A DNA stretch of 64,000 nucleotides from Sphingorhabdus sp. EL138 (GTDB taxonomy: Bacteria > Pseudomonadota > Alphaproteobacteria > Sphingomonadales > Sphingomonadaceae), in the NCBI RefSeq assembly GCF_900258045.1, contig NZ_OGVD01000002.1, positions 1 through 64,000 of the forward strand, in the 5' to 3' direction. Every line of letters starts with the position of its first letter. The stretch's first letter is position 1. Shown one piece after another: positions 1 to 64,000 of this stretch. The notes under the pieces are model-generated. The model did not search any database. It had not been told where the DNA came from and saw only the letters and a list, made by a program, of their open reading frames with translations. The translations under genes and the position numbers were made by a program.

Positions 1-687
1 CATGATGGCTGGGCGCCGGTTATGCAGGTGGTGGTCCTGGGGGCCCTGGCGTGGACCGGTAATGTAAAGGCAGCGGCGCGCTATGCGGGATTGTCCCGGG
101 AGGGCGCTTACAAGCTCAGGCGGCGGCCGGATGCACGGGCTTTTGCCCGGGCGTGGGATGCGGCGATTATCCATGCGCGGGATGTGTTTCAGGATGAGCT
201 GATGGACAAGGGTCTTAATGGCTGGCGGGAAGCCGTCTGGCATCAGGGCGAGGAAGTGGGAACAAGGGAACGCTGGAGCGCGCCCCTGTTTCTGGCGGCA
301 CTTTCCCGGCTCGACAAGATGGCCGATGGTCTGGACGTGGCCGGCAAGCCAGCACGGGTGGCGGCAGAGAAGTTTGATGATTTACTGGAGGGCATCGGCA
401 AGGGTGATGATTGTGCCGCGCTGGTCGACGAGATCGATGGGGCGGGCCGGACGGCGGAGCAGGAGCATGGCTCGCTTTCCAATGCACAGATTATGAACGC
501 CCTGCAGCTGCAACAGGGGCGCGAGCGGATACTGGCGATGGCGCCGGAGGATATTGATGTGTCTGATCTGGATCTGGCGGACTGCGAAGAGTGGGGCGAG
601 CTTGACTGGGAGCGGGCTGATCGCAGCGGGTTTCTGGAACGTAGTGGTTTTTATGAGCAGGAAGAGAGCGAAGCCGAAGCGGTGTGA
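1..687 (+). CDS. HTH DNA-binding protein, 5'-truncated by window edge
   Basis: The reading frame is open from base 1. The eight residues before the first in-window ATG at 22 (HDGWAPVM) join smoothly to the rest, so the real start lies outside the window. The N-terminal part (GNVKAAARYAGLSREGAYKLR) has the spacing of a helix-turn-helix that begins with a sequential-gene-activation type helix. Sphingomonads carry many proteins of this layout, resembling small terminase subunits or phage-type HTH domains; I recognise the family but know of no assigned function. The C-terminal third is very acidic (runs of D and E) and without a recognisable domain. No partner gene is visible because the upstream side is cut. 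Confidence 0.72.
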   Translation, partial: HDGWAPVMQVVVLGALAWTGNVKAAARYAGLSREGAYKLRRRPDARAFARAWDAAIIHARDVFQDELMDKGLNGWREAVWHQGEEVGTRERWSAPLFLAALSRLDKMADGLDVAGKPARVAAEKFDDLLEGIGKGDDCAALVDEIDGAGRTAEQEHGSLSNAQIMNALQLQQGRERILAMAPEDIDVSDLDLADCEEWGELDWERADRSGFLERSGFYEQEESEAEAV

Positions 688-733
688 TTTGTGTGAACTT
701 TGGGGGGGGGGGGAGGGGGGGAGTCTTTATTAG

Positions 734-749
734 ACCTCAAGCGCCGGGC
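734..749 (-). repeat. Inverted copy of a 16-bp GC-rich repeat
   Basis: CCTCAAGCGCCGGGCG is the reverse complement, with one mismatch, of the unit CGCCCGGCGCCTGAGG found at 891-906 and 932-947. The opposed copies could form a long-range stem in RNA or be a remnant of a REP-like element. Confidence 0.6.
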
Positions 750-887
750 GCGCAGTCGCGCTTGCCTCGCTGCGCTCGGACATAGCCTCTGTAACTGGCA
801 CCAGACCGACGCGAAGCGGAGGCAAGCACGCCAAAATCAAATGGCGTCCGCCGCGCCTTATTGGCGCGTAGCCAAGGGCACGGATGT

Positions 888-948
888 GCCCGCCCGGCGC
901 CTGAGGGAATCAACAAAGACTCATCCTCCCCCCGCCCGGCGCCTGAGG
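888..948 (+). repeat. Pair of direct 16-bp GC-rich repeats
   Basis: CGCCCGGCGCCTGAGG occurs at 891-906 and again at 932-947, each followed by a loosely similar (T)CAACAAA/TAACAAA sequence. This looks like a partly decayed duplication about 41 bp apart. No coding function is apparent. Confidence 0.6.
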
Positions 949-1052
949 TCTAACAAAAACTCCCCCTACCTCCGCGAGCCAAATCCCTGCAACATTGCCA
1001 GCTCCTCCTCGGCTGGCTAAAGCGCTGAGAATAATAATAAGGTCCCAATATA

Positions 1053-1937
1053 ATGAAATGGCTTATCACTTTCGGGGTTATGGCGGTTGCTATCGCTGGT
1101 TTTGCCTACTGGTTTTTCTCGCAGCCCGGTCCGCGTCAGCTGGATATGGTCAATAATATTATTCCCGGTGACAGGGACGCGAAACTGCTGGTTAGCGATC
1201 AGGTCTATGATGAGGAGCTGGGCCTTGGCCTCAACATCTGGGCACCGACCAAGGCGTCTGACAAGCCCTTGCCGGTCGTCATATTCATCTATGGCGGCGG
1301 CTGGCGGTCAGGATCGAAGGATGAATATGCCTTTGCCGGACGCGCATTGGCTCATCGCGGTTATATGACGGTGCTGGCTGACTACCGCCTCTATCCCGAC
1401 ACCAAATTTCCCGGATTTCTCGAAGATAGCGCCAAAGCGGTTGCCTGGGTGCATGACAATATCGCAGGTCACGGCGGCGATGCGGAACGGATATTTCTGT
1501 CGGGCCAGTCGGCGGGCGCGTATAATGTCGCGATGCTGGCACTTGACCGGCAATGGCTGGGGCGGCTCGGCAAAACGCCCGATGTTATCAAAGGCGTGGC
1601 CGCTTTGGCCGGTCCCTATGATTTTTATCCGTTTGACAGCGAGACGACCAAAAACAGCTTTGGTTCTTACCATGTCCCGGAAATGACGCAGCCGGTGAAT
1701 TTTGTCCGCGCCGATGCGCCGCCGCTCTGGCTGTCGACTGGCGTGAATGATACGCAGGTTAGGCCGCGTAACAGTCGGATATTAAGCGAGAAAGTCCTCG
1801 AGGCGGGCGGCGATGCGGAATATGTGGAATATCCCGATATGGATCATCTGGAAATCATGATGGCGATATCCAAACCGTTTCGCGGCAAAGGCCCGGTGCT
1901 GGATGACATGGTTGCCTTTTTCGAAAGCCGTCGATGA
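1053..1937 (+). CDS. Alpha/beta hydrolase (carboxylesterase type), membrane-anchored or secreted
   Basis: The 294-residue protein has an N-terminal hydrophobic segment (about residues 3-22) that serves as signal anchor or signal peptide. An alpha/beta-hydrolase fold of the BD-FAE/HSL-like esterase group follows. The oxyanion motif GGGW is at 81-84, the nucleophile elbow GQSAG at 151-155 (Ser153), a candidate Asp in GVND at about 233 and a candidate catalytic His at 265 (MDH). Such enzymes hydrolyse ester bonds of small acyl substrates; the substrate here is unknown. Its stop codon overlaps the next start (ATGA at 1934), so it is translationally coupled to a nucleotidyltransferase. It may therefore act on a cell-surface glycan or lipid made by the neighbouring cluster; that last step is inference. 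Confidence 0.85.
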   Translation: MKWLITFGVMAVAIAGFAYWFFSQPGPRQLDMVNNIIPGDRDAKLLVSDQVYDEELGLGLNIWAPTKASDKPLPVVIFIYGGGWRSGSKDEYAFAGRALAHRGYMTVLADYRLYPDTKFPGFLEDSAKAVAWVHDNIAGHGGDAERIFLSGQSAGAYNVAMLALDRQWLGRLGKTPDVIKGVAALAGPYDFYPFDSETTKNSFGSYHVPEMTQPVNFVRADAPPLWLSTGVNDTQVRPRNSRILSEKVLEAGGDAEYVEYPDMDHLEIMMAISKPFRGKGPVLDDMVAFFESRR

Positions 1938-2764
1938 CAGGCAAAAAATCCGACGATAATGCCGCGCCGGAAACCGCCGATGCGATCATATTGGCCGGCA
2001 GCCGACCGGGTGGTGATGCGATGGCGGATAACCGGGGCATTGCGGTCAAAGCGCTCATCCCGGTGGCGGGAAAAGCGATGCTTGCACATGTCACGGCGGC
2101 TTTGCTGCGGCACAGGGCCATCGGCAACATACATCTGCTGGCACAGGATTTTACGCCCTTTTGGGACAATGACGATACCCGGCATCTGGCATCGGACGAC
2201 CGTGTGGTTGCACAGACCAGCGCAGCGACCATCGCAACATCGATCGATGCACTATTGGGGGGGGAAGAGGCGCGCTACCCGATGCTGATCACCACCGCGG
2301 ACAATGTGCTGTTGAGCGACGCGATGGTCGATGATTTTCTGGGGCATGCGGTATCATCTGATATTGCCATTGCGGTGGTCGAGAAAGATGTTCTGCTTCG
2401 CCGCTATCCCGCATCAAAGCGGACCTGGCTGAAATTGCGGGGCGGCCATTACAGCGGGGCGAACCTCTTCTATTTTGGTTCTCCGAAAGCGCGACAGATA
2501 TTGCGCTATTGGGCCGAGGTTGAACAGGACCGCAAAAAGGGCTGGAAGATTCTGACGATATTCGGGCCGTGGCTTTTGTTTCTGGCGGTGACCAGAATGC
2601 TGACCGTTGATCAGCTGGCGGCGCGGGTCGGCAAGAAGCTGGGATTGACGATCAGAATTGTGAAGATGGCGCAGGCAGAGGCTTGCATTGACGTTGACAA
2701 GGACAGTGACCTTGAAATGGTCGAGCAGATAATTGCCGCGCGGAACGAGGCTGGTAGCGCTTAA
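1934..2764 (+). CDS. Nucleotidyltransferase family protein (GT-A/MobA-like fold)
   Basis: This 276-residue protein starts its fold at about residue 15 (ADAIILAGSRPGGD). That resembles the NTP-binding loop of nucleotidyltransferases but lacks the canonical GxGTR pattern. Lysines at 39 and 47 (VKALIPVAGK) and a TADN motif with the metal-binding Asp at 123 fit a GT-A nucleotidyltransferase such as MobA or IspD-like enzymes. A hydrophobic stretch near 200 (IFGPWLLFLAV) may contact the membrane. The expected reaction is transfer of a nucleotide to a phosphorylated small molecule; substrate and nucleotide are unknown. It overlaps the hydrolase upstream by 4 bp and meets the flippase tail-to-tail with a 4-bp overlap. 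Confidence 0.75.
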   Translation: MTGKKSDDNAAPETADAIILAGSRPGGDAMADNRGIAVKALIPVAGKAMLAHVTAALLRHRAIGNIHLLAQDFTPFWDNDDTRHLASDDRVVAQTSAATIATSIDALLGGEEARYPMLITTADNVLLSDAMVDDFLGHAVSSDIAIAVVEKDVLLRRYPASKRTWLKLRGGHYSGANLFYFGSPKARQILRYWAEVEQDRKKGWKILTIFGPWLLFLAVTRMLTVDQLAARVGKKLGLTIRIVKMAQAEACIDVDKDSDLEMVEQIIAARNEAGSA

Positions 2765-4116
2765 CCTTTGGCCAGATTGCGCCGGGCGGCGACGCCAAAA
2801 AGAACGAGCCGGATGATCGCCGCGACCAGCATTGCACCGGCGGCACCTGTCGCTCCGAAGAAATGCAGACCCACAAGCAGCATGGTGATGAACAAGACAG
2901 CAACGGTCGCCTGTAATTTCAGGGCCGTGCGCGCGCCGCTGCCGGACAATAATGTCGGTTCATATATCGCCCCGGCAAGATCGACAGAAGCCGCCGCGGC
3001 AAGCAGGATCAGCAGGGGATAGGCGGGCAGAAATTCCGGCCCGGACATGTAAAACAGGGCGGGTTGGCCAATGGCGACCACGATCAGGATAACGGTTCCG
3101 CCGGTCATGAACAGCATCCGGCTGGCCTTGCGGAACAGGACCTTCATGGCTTCTGCACCCTGCTGCGCGCGCATCAGATTGACCTCTGCAAATATCGCGC
3201 GGGACAGCAGCACCGATATTTTGGTCATCGCGACACTCAGCTGGCTGGCGAGCCGGTACAGGCCCGCAGCGGTCGGCCCGACAAAATAGCCGACGATCAG
3301 CAGCGATATATTCTGGGACAGACCGGCAAGGGTCGAGCCGAGATTGGATATCAGCAGAAATTCGCCAATGCCTCTATTCTCCCGCGCCGCCCGCTTCACG
3401 CGAAAAAGGTTGCGAGGGGACATGATGTCGCGGCTGTTCCATGCGGCAAACAGCCAGTAGCCAATGGCATGAATGACCTCCGACAAGGCCCAGACGGCCA
3501 GAAAATTGATCAGCCTGGGGTCGGTGAACCAGACAATCAATGTGCCGATCAGGCGGACCGTTGGAATAATCGCCTCGGCATAAGCGGCAAGGTCAAAACG
3601 GTTTTCCACCCGCAATATGCCGGTCGGGGTTGATTTGATGGAAAGCAGCATGACCAGAGCAAAGATCAGCGCATTTTGTGCCAGCTCATCATCCCAGCCG
3701 AAAAAGGGGGCCAGCCAGCCAACCGCAAAATAGGCCAGGATGCACCCGGTCACCGCTCCGGCAATGTCGAGCAAGGTGCACAGTCCGACCAGCCGTCCGA
3801 ATTGCTGCCGGTTTTCCGCACCCTTGATATTGCGCGCACCAAAGCGGATGACGACTTGCCAGGTCTGAAACGTGACGATCAGGGCAATCGCCTGCGCAGT
3901 GCCGGTGATCAGTGCAAACTGTCCAAATCCCGCAACGCCCAGCGTGCGGGTCAATATCGCGAGATAGAAGAGGCTCAGGATGCCGCCAAAACCCTTGCCC
4001 CCCAGCAGCCATCCGGTATTGGCTATGATTCGCTTGATGCCGGTTTTTTCCGGTTTGGCACCTGTTGGTTCGATCACCGCTTCTTCAGCCATGGTCAGAC
4101 AGGCATCCGAACGCAT
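2761..4116 (-). CDS. Oligosaccharide flippase / polysaccharide biosynthesis membrane protein (Wzx-like)
   Basis: The 451-residue integral membrane protein has about 12 hydrophobic segments after a roughly 30-residue cytoplasmic N-terminus. The arrangement and motifs (GWLLGGKGFGGILSLFYLAILTR at the start, ending in a basic tail) are those of the polysaccharide/O-unit flippase group of the MOP superfamily. These proteins move lipid-linked sugars across the inner membrane. The substrate cannot be told from sequence. It is divergent from the LicC-like nucleotidyltransferase at 4212 (95 bp between starts) and sits inside the CDP-alcohol gene cluster, so a lipid-linked, phosphate-modified glycan is a reasonable guess. 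Confidence 0.82.
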   Translation of the reverse strand: MRSDACLTMAEEAVIEPTGAKPEKTGIKRIIANTGWLLGGKGFGGILSLFYLAILTRTLGVAGFGQFALITGTAQAIALIVTFQTWQVVIRFGARNIKGAENRQQFGRLVGLCTLLDIAGAVTGCILAYFAVGWLAPFFGWDDELAQNALIFALVMLLSIKSTPTGILRVENRFDLAAYAEAIIPTVRLIGTLIVWFTDPRLINFLAVWALSEVIHAIGYWLFAAWNSRDIMSPRNLFRVKRAARENRGIGEFLLISNLGSTLAGLSQNISLLIVGYFVGPTAAGLYRLASQLSVAMTKISVLLSRAIFAEVNLMRAQQGAEAMKVLFRKASRMLFMTGGTVILIVVAIGQPALFYMSGPEFLPAYPLLILLAAAASVDLAGAIYEPTLLSGSGARTALKLQATVAVLFITMLLVGLHFFGATGAAGAMLVAAIIRLVLFGVAARRNLAKG

Positions 4117-4211
4117 ATCTGCAACTGGCTGTTACAGGATTGAGCTTTGATGGCCATCGTTCTAAGTGTCTCCCCGCACCATCCCTATCCCGATAAAGGC
4201 CAATTGCCAAC

Positions 4212-4958
4212 ATGATCGACAAAGTAATAATCCTGAGCGCAGGTCAAGGCTCGCGGCTGCTGCCGCTGACTGCTGAGCGCCCCAAATGCCTGATCGACTT
4301 TTCGGGCAAGAGCCTGATCGCATGGCAGATCGAAATGCTGGCGGCCGGCGGGGTGAAGGAATTTCACGTGGTGACCGGCTTCATGACCGACATGGTCGAG
4401 GCGGAGCTTGAGGCGTTGAAGCAGGCGGGTACCAACATCACCATCCACTTCAATCCGTTTTTCAAGGTTGCCGACAATCTGGGTAGCTGCTGGATTGTCC
4501 GCGATGTGATGGATGGGGATTTCATGATCCTGAACGGTGATACACTGATCTCGCCGGAGATTATCGAGACCGCTCAGCAAACCGAGAATTGGCCGATTAC
4601 GGTGACGGTTGATATCAAAGATCATTATGACAGCGATGATATGAAAGTATCGCTGAGCGGCGAGCGGCTGACCGCGATCGGCAAGACGCTGACGGCCGAA
4701 CAAAGTGATGCGGAATCCATCGGTTTTCTGGCTTTTCGCGGAGAAGGCGGAGCAATGTTCCGGGAAAAGGTACGCGATGTCATGCGCACACCGGCGGGCG
4801 TGGAAAACTGGTATCTCAAGATCATCGATACGCTGGCACCCACCGAGAAAGTCGGCACTGTGTCTATCCAGGGCCATGACTGGGCCGAGGTCGATTTTCT
4901 GAATGACGTGGAAACGGCAACCGTTCTCACTGATCAATGGTTGGCGAAATTCGGTTAA
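4212..4958 (+). CDS. LicC-like nucleotidyltransferase (sugar/choline-phosphate cytidylyltransferase family)
   Basis: The 248-residue protein has the classic nucleotidyltransferase start: AGQGSRL with GQGSR at 11-15 and RPKCL with Lys25, followed by a LNGDTL metal-binding motif near 113. The overall pattern resembles LicC-type phosphocholine cytidylyltransferases and other small nucleotidylyltransferases that make CDP- or UDP-activated alcohols. The likely role is to load a phosphorylated alcohol or sugar onto CTP, which would supply the CDP-alcohol phosphotransferase at 5394. Its 3' end overlaps the convergent HIT gene by 4 bp. The substrate is not determinable from sequence. Confidence 0.83.
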   Translation: MIDKVIILSAGQGSRLLPLTAERPKCLIDFSGKSLIAWQIEMLAAGGVKEFHVVTGFMTDMVEAELEALKQAGTNITIHFNPFFKVADNLGSCWIVRDVMDGDFMILNGDTLISPEIIETAQQTENWPITVTVDIKDHYDSDDMKVSLSGERLTAIGKTLTAEQSDAESIGFLAFRGEGGAMFREKVRDVMRTPAGVENWYLKIIDTLAPTEKVGTVSIQGHDWAEVDFLNDVETATVLTDQWLAKFG

Positions 4959-5389
4959 TCGGGAAAGTCTGATTTGACCCAGGTCGCCATAGCCGAGATC
5001 TGGTCATCCGACAGTTTGACGGCATCACCAAGGGCTGGCGGGCCGGGCCATGATTTGTCTTCGAAATCCTGATCCATCCACTCGCGTTTTCCCTCATAGC
5101 GGGGGATCAGGTGGAAATGGACATGCGGATCAACCATCATCAGCATCAGCCAGTTGAGTTTCTGATGCGATATAAGGCCTTTCAAAGCCGACGACACATC
5201 AGCGGTTACTGTTTTCAGTTCGGCGAAATGATCGTCCGACAGATCGCCAAAATCCGTTGCATCCGATTTGGCTGCGACAACCAGTGAGCCTAAAGTTACC
5301 TGCGCCGGGCGGAGCAGCACGACCCAGTGATCATAGTCCTTCACCAGCGTTGCAGGATATCCGAACTTCTTGATGGTATCATTGATCAT
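4955..5389 (-). CDS. HIT family nucleotide hydrolase/transferase
   Basis: The protein is 144 residues from the chosen start ATG at 5389, which has AAGGA 7 bp upstream and leaves a 4-bp gap after the CDP-alcohol transferase stop. A longer frame to 5437 exists but would overlap that gene. The histidine triad HVHFHLI is at 89-95 (His89, His91, His93), near the C-terminus as usual. HIT proteins release NMP from dinucleotides, nucleoside phosphoramidates or nucleotide-sugar-like esters. It is co-oriented and nearly contiguous with the CDP-alcohol phosphotransferase, so it may act on nucleotide intermediates of that pathway (inference). Confidence 0.87.
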   Translation of the reverse strand: MINDTIKKFGYPATLVKDYDHWVVLLRPAQVTLGSLVVAAKSDATDFGDLSDDHFAELKTVTADVSSALKGLISHQKLNWLMLMMVDPHVHFHLIPRYEGKREWMDQDFEDKSWPGPPALGDAVKLSDDQISAMATWVKSDFPD

Positions 5390-5393
5390 CCGT

Positions 5394-6491
5394 CTATCCT
5401 TGCTCTTGCTCCAGCCATGAAACAATTTGTCCGCCACGTATTTTTACGAGCCAAGCCTGCATTATCTGAACCATATGCACCGCGAGTGAGATTAATGTCC
5501 ACCAGGCAACGGCGATGAGGCCGATGTCGGGACGGCCAAAAATCAAGGAAATAAATAGCAACACCATATTGGGATTCCGTCTGGCAGTGATCAGGCGGAA
5601 CCATGAATCCATCGGGCGCCAGACATGGATATGCTGGCCGAAAGCGCGGATGAAAATGCCTTCAATCACCCGCTGCAGGACATAGCCGCCCAGAATGACG
5701 ATGAGCGCGAGGCGGAGTTGATCCTCGGGCAAAGCAAGCCCCACTGCACCAAGGCCAAATGCCCATGCGACCCACCAGAAGGGTGGGTGAACCAGATCTA
5801 GTCCGTGATCAAAAATATTACCCCAAAAGGAAGATGTGATGGTGCAACGCGCCAGCTTGCCGTCCACTGTGTCGAGCACCATGAAAACAAAACCCGCGGC
5901 CATGCCGGACCAGAAATGGCCGTAATAGAACAGGAAAGTTGCAGAGATACAGCCTATCGCACCTATGGCCGTGACCATATTGGGGGTCATTCCCAGCCGG
6001 GCCGCCAGGCGCGTGAGAACCAATGCCAGTTCCGGCCAGAGATATTTGGTGAGAATGTCGGTAACGCCTTTATAGGCCCCGAAATAGCTTTGCCGCTCGA
6101 TATCCTTCACCGTTTCTGCATTAAGTTCGCGGACAAACGGTGTTTCCAGTTTGCGTAGCGAGGCATTGTGGATTTGCGGCTTGTCATGATATTCCATGAC
6201 TGTCATTCCGGCTGGCACTGTCAAAGCCGCAAGGGCCTGTGTGTCTTCGTCGCTGTCGAGATGCGCGAGCACCGGAATGCCGTCAAAAGTAACCATGGTT
6301 CCCGGATTGTCATGAATATGCTGAATCCACTGTGGATCAAAAGCAAATGTCATATTTATCCATAGACTGCCGCTGATATTGCCCTGCAATTTTTCGACCA
6401 AGCGGCGTCCCCGTTCCGCGTTGGTCATTCCCCATATCAGCGTGTCATTTTTGCCATGCAGCAAAAGAGTCACACCGTTTTTGGTCTGCAT
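5394..6491 (-). CDS. CDP-alcohol phosphatidyltransferase with N-terminal degenerate domain
   Basis: The 365-residue protein has a complete CDP-alcohol phosphotransferase signature: D207-x2-D210-G211-x2-A214-R215-x8-G224-x3-D228-x3-D232, with hydrophobic helices around it (about 170-340). This family moves a phosphoalcohol from CDP-alcohol to an acceptor alcohol in the membrane. The first about 125 residues are soluble, with a linker (SLRKLETPFVREL) similar in style to fused nucleotidyltransferase/di-myo-inositol-phosphate synthase-type enzymes. No intact GxGTR nucleotide-binding loop is present, so the N-terminal domain is probably catalytically dead. The separate nucleotidyltransferases nearby may replace that activity. 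Acceptor and donor are unknown. Confidence 0.85.
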   Translation of the reverse strand: MQTKNGVTLLLHGKNDTLIWGMTNAERGRRLVEKLQGNISGSLWINMTFAFDPQWIQHIHDNPGTMVTFDGIPVLAHLDSDEDTQALAALTVPAGMTVMEYHDKPQIHNASLRKLETPFVRELNAETVKDIERQSYFGAYKGVTDILTKYLWPELALVLTRLAARLGMTPNMVTAIGAIGCISATFLFYYGHFWSGMAAGFVFMVLDTVDGKLARCTITSSFWGNIFDHGLDLVHPPFWWVAWAFGLGAVGLALPEDQLRLALIVILGGYVLQRVIEGIFIRAFGQHIHVWRPMDSWFRLITARRNPNMVLLFISLIFGRPDIGLIAVAWWTLISLAVHMVQIMQAWLVKIRGGQIVSWLEQEQG

Positions 6492-6796
6492 ATGATTTGT
6501 TCCTGTCGTAATTTGGGTGATTTGGGCGTTATCTTCGTAAATACCAGTGATTTGTATGCGTTAGCAGAAAAATGGGGCATTTTAGAATCGAAAAAGAGGC
6601 AAATCGTGCAAATCGCAAGAGTGCGAGCGTTTATCAAAATTACCAGCATCATATGTTTTGCTAGTTTTTCAGGGCCTAGGGGTGATTTAGCGGCGTATTT
6701 CAGGCATTGAGTTTGCCGAGAAACTGGCTATGAAAGGCGGAGCATAACCGACTACCAACGCGACATCTATTATTTCGCCAACACAAGAGAATATTG
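6492..6796. other. 305-bp divergent promoter region between CDP-alcohol transferase and sdhB
   Basis: The stretch is AT-richer than its neighbours and has no convincing gene. It must hold the promoters for two divergent units. A direct repeat GCAAATCG-T-GCAAATCG lies at 6599-6615 and could be a regulator site. I could not pick -35/-10 boxes with confidence. Confidence 0.55.
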
Positions 6797-7579
6797 ATGG
6801 CAACCTTTACGCTTCCGAAAAACAGTAAAATCCGTAAAACCGGCGAAGTGCATGAAGCGCTGAGTGGCGGAAAGGCGCGCGCGTTTAAAGTCTATCGCTA
6901 TGATCCGGATAGCAGCGAAAACCCGCGCTATGACACGTTCAAGATCGACACTGATGACTGCGGGCCAATGGTTCTCGATGCGCTGATCAAGATGAAAAGC
7001 GAACAGGATTCTACCCTGACCTTCCGCCGGTCGTGCCGCGAAGGCATTTGCGGGTCCTGCGCGATGAATATCGACGGTAAAAACGGCCTTGCCTGCACCA
7101 CCGCGATTGAGGATTGCGGCAAGGAAGTCAAAATAACACCGCTGCCACATATGGAAGTGATCAAGGATCTGGTCCCTGATTTTACCCATTTCTATGCGCA
7201 ATATGCATCCATCCAGCCGTGGCTGAAAACGGTGACGCCGACGCCTTCCGGTAAAGAACGGCTGCAGTCACCCGAAGATCGCGCGAAACTCGACGGCCTT
7301 TATGAGTGCATCCTGTGCGCTTGCTGCCAGACCAGCTGCCCAAGCTATTGGTGGAATAGCGACAAGTTCCTTGGCCCCGCCATATTGTTGCAGGCCTATC
7401 GCTGGCTTGCCGATAGCCGGGATGAAATGACCGGGGAGCGTCTGGACGAGCTGGAAGATCCCTTCCGTCTCTATCGCTGCCACACGATCATGAACTGCGC
7501 CAATGCCTGCCCCAAAGGTCTCTCGCCCGCAAAGGCCATTGCCGAGATCAAGAAGATGACGGCCGCGCGCGAAGTTTAA
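6797..7579 (+). CDS. sdhB: Succinate dehydrogenase iron-sulfur subunit
   Basis: The protein is 260 residues from ATG 6797, with AGAGA 6 bp upstream; an in-frame TTG one codon earlier is not needed. It is the electron-transfer subunit of complex II. Cys80, Cys85, Cys88 and Cys100 ligate the [2Fe-2S] cluster. Cys171/174/177/181 and Cys228/234/238 supply the [4Fe-4S] and [3Fe-4S] clusters. The length is normal for the family. The membrane subunits SdhC/SdhD and flavoprotein SdhA are not next to it: upstream is a divergent CDP-alcohol gene, downstream a PLD-family gene. The sdh operon is therefore split in this genome, or sdhB has its own promoter. Confidence 0.97.
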
Positions 7580-7660
7580 GAAGCATTCTTACAGGCCGTA
7601 TTGAAATCATCACCGCGGCTTTGAACAGTCTGCAGAACATGAATATGGTGGGCATGAGGA

Positions 7661-8692
7661 GTGGCAGATACTCCATCCTTACATTTTGGCGGGACCGGTT
7701 TTCCCGAACGCCATTTGCGGGACATATTGGAAGCACGCGTCCATGCTGTTCCGCCGGGCGGAGAGATTGTCTGGACCACCTATTATTTCCGTGATCGGGA
7801 ACTGGCAAAGGCTCTTGTAAAAGCTGCCGAGCGCGGTGTGCAGGTGTATATTCGTATGGAAGCCGAGCCGCGATATGCGGGCGCAAATGATGATGTTATT
7901 GCCATTCTGAAAAGCAATATGCATTTGCCAGGTTTGACATTGAACCTCTGGGACTCGGCTGTGCCGAAAAAGCTGGCGGCGCATCTGCACAGCAAGATTT
8001 ACTGGTTCTCCCATCCTGTACCAACGGCATTTGTCGGCTCTTTCAACCCGTCAACCGATATACCGGAGGATGAAACGATTGTCGCAGCCATTGGTGATCA
8101 GGACCGGGGCTATAATCTTTTGTTCGAGACCCAGGATGACGCGATTTGCGCGGGACTGAGGACTTATTCGCTCGACGGGTTTTCTCCGCTGCAGCGTTTT
8201 CACAGCATGCAGAATAAGGCCATTCATGGTGATGCGCTGTCGCTTTGGTTCTTTCCGCGTATCAATAGCCGGATCGTGCATAATCGTCTGAAACAGGTGG
8301 GCTCAAACGCACGGATTTCGCTGGCCATGTCCCATTTCAAAGACGTGGAAATCCTCCGCCGGCTGGAAGATGTGGTGCGCCGGGGTGGTGAAGCGCGGAT
8401 GATCGTGCATCATACCGAGCGACGCGTGCCAGAAGCTATCGTCGCACAGGCACGTAAGGCGGGGATCAACATCCGCCGCTACCGCCACAAGGACGCGCTA
8501 CCGATGCATAGCAAATATCTGCTGATAGAAACCGCCAACAGGAAGGAAAGCTGGCTGGGGAGTTTGAACTACAACTGGCGCTCTCGCTATATCAACCACG
8601 AGATTTTGCTGCGATCGACAGAGCCGGACATTCAGGATGCGTTAGCCCGTAACTTCGACACTATCTTTAGTGAATGCACCAATCCGGAATAG
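7661..8692 (+). CDS. Phospholipase D-like phosphatidyltransferase-fold protein
   Basis: The 343-residue protein has two HKD half-motifs: H110-S-K112 followed by GSFN at 126-129, and H283-S-K285 followed by GSLN at 300-303. This is the duplicated PLD-superfamily active site that forms a phosphohistidine intermediate. Such enzymes include phospholipases, cardiolipin synthases and nucleases; the exact activity is not evident, and no N-terminal membrane segment is visible. The start is taken as GTG 7661, just after an in-frame stop at 7655. The GAGGA motif directly abuts this GTG, an unusually short spacing, so the start is uncertain. Confidence 0.82.
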   Translation: MADTPSLHFGGTGFPERHLRDILEARVHAVPPGGEIVWTTYYFRDRELAKALVKAAERGVQVYIRMEAEPRYAGANDDVIAILKSNMHLPGLTLNLWDSAVPKKLAAHLHSKIYWFSHPVPTAFVGSFNPSTDIPEDETIVAAIGDQDRGYNLLFETQDDAICAGLRTYSLDGFSPLQRFHSMQNKAIHGDALSLWFFPRINSRIVHNRLKQVGSNARISLAMSHFKDVEILRRLEDVVRRGGEARMIVHHTERRVPEAIVAQARKAGINIRRYRHKDALPMHSKYLLIETANRKESWLGSLNYNWRSRYINHEILLRSTEPDIQDALARNFDTIFSECTNPE

Positions 8693-8766
8693 GTCATGGT
8701 GACAGACGTTAAGCACAAGATATTAAAGATCGATATTCCGGAGCGGCCAGATTACAGTGGCGGGAT

Positions 8767-9240
8767 ATGACCGAAGCAGAGAAGAATTTTTTCACCAGCG
8801 ACCCCGATCCGGATCATCCCGGTTGGTACCAATGGAAGTTGAAAGACCCGGAATGCTATAACAGCTTTCTGGGTCCCATGATTGTGCGCCGTGGTGGCGA
8901 TGGCATCGCGGACAATATTGCTCGGGTCCGCATGTTCCCGGAACGACAGCACCGCAATCTCGGTGACGCCGTTCATGGCGGTACAATGATGGGCTTTATC
9001 GACTGCGCACTGTTCGCCGCGATGCGGGTTTTGGAAATCGGACCCTCGGGATTTGCGGTGACGCTGGAATTGCAAACCCATTTCATCGGTGCGGCACGGC
9101 TCGGTGAACCGCTTGAAGCGCAGGTTGAAGTGGCACGAGAAACCGGTCGTTTCCTGTTTCTGCGCGGGCTGGTGGTGCAGGGCGACGGCAGTGAGAATAT
9201 GGCCTCCTATACGGCTATCGTAAAAAAAGCACCGCAATGA
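8767..9240 (+). CDS. PaaI-family hotdog thioesterase
   Basis: The 157-residue single-domain hotdog protein has the family hallmark HGGTMMGFIDCA at 70-81: HGG forms the oxyanion end and Asp79 is the likely general base. PaaI/YdiI-type enzymes hydrolyse acyl- or aryl-CoA thioesters. The stop codon overlaps the ATG of zapE (ATGA at 9237), so the two are translationally coupled, although no metabolic link between them is known to me. The substrate cannot be predicted. Confidence 0.88.
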   Translation: MTEAEKNFFTSDPDPDHPGWYQWKLKDPECYNSFLGPMIVRRGGDGIADNIARVRMFPERQHRNLGDAVHGGTMMGFIDCALFAAMRVLEIGPSGFAVTLELQTHFIGAARLGEPLEAQVEVARETGRFLFLRGLVVQGDGSENMASYTAIVKKAPQ

Positions 9241-10358
9241 CAGGCTTTTACGCGCGTTATCAGGCGTTGATCGCAAATGGAGAATTGAGACCCGACGCGG
9301 ATCAGGACGCCTGCGCACAGCGCCTGTCCCAATTGCAGGAAGAGCTTGAGGCAGTTCCGCCGCGTGGCAGCGTATTGTGGCGGATGTTCTCGAAAAAGCC
9401 GAACGCGCCGCGAGGCATCTATATGTGGGGCGGTGTCGGGCGCGGTAAATCGATGCTGATGGACCTGTTCTACGACAGCCTGCAGATTAATCGCAAGAAA
9501 CGCGCGCATTTTCATGAGTTCATGCTTCTCGTGCACGATATGATGCGGGCGTGGCGGGAAGCCGATCCCGGTGATCCGATCCCCAATGTGGTGCGCGATC
9601 TGGCGCAGGATGCTCGCGTCTTGGCCTTTGATGAAATGGTGGTGAACAACAGCGCCGATGCAATGATCATGTCCCGGCTGTTTACTGGCCTGGTCGAAGA
9701 GGGCGTAACCCTTATTGCGACCTCCAATCGACCGCCTGTTGATCTGTACAAGGACGGCCTCAATCGCGAACATTTTCTGCCGTTCATTGATCTGCTCGAG
9801 AAGCGGCTTGATGTCATCTCGCTCAACGGGCCGACCGACTATCGCCGCGAGCGGTTGGGCGGTGTCGACCTGTGGCATGTGCCCAATGGCGATGCGGCGA
9901 CCAAGGCGCTGAGCGAGGCTTTTTTCCGGCTGACGGACTATCCACCGGAAGACCGCGCCCATGTTCCTTCCGAGGAACTGCCGGTGCAGGGTGGCCGGTC
10001 GATGCATGTGCCCAAAGCATTGAAAGGCGTCGGTGTTTTCTCGTTCAAACGTCTCTGCGCAGAGGCACGGGGAGCGCCGGATTATCTTGCCATTGCGCGG
10101 CATTTTCACAGTGTCATCATTGTCGGTATTCCCATCCTGTCCAAAGAGAACCGCAACGAAGCGGCGCGCTTTGTGACCCTGATCGATGCGCTCTACGAAT
10201 ATCGGGTCAAGCTGCTGGCCAGCGCAGATGCCGAGCCAGATGCGCTCTATCCTGAAGGAGACGGTTCATTTGAATTTGCCCGCACCGCCTCCCGGTTGGT
10301 CGAGATGCAGTCGGATGATTATCTGGCGCTTGGGCACGGCACCGGCGAGGCACTCTGA
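9237..10358 (+). CDS. zapE: Cell division protein ZapE (AFG1-like ATPase)
   Basis: The 373-residue P-loop ATPase has Walker A GGVGRGKS at 65-72 and Walker B VLAFDE at 128-133. The FHEFMLLVHD block after Walker A is typical of the AFG1/ZapE family. ZapE is a Z-ring-associated ATPase of Proteobacteria; the mitochondrial homologue Afg1/LACE1 acts in respiratory complex turnover. The length matches the family. It is coupled by a 4-bp overlap to the thioesterase and ends 1 bp before the convergent phosphotransferase gene. In many alphaproteobacteria zapE is near mdh/suc genes, as here, about 2.7 kb upstream of mdh. Confidence 0.94.
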   Translation: MTGFYARYQALIANGELRPDADQDACAQRLSQLQEELEAVPPRGSVLWRMFSKKPNAPRGIYMWGGVGRGKSMLMDLFYDSLQINRKKRAHFHEFMLLVHDMMRAWREADPGDPIPNVVRDLAQDARVLAFDEMVVNNSADAMIMSRLFTGLVEEGVTLIATSNRPPVDLYKDGLNREHFLPFIDLLEKRLDVISLNGPTDYRRERLGGVDLWHVPNGDAATKALSEAFFRLTDYPPEDRAHVPSEELPVQGGRSMHVPKALKGVGVFSFKRLCAEARGAPDYLAIARHFHSVIIVGIPILSKENRNEAARFVTLIDALYEYRVKLLASADAEPDALYPEGDGSFEFARTASRLVEMQSDDYLALGHGTGEAL

Positions 10359-10359
10359 T

Positions 10360-11424
10360 CTAAAGCAGACTCAAACTGTCGAGATCGAGAGCCATTTGCG
10401 CTGGGCGCTCGGCCATTACCGCAAACATCCGGTCGCCCCGATCCGTTTGCTCAACATGCAGCGACGCATTGATGGCCATGATGAAGCCGGCAAAGGCATG
10501 ACGGCGATATTCCTGCCAAAACTGATCAAAACCAAAGGGCAATCTCCGTTTCTCTTCACGCCGATAGAGATAGTCTTTGACCAATTTTTCCTCATGCTGG
10601 CGACGCATCGCTGGATCCGCAAAGCTGGTCCCGATCATATAGGCAACATCATTGGCAGGGTTACCGAATGTGCAAGTCTGCCAGTCCACCAAGGCAGCCA
10701 ATTGTCCATCTTCATAAAAGAGAATATTATCCAGCCGCATATCACCGTGCGTAATGGTCTGTTCCAGAGGTTCGTGTCCGACATAGGATCCGATCCGGTC
10801 CACCAGTTGCTGACCAATATCAAGTATCTCAGGCGAGAGCAGATCGGCGAATCGCTCTTTGAAAACGGGATAGCCATTGGTCAGGGTCTGCTCGGTAAAC
10901 GCCACATTCTTGGCGGCATGATGCAGCCATGCAAATGTCTCAAAACCACCATCTGGCTTGAAACTGTGGAGGCCAGCAGCTTCTTCCAGAGTAGTTTCAA
11001 CCTGAACAAGTGTTGCTCCTGCCAATTGATCGCCTTGCTCTGCCGGGGCCATGTCTTCCAGCATCAGGACAAATTCCTGTTCATTGTCGGCAATGGCAGC
11101 GTGGTAGCATTTCGGACATTTGACACCAGAGCCGCCAGCAACATCGCGGTACCATCCGACTTCCATATCATAGAGGTGAAAAATGGCCGCCGCACTGCGA
11201 CTGATCTCGTCGGCGCTTGGACATTTGGCGATGAACGTCGACGGCCGCGTTAACTCATCATAGCCTTCTGTCCACTCGCAACCAAAGCGGAAGCTGTCAC
11301 ACACTTGCCCAGTCCCAACCGGTTTATGGGTAAGAGATGTCAGAGCGCCCGATGGCGCCCCAAAAACCTTCTCGACAAAGGCTTTTTCAAATTCTTCCGG
11401 ACGGAGCGGGAATTCCGCGCTCAT
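10360..11424 (-). CDS. Phosphotransferase family protein (aminoglycoside-kinase-like fold)
   Basis: The 354-residue protein has the APH/choline-kinase-type catalytic core: HGDMRLDN at 226-233 (Asp228 as catalytic base) and the metal-binding LVDWQ with Asp248. A hydrophobic-acidic LEDM segment lies at 122-125. It belongs to the broad phosphotransferase group that includes ecdysteroid-kinase-like proteins. In sphingomonads and mycobacteria these often sit near sterol or CoA-ester catabolism genes, but the substrate here is unknown. It overlaps the upstream gene (11421-12533) by 4 bp, so the two form an operon and probably act together. Confidence 0.83.
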   Translation of the reverse strand: MSAEFPLRPEEFEKAFVEKVFGAPSGALTSLTHKPVGTGQVCDSFRFGCEWTEGYDELTRPSTFIAKCPSADEISRSAAAIFHLYDMEVGWYRDVAGGSGVKCPKCYHAAIADNEQEFVLMLEDMAPAEQGDQLAGATLVQVETTLEEAAGLHSFKPDGGFETFAWLHHAAKNVAFTEQTLTNGYPVFKERFADLLSPEILDIGQQLVDRIGSYVGHEPLEQTITHGDMRLDNILFYEDGQLAALVDWQTCTFGNPANDVAYMIGTSFADPAMRRQHEEKLVKDYLYRREEKRRLPFGFDQFWQEYRRHAFAGFIMAINASLHVEQTDRGDRMFAVMAERPAQMALDLDSLSLL

Positions 11425-12533
11425 GGTGCGGGGTGCAGCAGGTCGGTGAGCCCGCTGGTCTTGTGGGGGCCAACAAAAAGCTGTTCGACAATGCCGATGC
11501 CTTCATGGCTGTCGTCGCCACTGATCAGCACCGTATCGCTGAGCGCCTGGATATGGATATAGAGCATGTCATGATCCGGCACATTGGCCAGATCGATCAC
11601 ATCATAGGCGGTTTCGAGCGGGCCATGGTCCATGCCGTGTCCCCATTCGGGGTGCATATAGCCGAGGCCGGACATGTAGAATGTCCGCGTCGCGTCTCCC
11701 GTGCGCGGGGTGATCGACAATGTGCCATTCGTCGTTTCCAGGTCGAGCTGTTTCACGCGTCGCGTGCCGCTATGATAGCTGAGACCAAAGCTGGGCGGCT
11801 CAAATTCCTGCCGCGCACCTTCTATGGCATCGACCACACCGCGCCGGTTCCACGGCAAGCCTTCGCCATCATCATTACTGTGAAAGAAACAGGCATGATG
11901 GTCGAAATTGAGCGGTGTCCACAACCACCAGAATTGCGGCAGGGCACCGGCTGGTGGCGGCTGCGATTCCGGTGAACCGACGGGCCGGATACCCCAGCTG
12001 CGATCCCGGGTTCCGTGATGCGTTTCGGGGGAAAGCGCTATCTCTTGGCCGTCGACATGCAATGTTCCGGACCATCCGCCATTTTGGGTCAGGCGGGTAT
12101 AGTCCATCACCATGCGGGGGCCATCGCGGCGGATGAAGCGTGGTTCCTCAATCGGCATATGGCGTGCCGTGAAGCGGATGTCTGCTGTGATCGGGCAGCC
12201 GGTTTCCTTGGCATTGTCTGTGACAATCAGGCGCAGCTCTTGCAAAGGCTCGACAATCTCAATCGTGATCGGACCAACGCTGAGGTCCAGCCTTTCGCTG
12301 TCCATGCGTTTGGAGGCGCGCAGATTGTGCTGCTTGCCGTCAATCGACACGCAAAAAGCCGCATCCATGATATCAAGCTGTGGATAGACGCCCAAAGCGG
12401 CGGCGAAGAAGATGCTGCCATCGGCGTTATAGCCATTGAAGAAATAGCGGTCGTAGAAATTCCGGTTATCCCCGGATACCGCCATTGGCTCCGGCGTCTG
12501 GTGCAGCGGATAGTCGTCACCTTTGCTGAGCAT
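11421..12533 (-). CDS. Conserved protein of unknown function, possible lipocalin-like fold (DUF7064/7065-type)
   Basis: The protein is 370 residues from ATG 12533, chosen because GGGAGAGA lies just upstream; a longer frame to 12650 lacks a site. No transmembrane or signal segment is seen. The many Trp/His-containing beta-type stretches (DRSWGIRPVG, FWWLWTPLNFDHHACFF) recall proteins I associate with the DUF7064/DUF7065 or CrtC/AttH-like group. This is pattern memory, not a proven assignment. It is followed by the phosphotransferase with a 4-bp overlap, so the pair may share a substrate. No function is assigned. Confidence 0.72.
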   Translation of the reverse strand: MLSKGDDYPLHQTPEPMAVSGDNRNFYDRYFFNGYNADGSIFFAAALGVYPQLDIMDAAFCVSIDGKQHNLRASKRMDSERLDLSVGPITIEIVEPLQELRLIVTDNAKETGCPITADIRFTARHMPIEEPRFIRRDGPRMVMDYTRLTQNGGWSGTLHVDGQEIALSPETHHGTRDRSWGIRPVGSPESQPPPAGALPQFWWLWTPLNFDHHACFFHSNDDGEGLPWNRRGVVDAIEGARQEFEPPSFGLSYHSGTRRVKQLDLETTNGTLSITPRTGDATRTFYMSGLGYMHPEWGHGMDHGPLETAYDVIDLANVPDHDMLYIHIQALSDTVLISGDDSHEGIGIVEQLFVGPHKTSGLTDLLHPAP

Positions 12534-12696
12534 GCTCTCTCTCCCTCGCAGTCGGTTGGTTTGGCCCCACCGCCAATTTTTGATTGCTGCCACAATGCGC
12601 ACCAAATTGACAGAGATCAAGGCGCCGTTTGCCAGATGGTGAAACAGCAAAGCTGGCCAGAATTAACAGGGCCGTATCGCGCAAGAGGAAAAGCCC

Positions 12697-12879
12697 ATGT
12701 CCATGTTTTTAAAAACCATGATATTCCACATTTTTATCGGCTCGACTTTAATGGGTACTGCTGTAACGGCACTGCTTGTCATGGATCAGGCAAGCAAGAT
12801 GAGTATTTTGGTGGCTGCCTTGACGGCATTTGCGGTGGCCGGGCCTGTAAGTTGGCTGATTGCAAGGCGATTGCACTGA
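12697..12879 (+). CDS. Small membrane protein, 60 residues
   Basis: This short gene has a strong ribosome binding site (AGAGGAAA, 6-7 bp before ATG 12697). It encodes two hydrophobic helices (about 4-27 and 35-56) ending in a basic tail. It stands alone between the divergent unknown operon and mdh. I do not recognise a function; small two-helix proteins of this kind are common in sphingomonads. Confidence 0.65.
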   Translation: MSMFLKTMIFHIFIGSTLMGTAVTALLVMDQASKMSILVAALTAFAVAGPVSWLIARRLH

Positions 12880-12908
12880 ATTTTGTTCAGAAATACCTGC
12901 AGGGTTAA

Positions 12909-14566
<1,658 letters not shown>

Positions 14567-14591
14567 CTTAGTGATTGAGGATCAAAAATAG

Positions 14592-15482
14592 ATGTCCATC
14601 TTAATCGACAAAAACACGAAAGTCATAACTCAGGGCATGACCGGCAATACCGGGACATTCCATACCGAACAGGCGTTGGCTTATGGCACGCAGATGGTTG
14701 CGGGCGTGACCCCTGGCAAGGGCGGGACTAACCATATCGGGCTGCCCAACTATGACACTGTGGCCGAAGCCAAGGACGCAACCGGCGCGACCGCTTCGGT
14801 GGTTTATGTGCCGCCGCCATTTGCCGCGGACTCGATCCTCGAAGCGATTGATGCCGAGATTGAATTGATCGTTGCGATTACCGAAGGTGTTCCGGTGCTC
14901 GACATGGTGCGGGTGAAGCGGGCGCTGCAAGGCTCCAAGTCGCGCCTCATCGGCCCCAACTGCCCTGGCGTTTTGACCCCTGATGAATGCAAGATCGGTA
15001 TCATGCCCGGCAGCATCTTCAAGAAAGGCTCTGTCGGCGTTGTCTCTCGTTCCGGTACGCTGACCTATGAAGCGGTGCATCAGACGACGGCGGTTGGCCT
15101 CGGCCAGACCACAGCGGTGGGTATTGGCGGTGACCCAGTTAATGGCACCAACTTCATCGACGTGCTCGAGCTCTTCCTGGCCGACGACGACACCAAGTCG
15201 ATCATCATGATCGGTGAAATTGGCGGCAGCGCGGAAGAAGAAGCGGCGCAGTTTATCGCGGACGAAGCCAAGAAGGGTCGCAGCAAGCCGATGGTCGGCT
15301 TTATCGCTGGTCTCACGGCGCCTCCGGGTCGCCGCATGGGCCATGCGGGTGCGATCGTTTCCGGCGGCCAGGGCGGCGCGGAAGACAAGATCGCGGCGAT
15401 GGAAGCGGCCGGCATTCGCGTGTCACCTTCGCCAAGCGAACTGGGCACGACGCTCGATGCGATGCTGAAAGAAACGGTCTGA
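14592..15482 (+). CDS. sucD: Succinyl-CoA synthetase alpha subunit
   Basis: The 296-residue protein has an N-terminal CoA-binding Rossmann domain ([17 protein letters not shown]) and the ligase domain with phosphorylated His251 in [13 protein letters not shown]. Together with SucC it converts succinyl-CoA to succinate with GDP/ADP phosphorylation. The beta-subunit gene sucC, usually just upstream, is absent from this window, so it must be encoded elsewhere for the enzyme to work. The gene is followed by a hairpin (15495-15514) and then sucA. Confidence 0.97.
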
Positions 15483-15494
15483 AGATAGTCTAGT

Positions 15495-15514
15495 GCCCCT
15501 GCGCAGGCAGGGGC
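15495..15514. repeat. REP-like hairpin between sucD and sucA
   Basis: GCCCCTGC and GCAGGGGC form a perfect 8-bp stem with the loop GCAG. No T-tract follows, so it is unlikely to be a terminator. Similar C-rich hairpins are spread through alphaproteobacterial genomes as intergenic repeats. It may tune sucD/sucA messenger stability. Confidence 0.75.
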
Positions 15515-15536
15515 CGCCCTCCCCAAGGAACTTATC

Positions 15537-18326
15537 ATGGGATTAGAAGGTCAGGAATTTAACGGTTCACCGGAAACGGAAGAAGGCCCGAGCTGGCAAA
15601 AGAAACATTGGCCGATTGATGACGCCGATGAACTGAACAGCGCGCTCGACCCCACGCAAATGGGGATCGAGATCAAGGCGGCTGCTGCGAAATCCGGCAA
15701 GTCGATGTCGGATGCCGAAGTGGCGCTGGCGGCGGAGAAATCGATCCGCGCGATGATGCTAATCCGCACCTATCGCGTGCGCGGGCATCTCGGCGCCAAT
15801 CTGGATCCGCTTGGCCTGTCCAAGCTGGAGGAACCCGCTGACCTGACCCCTGAATTTCATGGCTTTAAGGCGGATGAGCTGGACAAGCCCGTCTATCTCG
15901 GCGGCGTATTGGGTTTTGAAACCGCGTCGATCAAGGAAATCGAAGCCGTGCTGCGCGCCAATTATTGCGGATCGGTTGGCCTCGAATATATGCATATTGC
16001 CGACACTGAGGAGCGCCGCTTCCTGCAGGACCGGATGGAGGGCAAGGACGCCGCCATCCAGTTTACACCGGAAGGCAAGAAAGCGATCCTCAACAAGGTG
16101 ATCGAGGGCGAGGAATATGAAAATTTCCTCGGCAAGAAATATGTCGGGACCAAGCGTTTCGGCCTCGACGGCGGCGAAGCGATGCTGCCAGCGCTGGAAA
16201 ATGTCATCAAATATGGCGGCCAGTCGGGCGTGCGCGATATTGTCTATGGCATGGCCCATCGCGGGCGGCTGAACATCTTGGCCAATGTGATGGCCAAGCC
16301 TTACAAGGTCATCTTTCACGAATTCCACGGCGGCTCGGCCAACCCGGATGAAGTGGGCGGCTCTGGCGATGTGAAATATCATCTCGGCACCTCCACCGAC
16401 CGCGAATTTGATGGCATCAACGTGCACATGTCGCTGGTGCCCAATCCCTCGCATCTCGAAGCGGTGGACCCGGTGGTGCTCGGCAAGGTCCGGGCGCAGC
16501 AGGTCGCACGCGATGACCTCACCAAGCATGAGCAGGTGCTGCCTGTATTGATCCACGGCGATGCGGCCTTTGCGGGTCAGGGCATTGTCTGGGAATGTCT
16601 CGGCTTCTCCGGCATCCGCGGCTATAATACCGGCGGCTGCATCCATTTCGTGATCAACAACCAGATCGGTTTCACCACCAGCCCGCAATTTGCGCGCAGC
16701 TCGCCTTATCCAAGCGACGTGGCGAAAGGCGTGCAGGCACCGATTTTCCATGTGAACGGCGATGATCCTGAAGCGGTGACCTTCGCCTGCAAGATCGCGA
16801 TAGAGTTCCGCCAGCGCTTTGGCCGCGATATTGTCATCGACATGTGGTGCTATCGCCGCTTTGGTCATAATGAAGGTGATGAGCCAAGCTTCACCCAGCC
16901 GATCATGTATGCAGCGATCAAAAAGCATCCCAAGGTCAGCAAGCTTTATGAGCAGCGGCTGATCGAGGAAGGCGTGATTGACGCGGACTGGGGCACGAGC
17001 ACACGCAAGGCCTTTGCCGACCATCTCGAAGGCGAATTCAAGGCGGCAGATGATTATGAGCCAGACAAGGCTGACTGGTTTGGTGGCCGCTGGCAGGGCC
17101 TGCATGTTCCCGCGGACCCGGAAACAGCACGGCGCAATGTTGAAACAGCCATTGATGCCAAATTGTTCGAGAGCCTGGGACGGACACTGACCACGGTTCC
17201 CGAAGGGCACAAGATTCACAAAACGCTCGGCCGTGTTCTCGATGCCAAGGCGAAGATGTTCCAGACCGGCGAGAATTTCGACTGGGCGACCGGCGAAGCG
17301 CTGGCGTACGGATCGCTGGTTGCCGAAGGTTATAACGTCCGCCTGTCCGGTCAGGATAGCGGGCGCGGTACCTTCTCTCAGCGCCATGCGGTCTGGGTGG
17401 ATCAGGACAATGAAGAAAAATATGTGCCATTGAGCACCGTGCCGCATGGCCGGTTTGAAGTGCTCGACAGCCCGCTGTCCGAATATGGCGTGCTCGGCTT
17501 TGAATATGGCTATGCCGGCGCCGACCCGAAAACACTGGTGCTGTGGGAAGCGCAATTTGGCGATTTTGCCAATGGCGCACAGATCATGATTGATCAGTTC
17601 ATCGCGTCCGGTGAGGCCAAATGGCTGCGCGCGAATGGCCTCGTGATGCTGCTTCCGCATGGCTATGAAGGGCAGGGGCCGGAGCATAGCAGCGCACGGC
17701 TCGAACGCTTCCTGCAACTATGTGCGCAGGACAATATCCAGGTTGCGAATATCACAACACCAGCCAATTATTTCCACGTATTGCGCCGCCAGATGCTTCG
17801 TAGTTTCCGCAAGCCGCTGGTCATCATGACGCCCAAGTCGCTGCTCCGCCACAAAATGGCAGTTTCCAGCGCCGAGGAATTTCAGGGCGACCATCATTTC
17901 ATGCGGATCAAGTCGGACACCAATCCGCCAGCGGACAAGGATATCAAGCGGTTGGTACTCTGCTCGGGTAAGGTCGCCTATGATCTTATCGAAGCACGTG
18001 ATGCAGCGGGCGACAAGAATACGTCGATCGTCCGGATCGAGCAGCTTTATCCCTTCCCGGCCGAACCACTGGTCGTACGTCTGAAGCGGATGAAAAATCT
18101 CGAGACTCTGGTCTGGGCACAGGAAGAGCCGAAAAATAACGGCAGCTGGGACTTTGTCCGGCCCTATCTGGAGGATTGTCTGGAACAGGCGAAAGTCGGG
18201 CCGACTGACCCCGTCTATGCCGGGCGCGTGGCGTGTGCTTCGCCAGCAACGGGGCTGGCCTCTCGGCATGTAGAACAGCAGGGAAAGCTGGTTGCCGAGG
18301 CTTTGGGGCATCCGGTAAAAAAGTGA
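15537..18326 (+). CDS. sucA: 2-oxoglutarate dehydrogenase E1 component
   Basis: The 929-residue thiamine-diphosphate enzyme starts at ATG 15537 with AAGGAA upstream. It decarboxylates 2-oxoglutarate and passes the succinyl group to SucB. Visible features include the N-terminal linker, the KRFGLDGGEAMLPAL block, GMAHRGRLN, the ThDP/Mg motif from HGDAAFAGQG through NNQIGFTT, and the C-terminal transketolase-like half with GQDSGRGTFSQRHAV. The length is normal for alphaproteobacteria. A long frame on the opposite strand across this gene is a codon-bias shadow. Confidence 0.98.
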   Translation: MGLEGQEFNGSPETEEGPSWQKKHWPIDDADELNSALDPTQMGIEIKAAAAKSGKSMSDAEVALAAEKSIRAMMLIRTYRVRGHLGANLDPLGLSKLEEPADLTPEFHGFKADELDKPVYLGGVLGFETASIKEIEAVLRANYCGSVGLEYMHIADTEERRFLQDRMEGKDAAIQFTPEGKKAILNKVIEGEEYENFLGKKYVGTKRFGLDGGEAMLPALENVIKYGGQSGVRDIVYGMAHRGRLNILANVMAKPYKVIFHEFHGGSANPDEVGGSGDVKYHLGTSTDREFDGINVHMSLVPNPSHLEAVDPVVLGKVRAQQVARDDLTKHEQVLPVLIHGDAAFAGQGIVWECLGFSGIRGYNTGGCIHFVINNQIGFTTSPQFARSSPYPSDVAKGVQAPIFHVNGDDPEAVTFACKIAIEFRQRFGRDIVIDMWCYRRFGHNEGDEPSFTQPIMYAAIKKHPKVSKLYEQRLIEEGVIDADWGTSTRKAFADHLEGEFKAADDYEPDKADWFGGRWQGLHVPADPETARRNVETAIDAKLFESLGRTLTTVPEGHKIHKTLGRVLDAKAKMFQTGENFDWATGEALAYGSLVAEGYNVRLSGQDSGRGTFSQRHAVWVDQDNEEKYVPLSTVPHGRFEVLDSPLSEYGVLGFEYGYAGADPKTLVLWEAQFGDFANGAQIMIDQFIASGEAKWLRANGLVMLLPHGYEGQGPEHSSARLERFLQLCAQDNIQVANITTPANYFHVLRRQMLRSFRKPLVIMTPKSLLRHKMAVSSAEEFQGDHHFMRIKSDTNPPADKDIKRLVLCSGKVAYDLIEARDAAGDKNTSIVRIEQLYPFPAEPLVVRLKRMKNLETLVWAQEEPKNNGSWDFVRPYLEDCLEQAKVGPTDPVYAGRVACASPATGLASRHVEQQGKLVAEALGHPVKK

Positions 18327-18368
18327 TGATGAGCGGAAAATTCCGCCGATGAAAGTGAGCATAAGACT

Positions 18369-19592
18369 ATGGCAACAGATGTAAAAGTCCCCGTACTGGG
18401 AGAATCGATTACCGAAGCGACTGTGGGTGAATGGCTCAAGCAGCCGGGTGATACGGTGGATGCCGACGAGCCCATTGCCAGTCTGGAAACCGACAAGGTA
18501 GCTCTGGAAGTGCCAGCTCCTGAAGCGGGTACCTTGAGTGAGCATCTCGTTGCCGTCGGCGATACTGTCGAGGTAGGTGCGATTATCGCGAAGATTGAAG
18601 CCGGCGGCGGTGCTGCGGCGTCGGCAGCCAAAGCTGCTCCGGCACCGGCGGCAGCCAAGGCAGAACCAGCAGCGGATGCATCCTCTATAACCCTGTCACC
18701 GGCGGTCCGCCGTCTGGTGCTGGAGCATGGAGTCGACCCCAGCAAGATCAAAGGCACCGGCAAAGATGGCCGCCTGACCAAAGATGATGTCGAGCAATAT
18801 GTGAAGACCGGTGCTGAGGCGCCGTTGGTTGAGAAGGGTACGGCAAAAGGTGCCGAGGTTCCGACCACCGCGCCAGCAGCTGGCGGCACCCGCAATGAAG
18901 AGCGCGTGCGGATGACCCGCCTGCGCCAGACCGTCGCCAAGCGTCTGAAAGAAGCACAGGATACGGCGGCTTTGCTGACGACATTTAACGATGTCGACAT
19001 GACCGCGGTGATGGAAACGCGCAGCAAATATAAAGAGCTGTTTGCCAAGAAACATGGCGTGAAGCTGGGCTTCATGGGTTTCTTTGCCAAGGCCGCCTGT
19101 CTCGCATTGAAAGACGTGCCGTCGGTCAATGCGCAGATTGATGGCGATGAGATTGTCTATCACGACTATGTCGATATCTCGGTCGCGGTGAGCGCGCCCA
19201 ATGGTCTGGTTGTGCCTGTGATCCGCAATGCCGAAGCGATGAGCTTTGCAGATGTCGAGAATACCATTGGCGATTTCGGCAAGCGCGCCAAGGATGGCAC
19301 GCTGACCATGGCAGATATGAAAGGCGGCACGTTTACGATTTCTAATGGCGGTGTATTCGGCTCGCTGATGTCGACCCCGATTATCAACCCACCACAATCG
19401 GCTGTGCTCGGTTTGCACCGGATCGAACAGCGTCCGGTGGTGATGCCAGACGGATCCATTGAAGCGCGTCCGATGATGTATCTGGCGCTGAGCTATGATC
19501 ATCGTCTGATCGATGGCCGTGAAGCGGTGACATTCCTGGTGCGGATCAAGGAAGCGATTGAAGATCCGACCCGGCTTTTGATTGATTTGTAA
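18369..19592 (+). CDS. sucB: Dihydrolipoamide succinyltransferase (E2 of 2-oxoglutarate dehydrogenase)
   Basis: The 407-residue protein has three domains: a lipoyl domain (1-78) with lipoyl-lysine K43 in ETDKVAL, a peripheral-subunit-binding domain (about 104-142, [20 protein letters not shown]) after an Ala/Pro linker, and a catalytic acyltransferase core ending in DHRLIDG with His378 and Asp382. It transfers the succinyl group to CoA and forms the complex core. It follows sucA by 42 bp and is followed by a double-hairpin repeat and lpdA. Confidence 0.98.
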
Positions 19593-19612
19593 CCTAGGTA
19601 ACAACCCTAACT

Positions 19613-19670
19613 CGTCATGCTGAACTTGTTTCAGCATCTACTAAGGCCCCGAAACAAGTTCGGGACGACG
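19613..19670. repeat. Double-hairpin REP/BIME-like element between sucB and lpdA
   Basis: Two consecutive stems, ATGCTGAA/TTCAGCAT and CCCGAA/TTCGGG, are bracketed by CGTC and GACG. This layout is a common intergenic repeat in sphingomonads. It lies between sucB and lpdA in the direction of transcription and may affect processing of the mRNA rather than end it, as no T-run follows. Confidence 0.8.
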
Positions 19671-19686
19671 AACCAAGAGGCAGAAT

Positions 19687-21096
19687 ATGGCTAACAGTGA
19701 ATATGACTATGATGTTCTGGTAATCGGCTCTGGCCCCGGCGGTTATGTCGCGGCTATTCGAGCCGCGCAGCTCGGCCTGAAAACCGCTTGTGTGGAGAGC
19801 CGGGAGACACTGGGCGGCACCTGCCTCAATGTTGGCTGCATCCCGTCCAAGGCGATGCTGCACGCGTCGGAGCTTTATCATGAAGCCCATAGCGGTGCCC
19901 TTGAGAAATTCGGCATCAAGCTGACAGGTGCGAAACTGGATCTCAAACAGATGCACGCGGAAAAATCCAAGGCGGTCGACGAACTGACCGGCGGGATCGA
20001 ATTTCTGTTCAAGAAGAACAAGGTCGAATGGCTAAAAGGGCGCGGCGCGTTTGAAAGTGCGAATAGCGTCAAGATCGGCAACAAGACGGTCACCGCGAAA
20101 AACATCATCATCGCAACCGGGTCTTCGGTCACCCCGCTGCCGGGCGTCGATATCGACAATAGCAAACATGTCGTCGTCGACAGCACCGGTGCACTCGAAC
20201 TGCCGAAAGTGCCGAATCATATGGTCGTCATTGGCGGCGGCGTAATTGGTCTGGAACTGGGCAGCGTTTGGCTGCGTCTGGGTGCGAAAGTGACCGTCGT
20301 GGAATATCTCGACAAGATCCTGCCCGGCATGGATGGCGATATTCGCAAAGATGCCGCCCGCATCTTCAAGAAACAGGGCTTTGACATCAAGACCGGAACC
20401 AAAGTGACCGGGTGTACCGTTAAAGGCAAAAAAGCGACTCTGACCGTGGAACCAGCGAAGGGTGGCGATGCAGAAACCATCGAAGCGGATGCGGTACTGG
20501 TGGCGATTGGTCGTCGGCCCAATACCGATGGCCTCGCGCTCGATAAGGCAGGGCTGGAAACCAACAAGCACGGCCAGATTGAAGTCGGTCATGATTTCCA
20601 GACGGCGGTTAAAGGCGTCTACGCTATCGGTGATGTCACCCCCGGACCGATGCTCGCACACAAGGCCGAGGATGAAGGCATTGCCGCAGCCGAATTTGTC
20701 GCAGGTCAGCAAGGTATCGTGAACCATGACCTGATCCCCGGCGTGGTCTATACCTATCCGGAAATTGCCAGCATCGGTAAAACTGAAGAAGAGGTCAAGG
20801 AAAGCGGTGTCGCCTACAAGGTCGGCAAATTCCCCTTTGCAGGCAACAGCCGCGCGAAGACCAATCGCGATACTGACGGCTATGTAAAAGTGATTGCCGA
20901 CGCGGAAACGGATCGTGTGCTGGGTGCGCATATCATTTCTTCGCTCGCGGGAACCCTTGTCGCACAAGTCACGCAGGCGATGGAATTTGGCACAACAAGT
21001 GAAGATATTGCCTACACCTGTCATGCCCATCCGACGCACAGCGAAGCGGTCAAGGAAGCAGCGATGGCGGTACAGGGCAAACCCATCCACATGTGA
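19687..21096 (+). CDS. lpdA: Dihydrolipoyl dehydrogenase (E3)
   Basis: The 469-residue flavoprotein has FAD loop VIGSGPGGYVAA (12-23), the redox disulfide GGTCLNVGC with Cys46/Cys51, the NAD loop VIGGGVIGLELGSVW near 180, and the C-terminal catalytic dyad His448/Glu453 in HPTHSE. It reoxidises the lipoyl group of SucB and other 2-oxo-acid dehydrogenases. AGAGG lies 8 bp before the start. It is the last gene of the mdh-sucDAB-lpdA block. Confidence 0.98.
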   Translation: MANSEYDYDVLVIGSGPGGYVAAIRAAQLGLKTACVESRETLGGTCLNVGCIPSKAMLHASELYHEAHSGALEKFGIKLTGAKLDLKQMHAEKSKAVDELTGGIEFLFKKNKVEWLKGRGAFESANSVKIGNKTVTAKNIIIATGSSVTPLPGVDIDNSKHVVVDSTGALELPKVPNHMVVIGGGVIGLELGSVWLRLGAKVTVVEYLDKILPGMDGDIRKDAARIFKKQGFDIKTGTKVTGCTVKGKKATLTVEPAKGGDAETIEADAVLVAIGRRPNTDGLALDKAGLETNKHGQIEVGHDFQTAVKGVYAIGDVTPGPMLAHKAEDEGIAAAEFVAGQQGIVNHDLIPGVVYTYPEIASIGKTEEEVKESGVAYKVGKFPFAGNSRAKTNRDTDGYVKVIADAETDRVLGAHIISSLAGTLVAQVTQAMEFGTTSEDIAYTCHAHPTHSEAVKEAAMAVQGKPIHM

Positions 21097-21148
21097 TTTG
21101 ACGGTACCATTATTATCGGCGCATAATCTGTAGCGGAGAGAGAAAAAT

Positions 21149-22483
21149 ATGACGATCCCTTCCCTTACAGATCAGCCCGGCGCCATAGCTGTGGCAGCCG
21201 ATATCGCGGCAGGAAAATTAACGGCAGTCGAAGCGGTAGAGGCTGCGATCAAGCGTATTGAAAAGCTGGACGGCCCAATAAATGCAGTTGTCGTGCGCGA
21301 TTTTGAGCGCGCCCGACAAGCCGCGCGCGATGCCGATGCGCGGCTGGCCAAAGGCGATCGCAGCCCCTTGCTGGGCGTGCCGATGACGGTCAAGGAAAGT
21401 TTCAACATTGCCGGACTGCCGACCAGCTGGGGAATTGAGGCGGCCGCCGGTAATATTGCCGAATCAGACGCGTTAGTGGTCCAGCGCCTCAAAGCCGCCG
21501 GTGCGGTCATCCTTGGTAAAACCAACGTACCACCCATGTTGGCCGACATGTTTTCCGAAAATGCGATCTATGGACGGACCAGCAACCCTCACGATTTGGG
21601 ACGATCGCCCGGCGGGTCATCCGGAGGCGGTGCCGCTGCTGTGGCCAGCGGGATGGTGGCACTGGAATATGGTTCGGACATTGGCGGTTCGATCCGCGTC
21701 CCGGCCCATTATTGCGGCATCTGGGGGCACAAGCCAACCTATGGTGTGGTGAGTGGTGACGGCCATTTCATGCCGGGTTTTCAGGAGGGGGCTTTTCGGC
21801 CGCTTTCCGTGGTCGGACCGCTGGCCCGCAATGCTGATGATCTGGAGCTTCTGTTCGAACTGACGCTGGACCGGTCTCTGCCCAAGCAGTCGAAATCCTT
21901 GGGCGAAACGCGCATATTGCTGCTTGCCGACCATCCTTGCGTAACTATGGGGGAAGGCATGCGGCAGTGCATGGAAGCTGTTGTCGCCCGCCTGGAGGAT
22001 AGCGGGGTAGAGGTGGCGCGCTCGACCACCTTGCTGCCGGATCTGGAGCAGCAGCATCGCGATTATCTGCATATGCTAAACGTCATTATGACAGCTGGAG
22101 CGCCGCGGCCCGATGGCACTGTTGTGACGGCGGCCGATTGGTTCGGTCTGCTGGATGCACAGGCCCGTAACCAGCGGCGTTGGCGCGACTTGTTTGAAGA
22201 ATATGACCTCGTGATAGCTCCGCCATCCAGCATGCCGGCATTTCCTCATGATACCCGGCCTATGAAGGACCGAACGTTGTCGATTGATGGTGTCGATCAG
22301 CCTGCTGCCGAACAGCTTGCCTGGTCGGGTCTAGTAACATTTCCGGGCTTACCGGCGACGGTCCTGCCCATCGGGCAAGTCGATGGGCTGCCGGTCGGGA
22401 TGCAGGTCATTGCTGATCGCTATGAGGATCATAAAGCCATAGCCGGCGCGCGTGAGATCGGCGTGCTGCTGGCCAGCGAATAG
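21149..22483 (+). CDS. Amidase (amidase-signature family)
   Basis: The 444-residue protein carries the amidase signature GRSPGGSSGGGAAAVASGMV. The Ser-Ser-Lys triad is visible as Lys82 (TVKES), Ser157 (GGSSGG) and Ser181 (GGSIRVPA). Family members hydrolyse amides or act as the GatA subunit; no GatB/GatC partners are nearby and the C-terminal half is shorter than GatA, so a stand-alone amidase is more likely. The substrate is unknown. The next gene starts 3 bp after the stop. Confidence 0.9.
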   Translation: MTIPSLTDQPGAIAVAADIAAGKLTAVEAVEAAIKRIEKLDGPINAVVVRDFERARQAARDADARLAKGDRSPLLGVPMTVKESFNIAGLPTSWGIEAAAGNIAESDALVVQRLKAAGAVILGKTNVPPMLADMFSENAIYGRTSNPHDLGRSPGGSSGGGAAAVASGMVALEYGSDIGGSIRVPAHYCGIWGHKPTYGVVSGDGHFMPGFQEGAFRPLSVVGPLARNADDLELLFELTLDRSLPKQSKSLGETRILLLADHPCVTMGEGMRQCMEAVVARLEDSGVEVARSTTLLPDLEQQHRDYLHMLNVIMTAGAPRPDGTVVTAADWFGLLDAQARNQRRWRDLFEEYDLVIAPPSSMPAFPHDTRPMKDRTLSIDGVDQPAAEQLAWSGLVTFPGLPATVLPIGQVDGLPVGMQVIADRYEDHKAIAGAREIGVLLASE

Positions 22484-22486
22484 CTG

Positions 22487-23164
22487 ATGCACGGAAGATT
22501 TTATCACTGGCATGTCTGGCTTGGCTGGTTGATCGGTGTACCGATCATATTGTGGACTGCTTCTGGCCTGTTGATGGTGTCGCAGCCGATTGAAACCGTG
22601 CGCGGCAATCATTTGCGCAGCGAGCAGCCTGCGCTCGATCCGATCATACCGGTGGCACCCGTTTTGGAAGGCCGAAAGGCCAAAGACCTGACCCTGCAGC
22701 AAAATGTGCAGGGCCCGTATTGGGTCATAAGCTATGCCGATGGCGGTAAAAGGCGGGCCGATCCCGTGACCGGAAAATTGCTGCCACCGATTGCTGCTGC
22801 TGAAGCCAGTGCGCTGGCTATCGCGGCCCGGTCGGATGTTACTGCAATACAGTCCGTTGCAAAATATGCGGCAGACAAAGCACCATCGGATTTGCGCCGG
22901 GATCGCCCGTCTTGGCAGGTTGTTTTCGAGGATGACGCCCGTTTCTATATCGATGCGGATACCGGCGAATTGCTCGCCGTCCGTACCAAATTCTGGCGTG
23001 TTTTCGATTTCATGTGGGGTTTGCATATCATGGATTTGCAAACCCGCGAAGATACCAGCCATCCGATCCTGATCGGGTCGGCTGTGCTGGCTCTGTTCAG
23101 TTCAATACTGGGCTTCGTGCTGCTGTTCACGCGTGGTGCCCGCAAAAGACGGAAAAGCGTTTGA
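22487..23164 (+). CDS. PepSY-domain membrane protein
   Basis: The 225-residue protein has an N-terminal membrane helix (WLGWLIGVPIILWTASGLLMV, split about 13-31), a periplasmic PepSY-like part with TGEL-type repeats (DPVTGKLL, DADTGELL), and a C-terminal helix (about 192-214) with a basic RKRRK tail. PepSY proteins of this kind are often linked to iron-related or redox membrane functions; no specific role is visible. It follows the amidase closely and overlaps the start of the TRIC gene, suggesting an operon. Confidence 0.82.
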   Translation: MHGRFYHWHVWLGWLIGVPIILWTASGLLMVSQPIETVRGNHLRSEQPALDPIIPVAPVLEGRKAKDLTLQQNVQGPYWVISYADGGKRRADPVTGKLLPPIAAAEASALAIAARSDVTAIQSVAKYAADKAPSDLRRDRPSWQVVFEDDARFYIDADTGELLAVRTKFWRVFDFMWGLHIMDLQTREDTSHPILIGSAVLALFSSILGFVLLFTRGARKRRKSV

Positions 23165-23793
23165 ATAGCACGGTCCTTTACAACGCGCTGGGCTGGCTTG
23201 ACCTGTTCGGCATTGCGGTCTTCGCGATATCAGGCGCTCTGGTTGCCGCGCGCAACGGGCAGACCTTGATCACCTTTGCGTTTTTCGCGCTTGTTACCGG
23301 GGTCGGCGGCGGTACCGTGCGCGACTTGCTCATCGGGGCTCCGGTTTTCTGGGTCCAGGACAGCCGTGTGCCGATCCTGTGTCTGGGTATTGCGCTGATT
23401 GTCTGGATCACGCCGGTTCGGATCTGGCGTCCGGCAGCCGTAGACTGGTTCGACGCCATCGGGCTGGCGGCTTATTCCGTCTTCGGTGCGGCCAAGGCGC
23501 TGCAGTTAGGCATTGATCCGGTGCCTGCGGCGATTATGGGGATTATCACCGCAAGCGTCGGCGGCGTCATTCGTGACCTGATTGCCGGGGAACCGTCTAT
23601 CATCATCCGGCCAGAACTTTATGTTACGGCGGGGGCCTTGTCAGCCTTTGCGTTTGTTGGCCTTGCGCAGACTGGCATACCCGGGATCATCGCTGCCTTG
23701 ATCGCTTTTGCTGCAGGTTTTGCCTTGCGCGCTTTGGCTATCGTGAAGGGATTGTCCCTACCGTCCTATCGCGGAGCCGAGGACAGCGAATAG
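23161..23793 (+). CDS. Trimeric intracellular cation channel (TRIC/YicG) family protein
   Basis: The protein is 210 residues from TTG 23161, which overlaps the PepSY stop (TTGA); the frame extends further 5' but only as a shadow inside the PepSY gene. Seven hydrophobic helices occur in two repeats, each with the family motif GxGGGTVRDLL / GxxGGVIRDLI. Bacterial TRIC (UPF0126) proteins form trimeric K+-permeable channels. The 3' end overlaps the convergent sppA gene by 28 bp. The start codon choice is the main uncertainty. Confidence 0.86.
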   Translation: MNSTVLYNALGWLDLFGIAVFAISGALVAARNGQTLITFAFFALVTGVGGGTVRDLLIGAPVFWVQDSRVPILCLGIALIVWITPVRIWRPAAVDWFDAIGLAAYSVFGAAKALQLGIDPVPAAIMGIITASVGGVIRDLIAGEPSIIIRPELYVTAGALSAFAFVGLAQTGIPGIIAALIAFAAGFALRALAIVKGLSLPSYRGAEDSE

Positions 23794-25652
23794 CTCCTGA
23801 GCAGATCGAAAAGGGCAGGTGTCTGACTATGTACTCTGGGGCTAACTCCGCCGCATTCCAGACATAGAGCCTGTACGTCTTCGCGTGCCATCAAACCGCG
23901 AGCGGTCTGTAATGCTTGGGCAAAACTCGCCTTTTGTTGCCGCGCAACCCAACCGATCATGCCAGTGACCGGTTTGGCTCTGGCTTCCCCAAAGGGTGTT
24001 CCTCCAAGCGGAAGCCATTTGAACACGGGTGCCTCCTCAAGATATTTCGCATGATAGTCGCCCTCCTCAAGCCCGGCGCGTTTCGCTGCTTCGGCGAGCG
24101 CTTCTTTCATCCCGCCAAAACTGTCTACCAGTCCCAGTTGCCGAGCTGTGCCGCCGTCCCAGACTCGGCCCTGACCAATAGTATCAACCTCTGCGTTGGT
24201 CTTGCCGCGCGCCTTTCCGACGAGGCTGAGGAAATCCTCATAGCTATGCTCAACTCCCGATTGCAGGACAGTGTTGAGATCTTCGCTGAAACCGCCGACA
24301 AAATCCGGTTCGCCAGATAGGGGAGTCGTCTGCACACCATCAGCGGTAACGCCCCATTTACCCAGGGCTTTTTCAAAACTGGGCAAGACGGCAAAGACAC
24401 CAATGGATCCGGTAATCGTATCCGGCTCGGCCATGATATGATCGCCTGCCGCGGCAATCCAATAGCCGCCGCTGGCTGCAACATCCCCCATGGAGATAAC
24501 AATGGGAATCTCGGCTTTCTTAATGTCGTCAAGTGCTAACCGGATTTCTTCGCTGGCAAAGGCCGATCCTCCAGGCGAGTTTACCCGTACAACGAGTGCC
24601 TTGATCTGCTTTTCTTCGAGCGCCTTGTAAATCTGTTCGGCAATCCGGCCGCTGGCGGCAATGCCGGGTCCAGCGTTGCCGCTGACAATTTCTCCGGCGA
24701 CGGTGATGACACCAATTGCGTCACCGCTGCTGCCTTCGGGATTGGCGGCGACGAAACCGTCATAGTCAATGCTTTTGAAACTGTCCGGAGACGGCTTTGT
24801 GTCTTCCCCAACTTTTTCAGCAACATAGCGACCAAAGGCTACCCGGTCGCCAATTTTATCGACCAGTTTTTGCTCGACTGCGATCTTGGTATAGTCACCT
24901 CCGGCGGTCTTGATGAGGGTCGCCGGATCATTGGCATAGGGCTCAATCACGGCTTGTGGGCGCGCCTTTTTTACTTCCGCCAACCAACTGTCCCACATGA
25001 CGGAATAAAGCGCTGCGGATGCCTCTTTCGCTTCAGGGGACTGGTTGTCGCGCATATAGGGCTCCACCGCGCTCTTATAGGTGCCGACACGGTAGATATT
25101 GGCGGTGATGCCCAGCTGATCGATCAGATTTTTATAGTAAAGCCTGTTACCACCGGGGCCGGCAAAGACAATACCGCCCATCGGGTCCATCCAGATTTCA
25201 TCGGCATGGGCCGCCAGCTGATAACTGTCATCGCTGTAGAAATTGGCATAGGCATAAATTGGTTTTTCGGCCAATTTGACCTGCTCAAGTGCCTCGCTTA
25301 CGGCGTTGAGACTGGTTTGTCCGGCGCCCATGAAAGTGCTCAGGTCAAGAACCACGGCTTTCACCCGGTCATCTTCGGCCGCGGCATCAATCGCGCGAAC
25401 CACATCCCGCAACCGATATTCGCGCATGGTATTCTCATTATTCGTGAACATGGCTGTAAAATCCTGCTGTGCAGGTTGTTCGACAATGACACCATTGAAA
25501 TCGAGGAGTAGTGCGCCGTCATTAATTGCTGCCACATTGGGCCGGACCGAAAGAGCCGCATAAAGGACAGCGAAGAACAGCAACATTGCGATCAGGACCA
25601 AAGCGTCTTTGATCGCTACCAGAAATTTCCAAGCTGCACGGGCAAACTGCAT
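23766..25652 (-). CDS. sppA: Signal peptide peptidase SppA, 67K type
   Basis: The protein is 628 residues from ATG 25652; GGAGA lies 9 bp upstream, favouring it over ATG 25664-25666 at near-zero spacing. It is a membrane-bound serine protease that degrades cleaved signal peptides. A single N-terminal helix (about 17-36) is followed by two tandem S49 domains. Catalytic Lys193 is in GTYKSAVEP and Ser395 in DVAASGGYW, the split dyad of the long SppA type. It faces the TRIC gene with a 28-bp tail overlap and lies downstream of the nrsF terminator. Confidence 0.94.
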   Translation of the reverse strand: MQFARAAWKFLVAIKDALVLIAMLLFFAVLYAALSVRPNVAAINDGALLLDFNGVIVEQPAQQDFTAMFTNNENTMREYRLRDVVRAIDAAAEDDRVKAVVLDLSTFMGAGQTSLNAVSEALEQVKLAEKPIYAYANFYSDDSYQLAAHADEIWMDPMGGIVFAGPGGNRLYYKNLIDQLGITANIYRVGTYKSAVEPYMRDNQSPEAKEASAALYSVMWDSWLAEVKKARPQAVIEPYANDPATLIKTAGGDYTKIAVEQKLVDKIGDRVAFGRYVAEKVGEDTKPSPDSFKSIDYDGFVAANPEGSSGDAIGVITVAGEIVSGNAGPGIAASGRIAEQIYKALEEKQIKALVVRVNSPGGSAFASEEIRLALDDIKKAEIPIVISMGDVAASGGYWIAAAGDHIMAEPDTITGSIGVFAVLPSFEKALGKWGVTADGVQTTPLSGEPDFVGGFSEDLNTVLQSGVEHSYEDFLSLVGKARGKTNAEVDTIGQGRVWDGGTARQLGLVDSFGGMKEALAEAAKRAGLEEGDYHAKYLEEAPVFKWLPLGGTPFGEARAKPVTGMIGWVARQQKASFAQALQTARGLMAREDVQALCLECGGVSPRVHSQTPALFDLLRSYSLSSAPR

Positions 25653-25671
25653 TGTCGTCATTCTCCACAAG

Positions 25672-25704
25672 AAAGGCGGCTGATCATCGCTGACCGCCGC
25701 CTTT
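25672..25704 (-). terminator. Probable terminator of the bufferin/sigF operon
   Basis: AAAGGCGGC and GCCGCCTTT form a 9-bp stem with a 15-nt loop in the 75 bp between the nrsF stop and the sppA start. It is the only stem downstream of nrsF. The U-tract on the minus strand is short, so termination may be partial. Confidence 0.6.
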
Positions 25705-25727
25705 TATATGGTTATACCTGCCGGAAA

Positions 25728-26378
25728 TTACCAGCGGATAAGATGCGGTACGACAAATCTTCCGATCAGAGCACTGACCAGTACCGGCAGGGTGAACCAT
25801 AATCCGATATAGTAAATGTCGTTAAACGGGCAGAAAATATTATAAGCAGCCGCTCCCAGAGCGCCGGATGCGATGCCGACCAGCCAGCCAGCGCGTTCCG
25901 GAGAGGTTGGCGCGCCTTGGCGTAACCAGGTGGTCAGACCGCCGCCAATGACCAAAGCTGACATCATGCTGACCGTCAGGCAGCGCAGACCTTCAGTGGG
26001 TCGCAACGCTTCTACTGGCGGCATGTTGATCGCGCTCATGATAGCTGCTGTCAGCGGGAATAGAGCTGCCGTAACCAGCGCCCAAATCCAACCGCGATTG
26101 AGATTGCCAACACCGGGTCGAGCCATATTGGCTGCTGCAAAAGCCGTTGCAATACCAAGCATCAAGAGCACGCCGCTGCGCAGGAAGAACATCTGATGAG
26201 CCATGCCCATCGCCAGATCACCGCGTACGCCCAAAAAGAAGGCGACACTGGAAGAGACGGCCAACATCAGGATCGCTGTCACCGCCATACCGCCTGAAGG
26301 TTTCAGGGTACGGACCGGTGCAAGATCATCGACCAGGTCATCGATCAGGCTATTTGCTACTTCACTCATTTCATTCAC
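25728..26378 (-). CDS. nrsF: NrsF-family (DUF1109) membrane anti-sigma factor
   Basis: The 216-residue protein has a short cytoplasmic N-terminus (about 1-28) and six hydrophobic helices. It carries the family motif LRxGAPTSPERAG in the fourth/fifth helix region and two conserved-looking cysteines (GLRCLTV and IFCPFND). NrsF in Caulobacter keeps ECF sigma factor SigF inactive at the membrane until metal or oxidative stress; the cysteines are implicated in that sensing. The start overlaps the sigF stop by 8 bp, as expected for a sigma/anti-sigma pair. Confidence 0.9.
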   Translation of the reverse strand: MNEMSEVANSLIDDLVDDLAPVRTLKPSGGMAVTAILMLAVSSSVAFFLGVRGDLAMGMAHQMFFLRSGVLLMLGIATAFAAANMARPGVGNLNRGWIWALVTAALFPLTAAIMSAINMPPVEALRPTEGLRCLTVSMMSALVIGGGLTTWLRQGAPTSPERAGWLVGIASGALGAAAYNIFCPFNDIYYIGLWFTLPVLVSALIGRFVVPHLIRW

Positions 26379-26895
26379 TCTCGATAAGGGCGCTCATTTT
26401 CTTGAGCCCCCGATGGATATTTACTTTCACCAGTGATTCCGACTGGCCGGTTTTTGCCGCGGCTTCGGCAATGCTTAGTCCCTCAATTTTTACCATGGCG
26501 ATAACATCGGCCTGTTTATCAGGGATCATTCCCAATAAACGTTCCAAGCTCACCTTGGCGGTTACGTCCTCATCCTGTGGATCGGCAACCAGTTCTTCAT
26601 TCAGTTCGCCATGCTCGTGGCGATAGATTTTGCGCAGGCCGTCAATCCAGCGATAACGTCCGATGGCGGCGAGCCAGGGCAAGAACGCTTTGGTAGGATC
26701 ATAGCTGGCCCGCTTTTTGTGCAACGAGATCAACGTTTCCTGCACCAGGTCATCAACCTCCGCCGGATTGATCTTGCGCGCATAATAGCGCCGCAGCCAT
26801 TTCTCGCACTCCGTCAGCAGACTGGCATAACATTGTTTGTCGCCGCCCTGCGCCTTGACCATTAAATGGCGCAATGTTTCTTCATTGGCGATCAT
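26371..26895 (-). CDS. sigF: ECF RNA polymerase sigma factor, SigF-like
   Basis: The 174-residue protein has sigma region 2 (about 20-90, with VDDLVQETLISLHKK and WLAAIGRYRWIDGLRK) and region 4 (about 115-170, IPDKQADVIAMVKIEGLSIAEAAAKTGQSESLVKVNIHRGLKKM). It is the partner of NrsF immediately downstream. In Caulobacter SigF recognises GTAACC-N16-CGAA. Two exact matches lie in this operon at 29440-29465 and 27458-27483, which supports both the identity and autoregulation. Confidence 0.92.
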   Translation of the reverse strand: MIANEETLRHLMVKAQGGDKQCYASLLTECEKWLRRYYARKINPAEVDDLVQETLISLHKKRASYDPTKAFLPWLAAIGRYRWIDGLRKIYRHEHGELNEELVADPQDEDVTAKVSLERLLGMIPDKQADVIAMVKIEGLSIAEAAAKTGQSESLVKVNIHRGLKKMSALIESE

Positions 26896-26919
26896 GGCTA
26901 CTCTCCCCGGCTTCCCAGC

Positions 26920-27360
26920 TTAGCCCAGTTTCCCGCCGACCAGCTTGTCGAGGGAGAATAGGCCGCCGCCACGCGTAATCAGGACCAGTGCCAAGGCTAC
27001 CCAGATAATATGCACGGACCACCAAGCTTCAGGATAGACGAAAAACTGGATGACCAAGGTCATGACTAGCAGCCCGGCCGCGCCAAAGCGGGTTGCAAGA
27101 CCCAATACGAGTAGAATCGGGAAGAAATGCTCGGCATAGGTAGCGATCAAACCGGTGATTTCGGGAAAAGGCATGCCATATTCATCACGGAACAGATCGA
27201 CGGTCAGTTCTTTCATCGTCAGAAAACTGCCATCTTCGACCTTTGTGCGGGCAGAGCGCCAGAATATGCCAGCCAGTGCCACGCGGGCAAAGAGGAGCGC
27301 GATCGCTTCTGGAAAAGCGCCGCTTACTAGACCAATTGCTTTTTTAATCAGGTTCATCAT
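26920..27360 (-). CDS. DoxX-family membrane protein
   Basis: The 146-residue four-helix membrane protein has the DoxX signature: ALLFARVALAGIFWRSARTKVE early, then EYGMPFPE and AEHFFPILLVLGLATRFGA. In bufferin operons a DoxX-like protein is a frequent last partner, thought to act in the membrane with the peptide or electron transfer. It is encoded between bufC and sigF, 24 bp ahead of sigF, and 90 bp downstream of an internal SigF-type promoter. Confidence 0.88.
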   Translation of the reverse strand: MMNLIKKAIGLVSGAFPEAIALLFARVALAGIFWRSARTKVEDGSFLTMKELTVDLFRDEYGMPFPEITGLIATYAEHFFPILLVLGLATRFGAAGLLVMTLVIQFFVYPEAWWSVHIIWVALALVLITRGGGLFSLDKLVGGKLG

Positions 27361-27385
27361 TTCGGTTACCCCGTTAAATCATTCA

Positions 27386-28129
27386 TTATATTCTCATTAT
27401 CACGCCGCTTTGGATCAGCTTTATGATCCTCTCCATTGCAGTGTCTTCACCATCCAGTTCGATGGCTGCTGCCAAAAGGTTACCCATAGTTGAAATATTT
27501 GCAATTTTTTCCGCAATATCGTGTTCTAACTGGGTGAGCGGGTGAAATAGAACTTCAGCTTCTGGGCGTGCGACCATCAGTGCATCAGGCGTGCCATCTC
27601 CTAATTCTGCCAGCTCCGGCGAAAGTGCTCCGGTCAGGTTGACCAACCGCATTGCGGGATGCGCGCCGATCTCAAGGCCGAGAAGGCTTTCTTCATCCAG
27701 TGTCGCAATGTCATTAAGCGCAAGCGGCGTAGCCTCGGCGCTATGGTAGCTTTTGATCCACGCCCATTCTATCCGGGCCAGATCCACTTCGGTTTCGCTA
27801 AACCCCTGTTTTGCGAGAAAATCCCCAAAATCTGCGGCGATACTGTTCATGTCACAGGTCAGGATGTGGTCCTGCTCGATATAGTCTCGAGAAATGGCGT
27901 GAAAAGGCTCATGTCCCATATGTTCGTGCAATTTGGGATAGGCGTTTTCAAGCGCGACGAGCCGTGCATGGGAAACAGTATTGGCATGAGCCTTCAGGCC
28001 CAGAAGCGCTCGTTCCGCACTCTCGCTGAATAGGTCATCTGGGAAATGGGTCGGGCCTTTTTGCAGGCAAGCGATGAAGCGAGACTGGCCGTCAGCTAGC
28101 GAGGGCATGCTGTTCATCTTGTAAAACAT
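27386..28129 (-). CDS. bufC: BufC-type partner protein (HvfC/DUF2063 N-terminal domain)
   Basis: The 247-residue protein has an N-terminal helical domain (about 10-100, with LENAYPKLHEHMG and HAISRDYIEQDHI). This is typical of the DUF2063 proteins that dock to MNIO enzymes and present the precursor peptide. A C-terminal alpha/beta domain follows. It overlaps the bufB gene by 38 bp. Start codons at 28129, 28117 and 28108 are all possible; none has a clear ribosome site because the start is inside bufB. The last 75 bp of the gene contain a SigF-type promoter. Confidence 0.88.
   Translation of the reverse strand: MFYKMNSMPSLADGQSRFIACLQKGPTHFPDDLFSESAERALLGLKAHANTVSHARLVALENAYPKLHEHMGHEPFHAISRDYIEQDHILTCDMNSIAADFGDFLAKQGFSETEVDLARIEWAWIKSYHSAEATPLALNDIATLDEESLLGLEIGAHPAMRLVNLTGALSPELAELGDGTPDALMVARPEAEVLFHPLTQLEHDIAEKIANISTMGNLLAAAIELDGEDTAMERIIKLIQSGVIMRI
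27458..27483 (-). promoter_or_regulatory. Internal SigF-type promoter ahead of doxX-sigF-nrsF
   Basis: On the minus strand the sequence reads GTAACC (27483-27478), 16 nt, CGAA (27461-27458). This matches exactly the SigF promoter known from Caulobacter. It lies in the 3' end of bufC and would give a leader of about 90 nt before doxX, allowing separate or boosted autoregulated expression of doxX-sigF-nrsF. Confidence 0.72.
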
Positions 28130-29021
28130 GGCTGTTCAGCACCGTTTCAACTTTTGAAACTTCTGCCATTAACACGCTATATTCGGGAATATCCGTGTCC
28201 CATTCAATCAATGTGGGCTTGGGCCCAGCGCGTTTGATGAAGCGTTCATACAGCCGCCAGGTGATATCGCTGACAATCGAGCCATGATCGTCGATCAGCA
28301 ATGGACCATCGTCATGCTCTTCACGTGCATGGCCAGCAAGATGCATTTCCCCGACAATATCCGGATCAATGGCATCTATATAGGCCTCCATATCCAGCCC
28401 GACATTAGTAGCGGTGACTTCGACATTATTGACATCGAATAGCAGGCCGCAGCCAGACTTTTTGCAAAGGGCCGAGATGAAGTCAGTCTCGCTCATCTCG
28501 TCATCACGGTAGCTGAGATAGCGCGACGGGTTTTCGACCAATATGGGCCGTTTTAGCCGGTCCTGCACCTTGCCAATCTCTGCGGCGAAATGATTGAGTG
28601 CTTCTTCTGTATAGGGAATGGGGAGCAGATCGGGATAGCGATCATGGGCGTTACCGCTCCAGCTCAGATGATCGGAAACCATGGCTGGTTGGTAGCGATT
28701 ACAAAGATCGGCAATTTTATCGAGATCATATTGGTTCAGACCATCAGCTGAGCCAAGCGAAAGTCCGACGCTGTGAAAGCTCAAAGGATAGTCTTCGGCG
28801 ATGGCGGTCAGCCAACGGTGTAGCGGGCCGCCATCACCGAAGTAATTCTGCGGATGTACCTCGACCCATCCGGGTTTTTTTGATCCGACTTCTTCGGACA
28901 ATACATCATTATAATGTACTGACTTCAAACCTATGCCACCTGATGGAGGGAGGGAGTGAGGCACAGGCGTCTTCATAACGGACAGACCAAAATTTGAGGT
29001 TTGAGTAGAGGTAGCATCCAC
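28092..29021 (-). CDS. bufB: MNIO-family peptide-modifying iron enzyme BufB (DUF692)
   Basis: The 309-residue TIM-barrel protein has the metal-ligand pattern of multinuclear non-heme iron oxidative enzymes: GLKSVHYND (His36), EVHPQNYF (Glu54/His56), FHSVG (His83), VSDHLSW (Asp117/His118), ENPSRY (Glu163), DVNN (Asp196-Asn199), GEMHLAGH (Glu225/His227/His231) and DDH near 245. MNIOs in bufferin systems turn Cys of the BufA peptide into thiooxazole for copper binding. It lies 57 bp after bufA1. The GTG start at 29021 lacks a ribosome site; ATG 28976 would match family N-termini better, so the first 15 residues are doubtful. Confidence 0.92.
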   Translation of the reverse strand: MDATSTQTSNFGLSVMKTPVPHSLPPSGGIGLKSVHYNDVLSEEVGSKKPGWVEVHPQNYFGDGGPLHRWLTAIAEDYPLSFHSVGLSLGSADGLNQYDLDKIADLCNRYQPAMVSDHLSWSGNAHDRYPDLLPIPYTEEALNHFAAEIGKVQDRLKRPILVENPSRYLSYRDDEMSETDFISALCKKSGCGLLFDVNNVEVTATNVGLDMEAYIDAIDPDIVGEMHLAGHAREEHDDGPLLIDDHGSIVSDITWRLYERFIKRAGPKPTLIEWDTDIPEYSVLMAEVSKVETVLNSHVLQDEQHALAS

Positions 29022-29078
29022 AAAACTTAGCGTAGAATCACGTTTCGCGCCAGAGGCTTGAACGTGATTGAAGGTGGT

Positions 29079-29375
29079 TTAACCTCTCTGCGGTACTGGC
29101 TTCTTGTTGCCTTTTTTCGCGGTCAGCGAACCACCGGCTTTAACACAAGCGCCCTTGGCGGTGTATTTCCAGGCATTGCCCTGATAGTCGGCGGTTGAAG
29201 TGCCGGCACAGCTTGTGCCTGGTCCTGCGGCACAATCATTCTTGCCCTTCAGCGCGATACCGAAACATTTCTCTTTGGCACCAGCCGCAACGGCAGTGGT
29301 TGGCGAAATCGCAATAGTCGCAGCAGCGGCGAGGGCAGCAGCAGCGGCAGTGGCTTTGATCATGGAGTTGGACAT
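29079..29375 (-). CDS. bufA1: Bufferin-type precursor peptide BufA1 (DUF2282)
   Basis: The protein is 98 residues from ATG 29375 (GAGAGGAAA 5-6 bp upstream); longer readings add unrelated sequence. A Sec signal peptide (core about 8-26, cleavage near AVA-AGA at 30/31) is followed by a core with exactly four cysteines at 37, 48, 56 and 77 ([30 protein letters not shown]). This is the pattern of BufA1 bufferins. These periplasmic peptides are modified by BufB/BufC on Cys residues and sequester copper. A lysine-rich tail ends the protein. It is preceded by an exact SigF-type promoter. Confidence 0.92.
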
Positions 29376-29439
29376 TTGATTTTCCTCTCTTAGAGATTGG
29401 GTAATAGGGGCGAACCTGTCGTGCAGGCTCATCATGTGT

Positions 29440-29465
29440 TTCGGTGGAAGGACCCGGCTGGTTAC
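29440..29465 (-). promoter_or_regulatory. SigF-type promoter of bufA1
   Basis: Minus-strand GTAACC (29465-29460), 16 nt, CGAA (29443-29440) is an exact match to the promoter of Caulobacter SigF. The start of transcription would be near 29433, leaving a leader of about 58 nt before the bufA1 ATG. The cognate sigma factor is encoded in the same operon. Confidence 0.82.
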
Positions 29466-29571
29466 ATCTCTTTTTCCAAAGTCCGGAAAAACTGGTGCGG
29501 GATTTTCCGAAAATGGCTTTTTTCTAAAGGATACAGCTTGCAAAAAGATTTCGAATTTTTTGCGGGAAAGC

Positions 29572-29599
29572 CTTGACGATCGCTCAGAATAGCCCATAT
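29572..29599 (+). promoter_or_regulatory. RpoH-like promoter of groESL
   Basis: CTTGAC at 29572-29577, a 15-nt spacer and CCCATAT at 29593-29599 fit the sigma-32 pattern (CTTGAA, 13-15 nt, CCCCATNT) known in alphaproteobacteria. The predicted start of transcription falls at the CIRCE element. Confidence 0.7.
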
Positions 29600-29607
29600 G
29601 AGCGTCG

Positions 29608-29634
29608 TTAGCACTCGACTCAAGGGAGTGCTAA
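29608..29634 (+). promoter_or_regulatory. CIRCE operator (HrcA binding site)
   Basis: TTAGCACTC, a 9-nt spacer and GAGTGCTAA form a perfect inverted repeat identical to the CIRCE consensus. HrcA binds it to repress groESL outside heat shock. It overlaps the predicted transcription start downstream of the RpoH-like promoter, so groESL has dual control. Confidence 0.96.
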
Positions 29635-29717
29635 TCCTCCATTTGAATATATCTTGATGGCCCGGGCTAAAGGAGCGGGGCCGCAGGAAAGTAAATTTGG
29701 ACAAGAAAGGCAAACTT

Positions 29718-30005
29718 ATGAAATTTCGTCCACTACATGATCGTGTGCTGGTTAGCCGCGTAGACGCGGACACGAAAACCGCTGGCGGCATCATCATTCC
29801 TGACAGCGCTCAGGAAAAACCATCCGAAGGTAAAGTTGTTGCTGTTGGCAATGGTTTGAAAGACGACAATGGCAAGTCAACACCGCTCGACGTCAAAAAA
29901 GGCGACAAGATCCTGTTCGGCAAATGGTCCGGCACGGAAGTCACCGTTGAAGGCAAAGACCTGATCATCATGAAAGAAAGCGATATCCTCGGTATCATCG
30001 AGTAG
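29718..30005 (+). CDS. groES: Co-chaperonin GroES
   Basis: The protein is 95 residues from ATG 29718 (AAGAAAGG about 8 bp upstream), starting [12 protein letters not shown] as in the family. The mobile loop (about 16-32, [16 protein letters not shown] region) and the C-terminal [11 protein letters not shown] are present. It caps the GroEL folding chamber. It is followed by groL after 50 bp. Confidence 0.98.
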
Positions 30006-30040
30006 TCGCATTGCATTTCACTAAACATTCATTCTCATAA

Positions 30041-31714
<1,674 letters not shown>

Positions 31715-31759
31715 ACAGCTCAGCCGTTCAGGCGCTCAGCTAAGGCTGAAAAAATACGA

Positions 31760-31792
31760 GGGGCTGGAAGGAAACTTCCGGCCCCTTTTTTT
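31760..31792 (+). terminator. Rho-independent terminator of groESL
   Basis: GGGGCTGGAAG, loop GAAA and CTTCCGGCCCC form an 11-bp stem with a single G-U wobble, followed directly by seven T. It lies 46 bp after the groL stop. Confidence 0.95.
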
Positions 31793-31817
31793 GTTTCTAA
31801 CGGCAATATTCAGTGCG

Positions 31818-32318
31818 TCATCCTCGTTTGAGCTCCCTCAGCCGCGCTCGCACATATTTTGATGCTGATCGGAAGTGACTCGCACCTGCCGCCTCCGCCC
31901 AACGACCAGGTGTCCATTTATTGTTCGCGCCCTTCATCGGGCCATCATACAGATCACGATTTGAATGTGTCTCAATAAAATCCAAGAGTTTTTCGTAACT
32001 CTTGTTTAACGCCAGGACGGCTTCCTCCCAGTTGATATTGTTCTGCCTTTTTCTCAATTCGGCATTGTAGCGCTTTAGGTCATTCCACTTATAACCTTCG
32101 GCGGGAAAATATACGGTTTTCCCGGCCATTCCGTCGGAATACCAATTGAAAAATAGCTCAATCCAATGCGCTCGGTGCGAAACAACATCTTTAATAGACG
32201 TGTTATCTTCATCTTTACAAAGTGCGGCTTTGCTATCGATTGAAGATATCAGCCGTTCCAGCTTCTGATATTCTGCTTGCGTGATTTGATGCAATTCAGA
32301 CTTGTTTTCCGCCGCCAT
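31818..32318 (-). CDS. ClbS/DfsB-family four-helix protein
   Basis: The 166-residue soluble protein has the DinB-like four-helix layout of the ClbS/DfsB family. Recognisable segments are IKDVVSHRAHWIELFFNWYSDGMAG (about 43-67), YFPAEGYKWNDLKRYN and a C-terminal GRWAEAAGASHFRSASKYVRARLRELKR. ClbS itself protects colibactin makers by opening the cyclopropane warhead; most relatives have unknown roles. It stands alone, convergent with groL. Base composition is more AT-rich than its neighbours, which hints at later acquisition. Confidence 0.86.
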   Translation of the reverse strand: MAAENKSELHQITQAEYQKLERLISSIDSKAALCKDEDNTSIKDVVSHRAHWIELFFNWYSDGMAGKTVYFPAEGYKWNDLKRYNAELRKRQNNINWEEAVLALNKSYEKLLDFIETHSNRDLYDGPMKGANNKWTPGRWAEAAGASHFRSASKYVRARLRELKRG

Positions 32319-32502
32319 CGCTGACCTACCTTTCAGGTGAAATATGGTCGATGCAGCGACATAGAGCGTTGATCCAAATCAACTCTCAAACACGCACCAT
32401 CTTTAGGTGTATAGCAAGTACAGATATTCCTAGATATTCCCAAAGCGTTCGGACTGTGCCATGTCGTTGCCAACGTAACTTCTTGCACGGGGATTAAGCG
32501 GC

Positions 32503-34359
32503 ATGACCAAGTTTCTCACACTCATATTGGCTTCCACCACATTGGCCGGACTCGCAGTAGCGGCTCCTGCGGTTCATGCCCAAAATGCTGCGCCGGCAGT
32601 CGCGGATGCGATGGAGACAGAGACGGATCGTCTCAACATCTGGTTTGACAAAAAATTTGAAGAACAGCTGGCTTTTAGTCCGATCCGCCAGACCCTGTTG
32701 GGCCGCCGGACCGCTTATGACCAGATTGATGATTATTCGATCGAAGCCGCAGACCGCCAGCTTGCATGGATGCGAGAGGCGACGGCCGAGCTGAAGCGTG
32801 ACTTTGACTATGAGAAGTTAACGCCGGATGCGCAGATATCCTGGGACATGTGGCTGTTCCGACTCGAGCAGGCGGAGGCCGGCGTGGCGTTTCGACAAAA
32901 TGGCTATGTCCTGCATCAGTTTAACGGTCAGCAATCATTCTTCCCGACCTTTCTGATCAACCAGCACCGCGTGGCTAGCGAGGCTGATATGGTCGCCTTT
33001 ATCGAGCGGCTCAAAGGCAGTGCGCGGGCGCTCGACCAACTGCTAACGCGCGCGCAGGCCAATGCGGAATCCGGAACGCGGCCGCCACGCTTCGCCTATG
33101 AAGGGGTGATCAAGCAGTCCGAGAAAATCACCACTGGCACGCCTTTTGATACTGGCGAAGCGTCGGCCCTTTGGGAGGCGACTGAGAGCAAATTGGCCGC
33201 GCTTGTGGAAGCCGGTACGATTACGCAAGTCCGCTCGAACGAATTCAAAGAGCAGGCGCGGCTGGCGCTCACCGGTTCGCTGAAGCCAGCCTATGAGCGG
33301 ATCATCACCTGGTTCAAGCAGGACTTGCCAAATACGAAAGCAGAACCCTTTGGTGTGTCCGAACTTCCCAATGGCGAAGCCTTTTATAATTACCGATTGG
33401 CCAATCAGACGACGACCGGTCTGACGGCGGAGGAAATTCACACCATCGGCCTATCCGAAGTCGCACGCATCCGCAGCGAGATGGAAGCGATCAAGGACAA
33501 GGTGGAATTTAAAGGCGACTTGCAAGCCTTCTTCACCTTCCTGCGTGAAGATGATCAGTTCTATTTCTCTGAAGATGACAAGGGCGCACAGGACTATATC
33601 GATACCGCCGAAAAGCATCTGGCATTTATCAAAACCCGCTTGCCGGATTTTTTCGGTACCCTGCCAAAGGCCGATCTGGTCGTGAAACGGGTCGAGCCCT
33701 TTCGGGAACAGGATGGCGCGGCCCAGCATTATCGGCCGGGTACACCGGACGGCACCCGCCCCGGCACCTATTATGCGCATTTGTCCGACATGCGCGCCAT
33801 GCCGATCCACAGTCTGGAAGTGATTGCCTATCATGAAGGCAACCCGGGCCATCATATGCAAAGCTCGATTGCGCAGGAACTGACAGGCATTCCGAAATTC
33901 CGCGCACAGGGCGGTTATATCCCGGCCTTTGGCGAAGGATGGGCGCTCTATTCCGAGCTGTTGTCCAAAGAAATGGGGGCCTATGAAAATCCCTATTCCG
34001 ACTTTGGCCGGCTAACTACGGAAATATGGCGCGCGATCCGGCTCGTTGTGGATACAGGACTACACACAAAAGGCTGGAGCGAAGAGAAGGCTGTGGCATA
34101 TTTCCTCGCCAACTCGCCTATTCCAGAGACAGCAGTGCGCAGCGAAGTACGGCGCTATCTGGTCATGCCGGGACAGGCGACCAGCTATAAAATCGGCATG
34201 CTAAAAATCCAGGAACTGCGCGCCAAGGCGGAAAAAGAGCTGGGCGAAAATTTCGATATCAGAGGTTTTCATGACACCGTATTGGGCGGCGGCTCGGTGC
34301 CGCTGAACATATTGGAAAAGCAGGTCAATCAATGGATCGCGAAAGAAAAAGTGTCCTAG
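32503..34359 (+). CDS. DUF885-family periplasmic protein, metallopeptidase-like
   Basis: The 618-residue protein has a signal peptide (core about 3-20, cleavage near VHA-Q at 26). The family motif HEGNPGHH is at 444-451, the pattern of the DUF885 group with a gluzincin-like HExxH-type metal site. These proteins are widespread in sphingomonads and are thought to be zinc-dependent peptidases or amidases; the substrate is unproven. It stands alone between ClbS and sdaA. A 14-bp tandem repeat covers its stop codon. Confidence 0.87.
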   Translation: MTKFLTLILASTTLAGLAVAAPAVHAQNAAPAVADAMETETDRLNIWFDKKFEEQLAFSPIRQTLLGRRTAYDQIDDYSIEAADRQLAWMREATAELKRDFDYEKLTPDAQISWDMWLFRLEQAEAGVAFRQNGYVLHQFNGQQSFFPTFLINQHRVASEADMVAFIERLKGSARALDQLLTRAQANAESGTRPPRFAYEGVIKQSEKITTGTPFDTGEASALWEATESKLAALVEAGTITQVRSNEFKEQARLALTGSLKPAYERIITWFKQDLPNTKAEPFGVSELPNGEAFYNYRLANQTTTGLTAEEIHTIGLSEVARIRSEMEAIKDKVEFKGDLQAFFTFLREDDQFYFSEDDKGAQDYIDTAEKHLAFIKTRLPDFFGTLPKADLVVKRVEPFREQDGAAQHYRPGTPDGTRPGTYYAHLSDMRAMPIHSLEVIAYHEGNPGHHMQSSIAQELTGIPKFRAQGGYIPAFGEGWALYSELLSKEMGAYENPYSDFGRLTTEIWRAIRLVVDTGLHTKGWSEEKAVAYFLANSPIPETAVRSEVRRYLVMPGQATSYKIGMLKIQELRAKAEKELGENFDIRGFHDTVLGGGSVPLNILEKQVNQWIAKEKVS

Positions 34360-34382
34360 GGAAAGCACCCTAGGGAAAGCGC
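34355..34382 (+). repeat. 14-bp tandem duplication at the stop of the DUF885 gene
   Basis: CCTAGGGAAAGC appears at 34355-34366 and again at 34369-34380, with a 14-bp period. The first copy contains the TAG stop (34357-34359). It looks like a simple slippage duplication. Confidence 0.75.
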
Positions 34383-34404
34383 TGGGCCACGTAACACTTG
34401 CGGG

Positions 34405-34424
34405 ATCGCCCGTTGCGATTTTTT
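34405..34424 (+). terminator. Possible weak terminator after the DUF885 gene
   Basis: ATCGC, a 5-nt loop and GCGAT are followed by a run of T. The stem is only 5-6 bp, so the call is tentative. It lies between the DUF885 gene and sdaA. Confidence 0.45.
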
Positions 34425-34487
34425 CATTGGCCGCAACTTACGATCGTGCGGTAAAGCTATCCTGGATGTAAGGAGGAAGAACAGACA

Positions 34488-35864
34488 ATGGTGTGCAGCA
34501 CATTTGAGCTGTTCAAAATCGGCGTCGGACCTTCGAGTTCCCATACCATGGGGCCGATGCTTGCGGCTGCTACCTTTGTTGCGCGGATTGCGGATCAGGG
34601 GATTCTGGATCAGGTCACACGGACAGAGACCAAGCTTTTTGGCTCGCTTGCGCTTACTGGCAAGGGACACGCGACTGATCGTGCCATTTTGCTGGGCTTA
34701 TCGGGCCAGGTCCCGGAAAACATACAACCGGATGCCGCCGATGCTCTGGTTGCACAGATTAGGAGCGAGAAACGGATCCAGCTGAAGGGCACGCAGGCTA
34801 TCGGCTTTGACGAAGATACGGACGTTATATTTGATCAACGTAAGCGGCTGGACTTCCACTCCAACGCCATGCGGTTCACGGCCTTCAAAGGCGAGGAAGA
34901 GCTCGCCAGCCGCGTCTATTATTCCGTTGGCGGTGGCGCGATTCTGGATGAGGATCAGATCGGTGCCAATGATCCGGAAAGTGGATTATGGGACGTGCCG
35001 CACCCCTTTTGCTCCGGTGCTGATCTACTCAAAATTGCCGAGGAAAAAGGCCTGTGCATCGCCGATATCATGCGCAACAATGAACGCGCCGCCAAAACCG
35101 ATGAAGAAATCGGCATCGGCATCCGCCAGATTGCCGATGCGATGTCGGCTTGCATTGATCGAGGTATAAAATCAGAGGGAATCTTGCCGGGCGGACTGAA
35201 CGTGAAACGCCGGGCGCCCCTGATCCATGCGCGCTTGATGGAGCGGCAGGAGCGTGCGTTGTCCGATCCGCTGACGGTGCTCGATTGGGTAAACCTGTGG
35301 GCGCTGGCCGTGAATGAGGAAAATGCAGCGGGCGGCAAAGTCGTGACCGCCCCGACCAATGGTGCAGCGGGAATCGTGCCCTCGGTTTTGCGGTTTTACG
35401 AACGCTTTTCGCCGCAGGCCGATGTCGAGGGTGTAGAAAAATTCATTTTGACCGCCGCTGCCATTGGATCATTGTTCAAGGAAAACGCCTCGATCTCTGG
35501 CGCAGAAGTCGGCTGTCAGGGCGAAGTTGGTGTCGCCTGTTCCATGGCGGCGGCGGGTTTGACCGCGGCCTGGGGTGGCACGCCGCTGCAAGTCGAAAAT
35601 GCTGCAGAGATTGGCATGGAGCATAATCTGGGCCTGACCTGTGACCCGGTGGCGGGGCTGGTGCAGGTGCCGTGTATCGAACGCAACGCCGTGGGATCGG
35701 TCAAAGCGATTGAAGCCGCGCGGCTGGCGATCATGGGCGATGGCACCCATCGCGTCAGCCTGGATGAAGTCATTGAAACCATGCGCAAAACCGGTCTGGA
35801 CATGAGCGAACGGTACAAGGAAACATCGCAAGGCGGCCTAGCGGTCAATCTGGTCGAATGTTAG
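34488..35864 (+). CDS. sdaA: L-serine ammonia-lyase, iron-sulfur dependent
   Basis: The 458-residue single-chain enzyme starts with the family opening FELFKIGVGPSSSHTMGPM. It deaminates L-serine to pyruvate using a [4Fe-4S] cluster; the candidate ligands lie in VGCQGEVG, LTCDPVAG and VQVPCIERN in the C-terminal domain. GGAGGAAG lies about 10 bp upstream of ATG 34488. It is followed by an MBL-fold gene 26 bp later. Confidence 0.95.
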   Translation: MVCSTFELFKIGVGPSSSHTMGPMLAAATFVARIADQGILDQVTRTETKLFGSLALTGKGHATDRAILLGLSGQVPENIQPDAADALVAQIRSEKRIQLKGTQAIGFDEDTDVIFDQRKRLDFHSNAMRFTAFKGEEELASRVYYSVGGGAILDEDQIGANDPESGLWDVPHPFCSGADLLKIAEEKGLCIADIMRNNERAAKTDEEIGIGIRQIADAMSACIDRGIKSEGILPGGLNVKRRAPLIHARLMERQERALSDPLTVLDWVNLWALAVNEENAAGGKVVTAPTNGAAGIVPSVLRFYERFSPQADVEGVEKFILTAAAIGSLFKENASISGAEVGCQGEVGVACSMAAAGLTAAWGGTPLQVENAAEIGMEHNLGLTCDPVAGLVQVPCIERNAVGSVKAIEAARLAIMGDGTHRVSLDEVIETMRKTGLDMSERYKETSQGGLAVNLVEC

Positions 35865-35890
35865 GGCTATAAAGACGGCCGGAGGATTGC

Positions 35891-36985
35891 ATGGACAGAT
35901 CGAAGATTTTCAGCAAGCGTTGGCTATGGGGCTTGGCCGTCGGAATCGGTGTTCTTGCCAGCGCCCTATGGCTTCTTCGCGCTGAAATAGGCTCCCGGCT
36001 TTTTGCCAATGCCGTGGAAAGCGCCGTTAGCCGAGACGTTATAGGTGATTTGCCCGAAGGCATGCATCTGGCCCTTTGCGGAACCGGGTCGCCCTTGCCG
36101 GACCCCAGTCGCGCTGGCCCCTGTTCAGCGGTGATGATCGACGGCAAGATGTTCATTGTCGACATAGGCGGCGGAGCGGTGCGCCGACTGGGTGAAATGG
36201 GACTGAGCCCGGGCCGGGTCGAAGCGTTGCTGCTTACCCATTTTCACAGCGACCATATTGACGGCATGGGCGAGCTGTTGTTGCAGCGCTGGGCTGGCGG
36301 CGGCCATGACGCGCCATTGCCGGTCATTGCGCCCGAGGGTGTGGCCGCGATTGTTGACGGGATAAATGCCGCCTATGCTGCCGACGCCGGCTACCGCGTG
36401 GCGCATCATGGCGAAGATATCATGCCGCCCTCCGGTATCGGCGGGATCGCGCAGTCTTTCGCCTTGCCCGCGGACGATGACGAGCAGATTGTCTATGATC
36501 AGGACGGCCTGAAAATCACGGCCTTTACGGTCAATCACGAACCGGTTGTGCCGGCAGTTGGCTACCGGTTCGACTATAAAGGCCGGTCTATCGTGTTTAG
36601 CGGTGACACCACGCGAAGCGCCACGGTCGAAAAGGCCTGTAACGGTTGCGACATATTGGTGCATGAAGTGCTGAACGCCGAGATGGTTGCGATTACCGAA
36701 GCGGCGATGAAAAAAGCCAAAAGACCGCGGCTTGAGAAGATCATGGCGGATATTCCCGACTATCACGCCACACCCGCCGAGGTGACGGAATCGGCCAAGG
36801 CTGCCAAAGCGAAAATGCTGGTCTTCTCCCATATCGTTCCGGCGGTACCGATCAGCCTTCTGGAACCCTATTATCTGCAAGGCGTCACTGCCGGCTTTGG
36901 CGGAAAAATCGTAGTGGGAAAGGATGGCATGCTGTTCATTCTCCCTGCCAATACAGATAATATCGAGCGGCAGGATTTGCTCTAG
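35891..36985 (+). CDS. MBL-fold metallo-hydrolase, membrane-anchored
   Basis: The 364-residue protein has an N-terminal hydrophobic helix (about 12-29) as signal anchor. A metallo-beta-lactamase-fold domain of the RNase Z/arylsulfatase-like group follows. The zinc motif HFHSDH is at 117-122, a later SGDTTRS block is present, and a C-terminal FSHIVPAVP carries the last His ligand. The substrate is unknown. It is 26 bp after sdaA in the same direction and 29 bp before the reductase gene, so these may be co-transcribed. Confidence 0.85.
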   Translation: MDRSKIFSKRWLWGLAVGIGVLASALWLLRAEIGSRLFANAVESAVSRDVIGDLPEGMHLALCGTGSPLPDPSRAGPCSAVMIDGKMFIVDIGGGAVRRLGEMGLSPGRVEALLLTHFHSDHIDGMGELLLQRWAGGGHDAPLPVIAPEGVAAIVDGINAAYAADAGYRVAHHGEDIMPPSGIGGIAQSFALPADDDEQIVYDQDGLKITAFTVNHEPVVPAVGYRFDYKGRSIVFSGDTTRSATVEKACNGCDILVHEVLNAEMVAITEAAMKKAKRPRLEKIMADIPDYHATPAEVTESAKAAKAKMLVFSHIVPAVPISLLEPYYLQGVTAGFGGKIVVGKDGMLFILPANTDNIERQDLL

Positions 36986-37014
36986 ACTGCACCCTGAAAA
37001 AGGGGAGGCAGGCA

Positions 37015-38019
37015 ATGACGACAAATCGTTTCTGGCAATTGAACAGGCGCCCTGAGGGTGACGATGTCGCCAGCGCGCTGTCGTTGGAGAGCGAGGCGAT
37101 GCCGGAACTGGCCGAGGGGCAAGTGCTGGTTAAAGCTGCCTATCTTTCCATGGATGCTGGCACCCGCATGTGGATGACCGAGCGGGAGGACAGCTATCAG
37201 CCGCCGCTGGAATTGGGCACCAAGATGGTTGGCCTCGTGCTGGGCTATGTTGCTGCGTCGCGCCATGATGGATTTGTCGAGGGCGATCTCGTGCGCGGTT
37301 TTGGCCAATGGGCCGAACATGCTGTGGTCGAGCCGGAGCTTGCCGGGCTGGTGAAGGTCGATGCCAATATTAGCGATATGAAACAGTATTTTGGTGTGCT
37401 TGGGTTCAACGGCTGGACCGCGCTTTGGGGCCTGCAGGAGACGGCCGGGGTGCAGGCAGGGCATAATGTTCTGGTTTCGGCAGCGGCTGGTGCGACAGGT
37501 GTGCTGGCTTGCCAGATTGCGAAAATTTTGGGAGCTAATGTCCATGGCTTGGCAGGCGGGCCGGACAAATGTCGCTGGCTGGAGGAAGAACTCGGGATCA
37601 CCAAGGCGATCGACTATCAAAATGACGATATCGCTGCGGAGCTGGCAAAAATCGAGGGCGGGATCAATGCCTATTTCGACAATGTTGGCGGGCCGATATT
37701 GGACGAGGTGCTGCCCAATATGGCACTTTACGGCCGCGTCGCACTATGCGGATTGCTGGCCCAATATAAAGGCGACGGGCGCGGGCAGGGGCCGGGACAT
37801 TTTGACCAGATCCTGATGAAGCGGCTGCGTGTCGAAGGCTTTTTCTCGCCCGATTTCATGGATCAGGGCGAGCGACTAACAGCGCAGCTAAAGGACTGGC
37901 TGGAGCAGGGATTGATCGATACGCCCTTTGACGTGACCGAGGGCATTGAGAATGTGCTGGCTGCTTATGACAAGCTTTTTACCGGCGGCAATATCGGCAA
38001 GGTATTGGTCAAGCTTTAG
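37015..38019 (+). CDS. NADP-dependent medium-chain oxidoreductase (PTGR/CurA-like)
   Basis: The 334-residue zinc-free MDR protein has the family N-terminus (NRFWQLNRRPEG), AYLSMDAGTRMWM and the nucleotide loop VSAAAGATGVLACQIAK at about 160-176. YFDNVGG and a C-terminal GxNIGKVLVK are also present. These enzymes reduce alpha,beta-unsaturated carbonyls with NADPH. GGGGAGG lies about 6-10 bp upstream of ATG 37015. The 3' end overlaps the convergent MFS gene by 11 bp. Confidence 0.93.
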   Translation: MTTNRFWQLNRRPEGDDVASALSLESEAMPELAEGQVLVKAAYLSMDAGTRMWMTEREDSYQPPLELGTKMVGLVLGYVAASRHDGFVEGDLVRGFGQWAEHAVVEPELAGLVKVDANISDMKQYFGVLGFNGWTALWGLQETAGVQAGHNVLVSAAAGATGVLACQIAKILGANVHGLAGGPDKCRWLEEELGITKAIDYQNDDIAAELAKIEGGINAYFDNVGGPILDEVLPNMALYGRVALCGLLAQYKGDGRGQGPGHFDQILMKRLRVEGFFSPDFMDQGERLTAQLKDWLEQGLIDTPFDVTEGIENVLAAYDKLFTGGNIGKVLVKL

Positions 38020-39169
38020 GTCGCAACCGCAGCCCCCAGAGCGAGAAGCCCATGATCAGGGTCGCAAAGACAATTGATATCCCGACAATTGCGTCCCAAC
38101 CGCCCCAGGCATAGGCGGCGGTGCCCAGCCAGCTCGACAGGCCTCCGCCGGTAAACATGATGACGATGTAAATGGTCATCAATCGGGTGCGGATTTCCGG
38201 GTCTCGACCAAACAGGATCGTGCGATTGGCGACATCCATTGACGCACCGCCAAAGTTGCTGAACAGGATCGGCAGGATCAATATCCATAGGCTGTTACCT
38301 GCAAATATAAGCAAAATCGCGCCGATCAACTGGGCGATGGCAAATAGCATGCGGGCCTTTTCGGCACCGATCCGGTCTGCCAGCCGGCCGGACCAGGGGG
38401 CGATAAAAACATTCATCCCGGCCAGTAGCGCGAGATAGCCCACAACATCGACCCCATAACCCATTTGCGGGCTGGTGATATGCAATCCAATGCCCAGCCA
38501 TAAGGCCAGAAAAAACCCGAACGACAAGGCCTGAAGCAATCCTGCTAGCAATACGTCCGGCATGGTCCTGATTATCGGCCAGAGCGAGGCGATCAGTGTG
38601 CCGTAACTTTCCTGAGGCTCGCTATCATCGCGCAGCTTTTCATCCTTCTCCATGATCAGCGGCAAGATGACGAGCAACAGGAAGGTCAGCGCGGTGCCAA
38701 CCCAATAGGCGGATCGCCAGCCAAAATAATGCCCCAGCACACCCGCACCTGCGCGGCTGCCGAGCAAACCAACCGTGATCCCAGCGGTCATGATGCCAGT
38801 AACATGACCGATGCGATCTGGCCGCACCCGTTTGGTGACATAGGCGGGCAGCAAATAGGGCGTGATGGTCGCAAAGCCGAGCAATGAAGATGCGGCGACG
38901 AACAGGCGGAAATCCTGCGCCGTCGCCATGGCAAGTAGCGCCAGAAACTGGCCTGCGACAAAGGTGATGACAAGCTTGCGGTTGTTGATCCGGTCACCGA
39001 GCGGCAAGAGCAGCAGTATCCCGAGCGCCAGTGCGATCTGATTAAAAGCGGGCACCAGCCCGAGAAATGTTCCGCTCACGCCAAAATCGTCTCCGACGGG
39101 CGCGATGAGCGGATGGATATAATAGCCGTTTGCGACCGCCACGGCACAAGCCATGGAAAAGAGAAACAA
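38009..39169 (-). CDS. MFS transporter
   Basis: The protein is 386 residues from TTG 39169, with about 12 membrane helices and the loop-2 motif LGDRINNRKLVI of the major facilitator superfamily. It resembles drug-efflux type MFS proteins; the substrate is unknown. No ATG or GTG is available near the expected start. The open frame continues upstream for about 25 codons (ending in ...PRRISETK before the first helix) and contains a CTG at 39229. A cytoplasmic N-terminal tail of that kind is normal, so the true start may be the CTG. Confidence 0.83.
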   Translation of the reverse strand: MFLFSMACAVAVANGYYIHPLIAPVGDDFGVSGTFLGLVPAFNQIALALGILLLLPLGDRINNRKLVITFVAGQFLALLAMATAQDFRLFVAASSLLGFATITPYLLPAYVTKRVRPDRIGHVTGIMTAGITVGLLGSRAGAGVLGHYFGWRSAYWVGTALTFLLLVILPLIMEKDEKLRDDSEPQESYGTLIASLWPIIRTMPDVLLAGLLQALSFGFFLALWLGIGLHITSPQMGYGVDVVGYLALLAGMNVFIAPWSGRLADRIGAEKARMLFAIAQLIGAILLIFAGNSLWILILPILFSNFGGASMDVANRTILFGRDPEIRTRLMTIYIVIMFTGGGLSSWLGTAAYAWGGWDAIVGISIVFATLIMGFSLWGLRLRPKA

Positions 39170-39307
39170 TTTCGTTTCACTAATCCTGCGCGGTGCGGTT
39201 TTGCTGGAGGTTGGCGCGGCGTCGGTCAGTTTATCGGCTTTCTATATTGGGTCATCAATTGCTTGTGATGCCCATGACGAAAGCGGAGCCCCAAGTCCTC
39301 TATTTGT

Positions 39308-39991
39308 TTAGCTAGCGTCGATCACCTTTTGCAACTCTTTCAGGACGTCGCCATAGTTGCGATCGTTGAGCAGTTGGACCAGCTTGGGATCGGCGACGGC
39401 GGGATTACCGCTATCAAATGGCGGGTCGGGATCATATTCCAGCCCCAGCTGCACAGCCTCTGCAAATTGCTGTCCGGCAATTTCGGCGATCACGGTCAGG
39501 GCAAAATCGATACCCGAGGTGACTCCACCGGCGGTAATGACATTGCCATCTTTGACGACTCGAGCGGCTTCATAGGTTGCGCCGAATTTTTCGAGCAAGG
39601 ACGTATAGGCCCAATGGCTGGTTGCGCGTTTGCCTTCCAGCAATCCCGCCGCACCCAATGCCAGTGAACCGGTGCAAACCGAGGTGACATATTGCGCCTC
39701 CGCTGCCTGATCGCGCAGGAATTGCAGTGTCTCGTCATCCTGTATGACATCGCGCGTGCCAAAGCCGCCCGGGACGCAAAGGAGGTCGGCCTGCGGACAA
39801 TCGGCCAGGCTCGTATTTGGCATTATCGCAAAGCCGCTATCGGTTTGAATGGGCTGCACTGCCTTGGCTGCGGTGTGCACCACAGCCCCCGGCATGCGCG
39901 CCAGAAACTGGGCAGGTCCAGTAAAATCAAGCTGGGTGATACCGTCGAATAACAGAAAGACGATGTGGAAAGGTTTTTGTGTGTCGGCCAT
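39308..39991 (-). CDS. DJ-1/PfpI-family protein (isonitrile-hydratase-like)
   Basis: The protein is 227 residues from ATG 39991; GAAGGAGA lies 8 bp upstream, which favours it over ATG 39997. The nucleophile Cys106 is in the elbow VTSVCTGSLALGAAGLL, followed by GKRATSHW as in the isonitrile hydratase and AraC-fused DJ-1 group. FDGITQLDFTGP at the start is also typical. The reaction is unknown. It is a lone gene between the MFS transporter and the macB-like operon. Confidence 0.9.
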   Translation of the reverse strand: MADTQKPFHIVFLLFDGITQLDFTGPAQFLARMPGAVVHTAAKAVQPIQTDSGFAIMPNTSLADCPQADLLCVPGGFGTRDVIQDDETLQFLRDQAAEAQYVTSVCTGSLALGAAGLLEGKRATSHWAYTSLLEKFGATYEAARVVKDGNVITAGGVTSGIDFALTVIAEIAGQQFAEAVQLGLEYDPDPPFDSGNPAVADPKLVQLLNDRNYGDVLKELQKVIDAS

Positions 39992-40145
39992 GAGCATGTC
40001 TCCTTCGTTTCAAGAAATGCCCAGGCGCCCGACTGAAAATTGCATCTTTGACTATGCACCCGCTCCCCGGTGGTGAACCACCCTATCGCGCCAGTTGCGA
40101 GTTGCACATTGATATCATCGCTATACCCCTAAAGGCAATCCGGAA

Positions 40146-41399
40146 TTATTCGGTGCGCAAAGCCTCGATTGGCGACAGGCGCGATGCGCGCACGGCCGGG
40201 TAACCACCAAATAGCAAACCGATAAACGCAGAGAATATGATCGCACCAACGCCGACCCCAACGCCGATAGGAACCGGGAAATCGGCATAGACAGTCAGCG
40301 CCGTGCCGCCTGCTATAGCGAGTATCAGGCCCATAGCGCCGCCAATCACGCAAAGCACCGCCGCTTCGACCAGAAACTGGTTGCGGATATCGCTGCGCTT
40401 GGCACCCAAAGCCATGCGCAGCCCGATCTCACGCGTCCGTTCGGTGACGCTGACCAGCATGATATTCATGATACCAATCCCCCCGACCAGCAGTGAGATA
40501 GACGCAATGGCGACGAGCACGATCTGGAAAATTCCGGTGACCTGGGCGGATTCTTTCATGAATTCCTCGGTCGTGCGAATGGTGAACGGGTTGATATCCT
40601 TGCCCCGCACCCGATAGCGTTCGCGCAGCAATTTTGTCATCTCGCGCTTCGCATCCGGCAGCGATATTCCATCCTGAAAGCCGACAAACAACATTTGCAA
40701 GTCATCGGGGCCCGCGAGGGAGCCCCCGGAAAATCGTTGGCGCATCGTACTGATCGGCATCAGCGCGATATCATCATTATCATTGCCAAAGCTCGATCCT
40801 TTGGATTCGGTAATGCCAATGACAGTAAACGGCGCGCGGTTGATGCGAATAGTCTCGCCAACCGGATCAAAATCACCGAATAATTTTCGTGCGACCGTGG
40901 GGCCGAGTACTACGACACGTGCAGCGGAGCGGACATCGGCTTGGCTAATGAAGCGACCGTTCTCGGCGACAAGATTGGAGACTTTACCATAGCCCGGAGT
41001 CGTGCCAACGGCATTGGTTGAAGCATTGCGTCCGGCGACAATGAGTTGAATGTTTGAGCGCAGTTGTGGGGCGATGTCATCAATTCCGCTAATCTGCTTT
41101 TGGATCGCGCGCGCGTCACGCATCGTCAGCCGTCCGCGATCAAAGGAGCGCCGTCCGCCTTCACCTGTATCTGGCTGCGGAAATATCAGCGCCATGTTGG
41201 AGCCCAGCGCGTTGATTGATTGCATCACCGACACCTGCGCGCCGGAACCAACCGCCACCGCCAAAGTTACGGCGAACACGCCAATCATCACGCCCAGCGT
41301 GGTGAGTATCGAGCGCATCAAATTGGTGCGCAGCGCCGTCATCGCTATGGCGACATTGACCAGCCATCCGGATGCCTGTTGTCTGAAATTGCCGATCAT
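40146..41399 (-). CDS. MacB-like ABC transporter permease
   Basis: The 417-residue protein has one N-terminal helix (about 18-50), a periplasmic MacB domain (about 55-270) and three C-terminal helices of the FtsX type (about 285-405). The ATPase is a separate protein here. Together with the genes at 41396 and 42104 it forms a MacA-MacB-type tripartite efflux or mechanotransmission system. The start overlaps the ATPase stop by 4 bp. Confidence 0.92.
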   Translation of the reverse strand: MIGNFRQQASGWLVNVAIAMTALRTNLMRSILTTLGVMIGVFAVTLAVAVGSGAQVSVMQSINALGSNMALIFPQPDTGEGGRRSFDRGRLTMRDARAIQKQISGIDDIAPQLRSNIQLIVAGRNASTNAVGTTPGYGKVSNLVAENGRFISQADVRSAARVVVLGPTVARKLFGDFDPVGETIRINRAPFTVIGITESKGSSFGNDNDDIALMPISTMRQRFSGGSLAGPDDLQMLFVGFQDGISLPDAKREMTKLLRERYRVRGKDINPFTIRTTEEFMKESAQVTGIFQIVLVAIASISLLVGGIGIMNIMLVSVTERTREIGLRMALGAKRSDIRNQFLVEAAVLCVIGGAMGLILAIAGGTALTVYADFPVPIGVGVGVGAIIFSAFIGLLFGGYPAVRASRLSPIEALRTE

Positions 41400-42100
41400 G
41401 AACTGACCTTCTGGCGATTGTTCACAACCACATCTTCAATCACCTTGCCATCGCGAAACTCTATGCGTCGTTTAGCATGACCGGCAATTTCCGCTTCATG
41501 GGTAACGACGATGATGGTGATGCCCTGTTCGTTCAGACTTTCAAAAATCTGCATGATGTCTTCGGACGTCTTGCTATCGAGTGCGCCGGTCGGTTCGTCG
41601 GCTAGCAGAATCACTGGATCGGTGACCAGTGCACGGGCAATCGCTACACGTTGTTGCTGACCACCCGATAATTTGGCCGGACTGTGATCCAGCCTGTCGC
41701 CAAGTCCCATTTCTTCCAGTTTCGCCTTCGCTTTGTCTCGCCGCGCCTCCGTACCAAGACCGGCATAGATGAGCGGTACTGCCACATTGTCGAGCGCGGT
41801 TGTGCGCGCGAGCAGATTAAACTGTTGAAATACGAAGCCGATTTTCTGGTTGCGCAGTTCGGCCAGAGCATCACTGTCGCGATCACTCGTCGCAATACCA
41901 TCGATGCGGACAATACCTGATGTTGGAATATCCAGACAACCAATCATGTTCATGAAGGTTGATTTGCCGGAGCCACTTGCCCCCATAATGGCAACATATT
42001 CACCGCGTTCGATGGACAGCGAAACCCCGTCAACTGCCCGCACCGTTTCGCCGCCGAGCTCATATGTTTTGACCAGATCCTGGGTTTCAACAAGGGCCAT
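41396..42100 (-). CDS. ABC transporter ATP-binding protein (MacB/LolD type)
   Basis: The 234-residue ATPase has Walker A GASGSGKST at 40-48, the signature LSGGQQQRVAIARAL near 144-158, and Walker B LLADEPTGALD just after. The long Q-loop FQQFNLLARTTA and the signature place it with the LolD/MacB ATPases. It lies 3 bp after the adaptor gene and overlaps the permease gene by 4 bp, giving a tight three-gene operon. Confidence 0.96.
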   Translation of the reverse strand: MALVETQDLVKTYELGGETVRAVDGVSLSIERGEYVAIMGASGSGKSTFMNMIGCLDIPTSGIVRIDGIATSDRDSDALAELRNQKIGFVFQQFNLLARTTALDNVAVPLIYAGLGTEARRDKAKAKLEEMGLGDRLDHSPAKLSGGQQQRVAIARALVTDPVILLADEPTGALDSKTSEDIMQIFESLNEQGITIIVVTHEAEIAGHAKRRIEFRDGKVIEDVVVNNRQKVSS

Positions 42101-42103
42101 TAT

Positions 42104-43357
42104 CTAAGTGTTCCCGCGCGCAAATTCGTCCTCTTCCTCGTCCTCTTCATTTTCGAGATTCTTGGAGCGGACGAGGACTTTCTCTTCTTCCGTCACCCCT
42201 TTGATGATTTCGACAAAATCTTCTCCGGCAAGGCCAATGGTAACGGTGCGTGGGTCCGGCTTGTAAGGGTCATCGCTGGCCAACCATATATTGGCGGTAC
42301 GGTTCTTGGATTTATCTTTGGAAACCGGCTTCTGACCTTTTTCGTCTTCATCGGGCCGGTCATCTTTGCGCGGGCGAAAGCGGATGGCGGGTGCTGGAAC
42401 GCGCAGCACATTGGCTCTTGTCCCGGTGACTATTTCAACATTGGCCGTCATGCCGGTCAGCAACTTCCCTTCCTTGTTATCGACATCAAGGATGACGAGA
42501 TAGCTAACCACATTCTGCTCTTCGGTGGCCGATTTCCGGATCTGTCCTACTTTGGCGACAAATGTGTCGTCGGGATAGCTGTCCACGGTAAAGCGCACGA
42601 GCTGCTCCACCCGAACCTGCCCGATATCCGCTTCGTCGACTGAGGCTTCGACCTGCATACGGCTGGTGTCGGCGGCGATTTCAAACAGGTTGGGCGTCTG
42701 GAAACTGGCAGCCACCGTGGTGCCGGGCTCGACCAGCTTGTTGATCACCACGCCGCTGGTTGGCGCAAGGATCCGTGTGCGATTGAGATCGAGCTGGGCG
42801 GAGGATAGTTCAGCCTCGCTTTGCGCAATTTGTGCGCGCCCGCTTTGCGCTTGTGCCTTTGCCGTACTCAGTGACGCCCGGGCATTGGCCAGCGCATTGC
42901 GCGCCTGATCAATACCCGCTTTGGAGACAAAGCCTTTATCGGCCAATTGCTGCTGTCGTTCAAATTCGCGGCTTTGTACTTCATAGTCGGTTTGCGCTCG
43001 AATAATCGAGGCTTCGGCCTGTGCCAGCGTCGCACGAGCCGAGGCCACCTGTGCCCGTGCCTGGGTAACGCGCGCTTCAATACGGGTAGGATCGATTCTG
43101 GCGAGCACCTGACCCGCTGTGACCGGTGAGTTGAAATCAACATAGACGTCGGTGACTTGTCCTGAAATTTCCGATCCTACATTGATGGTGTTGAGTGCCC
43201 GCAACTTCCCGCTGGCAGATACGATGCGCGCAACATCGCCCCGGGATACCGGTTCGGTGACATACTCATATGTCTGCGCGGAAGGGACAATGATCTTGTA
43301 CAGGATTGCCAGGACGACAATAGCGATAAGGCCTGAGGCGTAAGGATGGAGACGCAT
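42104..43357 (-). CDS. MacA-like periplasmic adaptor (HlyD/RND family)
   Basis: The 417-residue protein has an N-terminal anchor helix (about 8-26), a beta-barrel/lipoyl part (VGSEISGQVTDVYV) and a long coiled-coil hairpin (about 90-190, rich in A, Q and R). LAPTSGVVINKLVEPG closes the lipoyl domain. The C-terminal tail is strongly acidic (ENEEDEEEDEFA), which is unusual. It bridges the inner-membrane permease to an outer-membrane TolC-like channel. It heads the operon with the ATPase and permease. Confidence 0.92.
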   Translation of the reverse strand: MRLHPYASGLIAIVVLAILYKIIVPSAQTYEYVTEPVSRGDVARIVSASGKLRALNTINVGSEISGQVTDVYVDFNSPVTAGQVLARIDPTRIEARVTQARAQVASARATLAQAEASIIRAQTDYEVQSREFERQQQLADKGFVSKAGIDQARNALANARASLSTAKAQAQSGRAQIAQSEAELSSAQLDLNRTRILAPTSGVVINKLVEPGTTVAASFQTPNLFEIAADTSRMQVEASVDEADIGQVRVEQLVRFTVDSYPDDTFVAKVGQIRKSATEEQNVVSYLVILDVDNKEGKLLTGMTANVEIVTGTRANVLRVPAPAIRFRPRKDDRPDEDEKGQKPVSKDKSKNRTANIWLASDDPYKPDPRTVTIGLAGEDFVEIIKGVTEEEKVLVRSKNLENEEDEEEDEFARGNT

Positions 43358-43459
43358 CCATGCAATTGCTTGTTTGATAATCGCTTCACCTCTGTATTAG
43401 CTAACTAAGTCACTATGGCAGGTTGTGTTTGGGTAGGCAATATGCCGCTCAATCAAAGA

Positions 43460-44392
43460 TTAGCCAGCAAATGGTGCAACATTATGGCGCTCACCGATCA
43501 TGAAGGCATCTGCGGTCAGTTTTAACGGCGCCAGATCAACGTCGGACTGACCATTTTGCATCAATTCGACAAACCTTGCGTAGATCGTCGAATATTCCTC
43601 ATCGGCATGCTGTTCCAACACGGTTTCACCATCAATTTTCAACAAGCTGCCACCCTGCTCCAGGCGGAGCAAATGGGTCTTGGTTTTGACTTTGATCGTC
43701 CAGATTTCATCACCGGTTGTCCGAAAGTCGAATTCGGCGCTGGCATTTTTGGCAAAGGCGCCTGAGAAACTGATATTCGCGGCGATAGGGGCTTGATGAT
43801 TCTCTGCGACAAAAAGGCTGGCCTGATCGACATGAAAGTCCACCGGGATAATTTTGGTGGCGATGGACAGGGCATTGATGCCTGGATCAAAAACACCAAA
43901 GCCGCCTGCTTGCCACAACCATGTCTGCCCGGGATGCCATTTGCGGACATTTTCGCGCCAGTCTATTGCAAAGGAGCTTATCTCTTGATCGGCCAGAAAG
44001 GTGGCGGCTTTGTCGACCGCTGCATTATATTGTGCATGCCATGTCGCAAACAGGGTGCGACCGGTTGATACGGCATAACCAGAAAGTTGTTCAACCTCCA
44101 TTATGGTCGCACCAGGTGGTTTTTCTAACAGGACATGCCAGCCGCGGCTCATCGCCTCCCGGGCAATATCTGCGCGGCCTTTGGGCGGTGTACAAAGCGC
44201 AACCGCGTCGACTGCGATGTTGCTTTCCGCCAGCTCGAGCAGAGAAGAAAATACTGGAATCCCGTCCGGAGAGTCGCGGCGGCTGCTGACAATGGCGACC
44301 AGCTCGGCACCGTCGGTTTTTATGATCGCCGGGACATGTTGATCCTTTGCGATCTTGCCATAGCCCATGATCGCGATGCGCTTATTGCTCAT
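43460..44392 (-). CDS. gal: D-galactose 1-dehydrogenase (Gfo/Idh/MocA family)
   Basis: The 310-residue Rossmann oxidoreductase has the NAD(P) loop GYGKIAKDQHVPAI (10-23), EKPPGAT at 90-96 and the substrate-site stretch WHPGQTWLWQAGGFGVFDPGINAL typical of bacterial galactose dehydrogenases. It oxidises D-galactose at C1 to galactonolactone, the first step of the De Ley-Doudoroff pathway. It is divergent from the dehydratase operon, with a 16-bp palindrome between them (44438-44453). Confidence 0.92.
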   Translation of the reverse strand: MSNKRIAIMGYGKIAKDQHVPAIIKTDGAELVAIVSSRRDSPDGIPVFSSLLELAESNIAVDAVALCTPPKGRADIAREAMSRGWHVLLEKPPGATIMEVEQLSGYAVSTGRTLFATWHAQYNAAVDKAATFLADQEISSFAIDWRENVRKWHPGQTWLWQAGGFGVFDPGINALSIATKIIPVDFHVDQASLFVAENHQAPIAANISFSGAFAKNASAEFDFRTTGDEIWTIKVKTKTHLLRLEQGGSLLKIDGETVLEQHADEEYSTIYARFVELMQNGQSDVDLAPLKLTADAFMIGERHNVAPFAG

Positions 44393-44437
44393 AGTGAAGT
44401 CAACCCTGGGTCTGTGCCGGACATTCGGCTTGCATAA

Positions 44438-44453
44438 ATCATATCAATATGAT
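44438..44453. promoter_or_regulatory. Palindromic operator in the gal/dehydratase divergent region
   Basis: ATCATAT-CA-ATATGAT is a 16-bp inverted repeat, symmetric outside the central 2 bp. It shares 11 of 16 bases, including the core TATYAATA, with the palindrome at 51056-51071 between the SGLT and alpha-galactosidase genes. The probable reader is the GntR/FadR-type regulator at 48137. Confidence 0.72.
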
Positions 44454-44525
44454 CATGTGAATGACGGTTTGGCGCAGCTTTTGTCAAGCTTTGCTGAGGG
44501 TATGGCAATCGTGATGGGAAAATAG

Positions 44526-46253
44526 GTGACCGACAAAAAGGCCCGCAGAAGCGCCGCTGTTTATGGCAAGCGTGATAGAGATGGCTTCATCCATCGCAGC
44601 TGGATGAAAAGCCAGGGGCTTCCCGATGACAGTTTTGATGGCCGTCCGATCATTGGCCTGTGCAACACCTGGTCAGAACTGACACCTTGTAATGCCCATC
44701 TGCGTATCTTGGCAGAACATGTGAAACGCGGCGTCTGGCAGGCGGGCGGGGTTCCGGTGGAGTTTCCGGTTTCCTCTTTGGGCGAAACCCAGATACGGCC
44801 GACTGCGATGCTGTTCCGCAATTTGCTCGCGATGGATGTGGAAGAAGCGCTGCGCGGTTATGCGATGGACGGCGTGGTTCTTCTGGGCGGATGTGACAAG
44901 ACAACGCCGGGCCAGTTAATGGGTGCGGCATCGGTGGATTTGCCTGCTATTGTCGTGTCTTCCGGTCCGATGCTGAGCGGCAAGTTTCGGGGTGAAACCA
45001 TTGGCTCGGGTACAGACGTCTGGCGCCTTAGCGAAGCGGCACGCGCCGGCGAGATTAGCGAAGAAACATTCTTCAGTGCGGAAGCCGCCATGTCGCGCAG
45101 CGCCGGTGTCTGCAACACGATGGGGACGGCATCGACCATTGGCAGCCTGAGCGAGGCTCTGGGTGTGGCGCTGCCTGGCAATGCCTCCATTCCCGCCGTC
45201 GATGCGCGTCGCCGGACGATGGCACACGAAGCCGGACGGCGAATTGTCGCACTGGTCGAGGAAGATAAGCCGCTATCCACTTTTTTAAGCCGAGCGGCTT
45301 TTGAAAATGCGATATTGGTCCATGCCGCCGTTGGTGGCTCGACCAACGCGGTCGTCCACCTGCTCGCGTTGGCCGGTCGCTGCGGTATTGATTTGCAGCT
45401 GGAGGATTTTGACGAGTTGTCTCGGGATATCCCGCTGCTCGCCAATCTATTGCCGTCCGGCAAATATCTGATGGAAGATTTCGATTATGCTGGCGGGATG
45501 CCAGCGATCATGAACCGCATTGAAGGTCATTTGCGCAGCAATGCGCCAACAGTTGGCGGTACCAGCATTGGAGAAATTGCGGCTTCGGGCGAATGTTTCA
45601 ACGATGAAGTTATTCGCCCGCTGGACAATCCGGTGCAAAGCTCGTCCGGCACATGGGTATTGCGGGGCAACTTGTGTCCCGGGGGAGCGATCATCAAACC
45701 GAATGCCGCTACGCCCGAATTGCTGACGCATGAGGGGCCGGCCGTAGTCTTTGAATCGATTGAGGATTTTAAGGCACGGGTGGATGATCCCGATCTGGAA
45801 ATCACAGAAGACTCTGTGATGGTGCTGAAGCAATGTGGTCCCAAAGGTTATCCCGGAATGCCGGAAGTCGGAAACATGCCGCTGCCCAAAAAACTGCTCC
45901 AAGCCGGGGTGCGTGACATGGTGCGGTTGTCGGATGCCCGGATGAGCGGAACCGCTTATGGTACGGTCGTCCTCCATATATCACCCGAATCCCATCTCGG
46001 TGGCCCATTGGCCCTGGTGCAAAATGGTGACCGGATCAAAATTGATGGGCCGGCGCGGTCCCTGTCTCTTTTGGTGGACGATGCCGAACTGGAAAGGCGT
46101 AAAGCGGATTTGCCAGCGCCGCCGACGCCGCCCAATAGCGAACGGGGCTATGTCCACTTGCACGTGAGCCATGTCGAGCAAGCGGACAAAGGCTGCGATC
46201 TCGATTTCCTGGTAGGCAAGAGCGGTTCGACGGTTACCCGCGAATCTCACTAA
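44526..46253 (+). CDS. IlvD/Edd-family sugar-acid dehydratase (probable D-galactonate dehydratase)
   Basis: The 575-residue protein (GTG start at 44526) has the three cysteines expected for the [2Fe-2S] cluster at 55, 123 and 196 (TPCNAH, GGCDKTTPG, GVCNTMGTAST). It groups by pattern with L-arabinonate/D-galactonate-type sugar-acid dehydratases rather than IlvD proper. The gene context (galactose dehydrogenase, KDGal kinase, KDPGal aldolase) indicates D-galactonate as substrate, giving 2-keto-3-deoxygalactonate. It replaces the enolase-superfamily DgoD used by E. coli. It leads the operon with dgoK, lactonase and regulator. Confidence 0.9.
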   Translation: MTDKKARRSAAVYGKRDRDGFIHRSWMKSQGLPDDSFDGRPIIGLCNTWSELTPCNAHLRILAEHVKRGVWQAGGVPVEFPVSSLGETQIRPTAMLFRNLLAMDVEEALRGYAMDGVVLLGGCDKTTPGQLMGAASVDLPAIVVSSGPMLSGKFRGETIGSGTDVWRLSEAARAGEISEETFFSAEAAMSRSAGVCNTMGTASTIGSLSEALGVALPGNASIPAVDARRRTMAHEAGRRIVALVEEDKPLSTFLSRAAFENAILVHAAVGGSTNAVVHLLALAGRCGIDLQLEDFDELSRDIPLLANLLPSGKYLMEDFDYAGGMPAIMNRIEGHLRSNAPTVGGTSIGEIAASGECFNDEVIRPLDNPVQSSSGTWVLRGNLCPGGAIIKPNAATPELLTHEGPAVVFESIEDFKARVDDPDLEITEDSVMVLKQCGPKGYPGMPEVGNMPLPKKLLQAGVRDMVRLSDARMSGTAYGTVVLHISPESHLGGPLALVQNGDRIKIDGPARSLSLLVDDAELERRKADLPAPPTPPNSERGYVHLHVSHVEQADKGCDLDFLVGKSGSTVTRESH

Positions 46254-46257
46254 GGCC

Positions 46258-47160
46258 ATGACGAAACCGACCTTTATCGCAATTGACTGGGGTACCAGCA
46301 ACGCACGGTTCGCGCTTGTTGATGAAAACGGCGCGATGCTGGAAGAGAAACAGGGACAGGGCATAGCAAAGATTGATGGCGCGGCTGCCATTGAGTTTAC
46401 ATGCTTTGAAGCGATTGCCGATTGGATCACATTGCATCCGGCGCTGCCGGTTTTGATGGCTGGAATGGTCGGGTCGAATATTGGCTGGCGTGAAGCCGCT
46501 TATGTTGAAACGCCCGCTTCGATCCGGAAAATCATATCGGCCGCTAACCTGTTCGAAGCACGAGGCACAAGATTTGCAATCCTTCCGGGTGTGAAGACAG
46601 AGCGGCAAGCCGATGGCCTGCCAGATCTGATGCGCGGCGAAGAAACGCAAATAATCGGCACCGCAAAAGATGGCCTGATATGCTTGCCGGGCACCCATTC
46701 GAAATGGGTGCGCCTGACGGACGGAGAGATTGCGGCTTTTCATACTGCGCAAACCGGTGAGCTGCTGGAATTGCTCGGCAAACACAGTATTTTACTGAAT
46801 CCACGTCGAGCGCCCACGGCGCAGATTGGGCCGTCATTCAAGGACGGCGTAGAAACCGCATGCAGAAACGCGCTGGGACTGGAATCTTTGCTCTTCACCG
46901 TACGTAGCCGGCAAGTGACAAGCGGCCTGCCGGCGGAAGACGCCGACTCCTATCTGGCCGGGTTGGTTATAGGGAGCGAAATTCGTTCTGCTCTTATCTC
47001 GCATGATGGTAGTGAAACAGTGCAGCTTATCGGATCGCCCGGCTTGACGGCGCTTTACGCTGCAGCACTTGATGTTGCGGGAAAACGATCAACGCAGGTG
47101 GACGGACAAACCGCCAGCCTTGCTGGCCTAGCCAGAGCTTATCAGGATATATTTGGATGA
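46258..47160 (+). CDS. dgoK: 2-dehydro-3-deoxygalactonokinase
   Basis: The 300-residue kinase has the phosphate-binding start FIAIDWGTSNARFALVDENG (4-23) and the family stretch LICLPGTHSKWVRL near 140. It phosphorylates 2-keto-3-deoxygalactonate at C6. It lies 4 bp after the dehydratase and overlaps the lactonase gene by 4 bp, so it is translationally coupled. Confidence 0.93.
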   Translation: MTKPTFIAIDWGTSNARFALVDENGAMLEEKQGQGIAKIDGAAAIEFTCFEAIADWITLHPALPVLMAGMVGSNIGWREAAYVETPASIRKIISAANLFEARGTRFAILPGVKTERQADGLPDLMRGEETQIIGTAKDGLICLPGTHSKWVRLTDGEIAAFHTAQTGELLELLGKHSILLNPRRAPTAQIGPSFKDGVETACRNALGLESLLFTVRSRQVTSGLPAEDADSYLAGLVIGSEIRSALISHDGSETVQLIGSPGLTALYAAALDVAGKRSTQVDGQTASLAGLARAYQDIFG

Positions 47161-48044
47161 CCATCAATGATCCAATGAAAGCGCCAGATATCAAAAACCG
47201 GCTTGGGGAATGTGTGATATGGGATGCTCGCGAAAATGCGGTGCTATGGACCGATATTGAATCATCCTTGTTCTGGAAATGGCGTTTCCCGGATGCTGAA
47301 CCGCAAAGCTTCTCCTTGCCTGAGAGACTAGGCAGTTTTGCCCTCACCAAAAAAATGGGGACTTATCTGGGTGCGTTTGAAAGCGGGTTTGCGATGTTCA
47401 CGCCATCCGAAGGAAAGTTTCGGCTGACCGCTCCCGTGTCGGCCGACCAAAAGCACTTGCGAATGAATGACGGGCGCGTGGATCGTCAGGGCCGGTTCTG
47501 GGCCGCGACCATGGCAGAACAGGATCCCGTCGACGATGAACCCTGGGGGACCCTGTGGTGCTATGATCATGGCGAGACTACGCCAAGTCTGTCGGGTTTC
47601 AAAATACCGAACAGCCTGTGCTGGAGCCAGAATGGCCGGGTCATGTACTTCGCCGATTCCCCGCAAAACACCATTTGGCGCTATGCCTTCGATCAGGAAA
47701 AGGGACCGATTGGCGATCCCGAGATATTTGCAAAGACCGAGAAAGGCGTTCATCCTGATGGCAGCCTGATCGATAGCGAAAACCATTTGTGGAATGCGCA
47801 ATGGGGCGCAGGTGAAGTGGTCAGATACCGGCCTGATGGAAGCATCGAGCGGCGAATAGAACTGCCAGTCAGCCAGCCCAGTTGCGTGGCCTTTGGCGGC
47901 CCGGATCTCGATATATTATTCATCACAACAGCGCGTGTTGATCTCAGCGAAGAACAGCTTGCGGATCAACCGCTTGCTGGTTCATTATTCGCCTATGAGA
48001 CTGATATAAAAGGCCTTCCGGAGATGATTTGCCAATCCGTTTGA
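47157..48044 (+). CDS. SMP-30/gluconolactonase-type lactonase (probable galactonolactonase)
   Basis: The 295-residue six-bladed propeller protein has the metal-ligand segments of the SMP-30/LRE family: LGECVIWD near 18, RMNDGRVDRQGRFW near 103, IPNSLCWS near 148 and HPDGSLID near 198. Coming after the galactose dehydrogenase step, the natural substrate is D-galactono-lactone. It overlaps dgoK by 4 bp. Confidence 0.9.
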   Translation: MTINDPMKAPDIKNRLGECVIWDARENAVLWTDIESSLFWKWRFPDAEPQSFSLPERLGSFALTKKMGTYLGAFESGFAMFTPSEGKFRLTAPVSADQKHLRMNDGRVDRQGRFWAATMAEQDPVDDEPWGTLWCYDHGETTPSLSGFKIPNSLCWSQNGRVMYFADSPQNTIWRYAFDQEKGPIGDPEIFAKTEKGVHPDGSLIDSENHLWNAQWGAGEVVRYRPDGSIERRIELPVSQPSCVAFGGPDLDILFITTARVDLSEEQLADQPLAGSLFAYETDIKGLPEMICQSV

Positions 48045-48136
48045 TATTGCCTGCTATCGTCAAAGGTACAGATGACACTTGCAACAGATAAGCAGGACCC
48101 GCAAAGATAGTGTCTCAGGAGGAAGGAACCAGAACT

Positions 48137-48853
48137 GTGGCCCGAACGCCAAAAGGGAATCTGACCGATCATGTGGCGACATCGCTGGGCCAGTCTATCG
48201 TGTCCGGCGAATATGTCCCAGGTTCGGTTTTCCAGATCAATGATCTGTGCGAAACTTTTGACGCCAGCCGCACGGTCATGCGGGAAGCGGTAAAGGCGCT
48301 TACCGCCAAAGGTCTGGTAACCTCCCGCGCCAGTGTGGGCAGCATTGTCCAGAAAGAAGAGAGCTGGAACCTGTCTGATCCGGATGTGCTGGACTGGTTT
48401 CTGCACGTAAAGGGCAATACCGTACCGCTGATTCGGGAGTTTATGGAATTTCGCCTAGCGATTGAGCCCATGGCGGCCATGCTGGCGGCGGAACGTGGTG
48501 ACAAGGTCGCTATCGATAAAATATATACAGCGCTCGACCGCATGAAAGCCGCCAAAAACGGCGAAGATGATGCGCTAGCCGCGGATATAGAATTTCACGT
48601 CGCCATTTTGCATGCGAGCGGTAATCGCTTTTATATCAACATGCGGCATACCGTTGATGTGGCCCTGAACATCTCGATCCGCGTTACCAACCGTTCAAAA
48701 GGCGTGTCCCGGGCCAGCGTGTCAGATCATGCCAAAATAGCAGATGCAATTCAGGCCGGTGATGGCGAGACCGCGAAACTTGCAATGCAAAATCTTATCA
48801 TGGAGGCGCAGCAGCTATTGCAGGGCAAGGTTCCCGCTTTGGAAAGCATTTAG
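48137..48853 (+). CDS. GntR/FadR-family transcriptional regulator (DgoR-like)
   Basis: The protein is 238 residues from GTG 48137. The start is chosen because a strong AGGAGGAAGGA lies just upstream; an earlier GTG at 48110 would place that site inside the gene. An N-terminal winged helix (about 8-75, with FDASRTVMREAVKALTAKGLVTSR) is followed by an all-helical FCD domain with metal-ligand-type residues (EFHVAILHASGN). It sits at the end of the galactonate operon and is the likely reader of the palindromes at 44438-44453 and 51056-51071. Inducer is probably a galactonate-related acid (inference). Confidence 0.9.
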   Translation: MARTPKGNLTDHVATSLGQSIVSGEYVPGSVFQINDLCETFDASRTVMREAVKALTAKGLVTSRASVGSIVQKEESWNLSDPDVLDWFLHVKGNTVPLIREFMEFRLAIEPMAAMLAAERGDKVAIDKIYTALDRMKAAKNGEDDALAADIEFHVAILHASGNRFYINMRHTVDVALNISIRVTNRSKGVSRASVSDHAKIADAIQAGDGETAKLAMQNLIMEAQQLLQGKVPALESI

Positions 48854-49483
48854 TCAGCGCAGCATATCAGCAAAAGCTTTTGCGCTGGCTCCGACTTTGG
48901 CAGCGCTATCCCCTGCGCGGTATATCGATCCGCCAATGCCAAATCCTGTCGCACCGGCATCACGATAAACCTGCAGGTTGTCAGTGGTGACGCCGCCAAC
49001 GACAAGCATTCTGGCTGCAGGTGGGAGCACGGCCCGCATCGCTTTGACCCCGGCAGGTGGTACAAGTTCTCCGGGGAACAATTTCACCGCATGAGCCCCG
49101 GCATCCAGCGCATCAAAGGCCTCGCTGGGTGTCAGGCAGCCCGGCGTGGAAATCATGCCACCAGCGACGGTCGCCTCGATAACCTCTGACCTCATATTGG
49201 GTGAGACGATCAACTGACTCCCAGCATCTTTGCAGCGCTGAACATCCACGGTGTTGAGAACGGTGCCGGCACCAACTATGGCACGATTGGCAAAACAACG
49301 CGCCATTATCTCAATTGATGCAAACGGGTCAGGCGAATTGAGCGGTACTTCCAATATCGTGATGCCCGCAGCGATAATAGCCTCGCCGATGGCCTCAATC
49401 TCGTCCGGTCGGACACCGCGCAGGATAGCGACCACCGGCATGGCGGAAAGCCTGCTTTCAAACACGTCGGTTAAATCTGTCAT
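48854..49483 (-). CDS. dgoA: 2-dehydro-3-deoxy-6-phosphogalactonate aldolase
   Basis: The 209-residue KDPG/KDPGal-class aldolase has Glu45 (LEVPLNS), the Schiff-base Lys134 (AVKLFPGE) and an early Arg22 (LRGVRP). It splits KDPGal into pyruvate and glyceraldehyde-3-phosphate, the last step of the pathway. It is convergent with and abuts the regulator gene, and lies 29 bp after the SGLT gene in the same direction, so both are transcribed from the 51056-51071 region. Confidence 0.93.
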   Translation of the reverse strand: MTDLTDVFESRLSAMPVVAILRGVRPDEIEAIGEAIIAAGITILEVPLNSPDPFASIEIMARCFANRAIVGAGTVLNTVDVQRCKDAGSQLIVSPNMRSEVIEATVAGGMISTPGCLTPSEAFDALDAGAHAVKLFPGELVPPAGVKAMRAVLPPAARMLVVGGVTTDNLQVYRDAGATGFGIGGSIYRAGDSAAKVGASAKAFADMLR

Positions 49484-49512
49484 CTCGCTGCCTCGCAGAG
49501 CAAATGGATAAT

Positions 49513-51036
49513 TCAGGCTGCCTCAGCCGCGCGCTGCGCTTTGCCCTCGCTGCTGAAGATAAAGACCGCACGGTTACCGAAAAGCAACCGGTTTACTGCC
49601 AAAGCAAATATCACTGATGTCACCAGCACCACGACCATGACATCAATATAATGCAGCCATGGAATACCGATATACTGGTAAACTGTCTCGCCTTCATAAA
49701 TCAGACCGGGTTTGTACAGGACAAAATTATGGAAGGCGTAGAGCGCGAAGCCCCACAAGAGTCCCGCGATTGCCGCACGCGCATCGACATGCCGGAACAA
49801 CAGGCCAACAATGAAGGTCGAAAGGATTGGCATGGAAAGCAAGCCGTTCAGCTCTTGCAGCAAATTGATGATGCTTTCGGCACTGGCAAATAGCGGCACC
49901 AGCGCAATGGCAACCAGTGATGCACCAACGCCGACGATCTGGTTGATCCGCCCGGCATTGGCTTTCGGATTGATAAACTGACGGTGAAAATCAATTGTGT
50001 ATAAAGTGGTAGTGGCGTTGAGCACGGCGGAAAAGGTCGTTAGCACAGCCGCCGCGATCATCGCCGCGAATAGTCCGCTGGTCCAGCTGGGCAGTACCTG
50101 AGCTACCAGCATGCCATAAGCGCGGTCGCCGACATCTCCGAACAGTTTGAATGCGACGACGCCGGGCACGACGACGATCGCGGGTATGATCAGAAAGCGG
50201 ATCAAGGCCGCTGCCATCACGCCCTTTTGAGCCTCCTTGACGGTGGGCGCGGCCAATGCCTTTTGGGTGATATTCTGATTGGTGCTCCAATAGAAAATCT
50301 GGATGAAAATCATCCCGGTGAAAAGCGTATGAAAGGGAATGGGCGAGTCATTCGACCCGATCATCGTAATTCGCTCTCGCGGCACGTCGGTGACAATGTC
50401 GAAATTGACGGCCTGAAGCGCGAGGAAGACCACGACGAGCGCCAGCCCCAAAATACCCACGCCGCTATAGGTGTCGAGCACCGCTACGGCGCGCAGGCCG
50501 CCTAATATGGCATAAGCGGCCCCGACAGCCGCGAAAACGGCGGCGATCACTGTGAGAGGAATATTAACGCCAAATAGCGACTGCATGAATAATGCGCCGC
50601 TATAAATCACTGCGGGCAGATAGATCACGACATTTCCGATCAGGAACAACGCGGAAATTGTCGTGCGGATGTTACGCTTGTTATAACGCTTTTCGAGCAG
50701 TTCGGTAACGGTCGTACAGTTATTGCGATAATAGATGGGGACAAAGACAAAGGCCAAAATCGTCAAGCCGACAATGGCGGAAAGCTCCCACCATGCGAGC
50801 AGCAACATTTGATTGCCATTCATTCCGACAAGCTGGTCGGTTGACAGGTTTGTCAATGTGATCGCACCAGCAACGAAGAACCAGCTCAGGCCTCCACCGG
50901 CAAGAAAAACATCCTTGGCGGAGCCGTCCCGGCCGGCACCCTTGCCGCGCACTTTCAGATAGGTGAACAGGCCCAGCAAGACCATGATTCCCAAAAATAC
51001 GCCGATCTGGACTGCCGACACTCCCCCACTATTCAT
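49513..51036 (-). CDS. SLC5-type sodium/sugar symporter
   Basis: The protein is 507 residues from ATG 51036 (GGGAGAG 8 bp upstream); a longer open frame would overlap the alpha-galactosidase gene. It has about 14 membrane helices with SGLT features: NLSTDQLVGMNGNQM, the RYNKRNIRTT loop and FYWSTNQNITQKALAAP. It takes up a sugar with sodium, here galactose or an alpha-galactoside. It is divergent from the alpha-galactosidase gene, sharing a 16-bp palindrome, and is followed by dgoA. Confidence 0.93.
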   Translation of the reverse strand: MNSGGVSAVQIGVFLGIMVLLGLFTYLKVRGKGAGRDGSAKDVFLAGGGLSWFFVAGAITLTNLSTDQLVGMNGNQMLLLAWWELSAIVGLTILAFVFVPIYYRNNCTTVTELLEKRYNKRNIRTTISALFLIGNVVIYLPAVIYSGALFMQSLFGVNIPLTVIAAVFAAVGAAYAILGGLRAVAVLDTYSGVGILGLALVVVFLALQAVNFDIVTDVPRERITMIGSNDSPIPFHTLFTGMIFIQIFYWSTNQNITQKALAAPTVKEAQKGVMAAALIRFLIIPAIVVVPGVVAFKLFGDVGDRAYGMLVAQVLPSWTSGLFAAMIAAAVLTTFSAVLNATTTLYTIDFHRQFINPKANAGRINQIVGVGASLVAIALVPLFASAESIINLLQELNGLLSMPILSTFIVGLLFRHVDARAAIAGLLWGFALYAFHNFVLYKPGLIYEGETVYQYIGIPWLHYIDVMVVVLVTSVIFALAVNRLLFGNRAVFIFSSEGKAQRAAEAA

Positions 51037-51055
51037 CGTCAAACTCTCCCGATTC

Positions 51056-51071
51056 ATACTATTAATAGTAT
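51056..51071. promoter_or_regulatory. Perfect 16-bp palindrome between SGLT and alpha-galactosidase genes
   Basis: ATACTATTAATAGTAT is an exact palindrome in the 48 bp separating the two starts. With 44438-44453 it gives the consensus ATNNTATYAATANNAT. It is well placed to control both divergent genes at once, probably by the GntR regulator at 48137. Confidence 0.78.
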
Positions 51072-51084
51072 TTTTTGGCGACGC

Positions 51085-53301
51085 ATGCCAGAACGGTTTT
51101 CCTTTTTGCAAAAAAGAAAATTCTATTACGAACAGACCATGGCCGGAGAAATGCAAATCAATAATCGCGAAGACATGGTCCGTTTTGATGCGGGTGACAT
51201 GTCTTTCATTCTCTCCTGTACCACCGGGGAACCGCCTTTTGTGATATATTGGGGGCCCCGGCTTGCCACTGATACGCCAGATAAGGAGGTCGCTCTTCTG
51301 CACATGCGGCAAAGCGCACACGGGATAGAAGATAGTATTTTACAGCCCTCTTTGGCGATGGAACCTGGTATCGGATATACCGGGTCAAGCGGTTTTTCCG
51401 CCCATCGCGAGGGTAGTGATTGGGGTAGCCGGTTTGTCGTTTCGCAAGTCGAACAGACATCGACCGGCTGCCGGGTGGGTTGCTTGGACGAGCGGACTGC
51501 TATCACACTGGACTATGATATCGCCTTTAGCAGCGACACCGGACTGCTAACCTTTTCGTCGATGATCACCAATCGCGGAGATCAGTCGCTCAACCTGATA
51601 GACATGGCAACCATCTGTTTGCCGATACCTCAGCATATGACGGATATAATCGGCTTTACCGGTCGCTGGGCTCGCGAATTTCAGATGGAGCGGATCAACC
51701 GTTTTGCCGGTTCTTATGTGCGAGAGAACCGTCGGGGCAGAACTTCTCATGACTGTTTTCCTGCACTTATCCTGTGCGATGATAAGACAAGCGAACAAGC
51801 CGGTGAAGCCTATGGTTTGCATCTGGCATGGAGCGGCAATAGCCGGATGCGCGTTGACAGCAATGGTGACGGGCGTGTTTTTGCCTCCATGGGTGCATTG
51901 TTGTTCCCGGGTGAAATCGTTCTGGAACCGGGTAGAAGTTTCAAAAGTCCGGAAGTGATCGGCGCCTTTTCATCTTCCGGCCTCTCCGCATTAAGTCGCC
52001 AGTTTCATGATCATGTGCGCCATACCCTGCTGCGCCCCTCGACGCGGTCACGCGCGCGGCTGGTCCATTATAACAGTTGGGAAGCGGTCTATTTCGATCA
52101 TGATCTGGAGCGGCTAAAGGCTTTGGCATCGCGCGCTGCCGATATTGGTGTCGAGCGTTTTGTCCTCGATGACGGCTGGTTTGGCGCGCGGCGCAATGAT
52201 CGGGCCGGACTGGGTGACTGGTATGTTTCCGATGCAGTCTACCCCGATGGACTGAAACCGCTGATTGACCATGTCACAGGTCTCGGCATGGAAATGGGCA
52301 TCTGGTTCGAACCGGAAATGGTCAATCCCGACAGCGATCTGTTTCGCACTCACCCTGACTGGATACTGACACTCGATTGTGTCGATCAGGTGTCGTTTCG
52401 CAATCAATATGTGCTGGATATATCGCGGCAGGAAGTATCTGATCATCTGTTCGAACGGGTCAGCGCGATATTGTCCGATCATGACATCGGTTATGTGAAG
52501 TGGGATATGAACCGCGATCTGAACCACCCGGGTAATGACCAGGGCTTTGCCAGAGCGCATGCGCATGTGCTGGCACTTTGGGCCCTGATTGATCGCTTGC
52601 GCGATGCTCATCCGGACGTTGAGTTTGAAAGCTGTTCCTCCGGCGGCGGACGAGCTGATTTCGGGATGTTGGCCCGTACCGATCGTATCTGGACGTCCGA
52701 CAGCAACGATGCGCTTGATCGTCAGGCCATCCAGCGCGGTGCATCGCATTTTCTGCCGCTTAGCGTAATGGGTGCCCATGTTGGCCCCCGCCACTGCCAT
52801 ATTACGGGGCGGACCTTGTCGATGGCGATGCGTGCGGGCACTGCGTTAATGGGGCATATGGGGCTGGAGCTGAATTTGCTGGAAGAATCAGCCGACGAGT
52901 TGGATGAGCTCAAAACCGCTATTGCCCTTTACAAAACCCACCGCGCGCTGTTGCACGCCGGTGATTTTTACAGGATCGACAGCGCGGAATATCTTAACAT
53001 CATCGGTGTGGTTGCACAGGACAAGTCCGAGGCGCTTTATTCTGTCACCTATCTGACAGGACATATCCCCGCATTACCTAGCCGGTTGCATCTGGTCGGA
53101 CTTGATCTGAAAGCCTCTTATCGGATGCGCCAGGTTTGGCCACAAAACTGGGTCAGCGAAAAATCGCCGTCCATTGTTGAGGCCATGGATTTGGCAGGCG
53201 CAGGAACGGTGGTTTCGGGAGAGGCTTTGATGAAAGCAGGAATACAGCTGCCGGTTGCACCACCAGAGACGACGCTGCTGTTTTACCTGTGCACCGATTA
53301 A
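51085..53301 (+). CDS. Alpha-galactosidase, glycoside hydrolase family 36
   Basis: The 738-residue protein has the GH36 layout: N-terminal beta domain and a central barrel with VLDDGWFGARR, the WFEPEMVNP block, nucleophile Asp474 in YVKWDMNRD and acid/base Asp539 in IWTSDSNDA. It releases galactose from alpha-galactosides such as melibiose or raffinose. No signal peptide is visible, so it is likely cytoplasmic. The ATG at 51085 is only 14 bp from the palindrome and has a weak ribosome site. Starts at 51139 or 51151 are possible and would remove a poorly conserved N-terminal tail. Confidence 0.93.
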   Translation: MPERFSFLQKRKFYYEQTMAGEMQINNREDMVRFDAGDMSFILSCTTGEPPFVIYWGPRLATDTPDKEVALLHMRQSAHGIEDSILQPSLAMEPGIGYTGSSGFSAHREGSDWGSRFVVSQVEQTSTGCRVGCLDERTAITLDYDIAFSSDTGLLTFSSMITNRGDQSLNLIDMATICLPIPQHMTDIIGFTGRWAREFQMERINRFAGSYVRENRRGRTSHDCFPALILCDDKTSEQAGEAYGLHLAWSGNSRMRVDSNGDGRVFASMGALLFPGEIVLEPGRSFKSPEVIGAFSSSGLSALSRQFHDHVRHTLLRPSTRSRARLVHYNSWEAVYFDHDLERLKALASRAADIGVERFVLDDGWFGARRNDRAGLGDWYVSDAVYPDGLKPLIDHVTGLGMEMGIWFEPEMVNPDSDLFRTHPDWILTLDCVDQVSFRNQYVLDISRQEVSDHLFERVSAILSDHDIGYVKWDMNRDLNHPGNDQGFARAHAHVLALWALIDRLRDAHPDVEFESCSSGGGRADFGMLARTDRIWTSDSNDALDRQAIQRGASHFLPLSVMGAHVGPRHCHITGRTLSMAMRAGTALMGHMGLELNLLEESADELDELKTAIALYKTHRALLHAGDFYRIDSAEYLNIIGVVAQDKSEALYSVTYLTGHIPALPSRLHLVGLDLKASYRMRQVWPQNWVSEKSPSIVEAMDLAGAGTVVSGEALMKAGIQLPVAPPETTLLFYLCTD

Positions 53302-53330
53302 GTCTGTGGGTTAGCTTGTCGCCGCAGCAA

Positions 53331-53356
53331 CAAAGGCCGCCAGATGGCGGCCTTTG
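53331..53356. terminator. Bidirectional terminator between alpha-galactosidase and TonB receptor
   Basis: CAAAGGCCGCC, loop AGAT and GGCGGCCTTTG form a perfect 11-bp stem in the 79 bp between two convergent genes. Short T-runs flank the stem on both strands. Confidence 0.88.
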
Positions 53357-53380
53357 TCGTTCAAATATGATTGCTGTCGA

Positions 53381-56300
53381 CTATAAGTCCACTTCGACAC
53401 CGGCATAGAAGAAACGCCCGGTATTGGTGAAAATACCACCGCCTTGGCTGGTGCCGTCCAGATCCAGCGGCGGGAGACGGTCAAAGACATTGTCGATGCC
53501 GGCGTAAAAACGGAAGCGCTCATCCACGTCCATGCCCAATCGGATATCGTGATAGAACACGTCCGGATAGAATACTTGCGGAAAAGCGTCCGGATCCCGC
53601 GGCGGTTCTCCATTGAAGGAATTTTGGGTCTCATATTCGGTAGCGATGGTCTGTTTGCCAATATAGCGCAAATCATACGAGACATCGAAATCACCGAAAT
53701 CAAGCGCGACGCGGAATGTGCTTGTCCATTCCGGATCGCCCAGTTCGCTCTTTAACCGATCAGCAAAATCTGGCTGGGTGATGTCGGTGAACTGGGTCCG
53801 GTCAATGAGATAGCTTGTCAACCACCGCGTGCTGAGCTGTACGCCGTCAAATATCTCTCCAGTGTAAGAAATGTCAAAATCGATACCCGACGTTTCGAGT
53901 CTGGCGAAGTTAAATGGTCCGGCGCGGAAGGAATCCCCTATAACAGGTAGACTGATGACATCGGCACCGATCCTGCGATCCGATTGTCCGGTAAATGTAC
54001 CATCGGGCCGCCGTGAAATCGCATCACAGAACGGATTGTCGATACCGCCGGGATTATCATAGCATTGATTGACGATTGTCTGCCCGAGCAACGTAAAAAT
54101 CACATCTTTCACGGTGATGTCATAATAGTCGACAGCAACGGTCAGGCCTGGCGCAAAATTCGGTTGATAGACGGCTCCGATGGTGAGGCTTTCCCCGCGT
54201 TCCTCTGTCACATTGGGGTTACCAGCATTCAGGCCCCGAACCCCGGAATTGGGTATGTTTGTAAATGGCGTGACGCCGTCGGGGTTAAATGCGGGCACAT
54301 TCGGATCCGCCAGGCAATTCGCTCGGCGATTGGGGTTGTTTTCAATATTCTGCGCGCTGCACGGGTCCTGAAAATTGTTGGCAAAGGTCTGTGACCCCGC
54401 ATCAAACTGATCCGATAGCGTCGGTGCACGGACAGACTCGGCATAACCGACGCGCAGCCGAAGATCACTGATCGGCGCATAGGTACCGGAGAGGTTGTAA
54501 GCAAATACTGTACCGACCGCTCCTTTATAGTCGGAAACCCGGCCAGCGGCCTGGAGCGTCAGCTCTTCGGCGAATGGCACATCGGCAAGAATAGGAAAGT
54601 TTATTTCGCCATAGGCTTCCCAGACCTCTGCGGCCGGCGGATCGAACTCAGCGATTGCGTTCAGGAAGGTCGCTCCGCTTTCTGTCACATCATCAAATTT
54701 TGAAAATGCCGTATCACGTCGATATTCGCCGCCAATGACAAAACTGACCGGTCCGCCGGGCAGCTCAAACAAATCGGACGTGTCGCCTGCTACAAAGGCT
54801 GTTGCGCTATATTGTTCAGCCTTTTCATCGCGTGAGGACGTAAAGAGAAAATAGTCTTTCGATGCCTGCGAAACATTGTTCACACCGAACAGATTGGCTG
54901 GCGCACATGCTGGATCGTCATTGGTCGGATCGGCATCGGCATTAATAGCGCACACAATGTCGCCACTTGCATTGCGCACTGCATCTCTCGCATTGAAAAA
55001 TTCGTTTATGAGAATATTGCCTCTGGTTTCGTAGAACGTATCGAGGCGGCCATAGTTAAACGCGACCTCATATTTCCAGTCATCGTTAAAAGTACCGTCG
55101 ACGCCAACTACGATGCGATAGGTTTCGCGTCGGTGATCCTCTCCGCGTCCACCGAAATCAGTATCGAAGCGAAAAGCATTGAAGGTCGTTACCCCATCAG
55201 GTAAACTGGACACCAGAAGGTCACGGCTTTCAGTGTCAAGGAAAGGGTTGTCGATGCTGAACGGGTTGTTGAAGAAGGTTGCCTGCCCTTCCTGGATAGC
55301 ATCAATGCGGACATATTTTGCTTCGATAAAGGGGCGAAATGCATCCGATATTTCATAACTACCCAGGAAATTGACTGCATAGCGCTCCAGGCCGGCTTGC
55401 AATAATCCTGTGTTGTTCAAGGTAGAGCCGAGGCCGCCGACCGCATTGTTCGAACCAACTGGTCGCAGGTCCTGAATAAGAGGGTTGGCAATAAGGCGTC
55501 CATTTTCATTGAAAACAAAAGTTCGGCCCAGTTCGTTATTTCCTCCGCCAGCGGCAAACAAGCCGGTACAGTTGACCGCCCTGCGCCTGTCTATTTGAGC
55601 AAAATCGGGATCCGTAGGGTCCACTGCTTCTGGGCAGCTGGATGTGTAAAGTCCGCCATCCGAGATATTGTTATTGCGGATACCCCTGATAAAAGCCCGA
55701 TCCGGAACGCCATTCCCGGTGCTCGGTTCACCAATTCGGTCTTCGACAATCTGGAATTGATTACGACCAGAAAACGCCCCCGTTAAATTGTCTCGTTGTC
55801 GGTTGAAGAGCGGGTCTGAATTGGCATATTCCAGTGCTATGGCAACATTGCCGCGTTCATCTCCGAAATTCTCACCAATTGTCAGGCTCGCAAATTGCGA
55901 TGCTCGGTCTCCTTCGCTGGAAATGCCGGACTGTCCACGAAAACGGATGCCTTCAAAGTCGCGTTTCAAAACAAAGTTGACGACACCAGCGACAGCATCG
56001 GCGCCATAAATGGCCGAATTGCCGCCAGTCACAATGTCCACACGTTCCACCAAATCGGTCGGGATCGTATTTACGTCGACCCTAAAATCGCCAGGCGATG
56101 CCGTAACATGACGGCGCCCGTTGACCAGCACCAGGGTCCTGAGTGTTCCAAGGCCGCGAAGATCGAGCAAGTTGAGTCCGGCTGTACCAATGAATCGTGT
56201 AGAATTGCCTTGGCTGAATGTTGAACGCAGTGCTGGCAGTTCATTGAGGGCATCGCCCAGGGAGACATTGCCAGTGGCCACCAAATCTTCAATCTCGACG

Positions 56301-56518
56301 CTGGTGATCGGTACCGGCGAAGAAACGTTCGGGTTCTGAATCCGGGTGCCGGTTACCACAATTACGGAATCATCAGCATCCGATTCGCTTTGTTCCGCCT
56401 GAGCTTCGTCTTCATTTGCACTTTGAGCTTCGGCAGCTGTTGCCGAAATTGCCATCGCCACAATCGCTGTTGAAGCAAAAAAATGACGCACGGTTTTCGT
56501 TTTATAATTGGATCGCAT
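53381..56518 (-). CDS. TonB-dependent receptor, probable alpha-galactoside transporter
   Basis: The 1045-residue protein (GGGAGCC 6-7 bp before ATG 56518) has a signal peptide (core about 16-28, cleavage near AEA-Q at 32). An acidic linker and a TonB-box-like VIVVTGTRI at 52-60 follow, then the plug domain (about 63-190, with LRGLGTLRTLVLVNGRR and NSAIYGADAVAGVVNFVLKRDF) and a large 22-strand barrel ending in RFFYAGVEVDL. It is the outer-membrane entry step of the galactoside locus; the exact ligand is inferred from neighbours. Its 485-bp upstream region is very AT-rich and holds a 14-bp palindrome. Confidence 0.93.
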   Translation of the reverse strand: MRSNYKTKTVRHFFASTAIVAMAISATAAEAQSANEDEAQAEQSESDADDSVIVVTGTRIQNPNVSSPVPITSVEIEDLVATGNVSLGDALNELPALRSTFSQGNSTRFIGTAGLNLLDLRGLGTLRTLVLVNGRRHVTASPGDFRVDVNTIPTDLVERVDIVTGGNSAIYGADAVAGVVNFVLKRDFEGIRFRGQSGISSEGDRASQFASLTIGENFGDERGNVAIALEYANSDPLFNRQRDNLTGAFSGRNQFQIVEDRIGEPSTGNGVPDRAFIRGIRNNNISDGGLYTSSCPEAVDPTDPDFAQIDRRRAVNCTGLFAAGGGNNELGRTFVFNENGRLIANPLIQDLRPVGSNNAVGGLGSTLNNTGLLQAGLERYAVNFLGSYEISDAFRPFIEAKYVRIDAIQEGQATFFNNPFSIDNPFLDTESRDLLVSSLPDGVTTFNAFRFDTDFGGRGEDHRRETYRIVVGVDGTFNDDWKYEVAFNYGRLDTFYETRGNILINEFFNARDAVRNASGDIVCAINADADPTNDDPACAPANLFGVNNVSQASKDYFLFTSSRDEKAEQYSATAFVAGDTSDLFELPGGPVSFVIGGEYRRDTAFSKFDDVTESGATFLNAIAEFDPPAAEVWEAYGEINFPILADVPFAEELTLQAAGRVSDYKGAVGTVFAYNLSGTYAPISDLRLRVGYAESVRAPTLSDQFDAGSQTFANNFQDPCSAQNIENNPNRRANCLADPNVPAFNPDGVTPFTNIPNSGVRGLNAGNPNVTEERGESLTIGAVYQPNFAPGLTVAVDYYDITVKDVIFTLLGQTIVNQCYDNPGGIDNPFCDAISRRPDGTFTGQSDRRIGADVISLPVIGDSFRAGPFNFARLETSGIDFDISYTGEIFDGVQLSTRWLTSYLIDRTQFTDITQPDFADRLKSELGDPEWTSTFRVALDFGDFDVSYDLRYIGKQTIATEYETQNSFNGEPPRDPDAFPQVFYPDVFYHDIRLGMDVDERFRFYAGIDNVFDRLPPLDLDGTSQGGGIFTNTGRFFYAGVEVDL

Positions 56519-57003
56519 GTTGGGGGCTCCCTGCTTAGTTGCAAGGGTAACTATATAATATTAGGCGATTTCCATCAATAAAATAAAAAATATTACAAAT
56601 ATACAAGTTTACAGTATTGTGTAATTTTATTATTTACTTACATTAATGTAAATTGTAATGTGTAATATGATAATTCTGTTATATATCTGAGTAAAAAGAG
56701 AAATATCCTCCATTTTCGGGAATTTTGCGGCCGAATATTTTTACATTTCCAGTCGAGAATCACAGACTCCGTCCGTTAGCGGAAAGCCGGTATGTTCTGG
56801 TGCATATTGACGCAGGAGCCATTGCGGATGTTTGCAATCCGTAAAATAATGGCAGCCATCGAGCCGGGCATACGGCGTCAAATTACAAGCCGCTAATGCA
56901 GGTCGTGAGGCAGGAGTAAATGGTCAGCAAATGCCGAAAGATTACAGTATTTTTGGTTCGGACTGACATCACCACACTTCGAAGAGCGGGCGAGGGCAGT
57001 GCT
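56519..57003. other. AT-rich 485-bp regulatory region upstream of the TonB receptor
   Basis: No gene is seen. The part next to the receptor (about 56560-56720) is extremely AT-rich, with several TTACA/TGTAA runs; the rest has no clear feature. MucR, whose relatives bind AT-rich DNA, is encoded just beyond this region. Likely holds the receptor promoter. Confidence 0.6.
56638..56651. promoter_or_regulatory. Palindrome upstream of the TonB receptor gene
   Basis: TTACATTAATGTAA is a perfect 14-bp palindrome about 120 bp ahead of the receptor start. It is only loosely like the operator consensus of the galactose locus (shared centre TTAAT), so a different regulator is possible. Confidence 0.5.
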
Positions 57004-57408
57004 CTATTTTCGGCCCAAGCCTATTTTCGTAGCCAAACCACTGCGAACTTTTGAATAGTTGGAAGATACCATCGGATAGTCCGGTGGAAGTCCCCACTTG
57101 GCCCGATATTCTTCAGGTGTCATATTATAGCTGGTCATCAGGTGCCGTTTGAGCATTTTGAATTTTTTGCCATCTTCCAGACAAACAATATGATCCGGCT
57201 GGATGGAATCCTCAATTGGCACGGCCGGCTCTTGTTTCGTCTTGGTTGGCGCTGATTTGCCAGCAAGCTCTGACATTGCCCCATGCACACTATTGATCAG
57301 CAATGGTAGGTCAGAGACCGCAACGCTATTGTTATTAACATGCGCCACGACAATTTGTGACGTTAAAGCGATGAGTGTTTCGTCCATCCGACTGTTAGTT
57401 TCTGTCAT
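57004..57408 (-). CDS. MucR/Ros-family transcriptional regulator
   Basis: The protein is 134 residues from ATG 57408, the first start with a purine-rich site and a usual MucR N-terminus (longer starts from 57429 are possible). The N-terminal oligomerisation part contains IVVAHVNNNSVAVSDLPLLI (19-38). The C-terminal Ros-type zinc-finger region CLEDGKKFKMLKRHL spans 76-90. Of the four zinc ligands, Cys76, Asp79 and His89 are present but the last His is replaced by Tyr94, as in metal-poor MucR variants. MucR proteins silence AT-rich genes in an H-NS-like way. It faces the AT-rich region beside the TonB receptor. Confidence 0.92.
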   Translation of the reverse strand: MTETNSRMDETLIALTSQIVVAHVNNNSVAVSDLPLLINSVHGAMSELAGKSAPTKTKQEPAVPIEDSIQPDHIVCLEDGKKFKMLKRHLMTSYNMTPEEYRAKWGLPPDYPMVSSNYSKVRSGLATKIGLGRK

Positions 57409-57596
57409 TTCCGCCCCACTTTTCCCCATTTTTATAATTTATATCCATTTCGGATATAAAAATCTGATGTCCTTTACAGCAACATAAATCAAGTGCTTAT
57501 TCACTATTGAATTGGGTAAGGAAGGGGCAATGGGTTATTGTCCGTTTTCAGGACAATATTCCTTGATCCTATTGCAGAATAGTATGCACCAAATTC

Positions 57597-58232
57597 TTAT
57601 GTAATATAGGTTGCTGTTGTTTTTCCGGCGACATCTTCTGCGGACACACCTGGAGCCAGTTCGATGAGCTTGAAAGAGCTGTTATGATCAGCGCGGTGGA
57701 ACACGGCAAGATCGGTAATGATCATATCAACGACATTGGCGCCGGTTAACGGCAGTGTGCATTCCGGGATGAACTTGGGACTGCCATCCTTGGCGCAATG
57801 ATCCATTACCACGATGATTTTCTTCACACCTGCGACAAGATCCATCGCACCGCCCATGCCCTTGATCATTTTTCCCGGGATCATCCAGTTAGCGATATCG
57901 CCATTTTGGGCAACTTCCATGGCACCCAATACGGTCAGGTCAATATGCCCTCCACGGATCATCGCAAAGCTGTCGGCGCTCCCGAAATAGCTGGAGGAGG
58001 GAAGCTCGCTAATGGTTTGTTTGCCGGCGTTGATCAAGTCGGCATCAACTCCATCCTCATAAGGAAACGGACCAATACCAAGCATCCCGTTCTCGGATTG
58101 TAGTGTGACCTCGACATCATCAGGAATATGATTGGCTACCAGCGTGGGGATGCCGATACCCAAATTGACATAATAGCCGTCTTTCAGCTCTTGCGCCGCA
58201 CGCGCGGCCATCTGATTGCGGTCCCAGCTCAT
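57597..58232 (-). CDS. 3-oxoacid CoA-transferase subunit B
   Basis: The 211-residue beta subunit of the class I CoA transferases has the catalytic Glu47 in [10 protein letters not shown], the [14 protein letters not shown] block and [11 protein letters not shown]. With the alpha subunit encoded next door it moves CoA between succinyl-CoA and acetoacetate or related 3-oxo-acids (ScoAB/AtoDA/PcaIJ group). The start overlaps the alpha-subunit stop by 4 bp. Confidence 0.95.
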
Positions 58233-58939
58233 GATGCTGTCTCCCGTTCGCGGGTCATGCGAAACTCGATTTTCTTGTCATATGGCGAGCCGTCTATCAG
58301 GCGTTTGACATAGATGCTCGGCAAATGGATGGCGTCTGGATCGAGTTCACCAACCTCGACAATTTCCTCGACCTCTGCGACGCAAATCTTTCCGGCGGTC
58401 GCCATTGGCGCGTTGAAATTGCGGGCGGTTTTGCGAAAGACCAGATTACCTGCCTTGTCCGCTTTCCACCCTTTGATCAGGCACAAGTCGGCGTAAATGC
58501 CGCGTTCGAGGATATAGTCTTCGCCATCGAAGCTTTTCACTTCCTTGCCTTTCGCGACCTGCGTGCCGACGCCGGTTTTCGTATAGAATCCCGGTATTCC
58601 CGCCCCGCCAGCGCGGCAACGTTCGGCCAAGGTTCCTTGCGGGCAGAATTCCACCTCCAACTCGCCTGACAAAAATTGCCGCTCAAATTCCTTATTCTCC
58701 CCGACATAGGAAGAGATCATTTTTTTTACCTGTTTGGAGCGCAGAAGCTTGCCGAGGCCTTCATTGTCAATCCCGGCATTATTCGATGCAATGGTGAGAT
58801 TCTTCACCCCGTCTGCTTGAAGCGCATCAATCAGGCGCTCGGGAATTCCACATAGACCAAACCCGCCAACGCACAAGTGCATGCCATCAAACAACAACCC
58901 GTCGAGTGCTGCGGCTGCATCGGAATAGATTTTCTTCAT
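58229..58939 (-). CDS. 3-oxoacid CoA-transferase subunit A
   Basis: The 236-residue alpha subunit has the oxyanion/CoA-site motif [10 protein letters not shown] at 22-31 and [13 protein letters not shown] near 54. It works with subunit B at 57597. Which 3-oxo-acid is used is not visible; the ScoA type (ketone body/acetoacetate use) is the usual assignment. It leads the two-gene operon and is divergent from the phytase-like gene. Confidence 0.95.
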
Positions 58940-59029
58940 AGAAGCGCCTTTGTCCTGTTCTTTCGGCCTACTAGCCCAAGTTTCGATCTATCGTCCAGAT
59001 TAGAATATATTTGCGTTCACAGATCGGTT

Positions 59030-60142
59030 ATGGGCGCGATTGTGATCCGAATAGTCGCCTGTATCTCGTTGCTCTTTTTCCTTGTCCCAGTGACCTATGT
59101 TCACGGGCCGGTGCCGGACAAGAATGACAGTCAATTCATTGAGTTGGAGCCAATCAGTTTTGACTCGGAAGATGCGACGCGAACCAAGTCGGGCAGACTT
59201 GAGTTTTTGCGTGGTTGGAAGTTATCGAGTGACAATGCAGATTTCGGCGGTGTTTCATCAATGTTGGCACTAGCTGACGATCGCTTTTTCATGTTGAGTG
59301 ATGCGGGCGTCCTGATCGGCTTTACACTTGATGAGCATAAGGGGCAGGTCAAGCGGCCGTTTATCGCGCCACTGCCTGATGGGCCGCCGGCGGAAAATGA
59401 ATTTGCCAAAAAAAACTGGGACGCTGAGTCAATGGTTCATGATCCGGAGACGGGCCAGTATTGGGTCGGCTATGAACGCTATCATGGCGTGTGGCGCTAT
59501 GGCCCGTCCTTTGCGCGAAAAGAGGCGGAGCATCAGGTCAAGGCGATGCAAAAATGGCCCAAGAACGGAGGCGCAGAAGCTATGTTGCGCTTGCCGGGCA
59601 ATGATGACGATCCTGATCGCTTTCTGGTTTTCTCGGAATCCGCCGCTTATGGCAAAGGCGGTTATCAGGCGCTGATTTTTGACGGCGACCCGGCTGAAGC
59701 GGATCTAAAGCCCAAGCTGTTTGGATATCGCCCTCCAAGAGGATATGAGATCACGGATGCGACGTTGTTGCCTGATGGCCGCGCGCTATTGCTGCATCGT
59801 CGTTTCACACCACTGGAGGGCGTGTCAGCGATTGTGTCAATTGGCGATTTATCTGAGATCGCTGCTGGCGAGGTGTGGACATCGCAGCGGATTGCGTCGC
59901 TTAAACCGCCAATGAAAGTGGACAACATGGAGGCGTTGGCGGTCACCGTAGAGGATGATGAAACAATTATATGGATCGCATCGGATGATAATTTCAATGC
60001 TTTTCAGGAAACCCTGTTGATGAAGTTCCGGTTGCTGCCGGGTAAGCGCAAAAGGACAAGGGGCAAGGCCAATAGGCCTGCATCCGGAGCCCAAAACGAA
60101 AAAGCCGAGGCAAGCCCCGGCTTTTCATCAATTACCAATTAA
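59030..60142 (+). CDS. Esterase-like activity of phytase family protein
   Basis: The protein is 370 residues from ATG 59030 (signal peptide core about 6-20, cleavage near VHG at 26); the frame continues upstream but would run into the CoA-transferase promoter. The phytase-like propeller pattern is seen in FGGVSSMLALADDRFFMLSDAGVL, NWDAESMVHDPETGQYWVGYERYHGVWRY and VDNMEALAVTVEDDETIIWIASDDNFN. The activity of these secreted proteins is largely uncharacterised. The terminator stem at 60100-60125 lies inside its last codons. Confidence 0.85.
   Translation: MGAIVIRIVACISLLFFLVPVTYVHGPVPDKNDSQFIELEPISFDSEDATRTKSGRLEFLRGWKLSSDNADFGGVSSMLALADDRFFMLSDAGVLIGFTLDEHKGQVKRPFIAPLPDGPPAENEFAKKNWDAESMVHDPETGQYWVGYERYHGVWRYGPSFARKEAEHQVKAMQKWPKNGGAEAMLRLPGNDDDPDRFLVFSESAAYGKGGYQALIFDGDPAEADLKPKLFGYRPPRGYEITDATLLPDGRALLLHRRFTPLEGVSAIVSIGDLSEIAAGEVWTSQRIASLKPPMKVDNMEALAVTVEDDETIIWIASDDNFNAFQETLLMKFRLLPGKRKRTRGKANRPASGAQNEKAEASPGFSSITN
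60100..60125. terminator. Terminator hairpin inside the 3' end of the phytase-like gene
   Basis: AAAAGCCGAGG, loop CAAG and CCCCGGCTTTT form a stem with one mismatch and A/T tails on both sides. It serves the convergent rpmB gene and the phytase-like gene, and is encoded within the latter's last codons. Confidence 0.8.
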
Positions 60143-60160
60143 ATACGGTAGAACAGTATT

Positions 60161-60448
60161 TTAAGCAGCAGCCTGCTTTTTGGCGATTTCTTTTTTGAGG
60201 CGGCGTACGCGCAGGCTCAACTTATCGTCGGATGTTTTCAGTAGCCAGTTATCCAAACCGCCAACATGCTCAACCGAGCGAAGGCCGTGGGTTGATACAC
60301 GCAGCTTCACGCCTTTGCCGAGCGCATCGGACAACAGGGTCACATTTTGCAGGTTCGGCAAAAAGGTTTTCTTGGTACGGTTTTTGGCGTGCGATACGTT
60401 ATTGCCTACCAGCCGAGTCTTACCTGTCAGTTCGCAAATCCGCGACAT
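60161..60448 (-). CDS. rpmB: 50S ribosomal protein L28
   Basis: The protein is 95 residues from ATG 60448, starting [27 protein letters not shown] as in L28 proteins; earlier in-frame starts are not conserved. It is a large-subunit ribosomal protein and lacks the CxxC zinc pairs, i.e. the C-minus form. It is encoded alone. Confidence 0.98.
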
Positions 60449-60584
60449 CTTACTTGTCCAATTTCTTGTTAATGAGTGATTCCCGTGGGAAAGACAGCGC
60501 ACCTAACCGCAAAAGCCCCATCCGTCAAGCATCGGCCGAGGATTATATGGCGTTGGGCGCAAAACCGGACTAACGTCTGGAGCC

Positions 60585-61043
60585 ATGGCGATAGATAAAG
60601 CCCGTACATATATGCGCCAAGCGCTCTCACTGGCCCACGAAGCCGCTGCGGCCGGTGAGGTCCCGGTTGGCGCAGTCGTCGTTCACAATAGCCAGATTAT
60701 AGCCGAAGCGCATAATCAGCCACGTGCAACCGGTGATCCTACGGCCCATGCAGAAATAGTCGCTTTACGTGCTGCCACTGCGAAACTGGGAACAGAAAAG
60801 TTGATGCAGTGCGACCTTTGGGTGACTCTGGAGCCATGCACCATGTGCGCTGGGGCTATTTCCCACGCGCGGATCAAACGGCTTTATTACGGGGCCACCG
60901 ATCCAAAGGGCGGAGCGGTAGACAGCGGCGTGAATTTCTTCGCCGCTGCCACCTGTCATCACGCTCCGGAAGTCTATGCCGGCTTCGACGAGGTCGAATC
61001 GGCCAACTTGCTCAGGGATTTCTTCAAAAACCGCCGTTATTGA
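60585..61043 (+). CDS. tadA: tRNA-specific adenosine deaminase
   Basis: The 152-residue zinc deaminase has HAE at 55-57 (His55 ligand, Glu57 proton shuttle) and PCTMC with Cys85 and Cys88. The C-terminal stretch (FFAAATCHHAPEVYAGF) is typical of TadA. It converts A34 to inosine in tRNA-Arg(ACG). It is convergent with the response-regulator gene, 12 bp apart. Confidence 0.95.
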   Translation: MAIDKARTYMRQALSLAHEAAAAGEVPVGAVVVHNSQIIAEAHNQPRATGDPTAHAEIVALRAATAKLGTEKLMQCDLWVTLEPCTMCAGAISHARIKRLYYGATDPKGGAVDSGVNFFAAATCHHAPEVYAGFDEVESANLLRDFFKNRRY

Positions 61044-61055
61044 TGGGCCATGTGG

Positions 61056-61856
61056 TTAATGCACGAACCGCGCTACGACATCGCGATAGCTGCGACTCAC
61101 CTTGACCTGCGCGCCTGATCCCAGGATCAGGAAGCATTCGCCGTTGGTGTGCGGTTTGACCTCGCGAACCTGGCCCAGATTGACAATGGTAGACCGGTGC
61201 ACCCGCTGAAAATTCCGCGGATCGAGACGCTTTTCCAGATCTTTCATCGTTTCGCGCAGGATCAGGGAATTGTCCGCAGTATAAATGCACATATAGTCGC
61301 CAGCAGCGTCAATCCGTTCAATTGTATCGACATCAACCCGGAAAATCTGACCACGATCTTTCACATTGATGAGTTTTTCATAGCGACTGGCGGCTGCTGG
61401 TTCTTCGGCATTTTCCAGATCGGCCATAGCGTTAGGTGCGACTTCGCTGAGCACGTTTTTAAGCTTCTCAATCTCTTCCGCACCGCGTTTCTCGGTGAGG
61501 CGGTTGCGAACGCGTTCCAGGGCATCGGCAAGCCTGTCGGGTTCTACCGGCTTCACCAGGTAATCGACAGCCTCCGCCTCAAAGGCACGGACCGCATGGT
61601 CAGCAAAGGCGGTTACAAAAATGAACAAAGGTGGTTCGATCTCCATGATACCCTGAACGACCGAAAAGCCATCGAAACCAGGCATCTGGATGTCGAGGAA
61701 TACCAGATCAGGCTTCAGTGTCTTGATCTTGCGAATAGCTTCGCGTCCATTGCTGCAGGTATCGATAATTTCGATATCTTCAAATTTTTCGAGACGAATC
61801 TGAAGGCCCTGAATGGCCAGTTTTTCGTCATCGACTAATATCGTTTTTATCGTCAT
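61056..61856 (-). CDS. LytTR-family response regulator
   Basis: The 266-residue protein has a receiver domain (1-125) with phosphoacceptor Asp55 (LVFLDIQMPG) and acidic pair Asp9/Asp10. A linker and a LytTR DNA-binding domain (about 165-266, with FRVDVDTIERIDAAGDYMCIYT and RVHRSTIVNLGQVREV) follow. It is translationally coupled (4-bp overlap) to the histidine kinase upstream. The target genes are not visible. Confidence 0.96.
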   Translation of the reverse strand: MTIKTILVDDEKLAIQGLQIRLEKFEDIEIIDTCSNGREAIRKIKTLKPDLVFLDIQMPGFDGFSVVQGIMEIEPPLFIFVTAFADHAVRAFEAEAVDYLVKPVEPDRLADALERVRNRLTEKRGAEEIEKLKNVLSEVAPNAMADLENAEEPAAASRYEKLINVKDRGQIFRVDVDTIERIDAAGDYMCIYTADNSLILRETMKDLEKRLDPRNFQRVHRSTIVNLGQVREVKPHTNGECFLILGSGAQVKVSRSYRDVVARFVH

Positions 61857-63082
61857 GGGTTTATATCCTTTTGGTGCGATGAAGCCACGGCGGGGGCGGT
61901 GACGAGACCCCCATGGCTTGTATCGGATGCATGCTCCCCAAATATGGCTTCGTTCCTGATTTGACCGCTCGTTATGTTATCCCGTGCGGCCTCTTTTTCA
62001 ATCTGTTCCCTGGTCTCAAATGGCAGTGTGATGATCACAGAGAATCCGCCTCCTGCTGAAGATTTAATCTCGAACTGGTGTGCTTCTCCATAAGCTTGGT
62101 TTAATCGCTCCTGAATATTTCCCAAACCGACCCCGGTGGAATCTGTATTTTTGTCGATTGGTCCATTTTTTCCTGGTCCGGTGTCCGACACGATTATCCG
62201 CACTTTGTCATTCTCAAGTCGGGCAGATACAGCAATGTCCGCGCCTTCTTCCATTGGTGTTACGGCATATTTAATCGCATTTTCGACCAATGGTTGTAGC
62301 AATAGGGAGGGCAGCAAGGCATCGCGAACCGCCGGATCAATGTCGAAGTTGGGGCGCAATCGTTCCTCAAAGCGCATCTTTTCAATATCAAGATAGAGAT
62401 GCAGCGTCTCGACTTCTTGTGCTAAGGTTACGCGGCTATGGACTTCATTCACCAGCGTATGGCGCAGAAACGAAGACAGGCGGGATAGCATAGCATTGGC
62501 GGGTTCGGTCTGCTTTAGCAGTACCAAGGTTGAAATGCTGTTCAATGTGTTGAACAGGAAGTGCGGATTCAGTTGATACCGCAACATGGTCAGCTGAGCG
62601 CGGGTTGCCTGGGCTTCCAACCGCAAAAGTTGGTCATTTTGCTCTTCGACCCGCAAGAAGAAATTGATCGCAAAATAGAGCGCTGACCATGCGCCGAGCA
62701 GGGTAAAGTCAACAAAGACATAGCCGACAAACAGGCTGGCAAAACCACTTTCGATCGTTGGGTTCTGGATAAGAAATACCCAGGCGTCGATAAAAGCGAA
62801 CAAGGCCGCTGCCACAGACAGAACAATAATAGTTGTGACCCACGTTATGATCGGTTTTTGGTGAATCAGATTCTTGTAGATGACCGACAGAAGCAGCGAA
62901 ATCGAATAGCCGGTAATCGTCGAAATGATGATCGGCAACAAAAAGCTGAGCGGCTGCCCATTGGCGATACCGGAAATCCCGCGCAGCGCCAGTGCACCGG
63001 CCCATCCTGCAGATTGCAAGTTCCAGAAAGCTCGGTTTTTATTGCCAAAAAAGGGCTGGGGGCGGATTTCCATGACGGCCAT
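61853..63082 (-). CDS. LytS/YehU-type sensor histidine kinase
   Basis: The 409-residue protein has four hydrophobic helices (about 45-70, 80-105, 115-142 and an earlier weak one at 24-40). A His-kinase domain follows with phosphoacceptor His174 in LNPHFLFNTLNSIS and a HATPase with NAIKYAV and GVGLGNIQERL. It lacks a recognisable periplasmic input domain, so sensing is probably within the membrane. It is paired with the LytTR regulator by a 4-bp overlap. The upstream HD gene is divergent. Confidence 0.94.
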   Translation of the reverse strand: MAVMEIRPQPFFGNKNRAFWNLQSAGWAGALALRGISGIANGQPLSFLLPIIISTITGYSISLLLSVIYKNLIHQKPIITWVTTIIVLSVAAALFAFIDAWVFLIQNPTIESGFASLFVGYVFVDFTLLGAWSALYFAINFFLRVEEQNDQLLRLEAQATRAQLTMLRYQLNPHFLFNTLNSISTLVLLKQTEPANAMLSRLSSFLRHTLVNEVHSRVTLAQEVETLHLYLDIEKMRFEERLRPNFDIDPAVRDALLPSLLLQPLVENAIKYAVTPMEEGADIAVSARLENDKVRIIVSDTGPGKNGPIDKNTDSTGVGLGNIQERLNQAYGEAHQFEIKSSAGGGFSVIITLPFETREQIEKEAARDNITSGQIRNEAIFGEHASDTSHGGLVTAPAVASSHQKDINP

Positions 63083-63190
63083 ATTTCCTATCTATAGCGT
63101 GCCATTGCCGTTTGGGAAAGAATCGCATAACATCTGACCGTCAAGCGCACAGACCAAATAGGTAAAAGACAAGCGCAAGAGGAGAGCGAT

Positions 63191-63772
63191 ATGGGCGGCC
63201 CCAATGAAGTCAGAGCAAAATTCCCTTCGATGGAAGAGGGAACCAAGGAAGACTGGGACATTATTGGTGGTCATTACATGCCCTTTGCCAGCAAGGTTGC
63301 CGACCGGGTGCTCGATCATTTGCGCCTGCTGGATGGCGATTATGGCGGTTTTCCTGTCGATCGGCTGGAACACAGCCTGCAAACGGCGACCCTTGCGCAT
63401 CGCGATGGGCGGCCCGATGATTATGTGGTGATGGCATTGCTGCATGATATTGGGGATACACTCGGCACTTTCAATCACCCCGATGTTGCAGCGGCGATAC
63501 TGAAGCCTTTTGTCAGCGAAAAACTGCACTGGATCACCGAGAAACACGGGATTTTCCAGGGCTATTATTTTTTCCATCATCTCGGCCAGGACCGTGACAT
63601 GCGCGAGGCATTTCGCGGGCATGAGCATTTTGAAGATTGCGCTGAATTTTGTGAAAAATATGATCAGTCGGCTTTTGATGCCAATTACGAAAGCGCGCCG
63701 CTGGAATTTTTTGAACCGATCGTGAAGCGCGTTATGGCGCGGCCGATTAACAGCATTTATGTGAACGAATAG
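63191..63772 (+). CDS. HD-domain phosphohydrolase family protein
   Basis: The 193-residue protein has the HD pattern with His61 (LEHSLQTA), His85-Asp86 (LLHDIGDTLG) and further His/Asp residues near 118-165. It resembles stand-alone HD phosphohydrolases of unknown substrate, some called inositol-oxygenase- or phosphonate-related. GAGGAGAG lies about 8 bp before ATG 63191. It is divergent from the histidine kinase. Confidence 0.87.
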   Translation: MGGPNEVRAKFPSMEEGTKEDWDIIGGHYMPFASKVADRVLDHLRLLDGDYGGFPVDRLEHSLQTATLAHRDGRPDDYVVMALLHDIGDTLGTFNHPDVAAAILKPFVSEKLHWITEKHGIFQGYYFFHHLGQDRDMREAFRGHEHFEDCAEFCEKYDQSAFDANYESAPLEFFEPIVKRVMARPINSIYVNE

Positions 63773-63791
63773 GCGTCGAACCGAAAAAACA

Positions 63792-64000
63792 TCATTTTGA
63801 CGGATCGGGCCCGAAGTCACGGTTTACAATCATCCATGATCCGACAACGAGAGCACATAATTTTTCGGTTTGTCGGTTGATAAATCTGGTTTCAACAACT
63901 CCAAGTCGGCGTGAGCGATTGACGACGTGGCTCTTAACATCAATTATTTCATCTGCCTTCATGGGCCGGAAAAAGCGCGTAGCAAAATCTACAGTTGAAA
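63792..64000 (-). CDS. Hotdog-fold thioesterase, N-terminus beyond window edge
   Basis: On the minus strand an open frame runs from the window's right edge to a TGA at 63792-63794, giving 68 residues (starting STVDFATRFFRPMKADEI and ending DFGPDPSK). The segment FATRFFRPMKADEIIDVKS followed by VVNRSRRLGVVETRFINRQTE is the C-terminal half of a PaaI-type hotdog thioesterase. It faces the HD gene tail-to-tail, 19 bp away. The start and the catalytic residues lie outside the window. Confidence 0.82.
   Translation of the reverse strand, partial: STVDFATRFFRPMKADEIIDVKSHVVNRSRRLGVVETRFINRQTEKLCALVVGSWMIVNRDFGPDPSK

Follow-up and report, generated by a model that had tools for sequence, protein, structure and literature searches.

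Bufferin gene clusters accompanied by SigF/NrsF are already known, and so is the motif GTAACC-N16-CGAA. In Caulobacter crescentus, DUF2282, MNIO, DUF2063, and DoxX genes (CC3254-3257) occur with sigF (CC3253) and nrsF (CC3252), i.e. the same genes as in the locus described here (PMC3511200, PMC8224329). The motif was tested there by lacZ fusions and 5' RACE (PMC3511200), in agreement with the preliminary description of our sequence, which had taken it for the Caulobacter SigF promoter, and copper induces the SigF regulon (PMC8224329). The regulon also takes in an msrPQ-type operon and another operon of the DUF2282-MNIO-DUF2063 kind, and NrsF carries two key cysteines (C131 and C181). Caulobacter SigF was reported to show no strong autoregulation under chromium, and the promoter of sigF depends on SigF only in part (PMC3511200); both points count against a reading of the present locus with two SigF promoters.

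Other systems share parts of this arrangement. The copper-induced gigPABT of Cupriavidus metallidurans, a bufABCD-type operon beside the ECF sigma/membrane anti-sigma genes rpoQ-rsqA, resembles our locus by its genes; its sigma pair is divergent, however, and no promoter had been identified there ahead of gig (PMC10304878). A survey of Buf1 clusters describes sigma factor and NrsF genes beside Buf1, whereas the word "promoter" is absent from the paper in its accessible form (PMC12452194). The ECF16 systems BcrS/AbcS (PMC8315932) and S. meliloti RpoE7 (PMC6180224) have a consensus, (T/C)GTAAC-N17-CGAA, similar to the sites found here, and share with our locus a two-cysteine NrsF-type anti-sigma factor and methionine sulfoxide reductase targets. 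Their described signal, however, is hypochlorous acid or unknown, and the accessible portions of both papers describe no promoter embedded in a bufferin operon.

Gene content of the Sphingorhabdus locus

The window, i.e. the whole stretch of DNA analysed, comprises 64,000 nt from Sphingorhabdus sp. EL138. The gene order bufA1-bufB-bufC-doxX-sigF-nrsF, as given in the preliminary description, was confirmed on the minus strand by verified reading frames and Pfam matches, all above cut-off (Table 1). The two exact motif matches that it had placed on the coding strand, one before bufA1 (P1) and one in the 3' end of bufC (P2), were likewise recovered. P1 lies 64 nt from the bufA1 start and P2 97 nt from doxX.

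Table 1. Features of the predicted bufferin operon (window positions)
Feature	Position	Strand	Description
P1, predicted SigF-type promoter	29440-29465	-	-35 GTAACC 29465-29460, -10 CGAA 29443-29440
bufA1	29375-29079	-	DUF2282 (Buf1) bufferin precursor, 98 aa; Pfam PF10048, 7.1e-22
bufB	28976-28092	-	MNIO; Pfam MbnB_TglH_ChrH (PF05114), 8.3e-96
bufC	28129-27386	-	DUF2063 partner protein; Pfam PF09836, 5.6e-10, over cut-off
P2, predicted SigF-type promoter	27458-27483	-	in bufC codons 216-224, GGT AAC CTT ... ATC GAA
doxX (bufD-like)	27360-26920	-	membrane protein; Pfam DoxX PF07681, 2.3e-16
sigF	26895-26371	-	ECF sigma factor; Pfam Sigma70_r2 and r4_2, over cut-off
nrsF	26369-25728	-	membrane anti-sigma factor; Pfam NrsF (PF06532, DUF1109), 8.2e-43
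Strong hairpin 3' of nrsF	25672-25704 (limits approximate)	-	fold of 25660-25740: -39.2 kcal/mol, z -5.93

BufA1 has a signal-peptide-like start, as judged by eye, and four cysteines (Cys 37, 48, 56, and 77); its sole NCBIfam match is BufA2, under the cut-off of that model. BufB exceeds the NCBIfam MNIO_BufB cut-off (345.9 bits vs 310), and its gene, which adjoins the precursor gene, is the only match in the genome to the MbnB_TglH_ChrH family. The 5' end of bufC overlaps bufB. BufC and DoxX match the NCBIfam equivalogs HvfC and HvfX, both below cut-off, and no solved structure was matched by the BufC sequence at E 0.001. At E 1e-8 the genome contains no NrsF match besides this nrsF gene, whose product remains below the cut-off of the equivalog AntiSigF_NrsF (79.4 bits vs 300). 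The only cysteines of NrsF are Cys130 and Cys180, in the numbering of the window protein itself. By its DUF2282 precursor, MNIO, DUF2063, and DoxX genes, the locus can be assigned to the Buf1 bufferin gene clusters, and the adjacent genes, cysteines, and motif sites place sigF-nrsF, as judged from sequence, in the ECF16 SigF/NrsF system.

The same promoter motif and a two-cysteine NrsF are thus common to this locus and that of C. crescentus. In the latter, however, sigF-nrsF stands apart and has a promoter of its own upstream, whereas here the pair closes the bufferin operon and the predicted promoter lies inside bufC. The hairpin 3' of nrsF, ahead of an S49 peptidase gene (25652-23766), is a possible operon end; a simple terminator scan gave 6 matches against 4.5 in shuffles, and the hairpin is not among them. 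Sigma-70-type promoter patterns in 25500-29800 yielded 2 matches (shuffle mean 3.9), both on the plus strand and pointing away from the operon. The idea that a hairpin in the bufA1-bufB gap could set the ratio of precursor to enzyme was rejected, as folding there was no better than in shuffles (z -0.50).

Motif frequency and the predicted SigF regulon

The motif occurs exactly twice in the window, both times on the minus strand. The preliminary description had estimated that chance would give well under one match per window. Shuffles of the window (n=100) gave a mean of 0.02 matches and none with two, but this shuffle figure is too optimistic since the whole genome contains 20 exact matches, compared with 12 for the reversed pattern, or about 0.35 per 64 kb. 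Two matches per window are therefore not very rare alone, and we relied on conservation instead. Two sister genomes carry the motif about as often as its reversed control (13 vs 13 and 12 vs 10), a point against the two-promoter reading.

Further exact sites were found upstream of msrA and msrB, of a second DUF2282 (bufferin-type) gene, and of redox genes; sites ahead of msrA, msrB, the second DUF2282 gene, and others are common to the two sister genomes. For a third DUF2282 gene (C4), both strands of the surrounding 9 kb lack an exact SigF site, and the strand of the gene also lacks one with a single mismatch. SigF probably governs a wider periplasmic repair regulon here; its predicted sites include msrA and msrB, unlike the C. 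crescentus regulon as given in the accessible reports.

Conservation and constraint of the site inside bufC

Both sites were retained in relatives that keep the operon, a comparison set beforehand as a refuting test. Among 76 usable named loci, 68 carry an exact P1 and the other 8 a P1 with a single mismatch. P2 is exact in each of the 28 operons of the genus for which bufC could be seen, and in 77 of the 80 best-scoring of 103 bufC loci, a set that shares common ancestry and overlaps the same-genus 28. Among these best 80 of 103, all 77 exact sites share one alignment column, and the BufC identity to the window protein goes down to 33%. Outside the order, no P2 was found inside bufC for any of 29 BufC homologues, even allowing one mismatch. 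P2 is not indispensable, because L223 and L224 have sigF downstream and no P2, and the P2 of L204 carries one mismatch.

Four loci (L170, L171, L172, and L175) have no sigF-nrsF at this place, yet keep P2 ahead of doxX, and each of these genomes has an NrsF gene elsewhere. Because the site is kept before doxX there, its predicted target is doxX(-sigF-nrsF) rather than sigF alone. The internal promoter for the sigma factor proposed in the preliminary description is thus upheld as a conserved element with frozen synonymous codons, but not as one that serves sigF by itself.

The letters of P2 might instead be a by-product of the BufC protein, with a Gly-Asn-Leu-Leu...Glu motif and biased codons producing a coincidental SigF match. 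The residues at P2 are indeed nearly invariant in the best 80 of 103 loci (Asn 78, Leu 79, and Glu 80 of 80). However, their codons are frozen as well: Asn is AAC in 78/80 and Glu is GAA in 79/80 of the same best 80. Where the residue does vary, the third base remains the same: the first motif codon is NGT in 78/80 while encoding Gly, Cys, Arg, or Ser, and the codon preceding GAA is NNC in 78/80 across ten residues (again the best 80 of 103). Synonymous shuffling of bufC gives an expectation of 2.8 exact sites in these 80, and with one representative per 50% identity P2 is observed in 14 of 15 against an expected 0.47. On the bufC tree, each of the ten motif bases shows 0-2 changes, compared with a median of 25 at third codon positions (237 positions); outside the motif, just two third positions, both in almost exclusively Trp columns, have two or fewer. 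Asn is found in 0/29 and Glu in 4/29 BufC homologues outside the order, where the distant C-terminal alignment is less certain. Protein constraint as the source of the letters was rejected on the basis of the shuffling, the tree counts, and the outside homologues, and we give this explanation hardly any credence. Since the synonymous codons are frozen, P2 appears to be under selection at the DNA level. The AAA codon 208 of bufC, outside both the motif and the bufB overlap, is likewise frozen in the genus set, which counts against the promoter reading.

A real DNA- or RNA-level signal need not be a SigF promoter; it could serve translation coupling of doxX or bind another sigma factor or regulator. 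Persistence of P2 where sigF-nrsF is missing from its place fits such a signal, as does the partly SigF-independent sigF promoter of Caulobacter (PMC3511200). The most constrained letters, however, coincide with the -35 and -10 boxes of the published SigF promoter, while 14 of the 16 spacer bases show 9-33 changes; the same element precedes bufA1 and other genes, and an NrsF gene exists elsewhere in all four genomes that lack sigF here. We therefore consider this explanation improbable. If P2 is a SigF promoter, it might still be a passive relic that once drove a doxX-sigF unit standing on its own and is now made redundant by P1 read-through; this is one form of the SigF-promoter reading, so that their probabilities overlap. 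At other loci of the family the motif stands directly before sigF-nrsF (L073, L082, L084, and L087) or before bufA-doxX-sigF-nrsF (L071 and L074), as a relic would predict. A redundant site would decay, however, and P2 is kept at least as well as P1 (77/80, for the best 80 of 103, vs 68/76 exact), so that a mere relic seems quite improbable.

Proposed regulation and implications

The locus is very likely a Buf1 bufferin operon under SigF/NrsF control, with two predicted SigF promoters. Periplasmic metal or thiol stress, with copper presumably as one signal, would act on the two NrsF cysteines and free SigF. The freed sigma factor would fire P1, giving bufA1-bufB-bufC plus read-through, and P2 near the 3' end of bufC, giving doxX-sigF-nrsF. 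P2 could thereby provide positive feedback on the sigma factor together with its brake, as well as a DoxX supply independent of bufABC read-through. BufA1 would be modified, its Cys being converted to thiooxazole as in Buf1 bufferins, and would bind copper.

Since P2 lies inside a SigF-activated transcription unit, RNA polymerase from P1 would cross it, and the embedding may itself be regulatory. More speculatively, and in our view rather doubtfully, P2 may long have dictated BufC codons and residues (Asn and Glu) across Sphingomonadales, and strong transcription of bufABC could damp P2 to produce a self-limiting sigF pulse.

No printed account of a SigF promoter inside bufC was found in the openly accessible literature consulted. 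Intragenic promoters are often dismissed as noise; P2 is kept in most loci examined from one order, and its per-base constraint profile outlines the -35 and -10 boxes. One stretch of DNA would thus be both protein code and, very probably, a regulatory switch. P2 offers a sharp test of how DoxX and the sigma factor are balanced with the copper-buffering RiPP system that they accompany, and the predicted sites suggest that in sphingomonads bufferins form part of a broader SigF response for the repair of periplasmic methionine and thiols.

The operon and its two SigF-type sites

Six genes lie on the minus strand in the order given by the preliminary description, bufA1-bufB-bufC-doxX-sigF-nrsF, and Pfam supports all six, with matches above the cut-offs for DUF2282, MNIO, DUF2063, DoxX, ECF sigma factor and NrsF. 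By NCBIfam, BufB is a bufferin maturase above the cut-off; the matches of BufA (BufA2), BufC (HvfC), DoxX (HvfX) and NrsF lie under theirs. A strong hairpin (z -5.93), which a simple terminator scan did not pick up, lies 3' of nrsF, followed by an S49 peptidase gene. Ahead of the divergent groES-groEL stands the inverted repeat TTAGCACTC-N9-GAGTGCTAA, presumably the HrcA operator CIRCE. In one draft genome (L062), the nrsF reading frame appears in two pieces, a frameshift or an assembly fault.

The motif GTAACC-N16-CGAA, named earlier as the Caulobacter SigF promoter, is confirmed as such by PMC3511200, which connects it with a start at position -61 of CC3254 (the bufA1 homologue), with lacZ fusions and with a promoter of sigF itself. 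The ECF16 consensus in PMC8315932 is (T/C)GTAAC-N17-CGAA. The window holds exactly two exact matches, P1 before bufA1 and P2 inside bufC, as had been claimed. Their rarity does not serve as proof, because the genome carries 20 exact matches against 12 for the reversed pattern, and chance alone therefore leaves the matter unsettled.

Coordinates of the features (window positions unless a contig, C, of the window's own genome, G000, or a locus is named)
Feature	Position	Remark
bufA1	29375-29079	minus strand
bufC	28129-27386	minus strand
P1	29440-29465	before bufA1
P2	27458-27483	3' end of bufC, ahead of doxX
S49 peptidase gene	25652-23766	after nrsF in the genus
Inverted repeat	29608-29634	ahead of groES-groEL
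Site in pgi	G000:C1:894201-894226	3' end of a putative pgi (L007)
Stand-alone DUF2282 gene	G000:C1:428520-428669	L004, L100
Third DUF2282 gene	G000:C4:22173-22313	L101
Extra exact site, Blastomonas sp. AAP53	L263: 2284-2259	minus strand, between sigF and nrsF

Conservation of the sites and of the DNA letters

A search of 147 genomes gave 62 NrsF places, and 58 of these loci were used; those of G008 and G062, one of the two in G042 and the window's own were left out. P2 is exact in all 28 same-genus operons with bufC (the window and L042-L068; L069 and L099 are contig ends without bufC), and P1 is exact in 24, with one mismatch in three and cut off in one. Outside the genus, tblastn saw the whole gene order in 3/29 loci (L070, L077, L079), all with both sites exact.

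Contigs were searched with two BufC peptide patterns lying clear of the motif, which yielded 103 confirmed stretches, and the best 80 (L149-L228, whose same-genus members overlap the genus set) were compared. We take the genera of 74 of them to be placed in Sphingomonadales; the other six are labelled only Alphaproteobacteria, Proteobacteria or Pseudomonadota. Among these best 80 of 103, where BufC identity to the window falls as low as 33%, P2 is exact in 77; L204 has one mismatch, and no site was found in L223 and L224 even allowing one. P1 is exact in 68 of 76 loci and has one mismatch in eight, the count dropping three loci without bufA in the stretch and one cut locus. The median distance is 99 nt from the end of P2 to doxX and 59 nt from the end of P1 to bufA in the named loci. 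The proposed check on relatives thus came out in favor of both sites being kept with the operon.

In the genus set, the residue is invariant, and neither Met nor Trp, at 75 bufC columns, only six of which use a single codon throughout. The motif codons GGT, AAC, CTT and GAA make up four of the six; the fifth, GCT at codon 12, lies within the overlap with the end of bufB, and the sixth, AAA at codon 208, lies outside both the motif and that overlap. When synonymous codons are shuffled gene by gene in the 80 loci, 2.8 loci are expected to have the site versus 77 observed, or 0.47 versus 14 of 15 with one representative per 50% identity (6 of the 80 rows were imperfectly trimmed in the shuffling; the column counts use mended rows). 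All 77 P2 sites share one alignment column. By parsimony on a bufC tree made without the motif codons, the bases of GTAACC changed 0, 2, 1, 1, 1 and 0 times and those of CGAA 2, 0, 0 and 1 times, against a median of 25 for bufC third positions (n=237). In the spacer, 14 of 16 bases have 9-33 changes, and the other two, with 0-1, are second positions of Leu/Ile/Phe codons. The first motif codon is NGT in 78/80 loci though the residue is Gly, Cys, Arg or Ser, and the codon before Glu is NNC in 78/80 across ten residues; the DNA letters are fixed where the protein varies. P2 therefore appears to be under selection as DNA.

Protein constraint was probed with BufC homologues outside the order, a control that does not address operons with SigF elsewhere. 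A class search of 385 genomes gave 96 matches, which apart from the window's own all carry the label 'same class'; the 29 best-scoring of the others were taken. The order bufA-bufB-bufC-doxX occurs in 21 of the 29, the others being cut or missing a recognised gene. No sigF was found downstream in the stretches, which reach 30 to 1494 nt past bufC; L231 carries a piece of a divergent sigF. With one mismatch allowed, none of the 29 has a site in bufC, and none of their stretches contains an exact site at any position; SigF therefore does not seem to control these operons through this motif. At the aligned motif columns, Asn occurs in 0/29 and Glu in 4/29, although distant C-termini align less surely; the promoter therefore seems to have shaped the protein rather than the reverse.

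Genes behind P2

The internal site had been described as a promoter of doxX-sigF-nrsF by which the sigma factor would rise apart from the peptide. sigF follows doxX in L214, L225 and another 72 of the 80 loci, and is missing from the L181 and L222 stretches, where the contig ends. The position ahead of doxX-sigF-nrsF holds, but a sigma-only switch does not: L170, L171, L172 and L175 (Sphingomonas ursincola, two Blastomonas and one Sphingomonas strain) have bufABC-doxX with an exact P2 and no sigF-nrsF behind doxX, which the S49 peptidase gene follows directly. P2 is therefore best named a putative doxX(-sigF-nrsF) promoter. In these four genomes an NrsF gene lies at another place, with a different MNIO gene and additional exact sites close by; the absence behind doxX may be a single event.

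Predicted regulon and proposed circuit

Other exact sites in the genome end at most 60 nt from the start of an ORF of at least 90 aa in 14/18 cases (reversed control 2/12) and lie outside any ORF of at least 150 aa in 10/18 (0/12), with Fisher p ~0.002 for each comparison under mechanical thresholds chosen after the list was seen. Among the 16 proteins downstream, ten were scanned, namely MsrA (site 212 nt before the start, more distant than the others), MsrB, DUF1223, a redoxin lipoprotein, a peroxiredoxin-like protein, a pyridine nucleotide-disulphide oxidoreductase (by our reading glutathione reductase), cytochrome b561, a methyltransferase, DUF2147 and a second, lipoprotein-like DUF2282 protein. 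Exact sites recur in sister genomes G022 and G010 for MsrA, MsrB, DUF1223, the redoxin lipoprotein and the lipoprotein DUF2282 gene. Since the motif is no commoner there than its reversed control (13 vs 13, 12 vs 10), only these shared predicted targets carry weight. Methionine sulfoxide reductases are shared ECF16 targets according to PMC8315932.

A second gene-internal candidate site, ahead of a glutathione-reductase-like gene, lies in what we read as pgi (glucose-6-phosphate isomerase); across 29 same-genus loci (L265-L293) it is exact in 23, has one mismatch in four and is absent in two. The stand-alone DUF2282 gene has a lipoprotein-like start (LSAC) and its own exact site. The third has no MNIO gene nearby and no SigF site on its strand. 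The genome gives only one MNIO match, and therefore one maturase may serve several precursors.

The literature already describes the cluster type (PMC12452194) and the motif. Among the open-licence papers searched, no account of a SigF promoter within bufC was found. We propose that stress reaching the periplasm would disturb a cysteine pair of NrsF, as argued for chromium in Caulobacter (PMC3511200); the window NrsF has two cysteines. Copper may be a signal, by analogy with Caulobacter data (PMC8224329). Freed SigF would then fire P1, supplying precursor, maturase and partner, and P2, supplying DoxX with more SigF and more NrsF.
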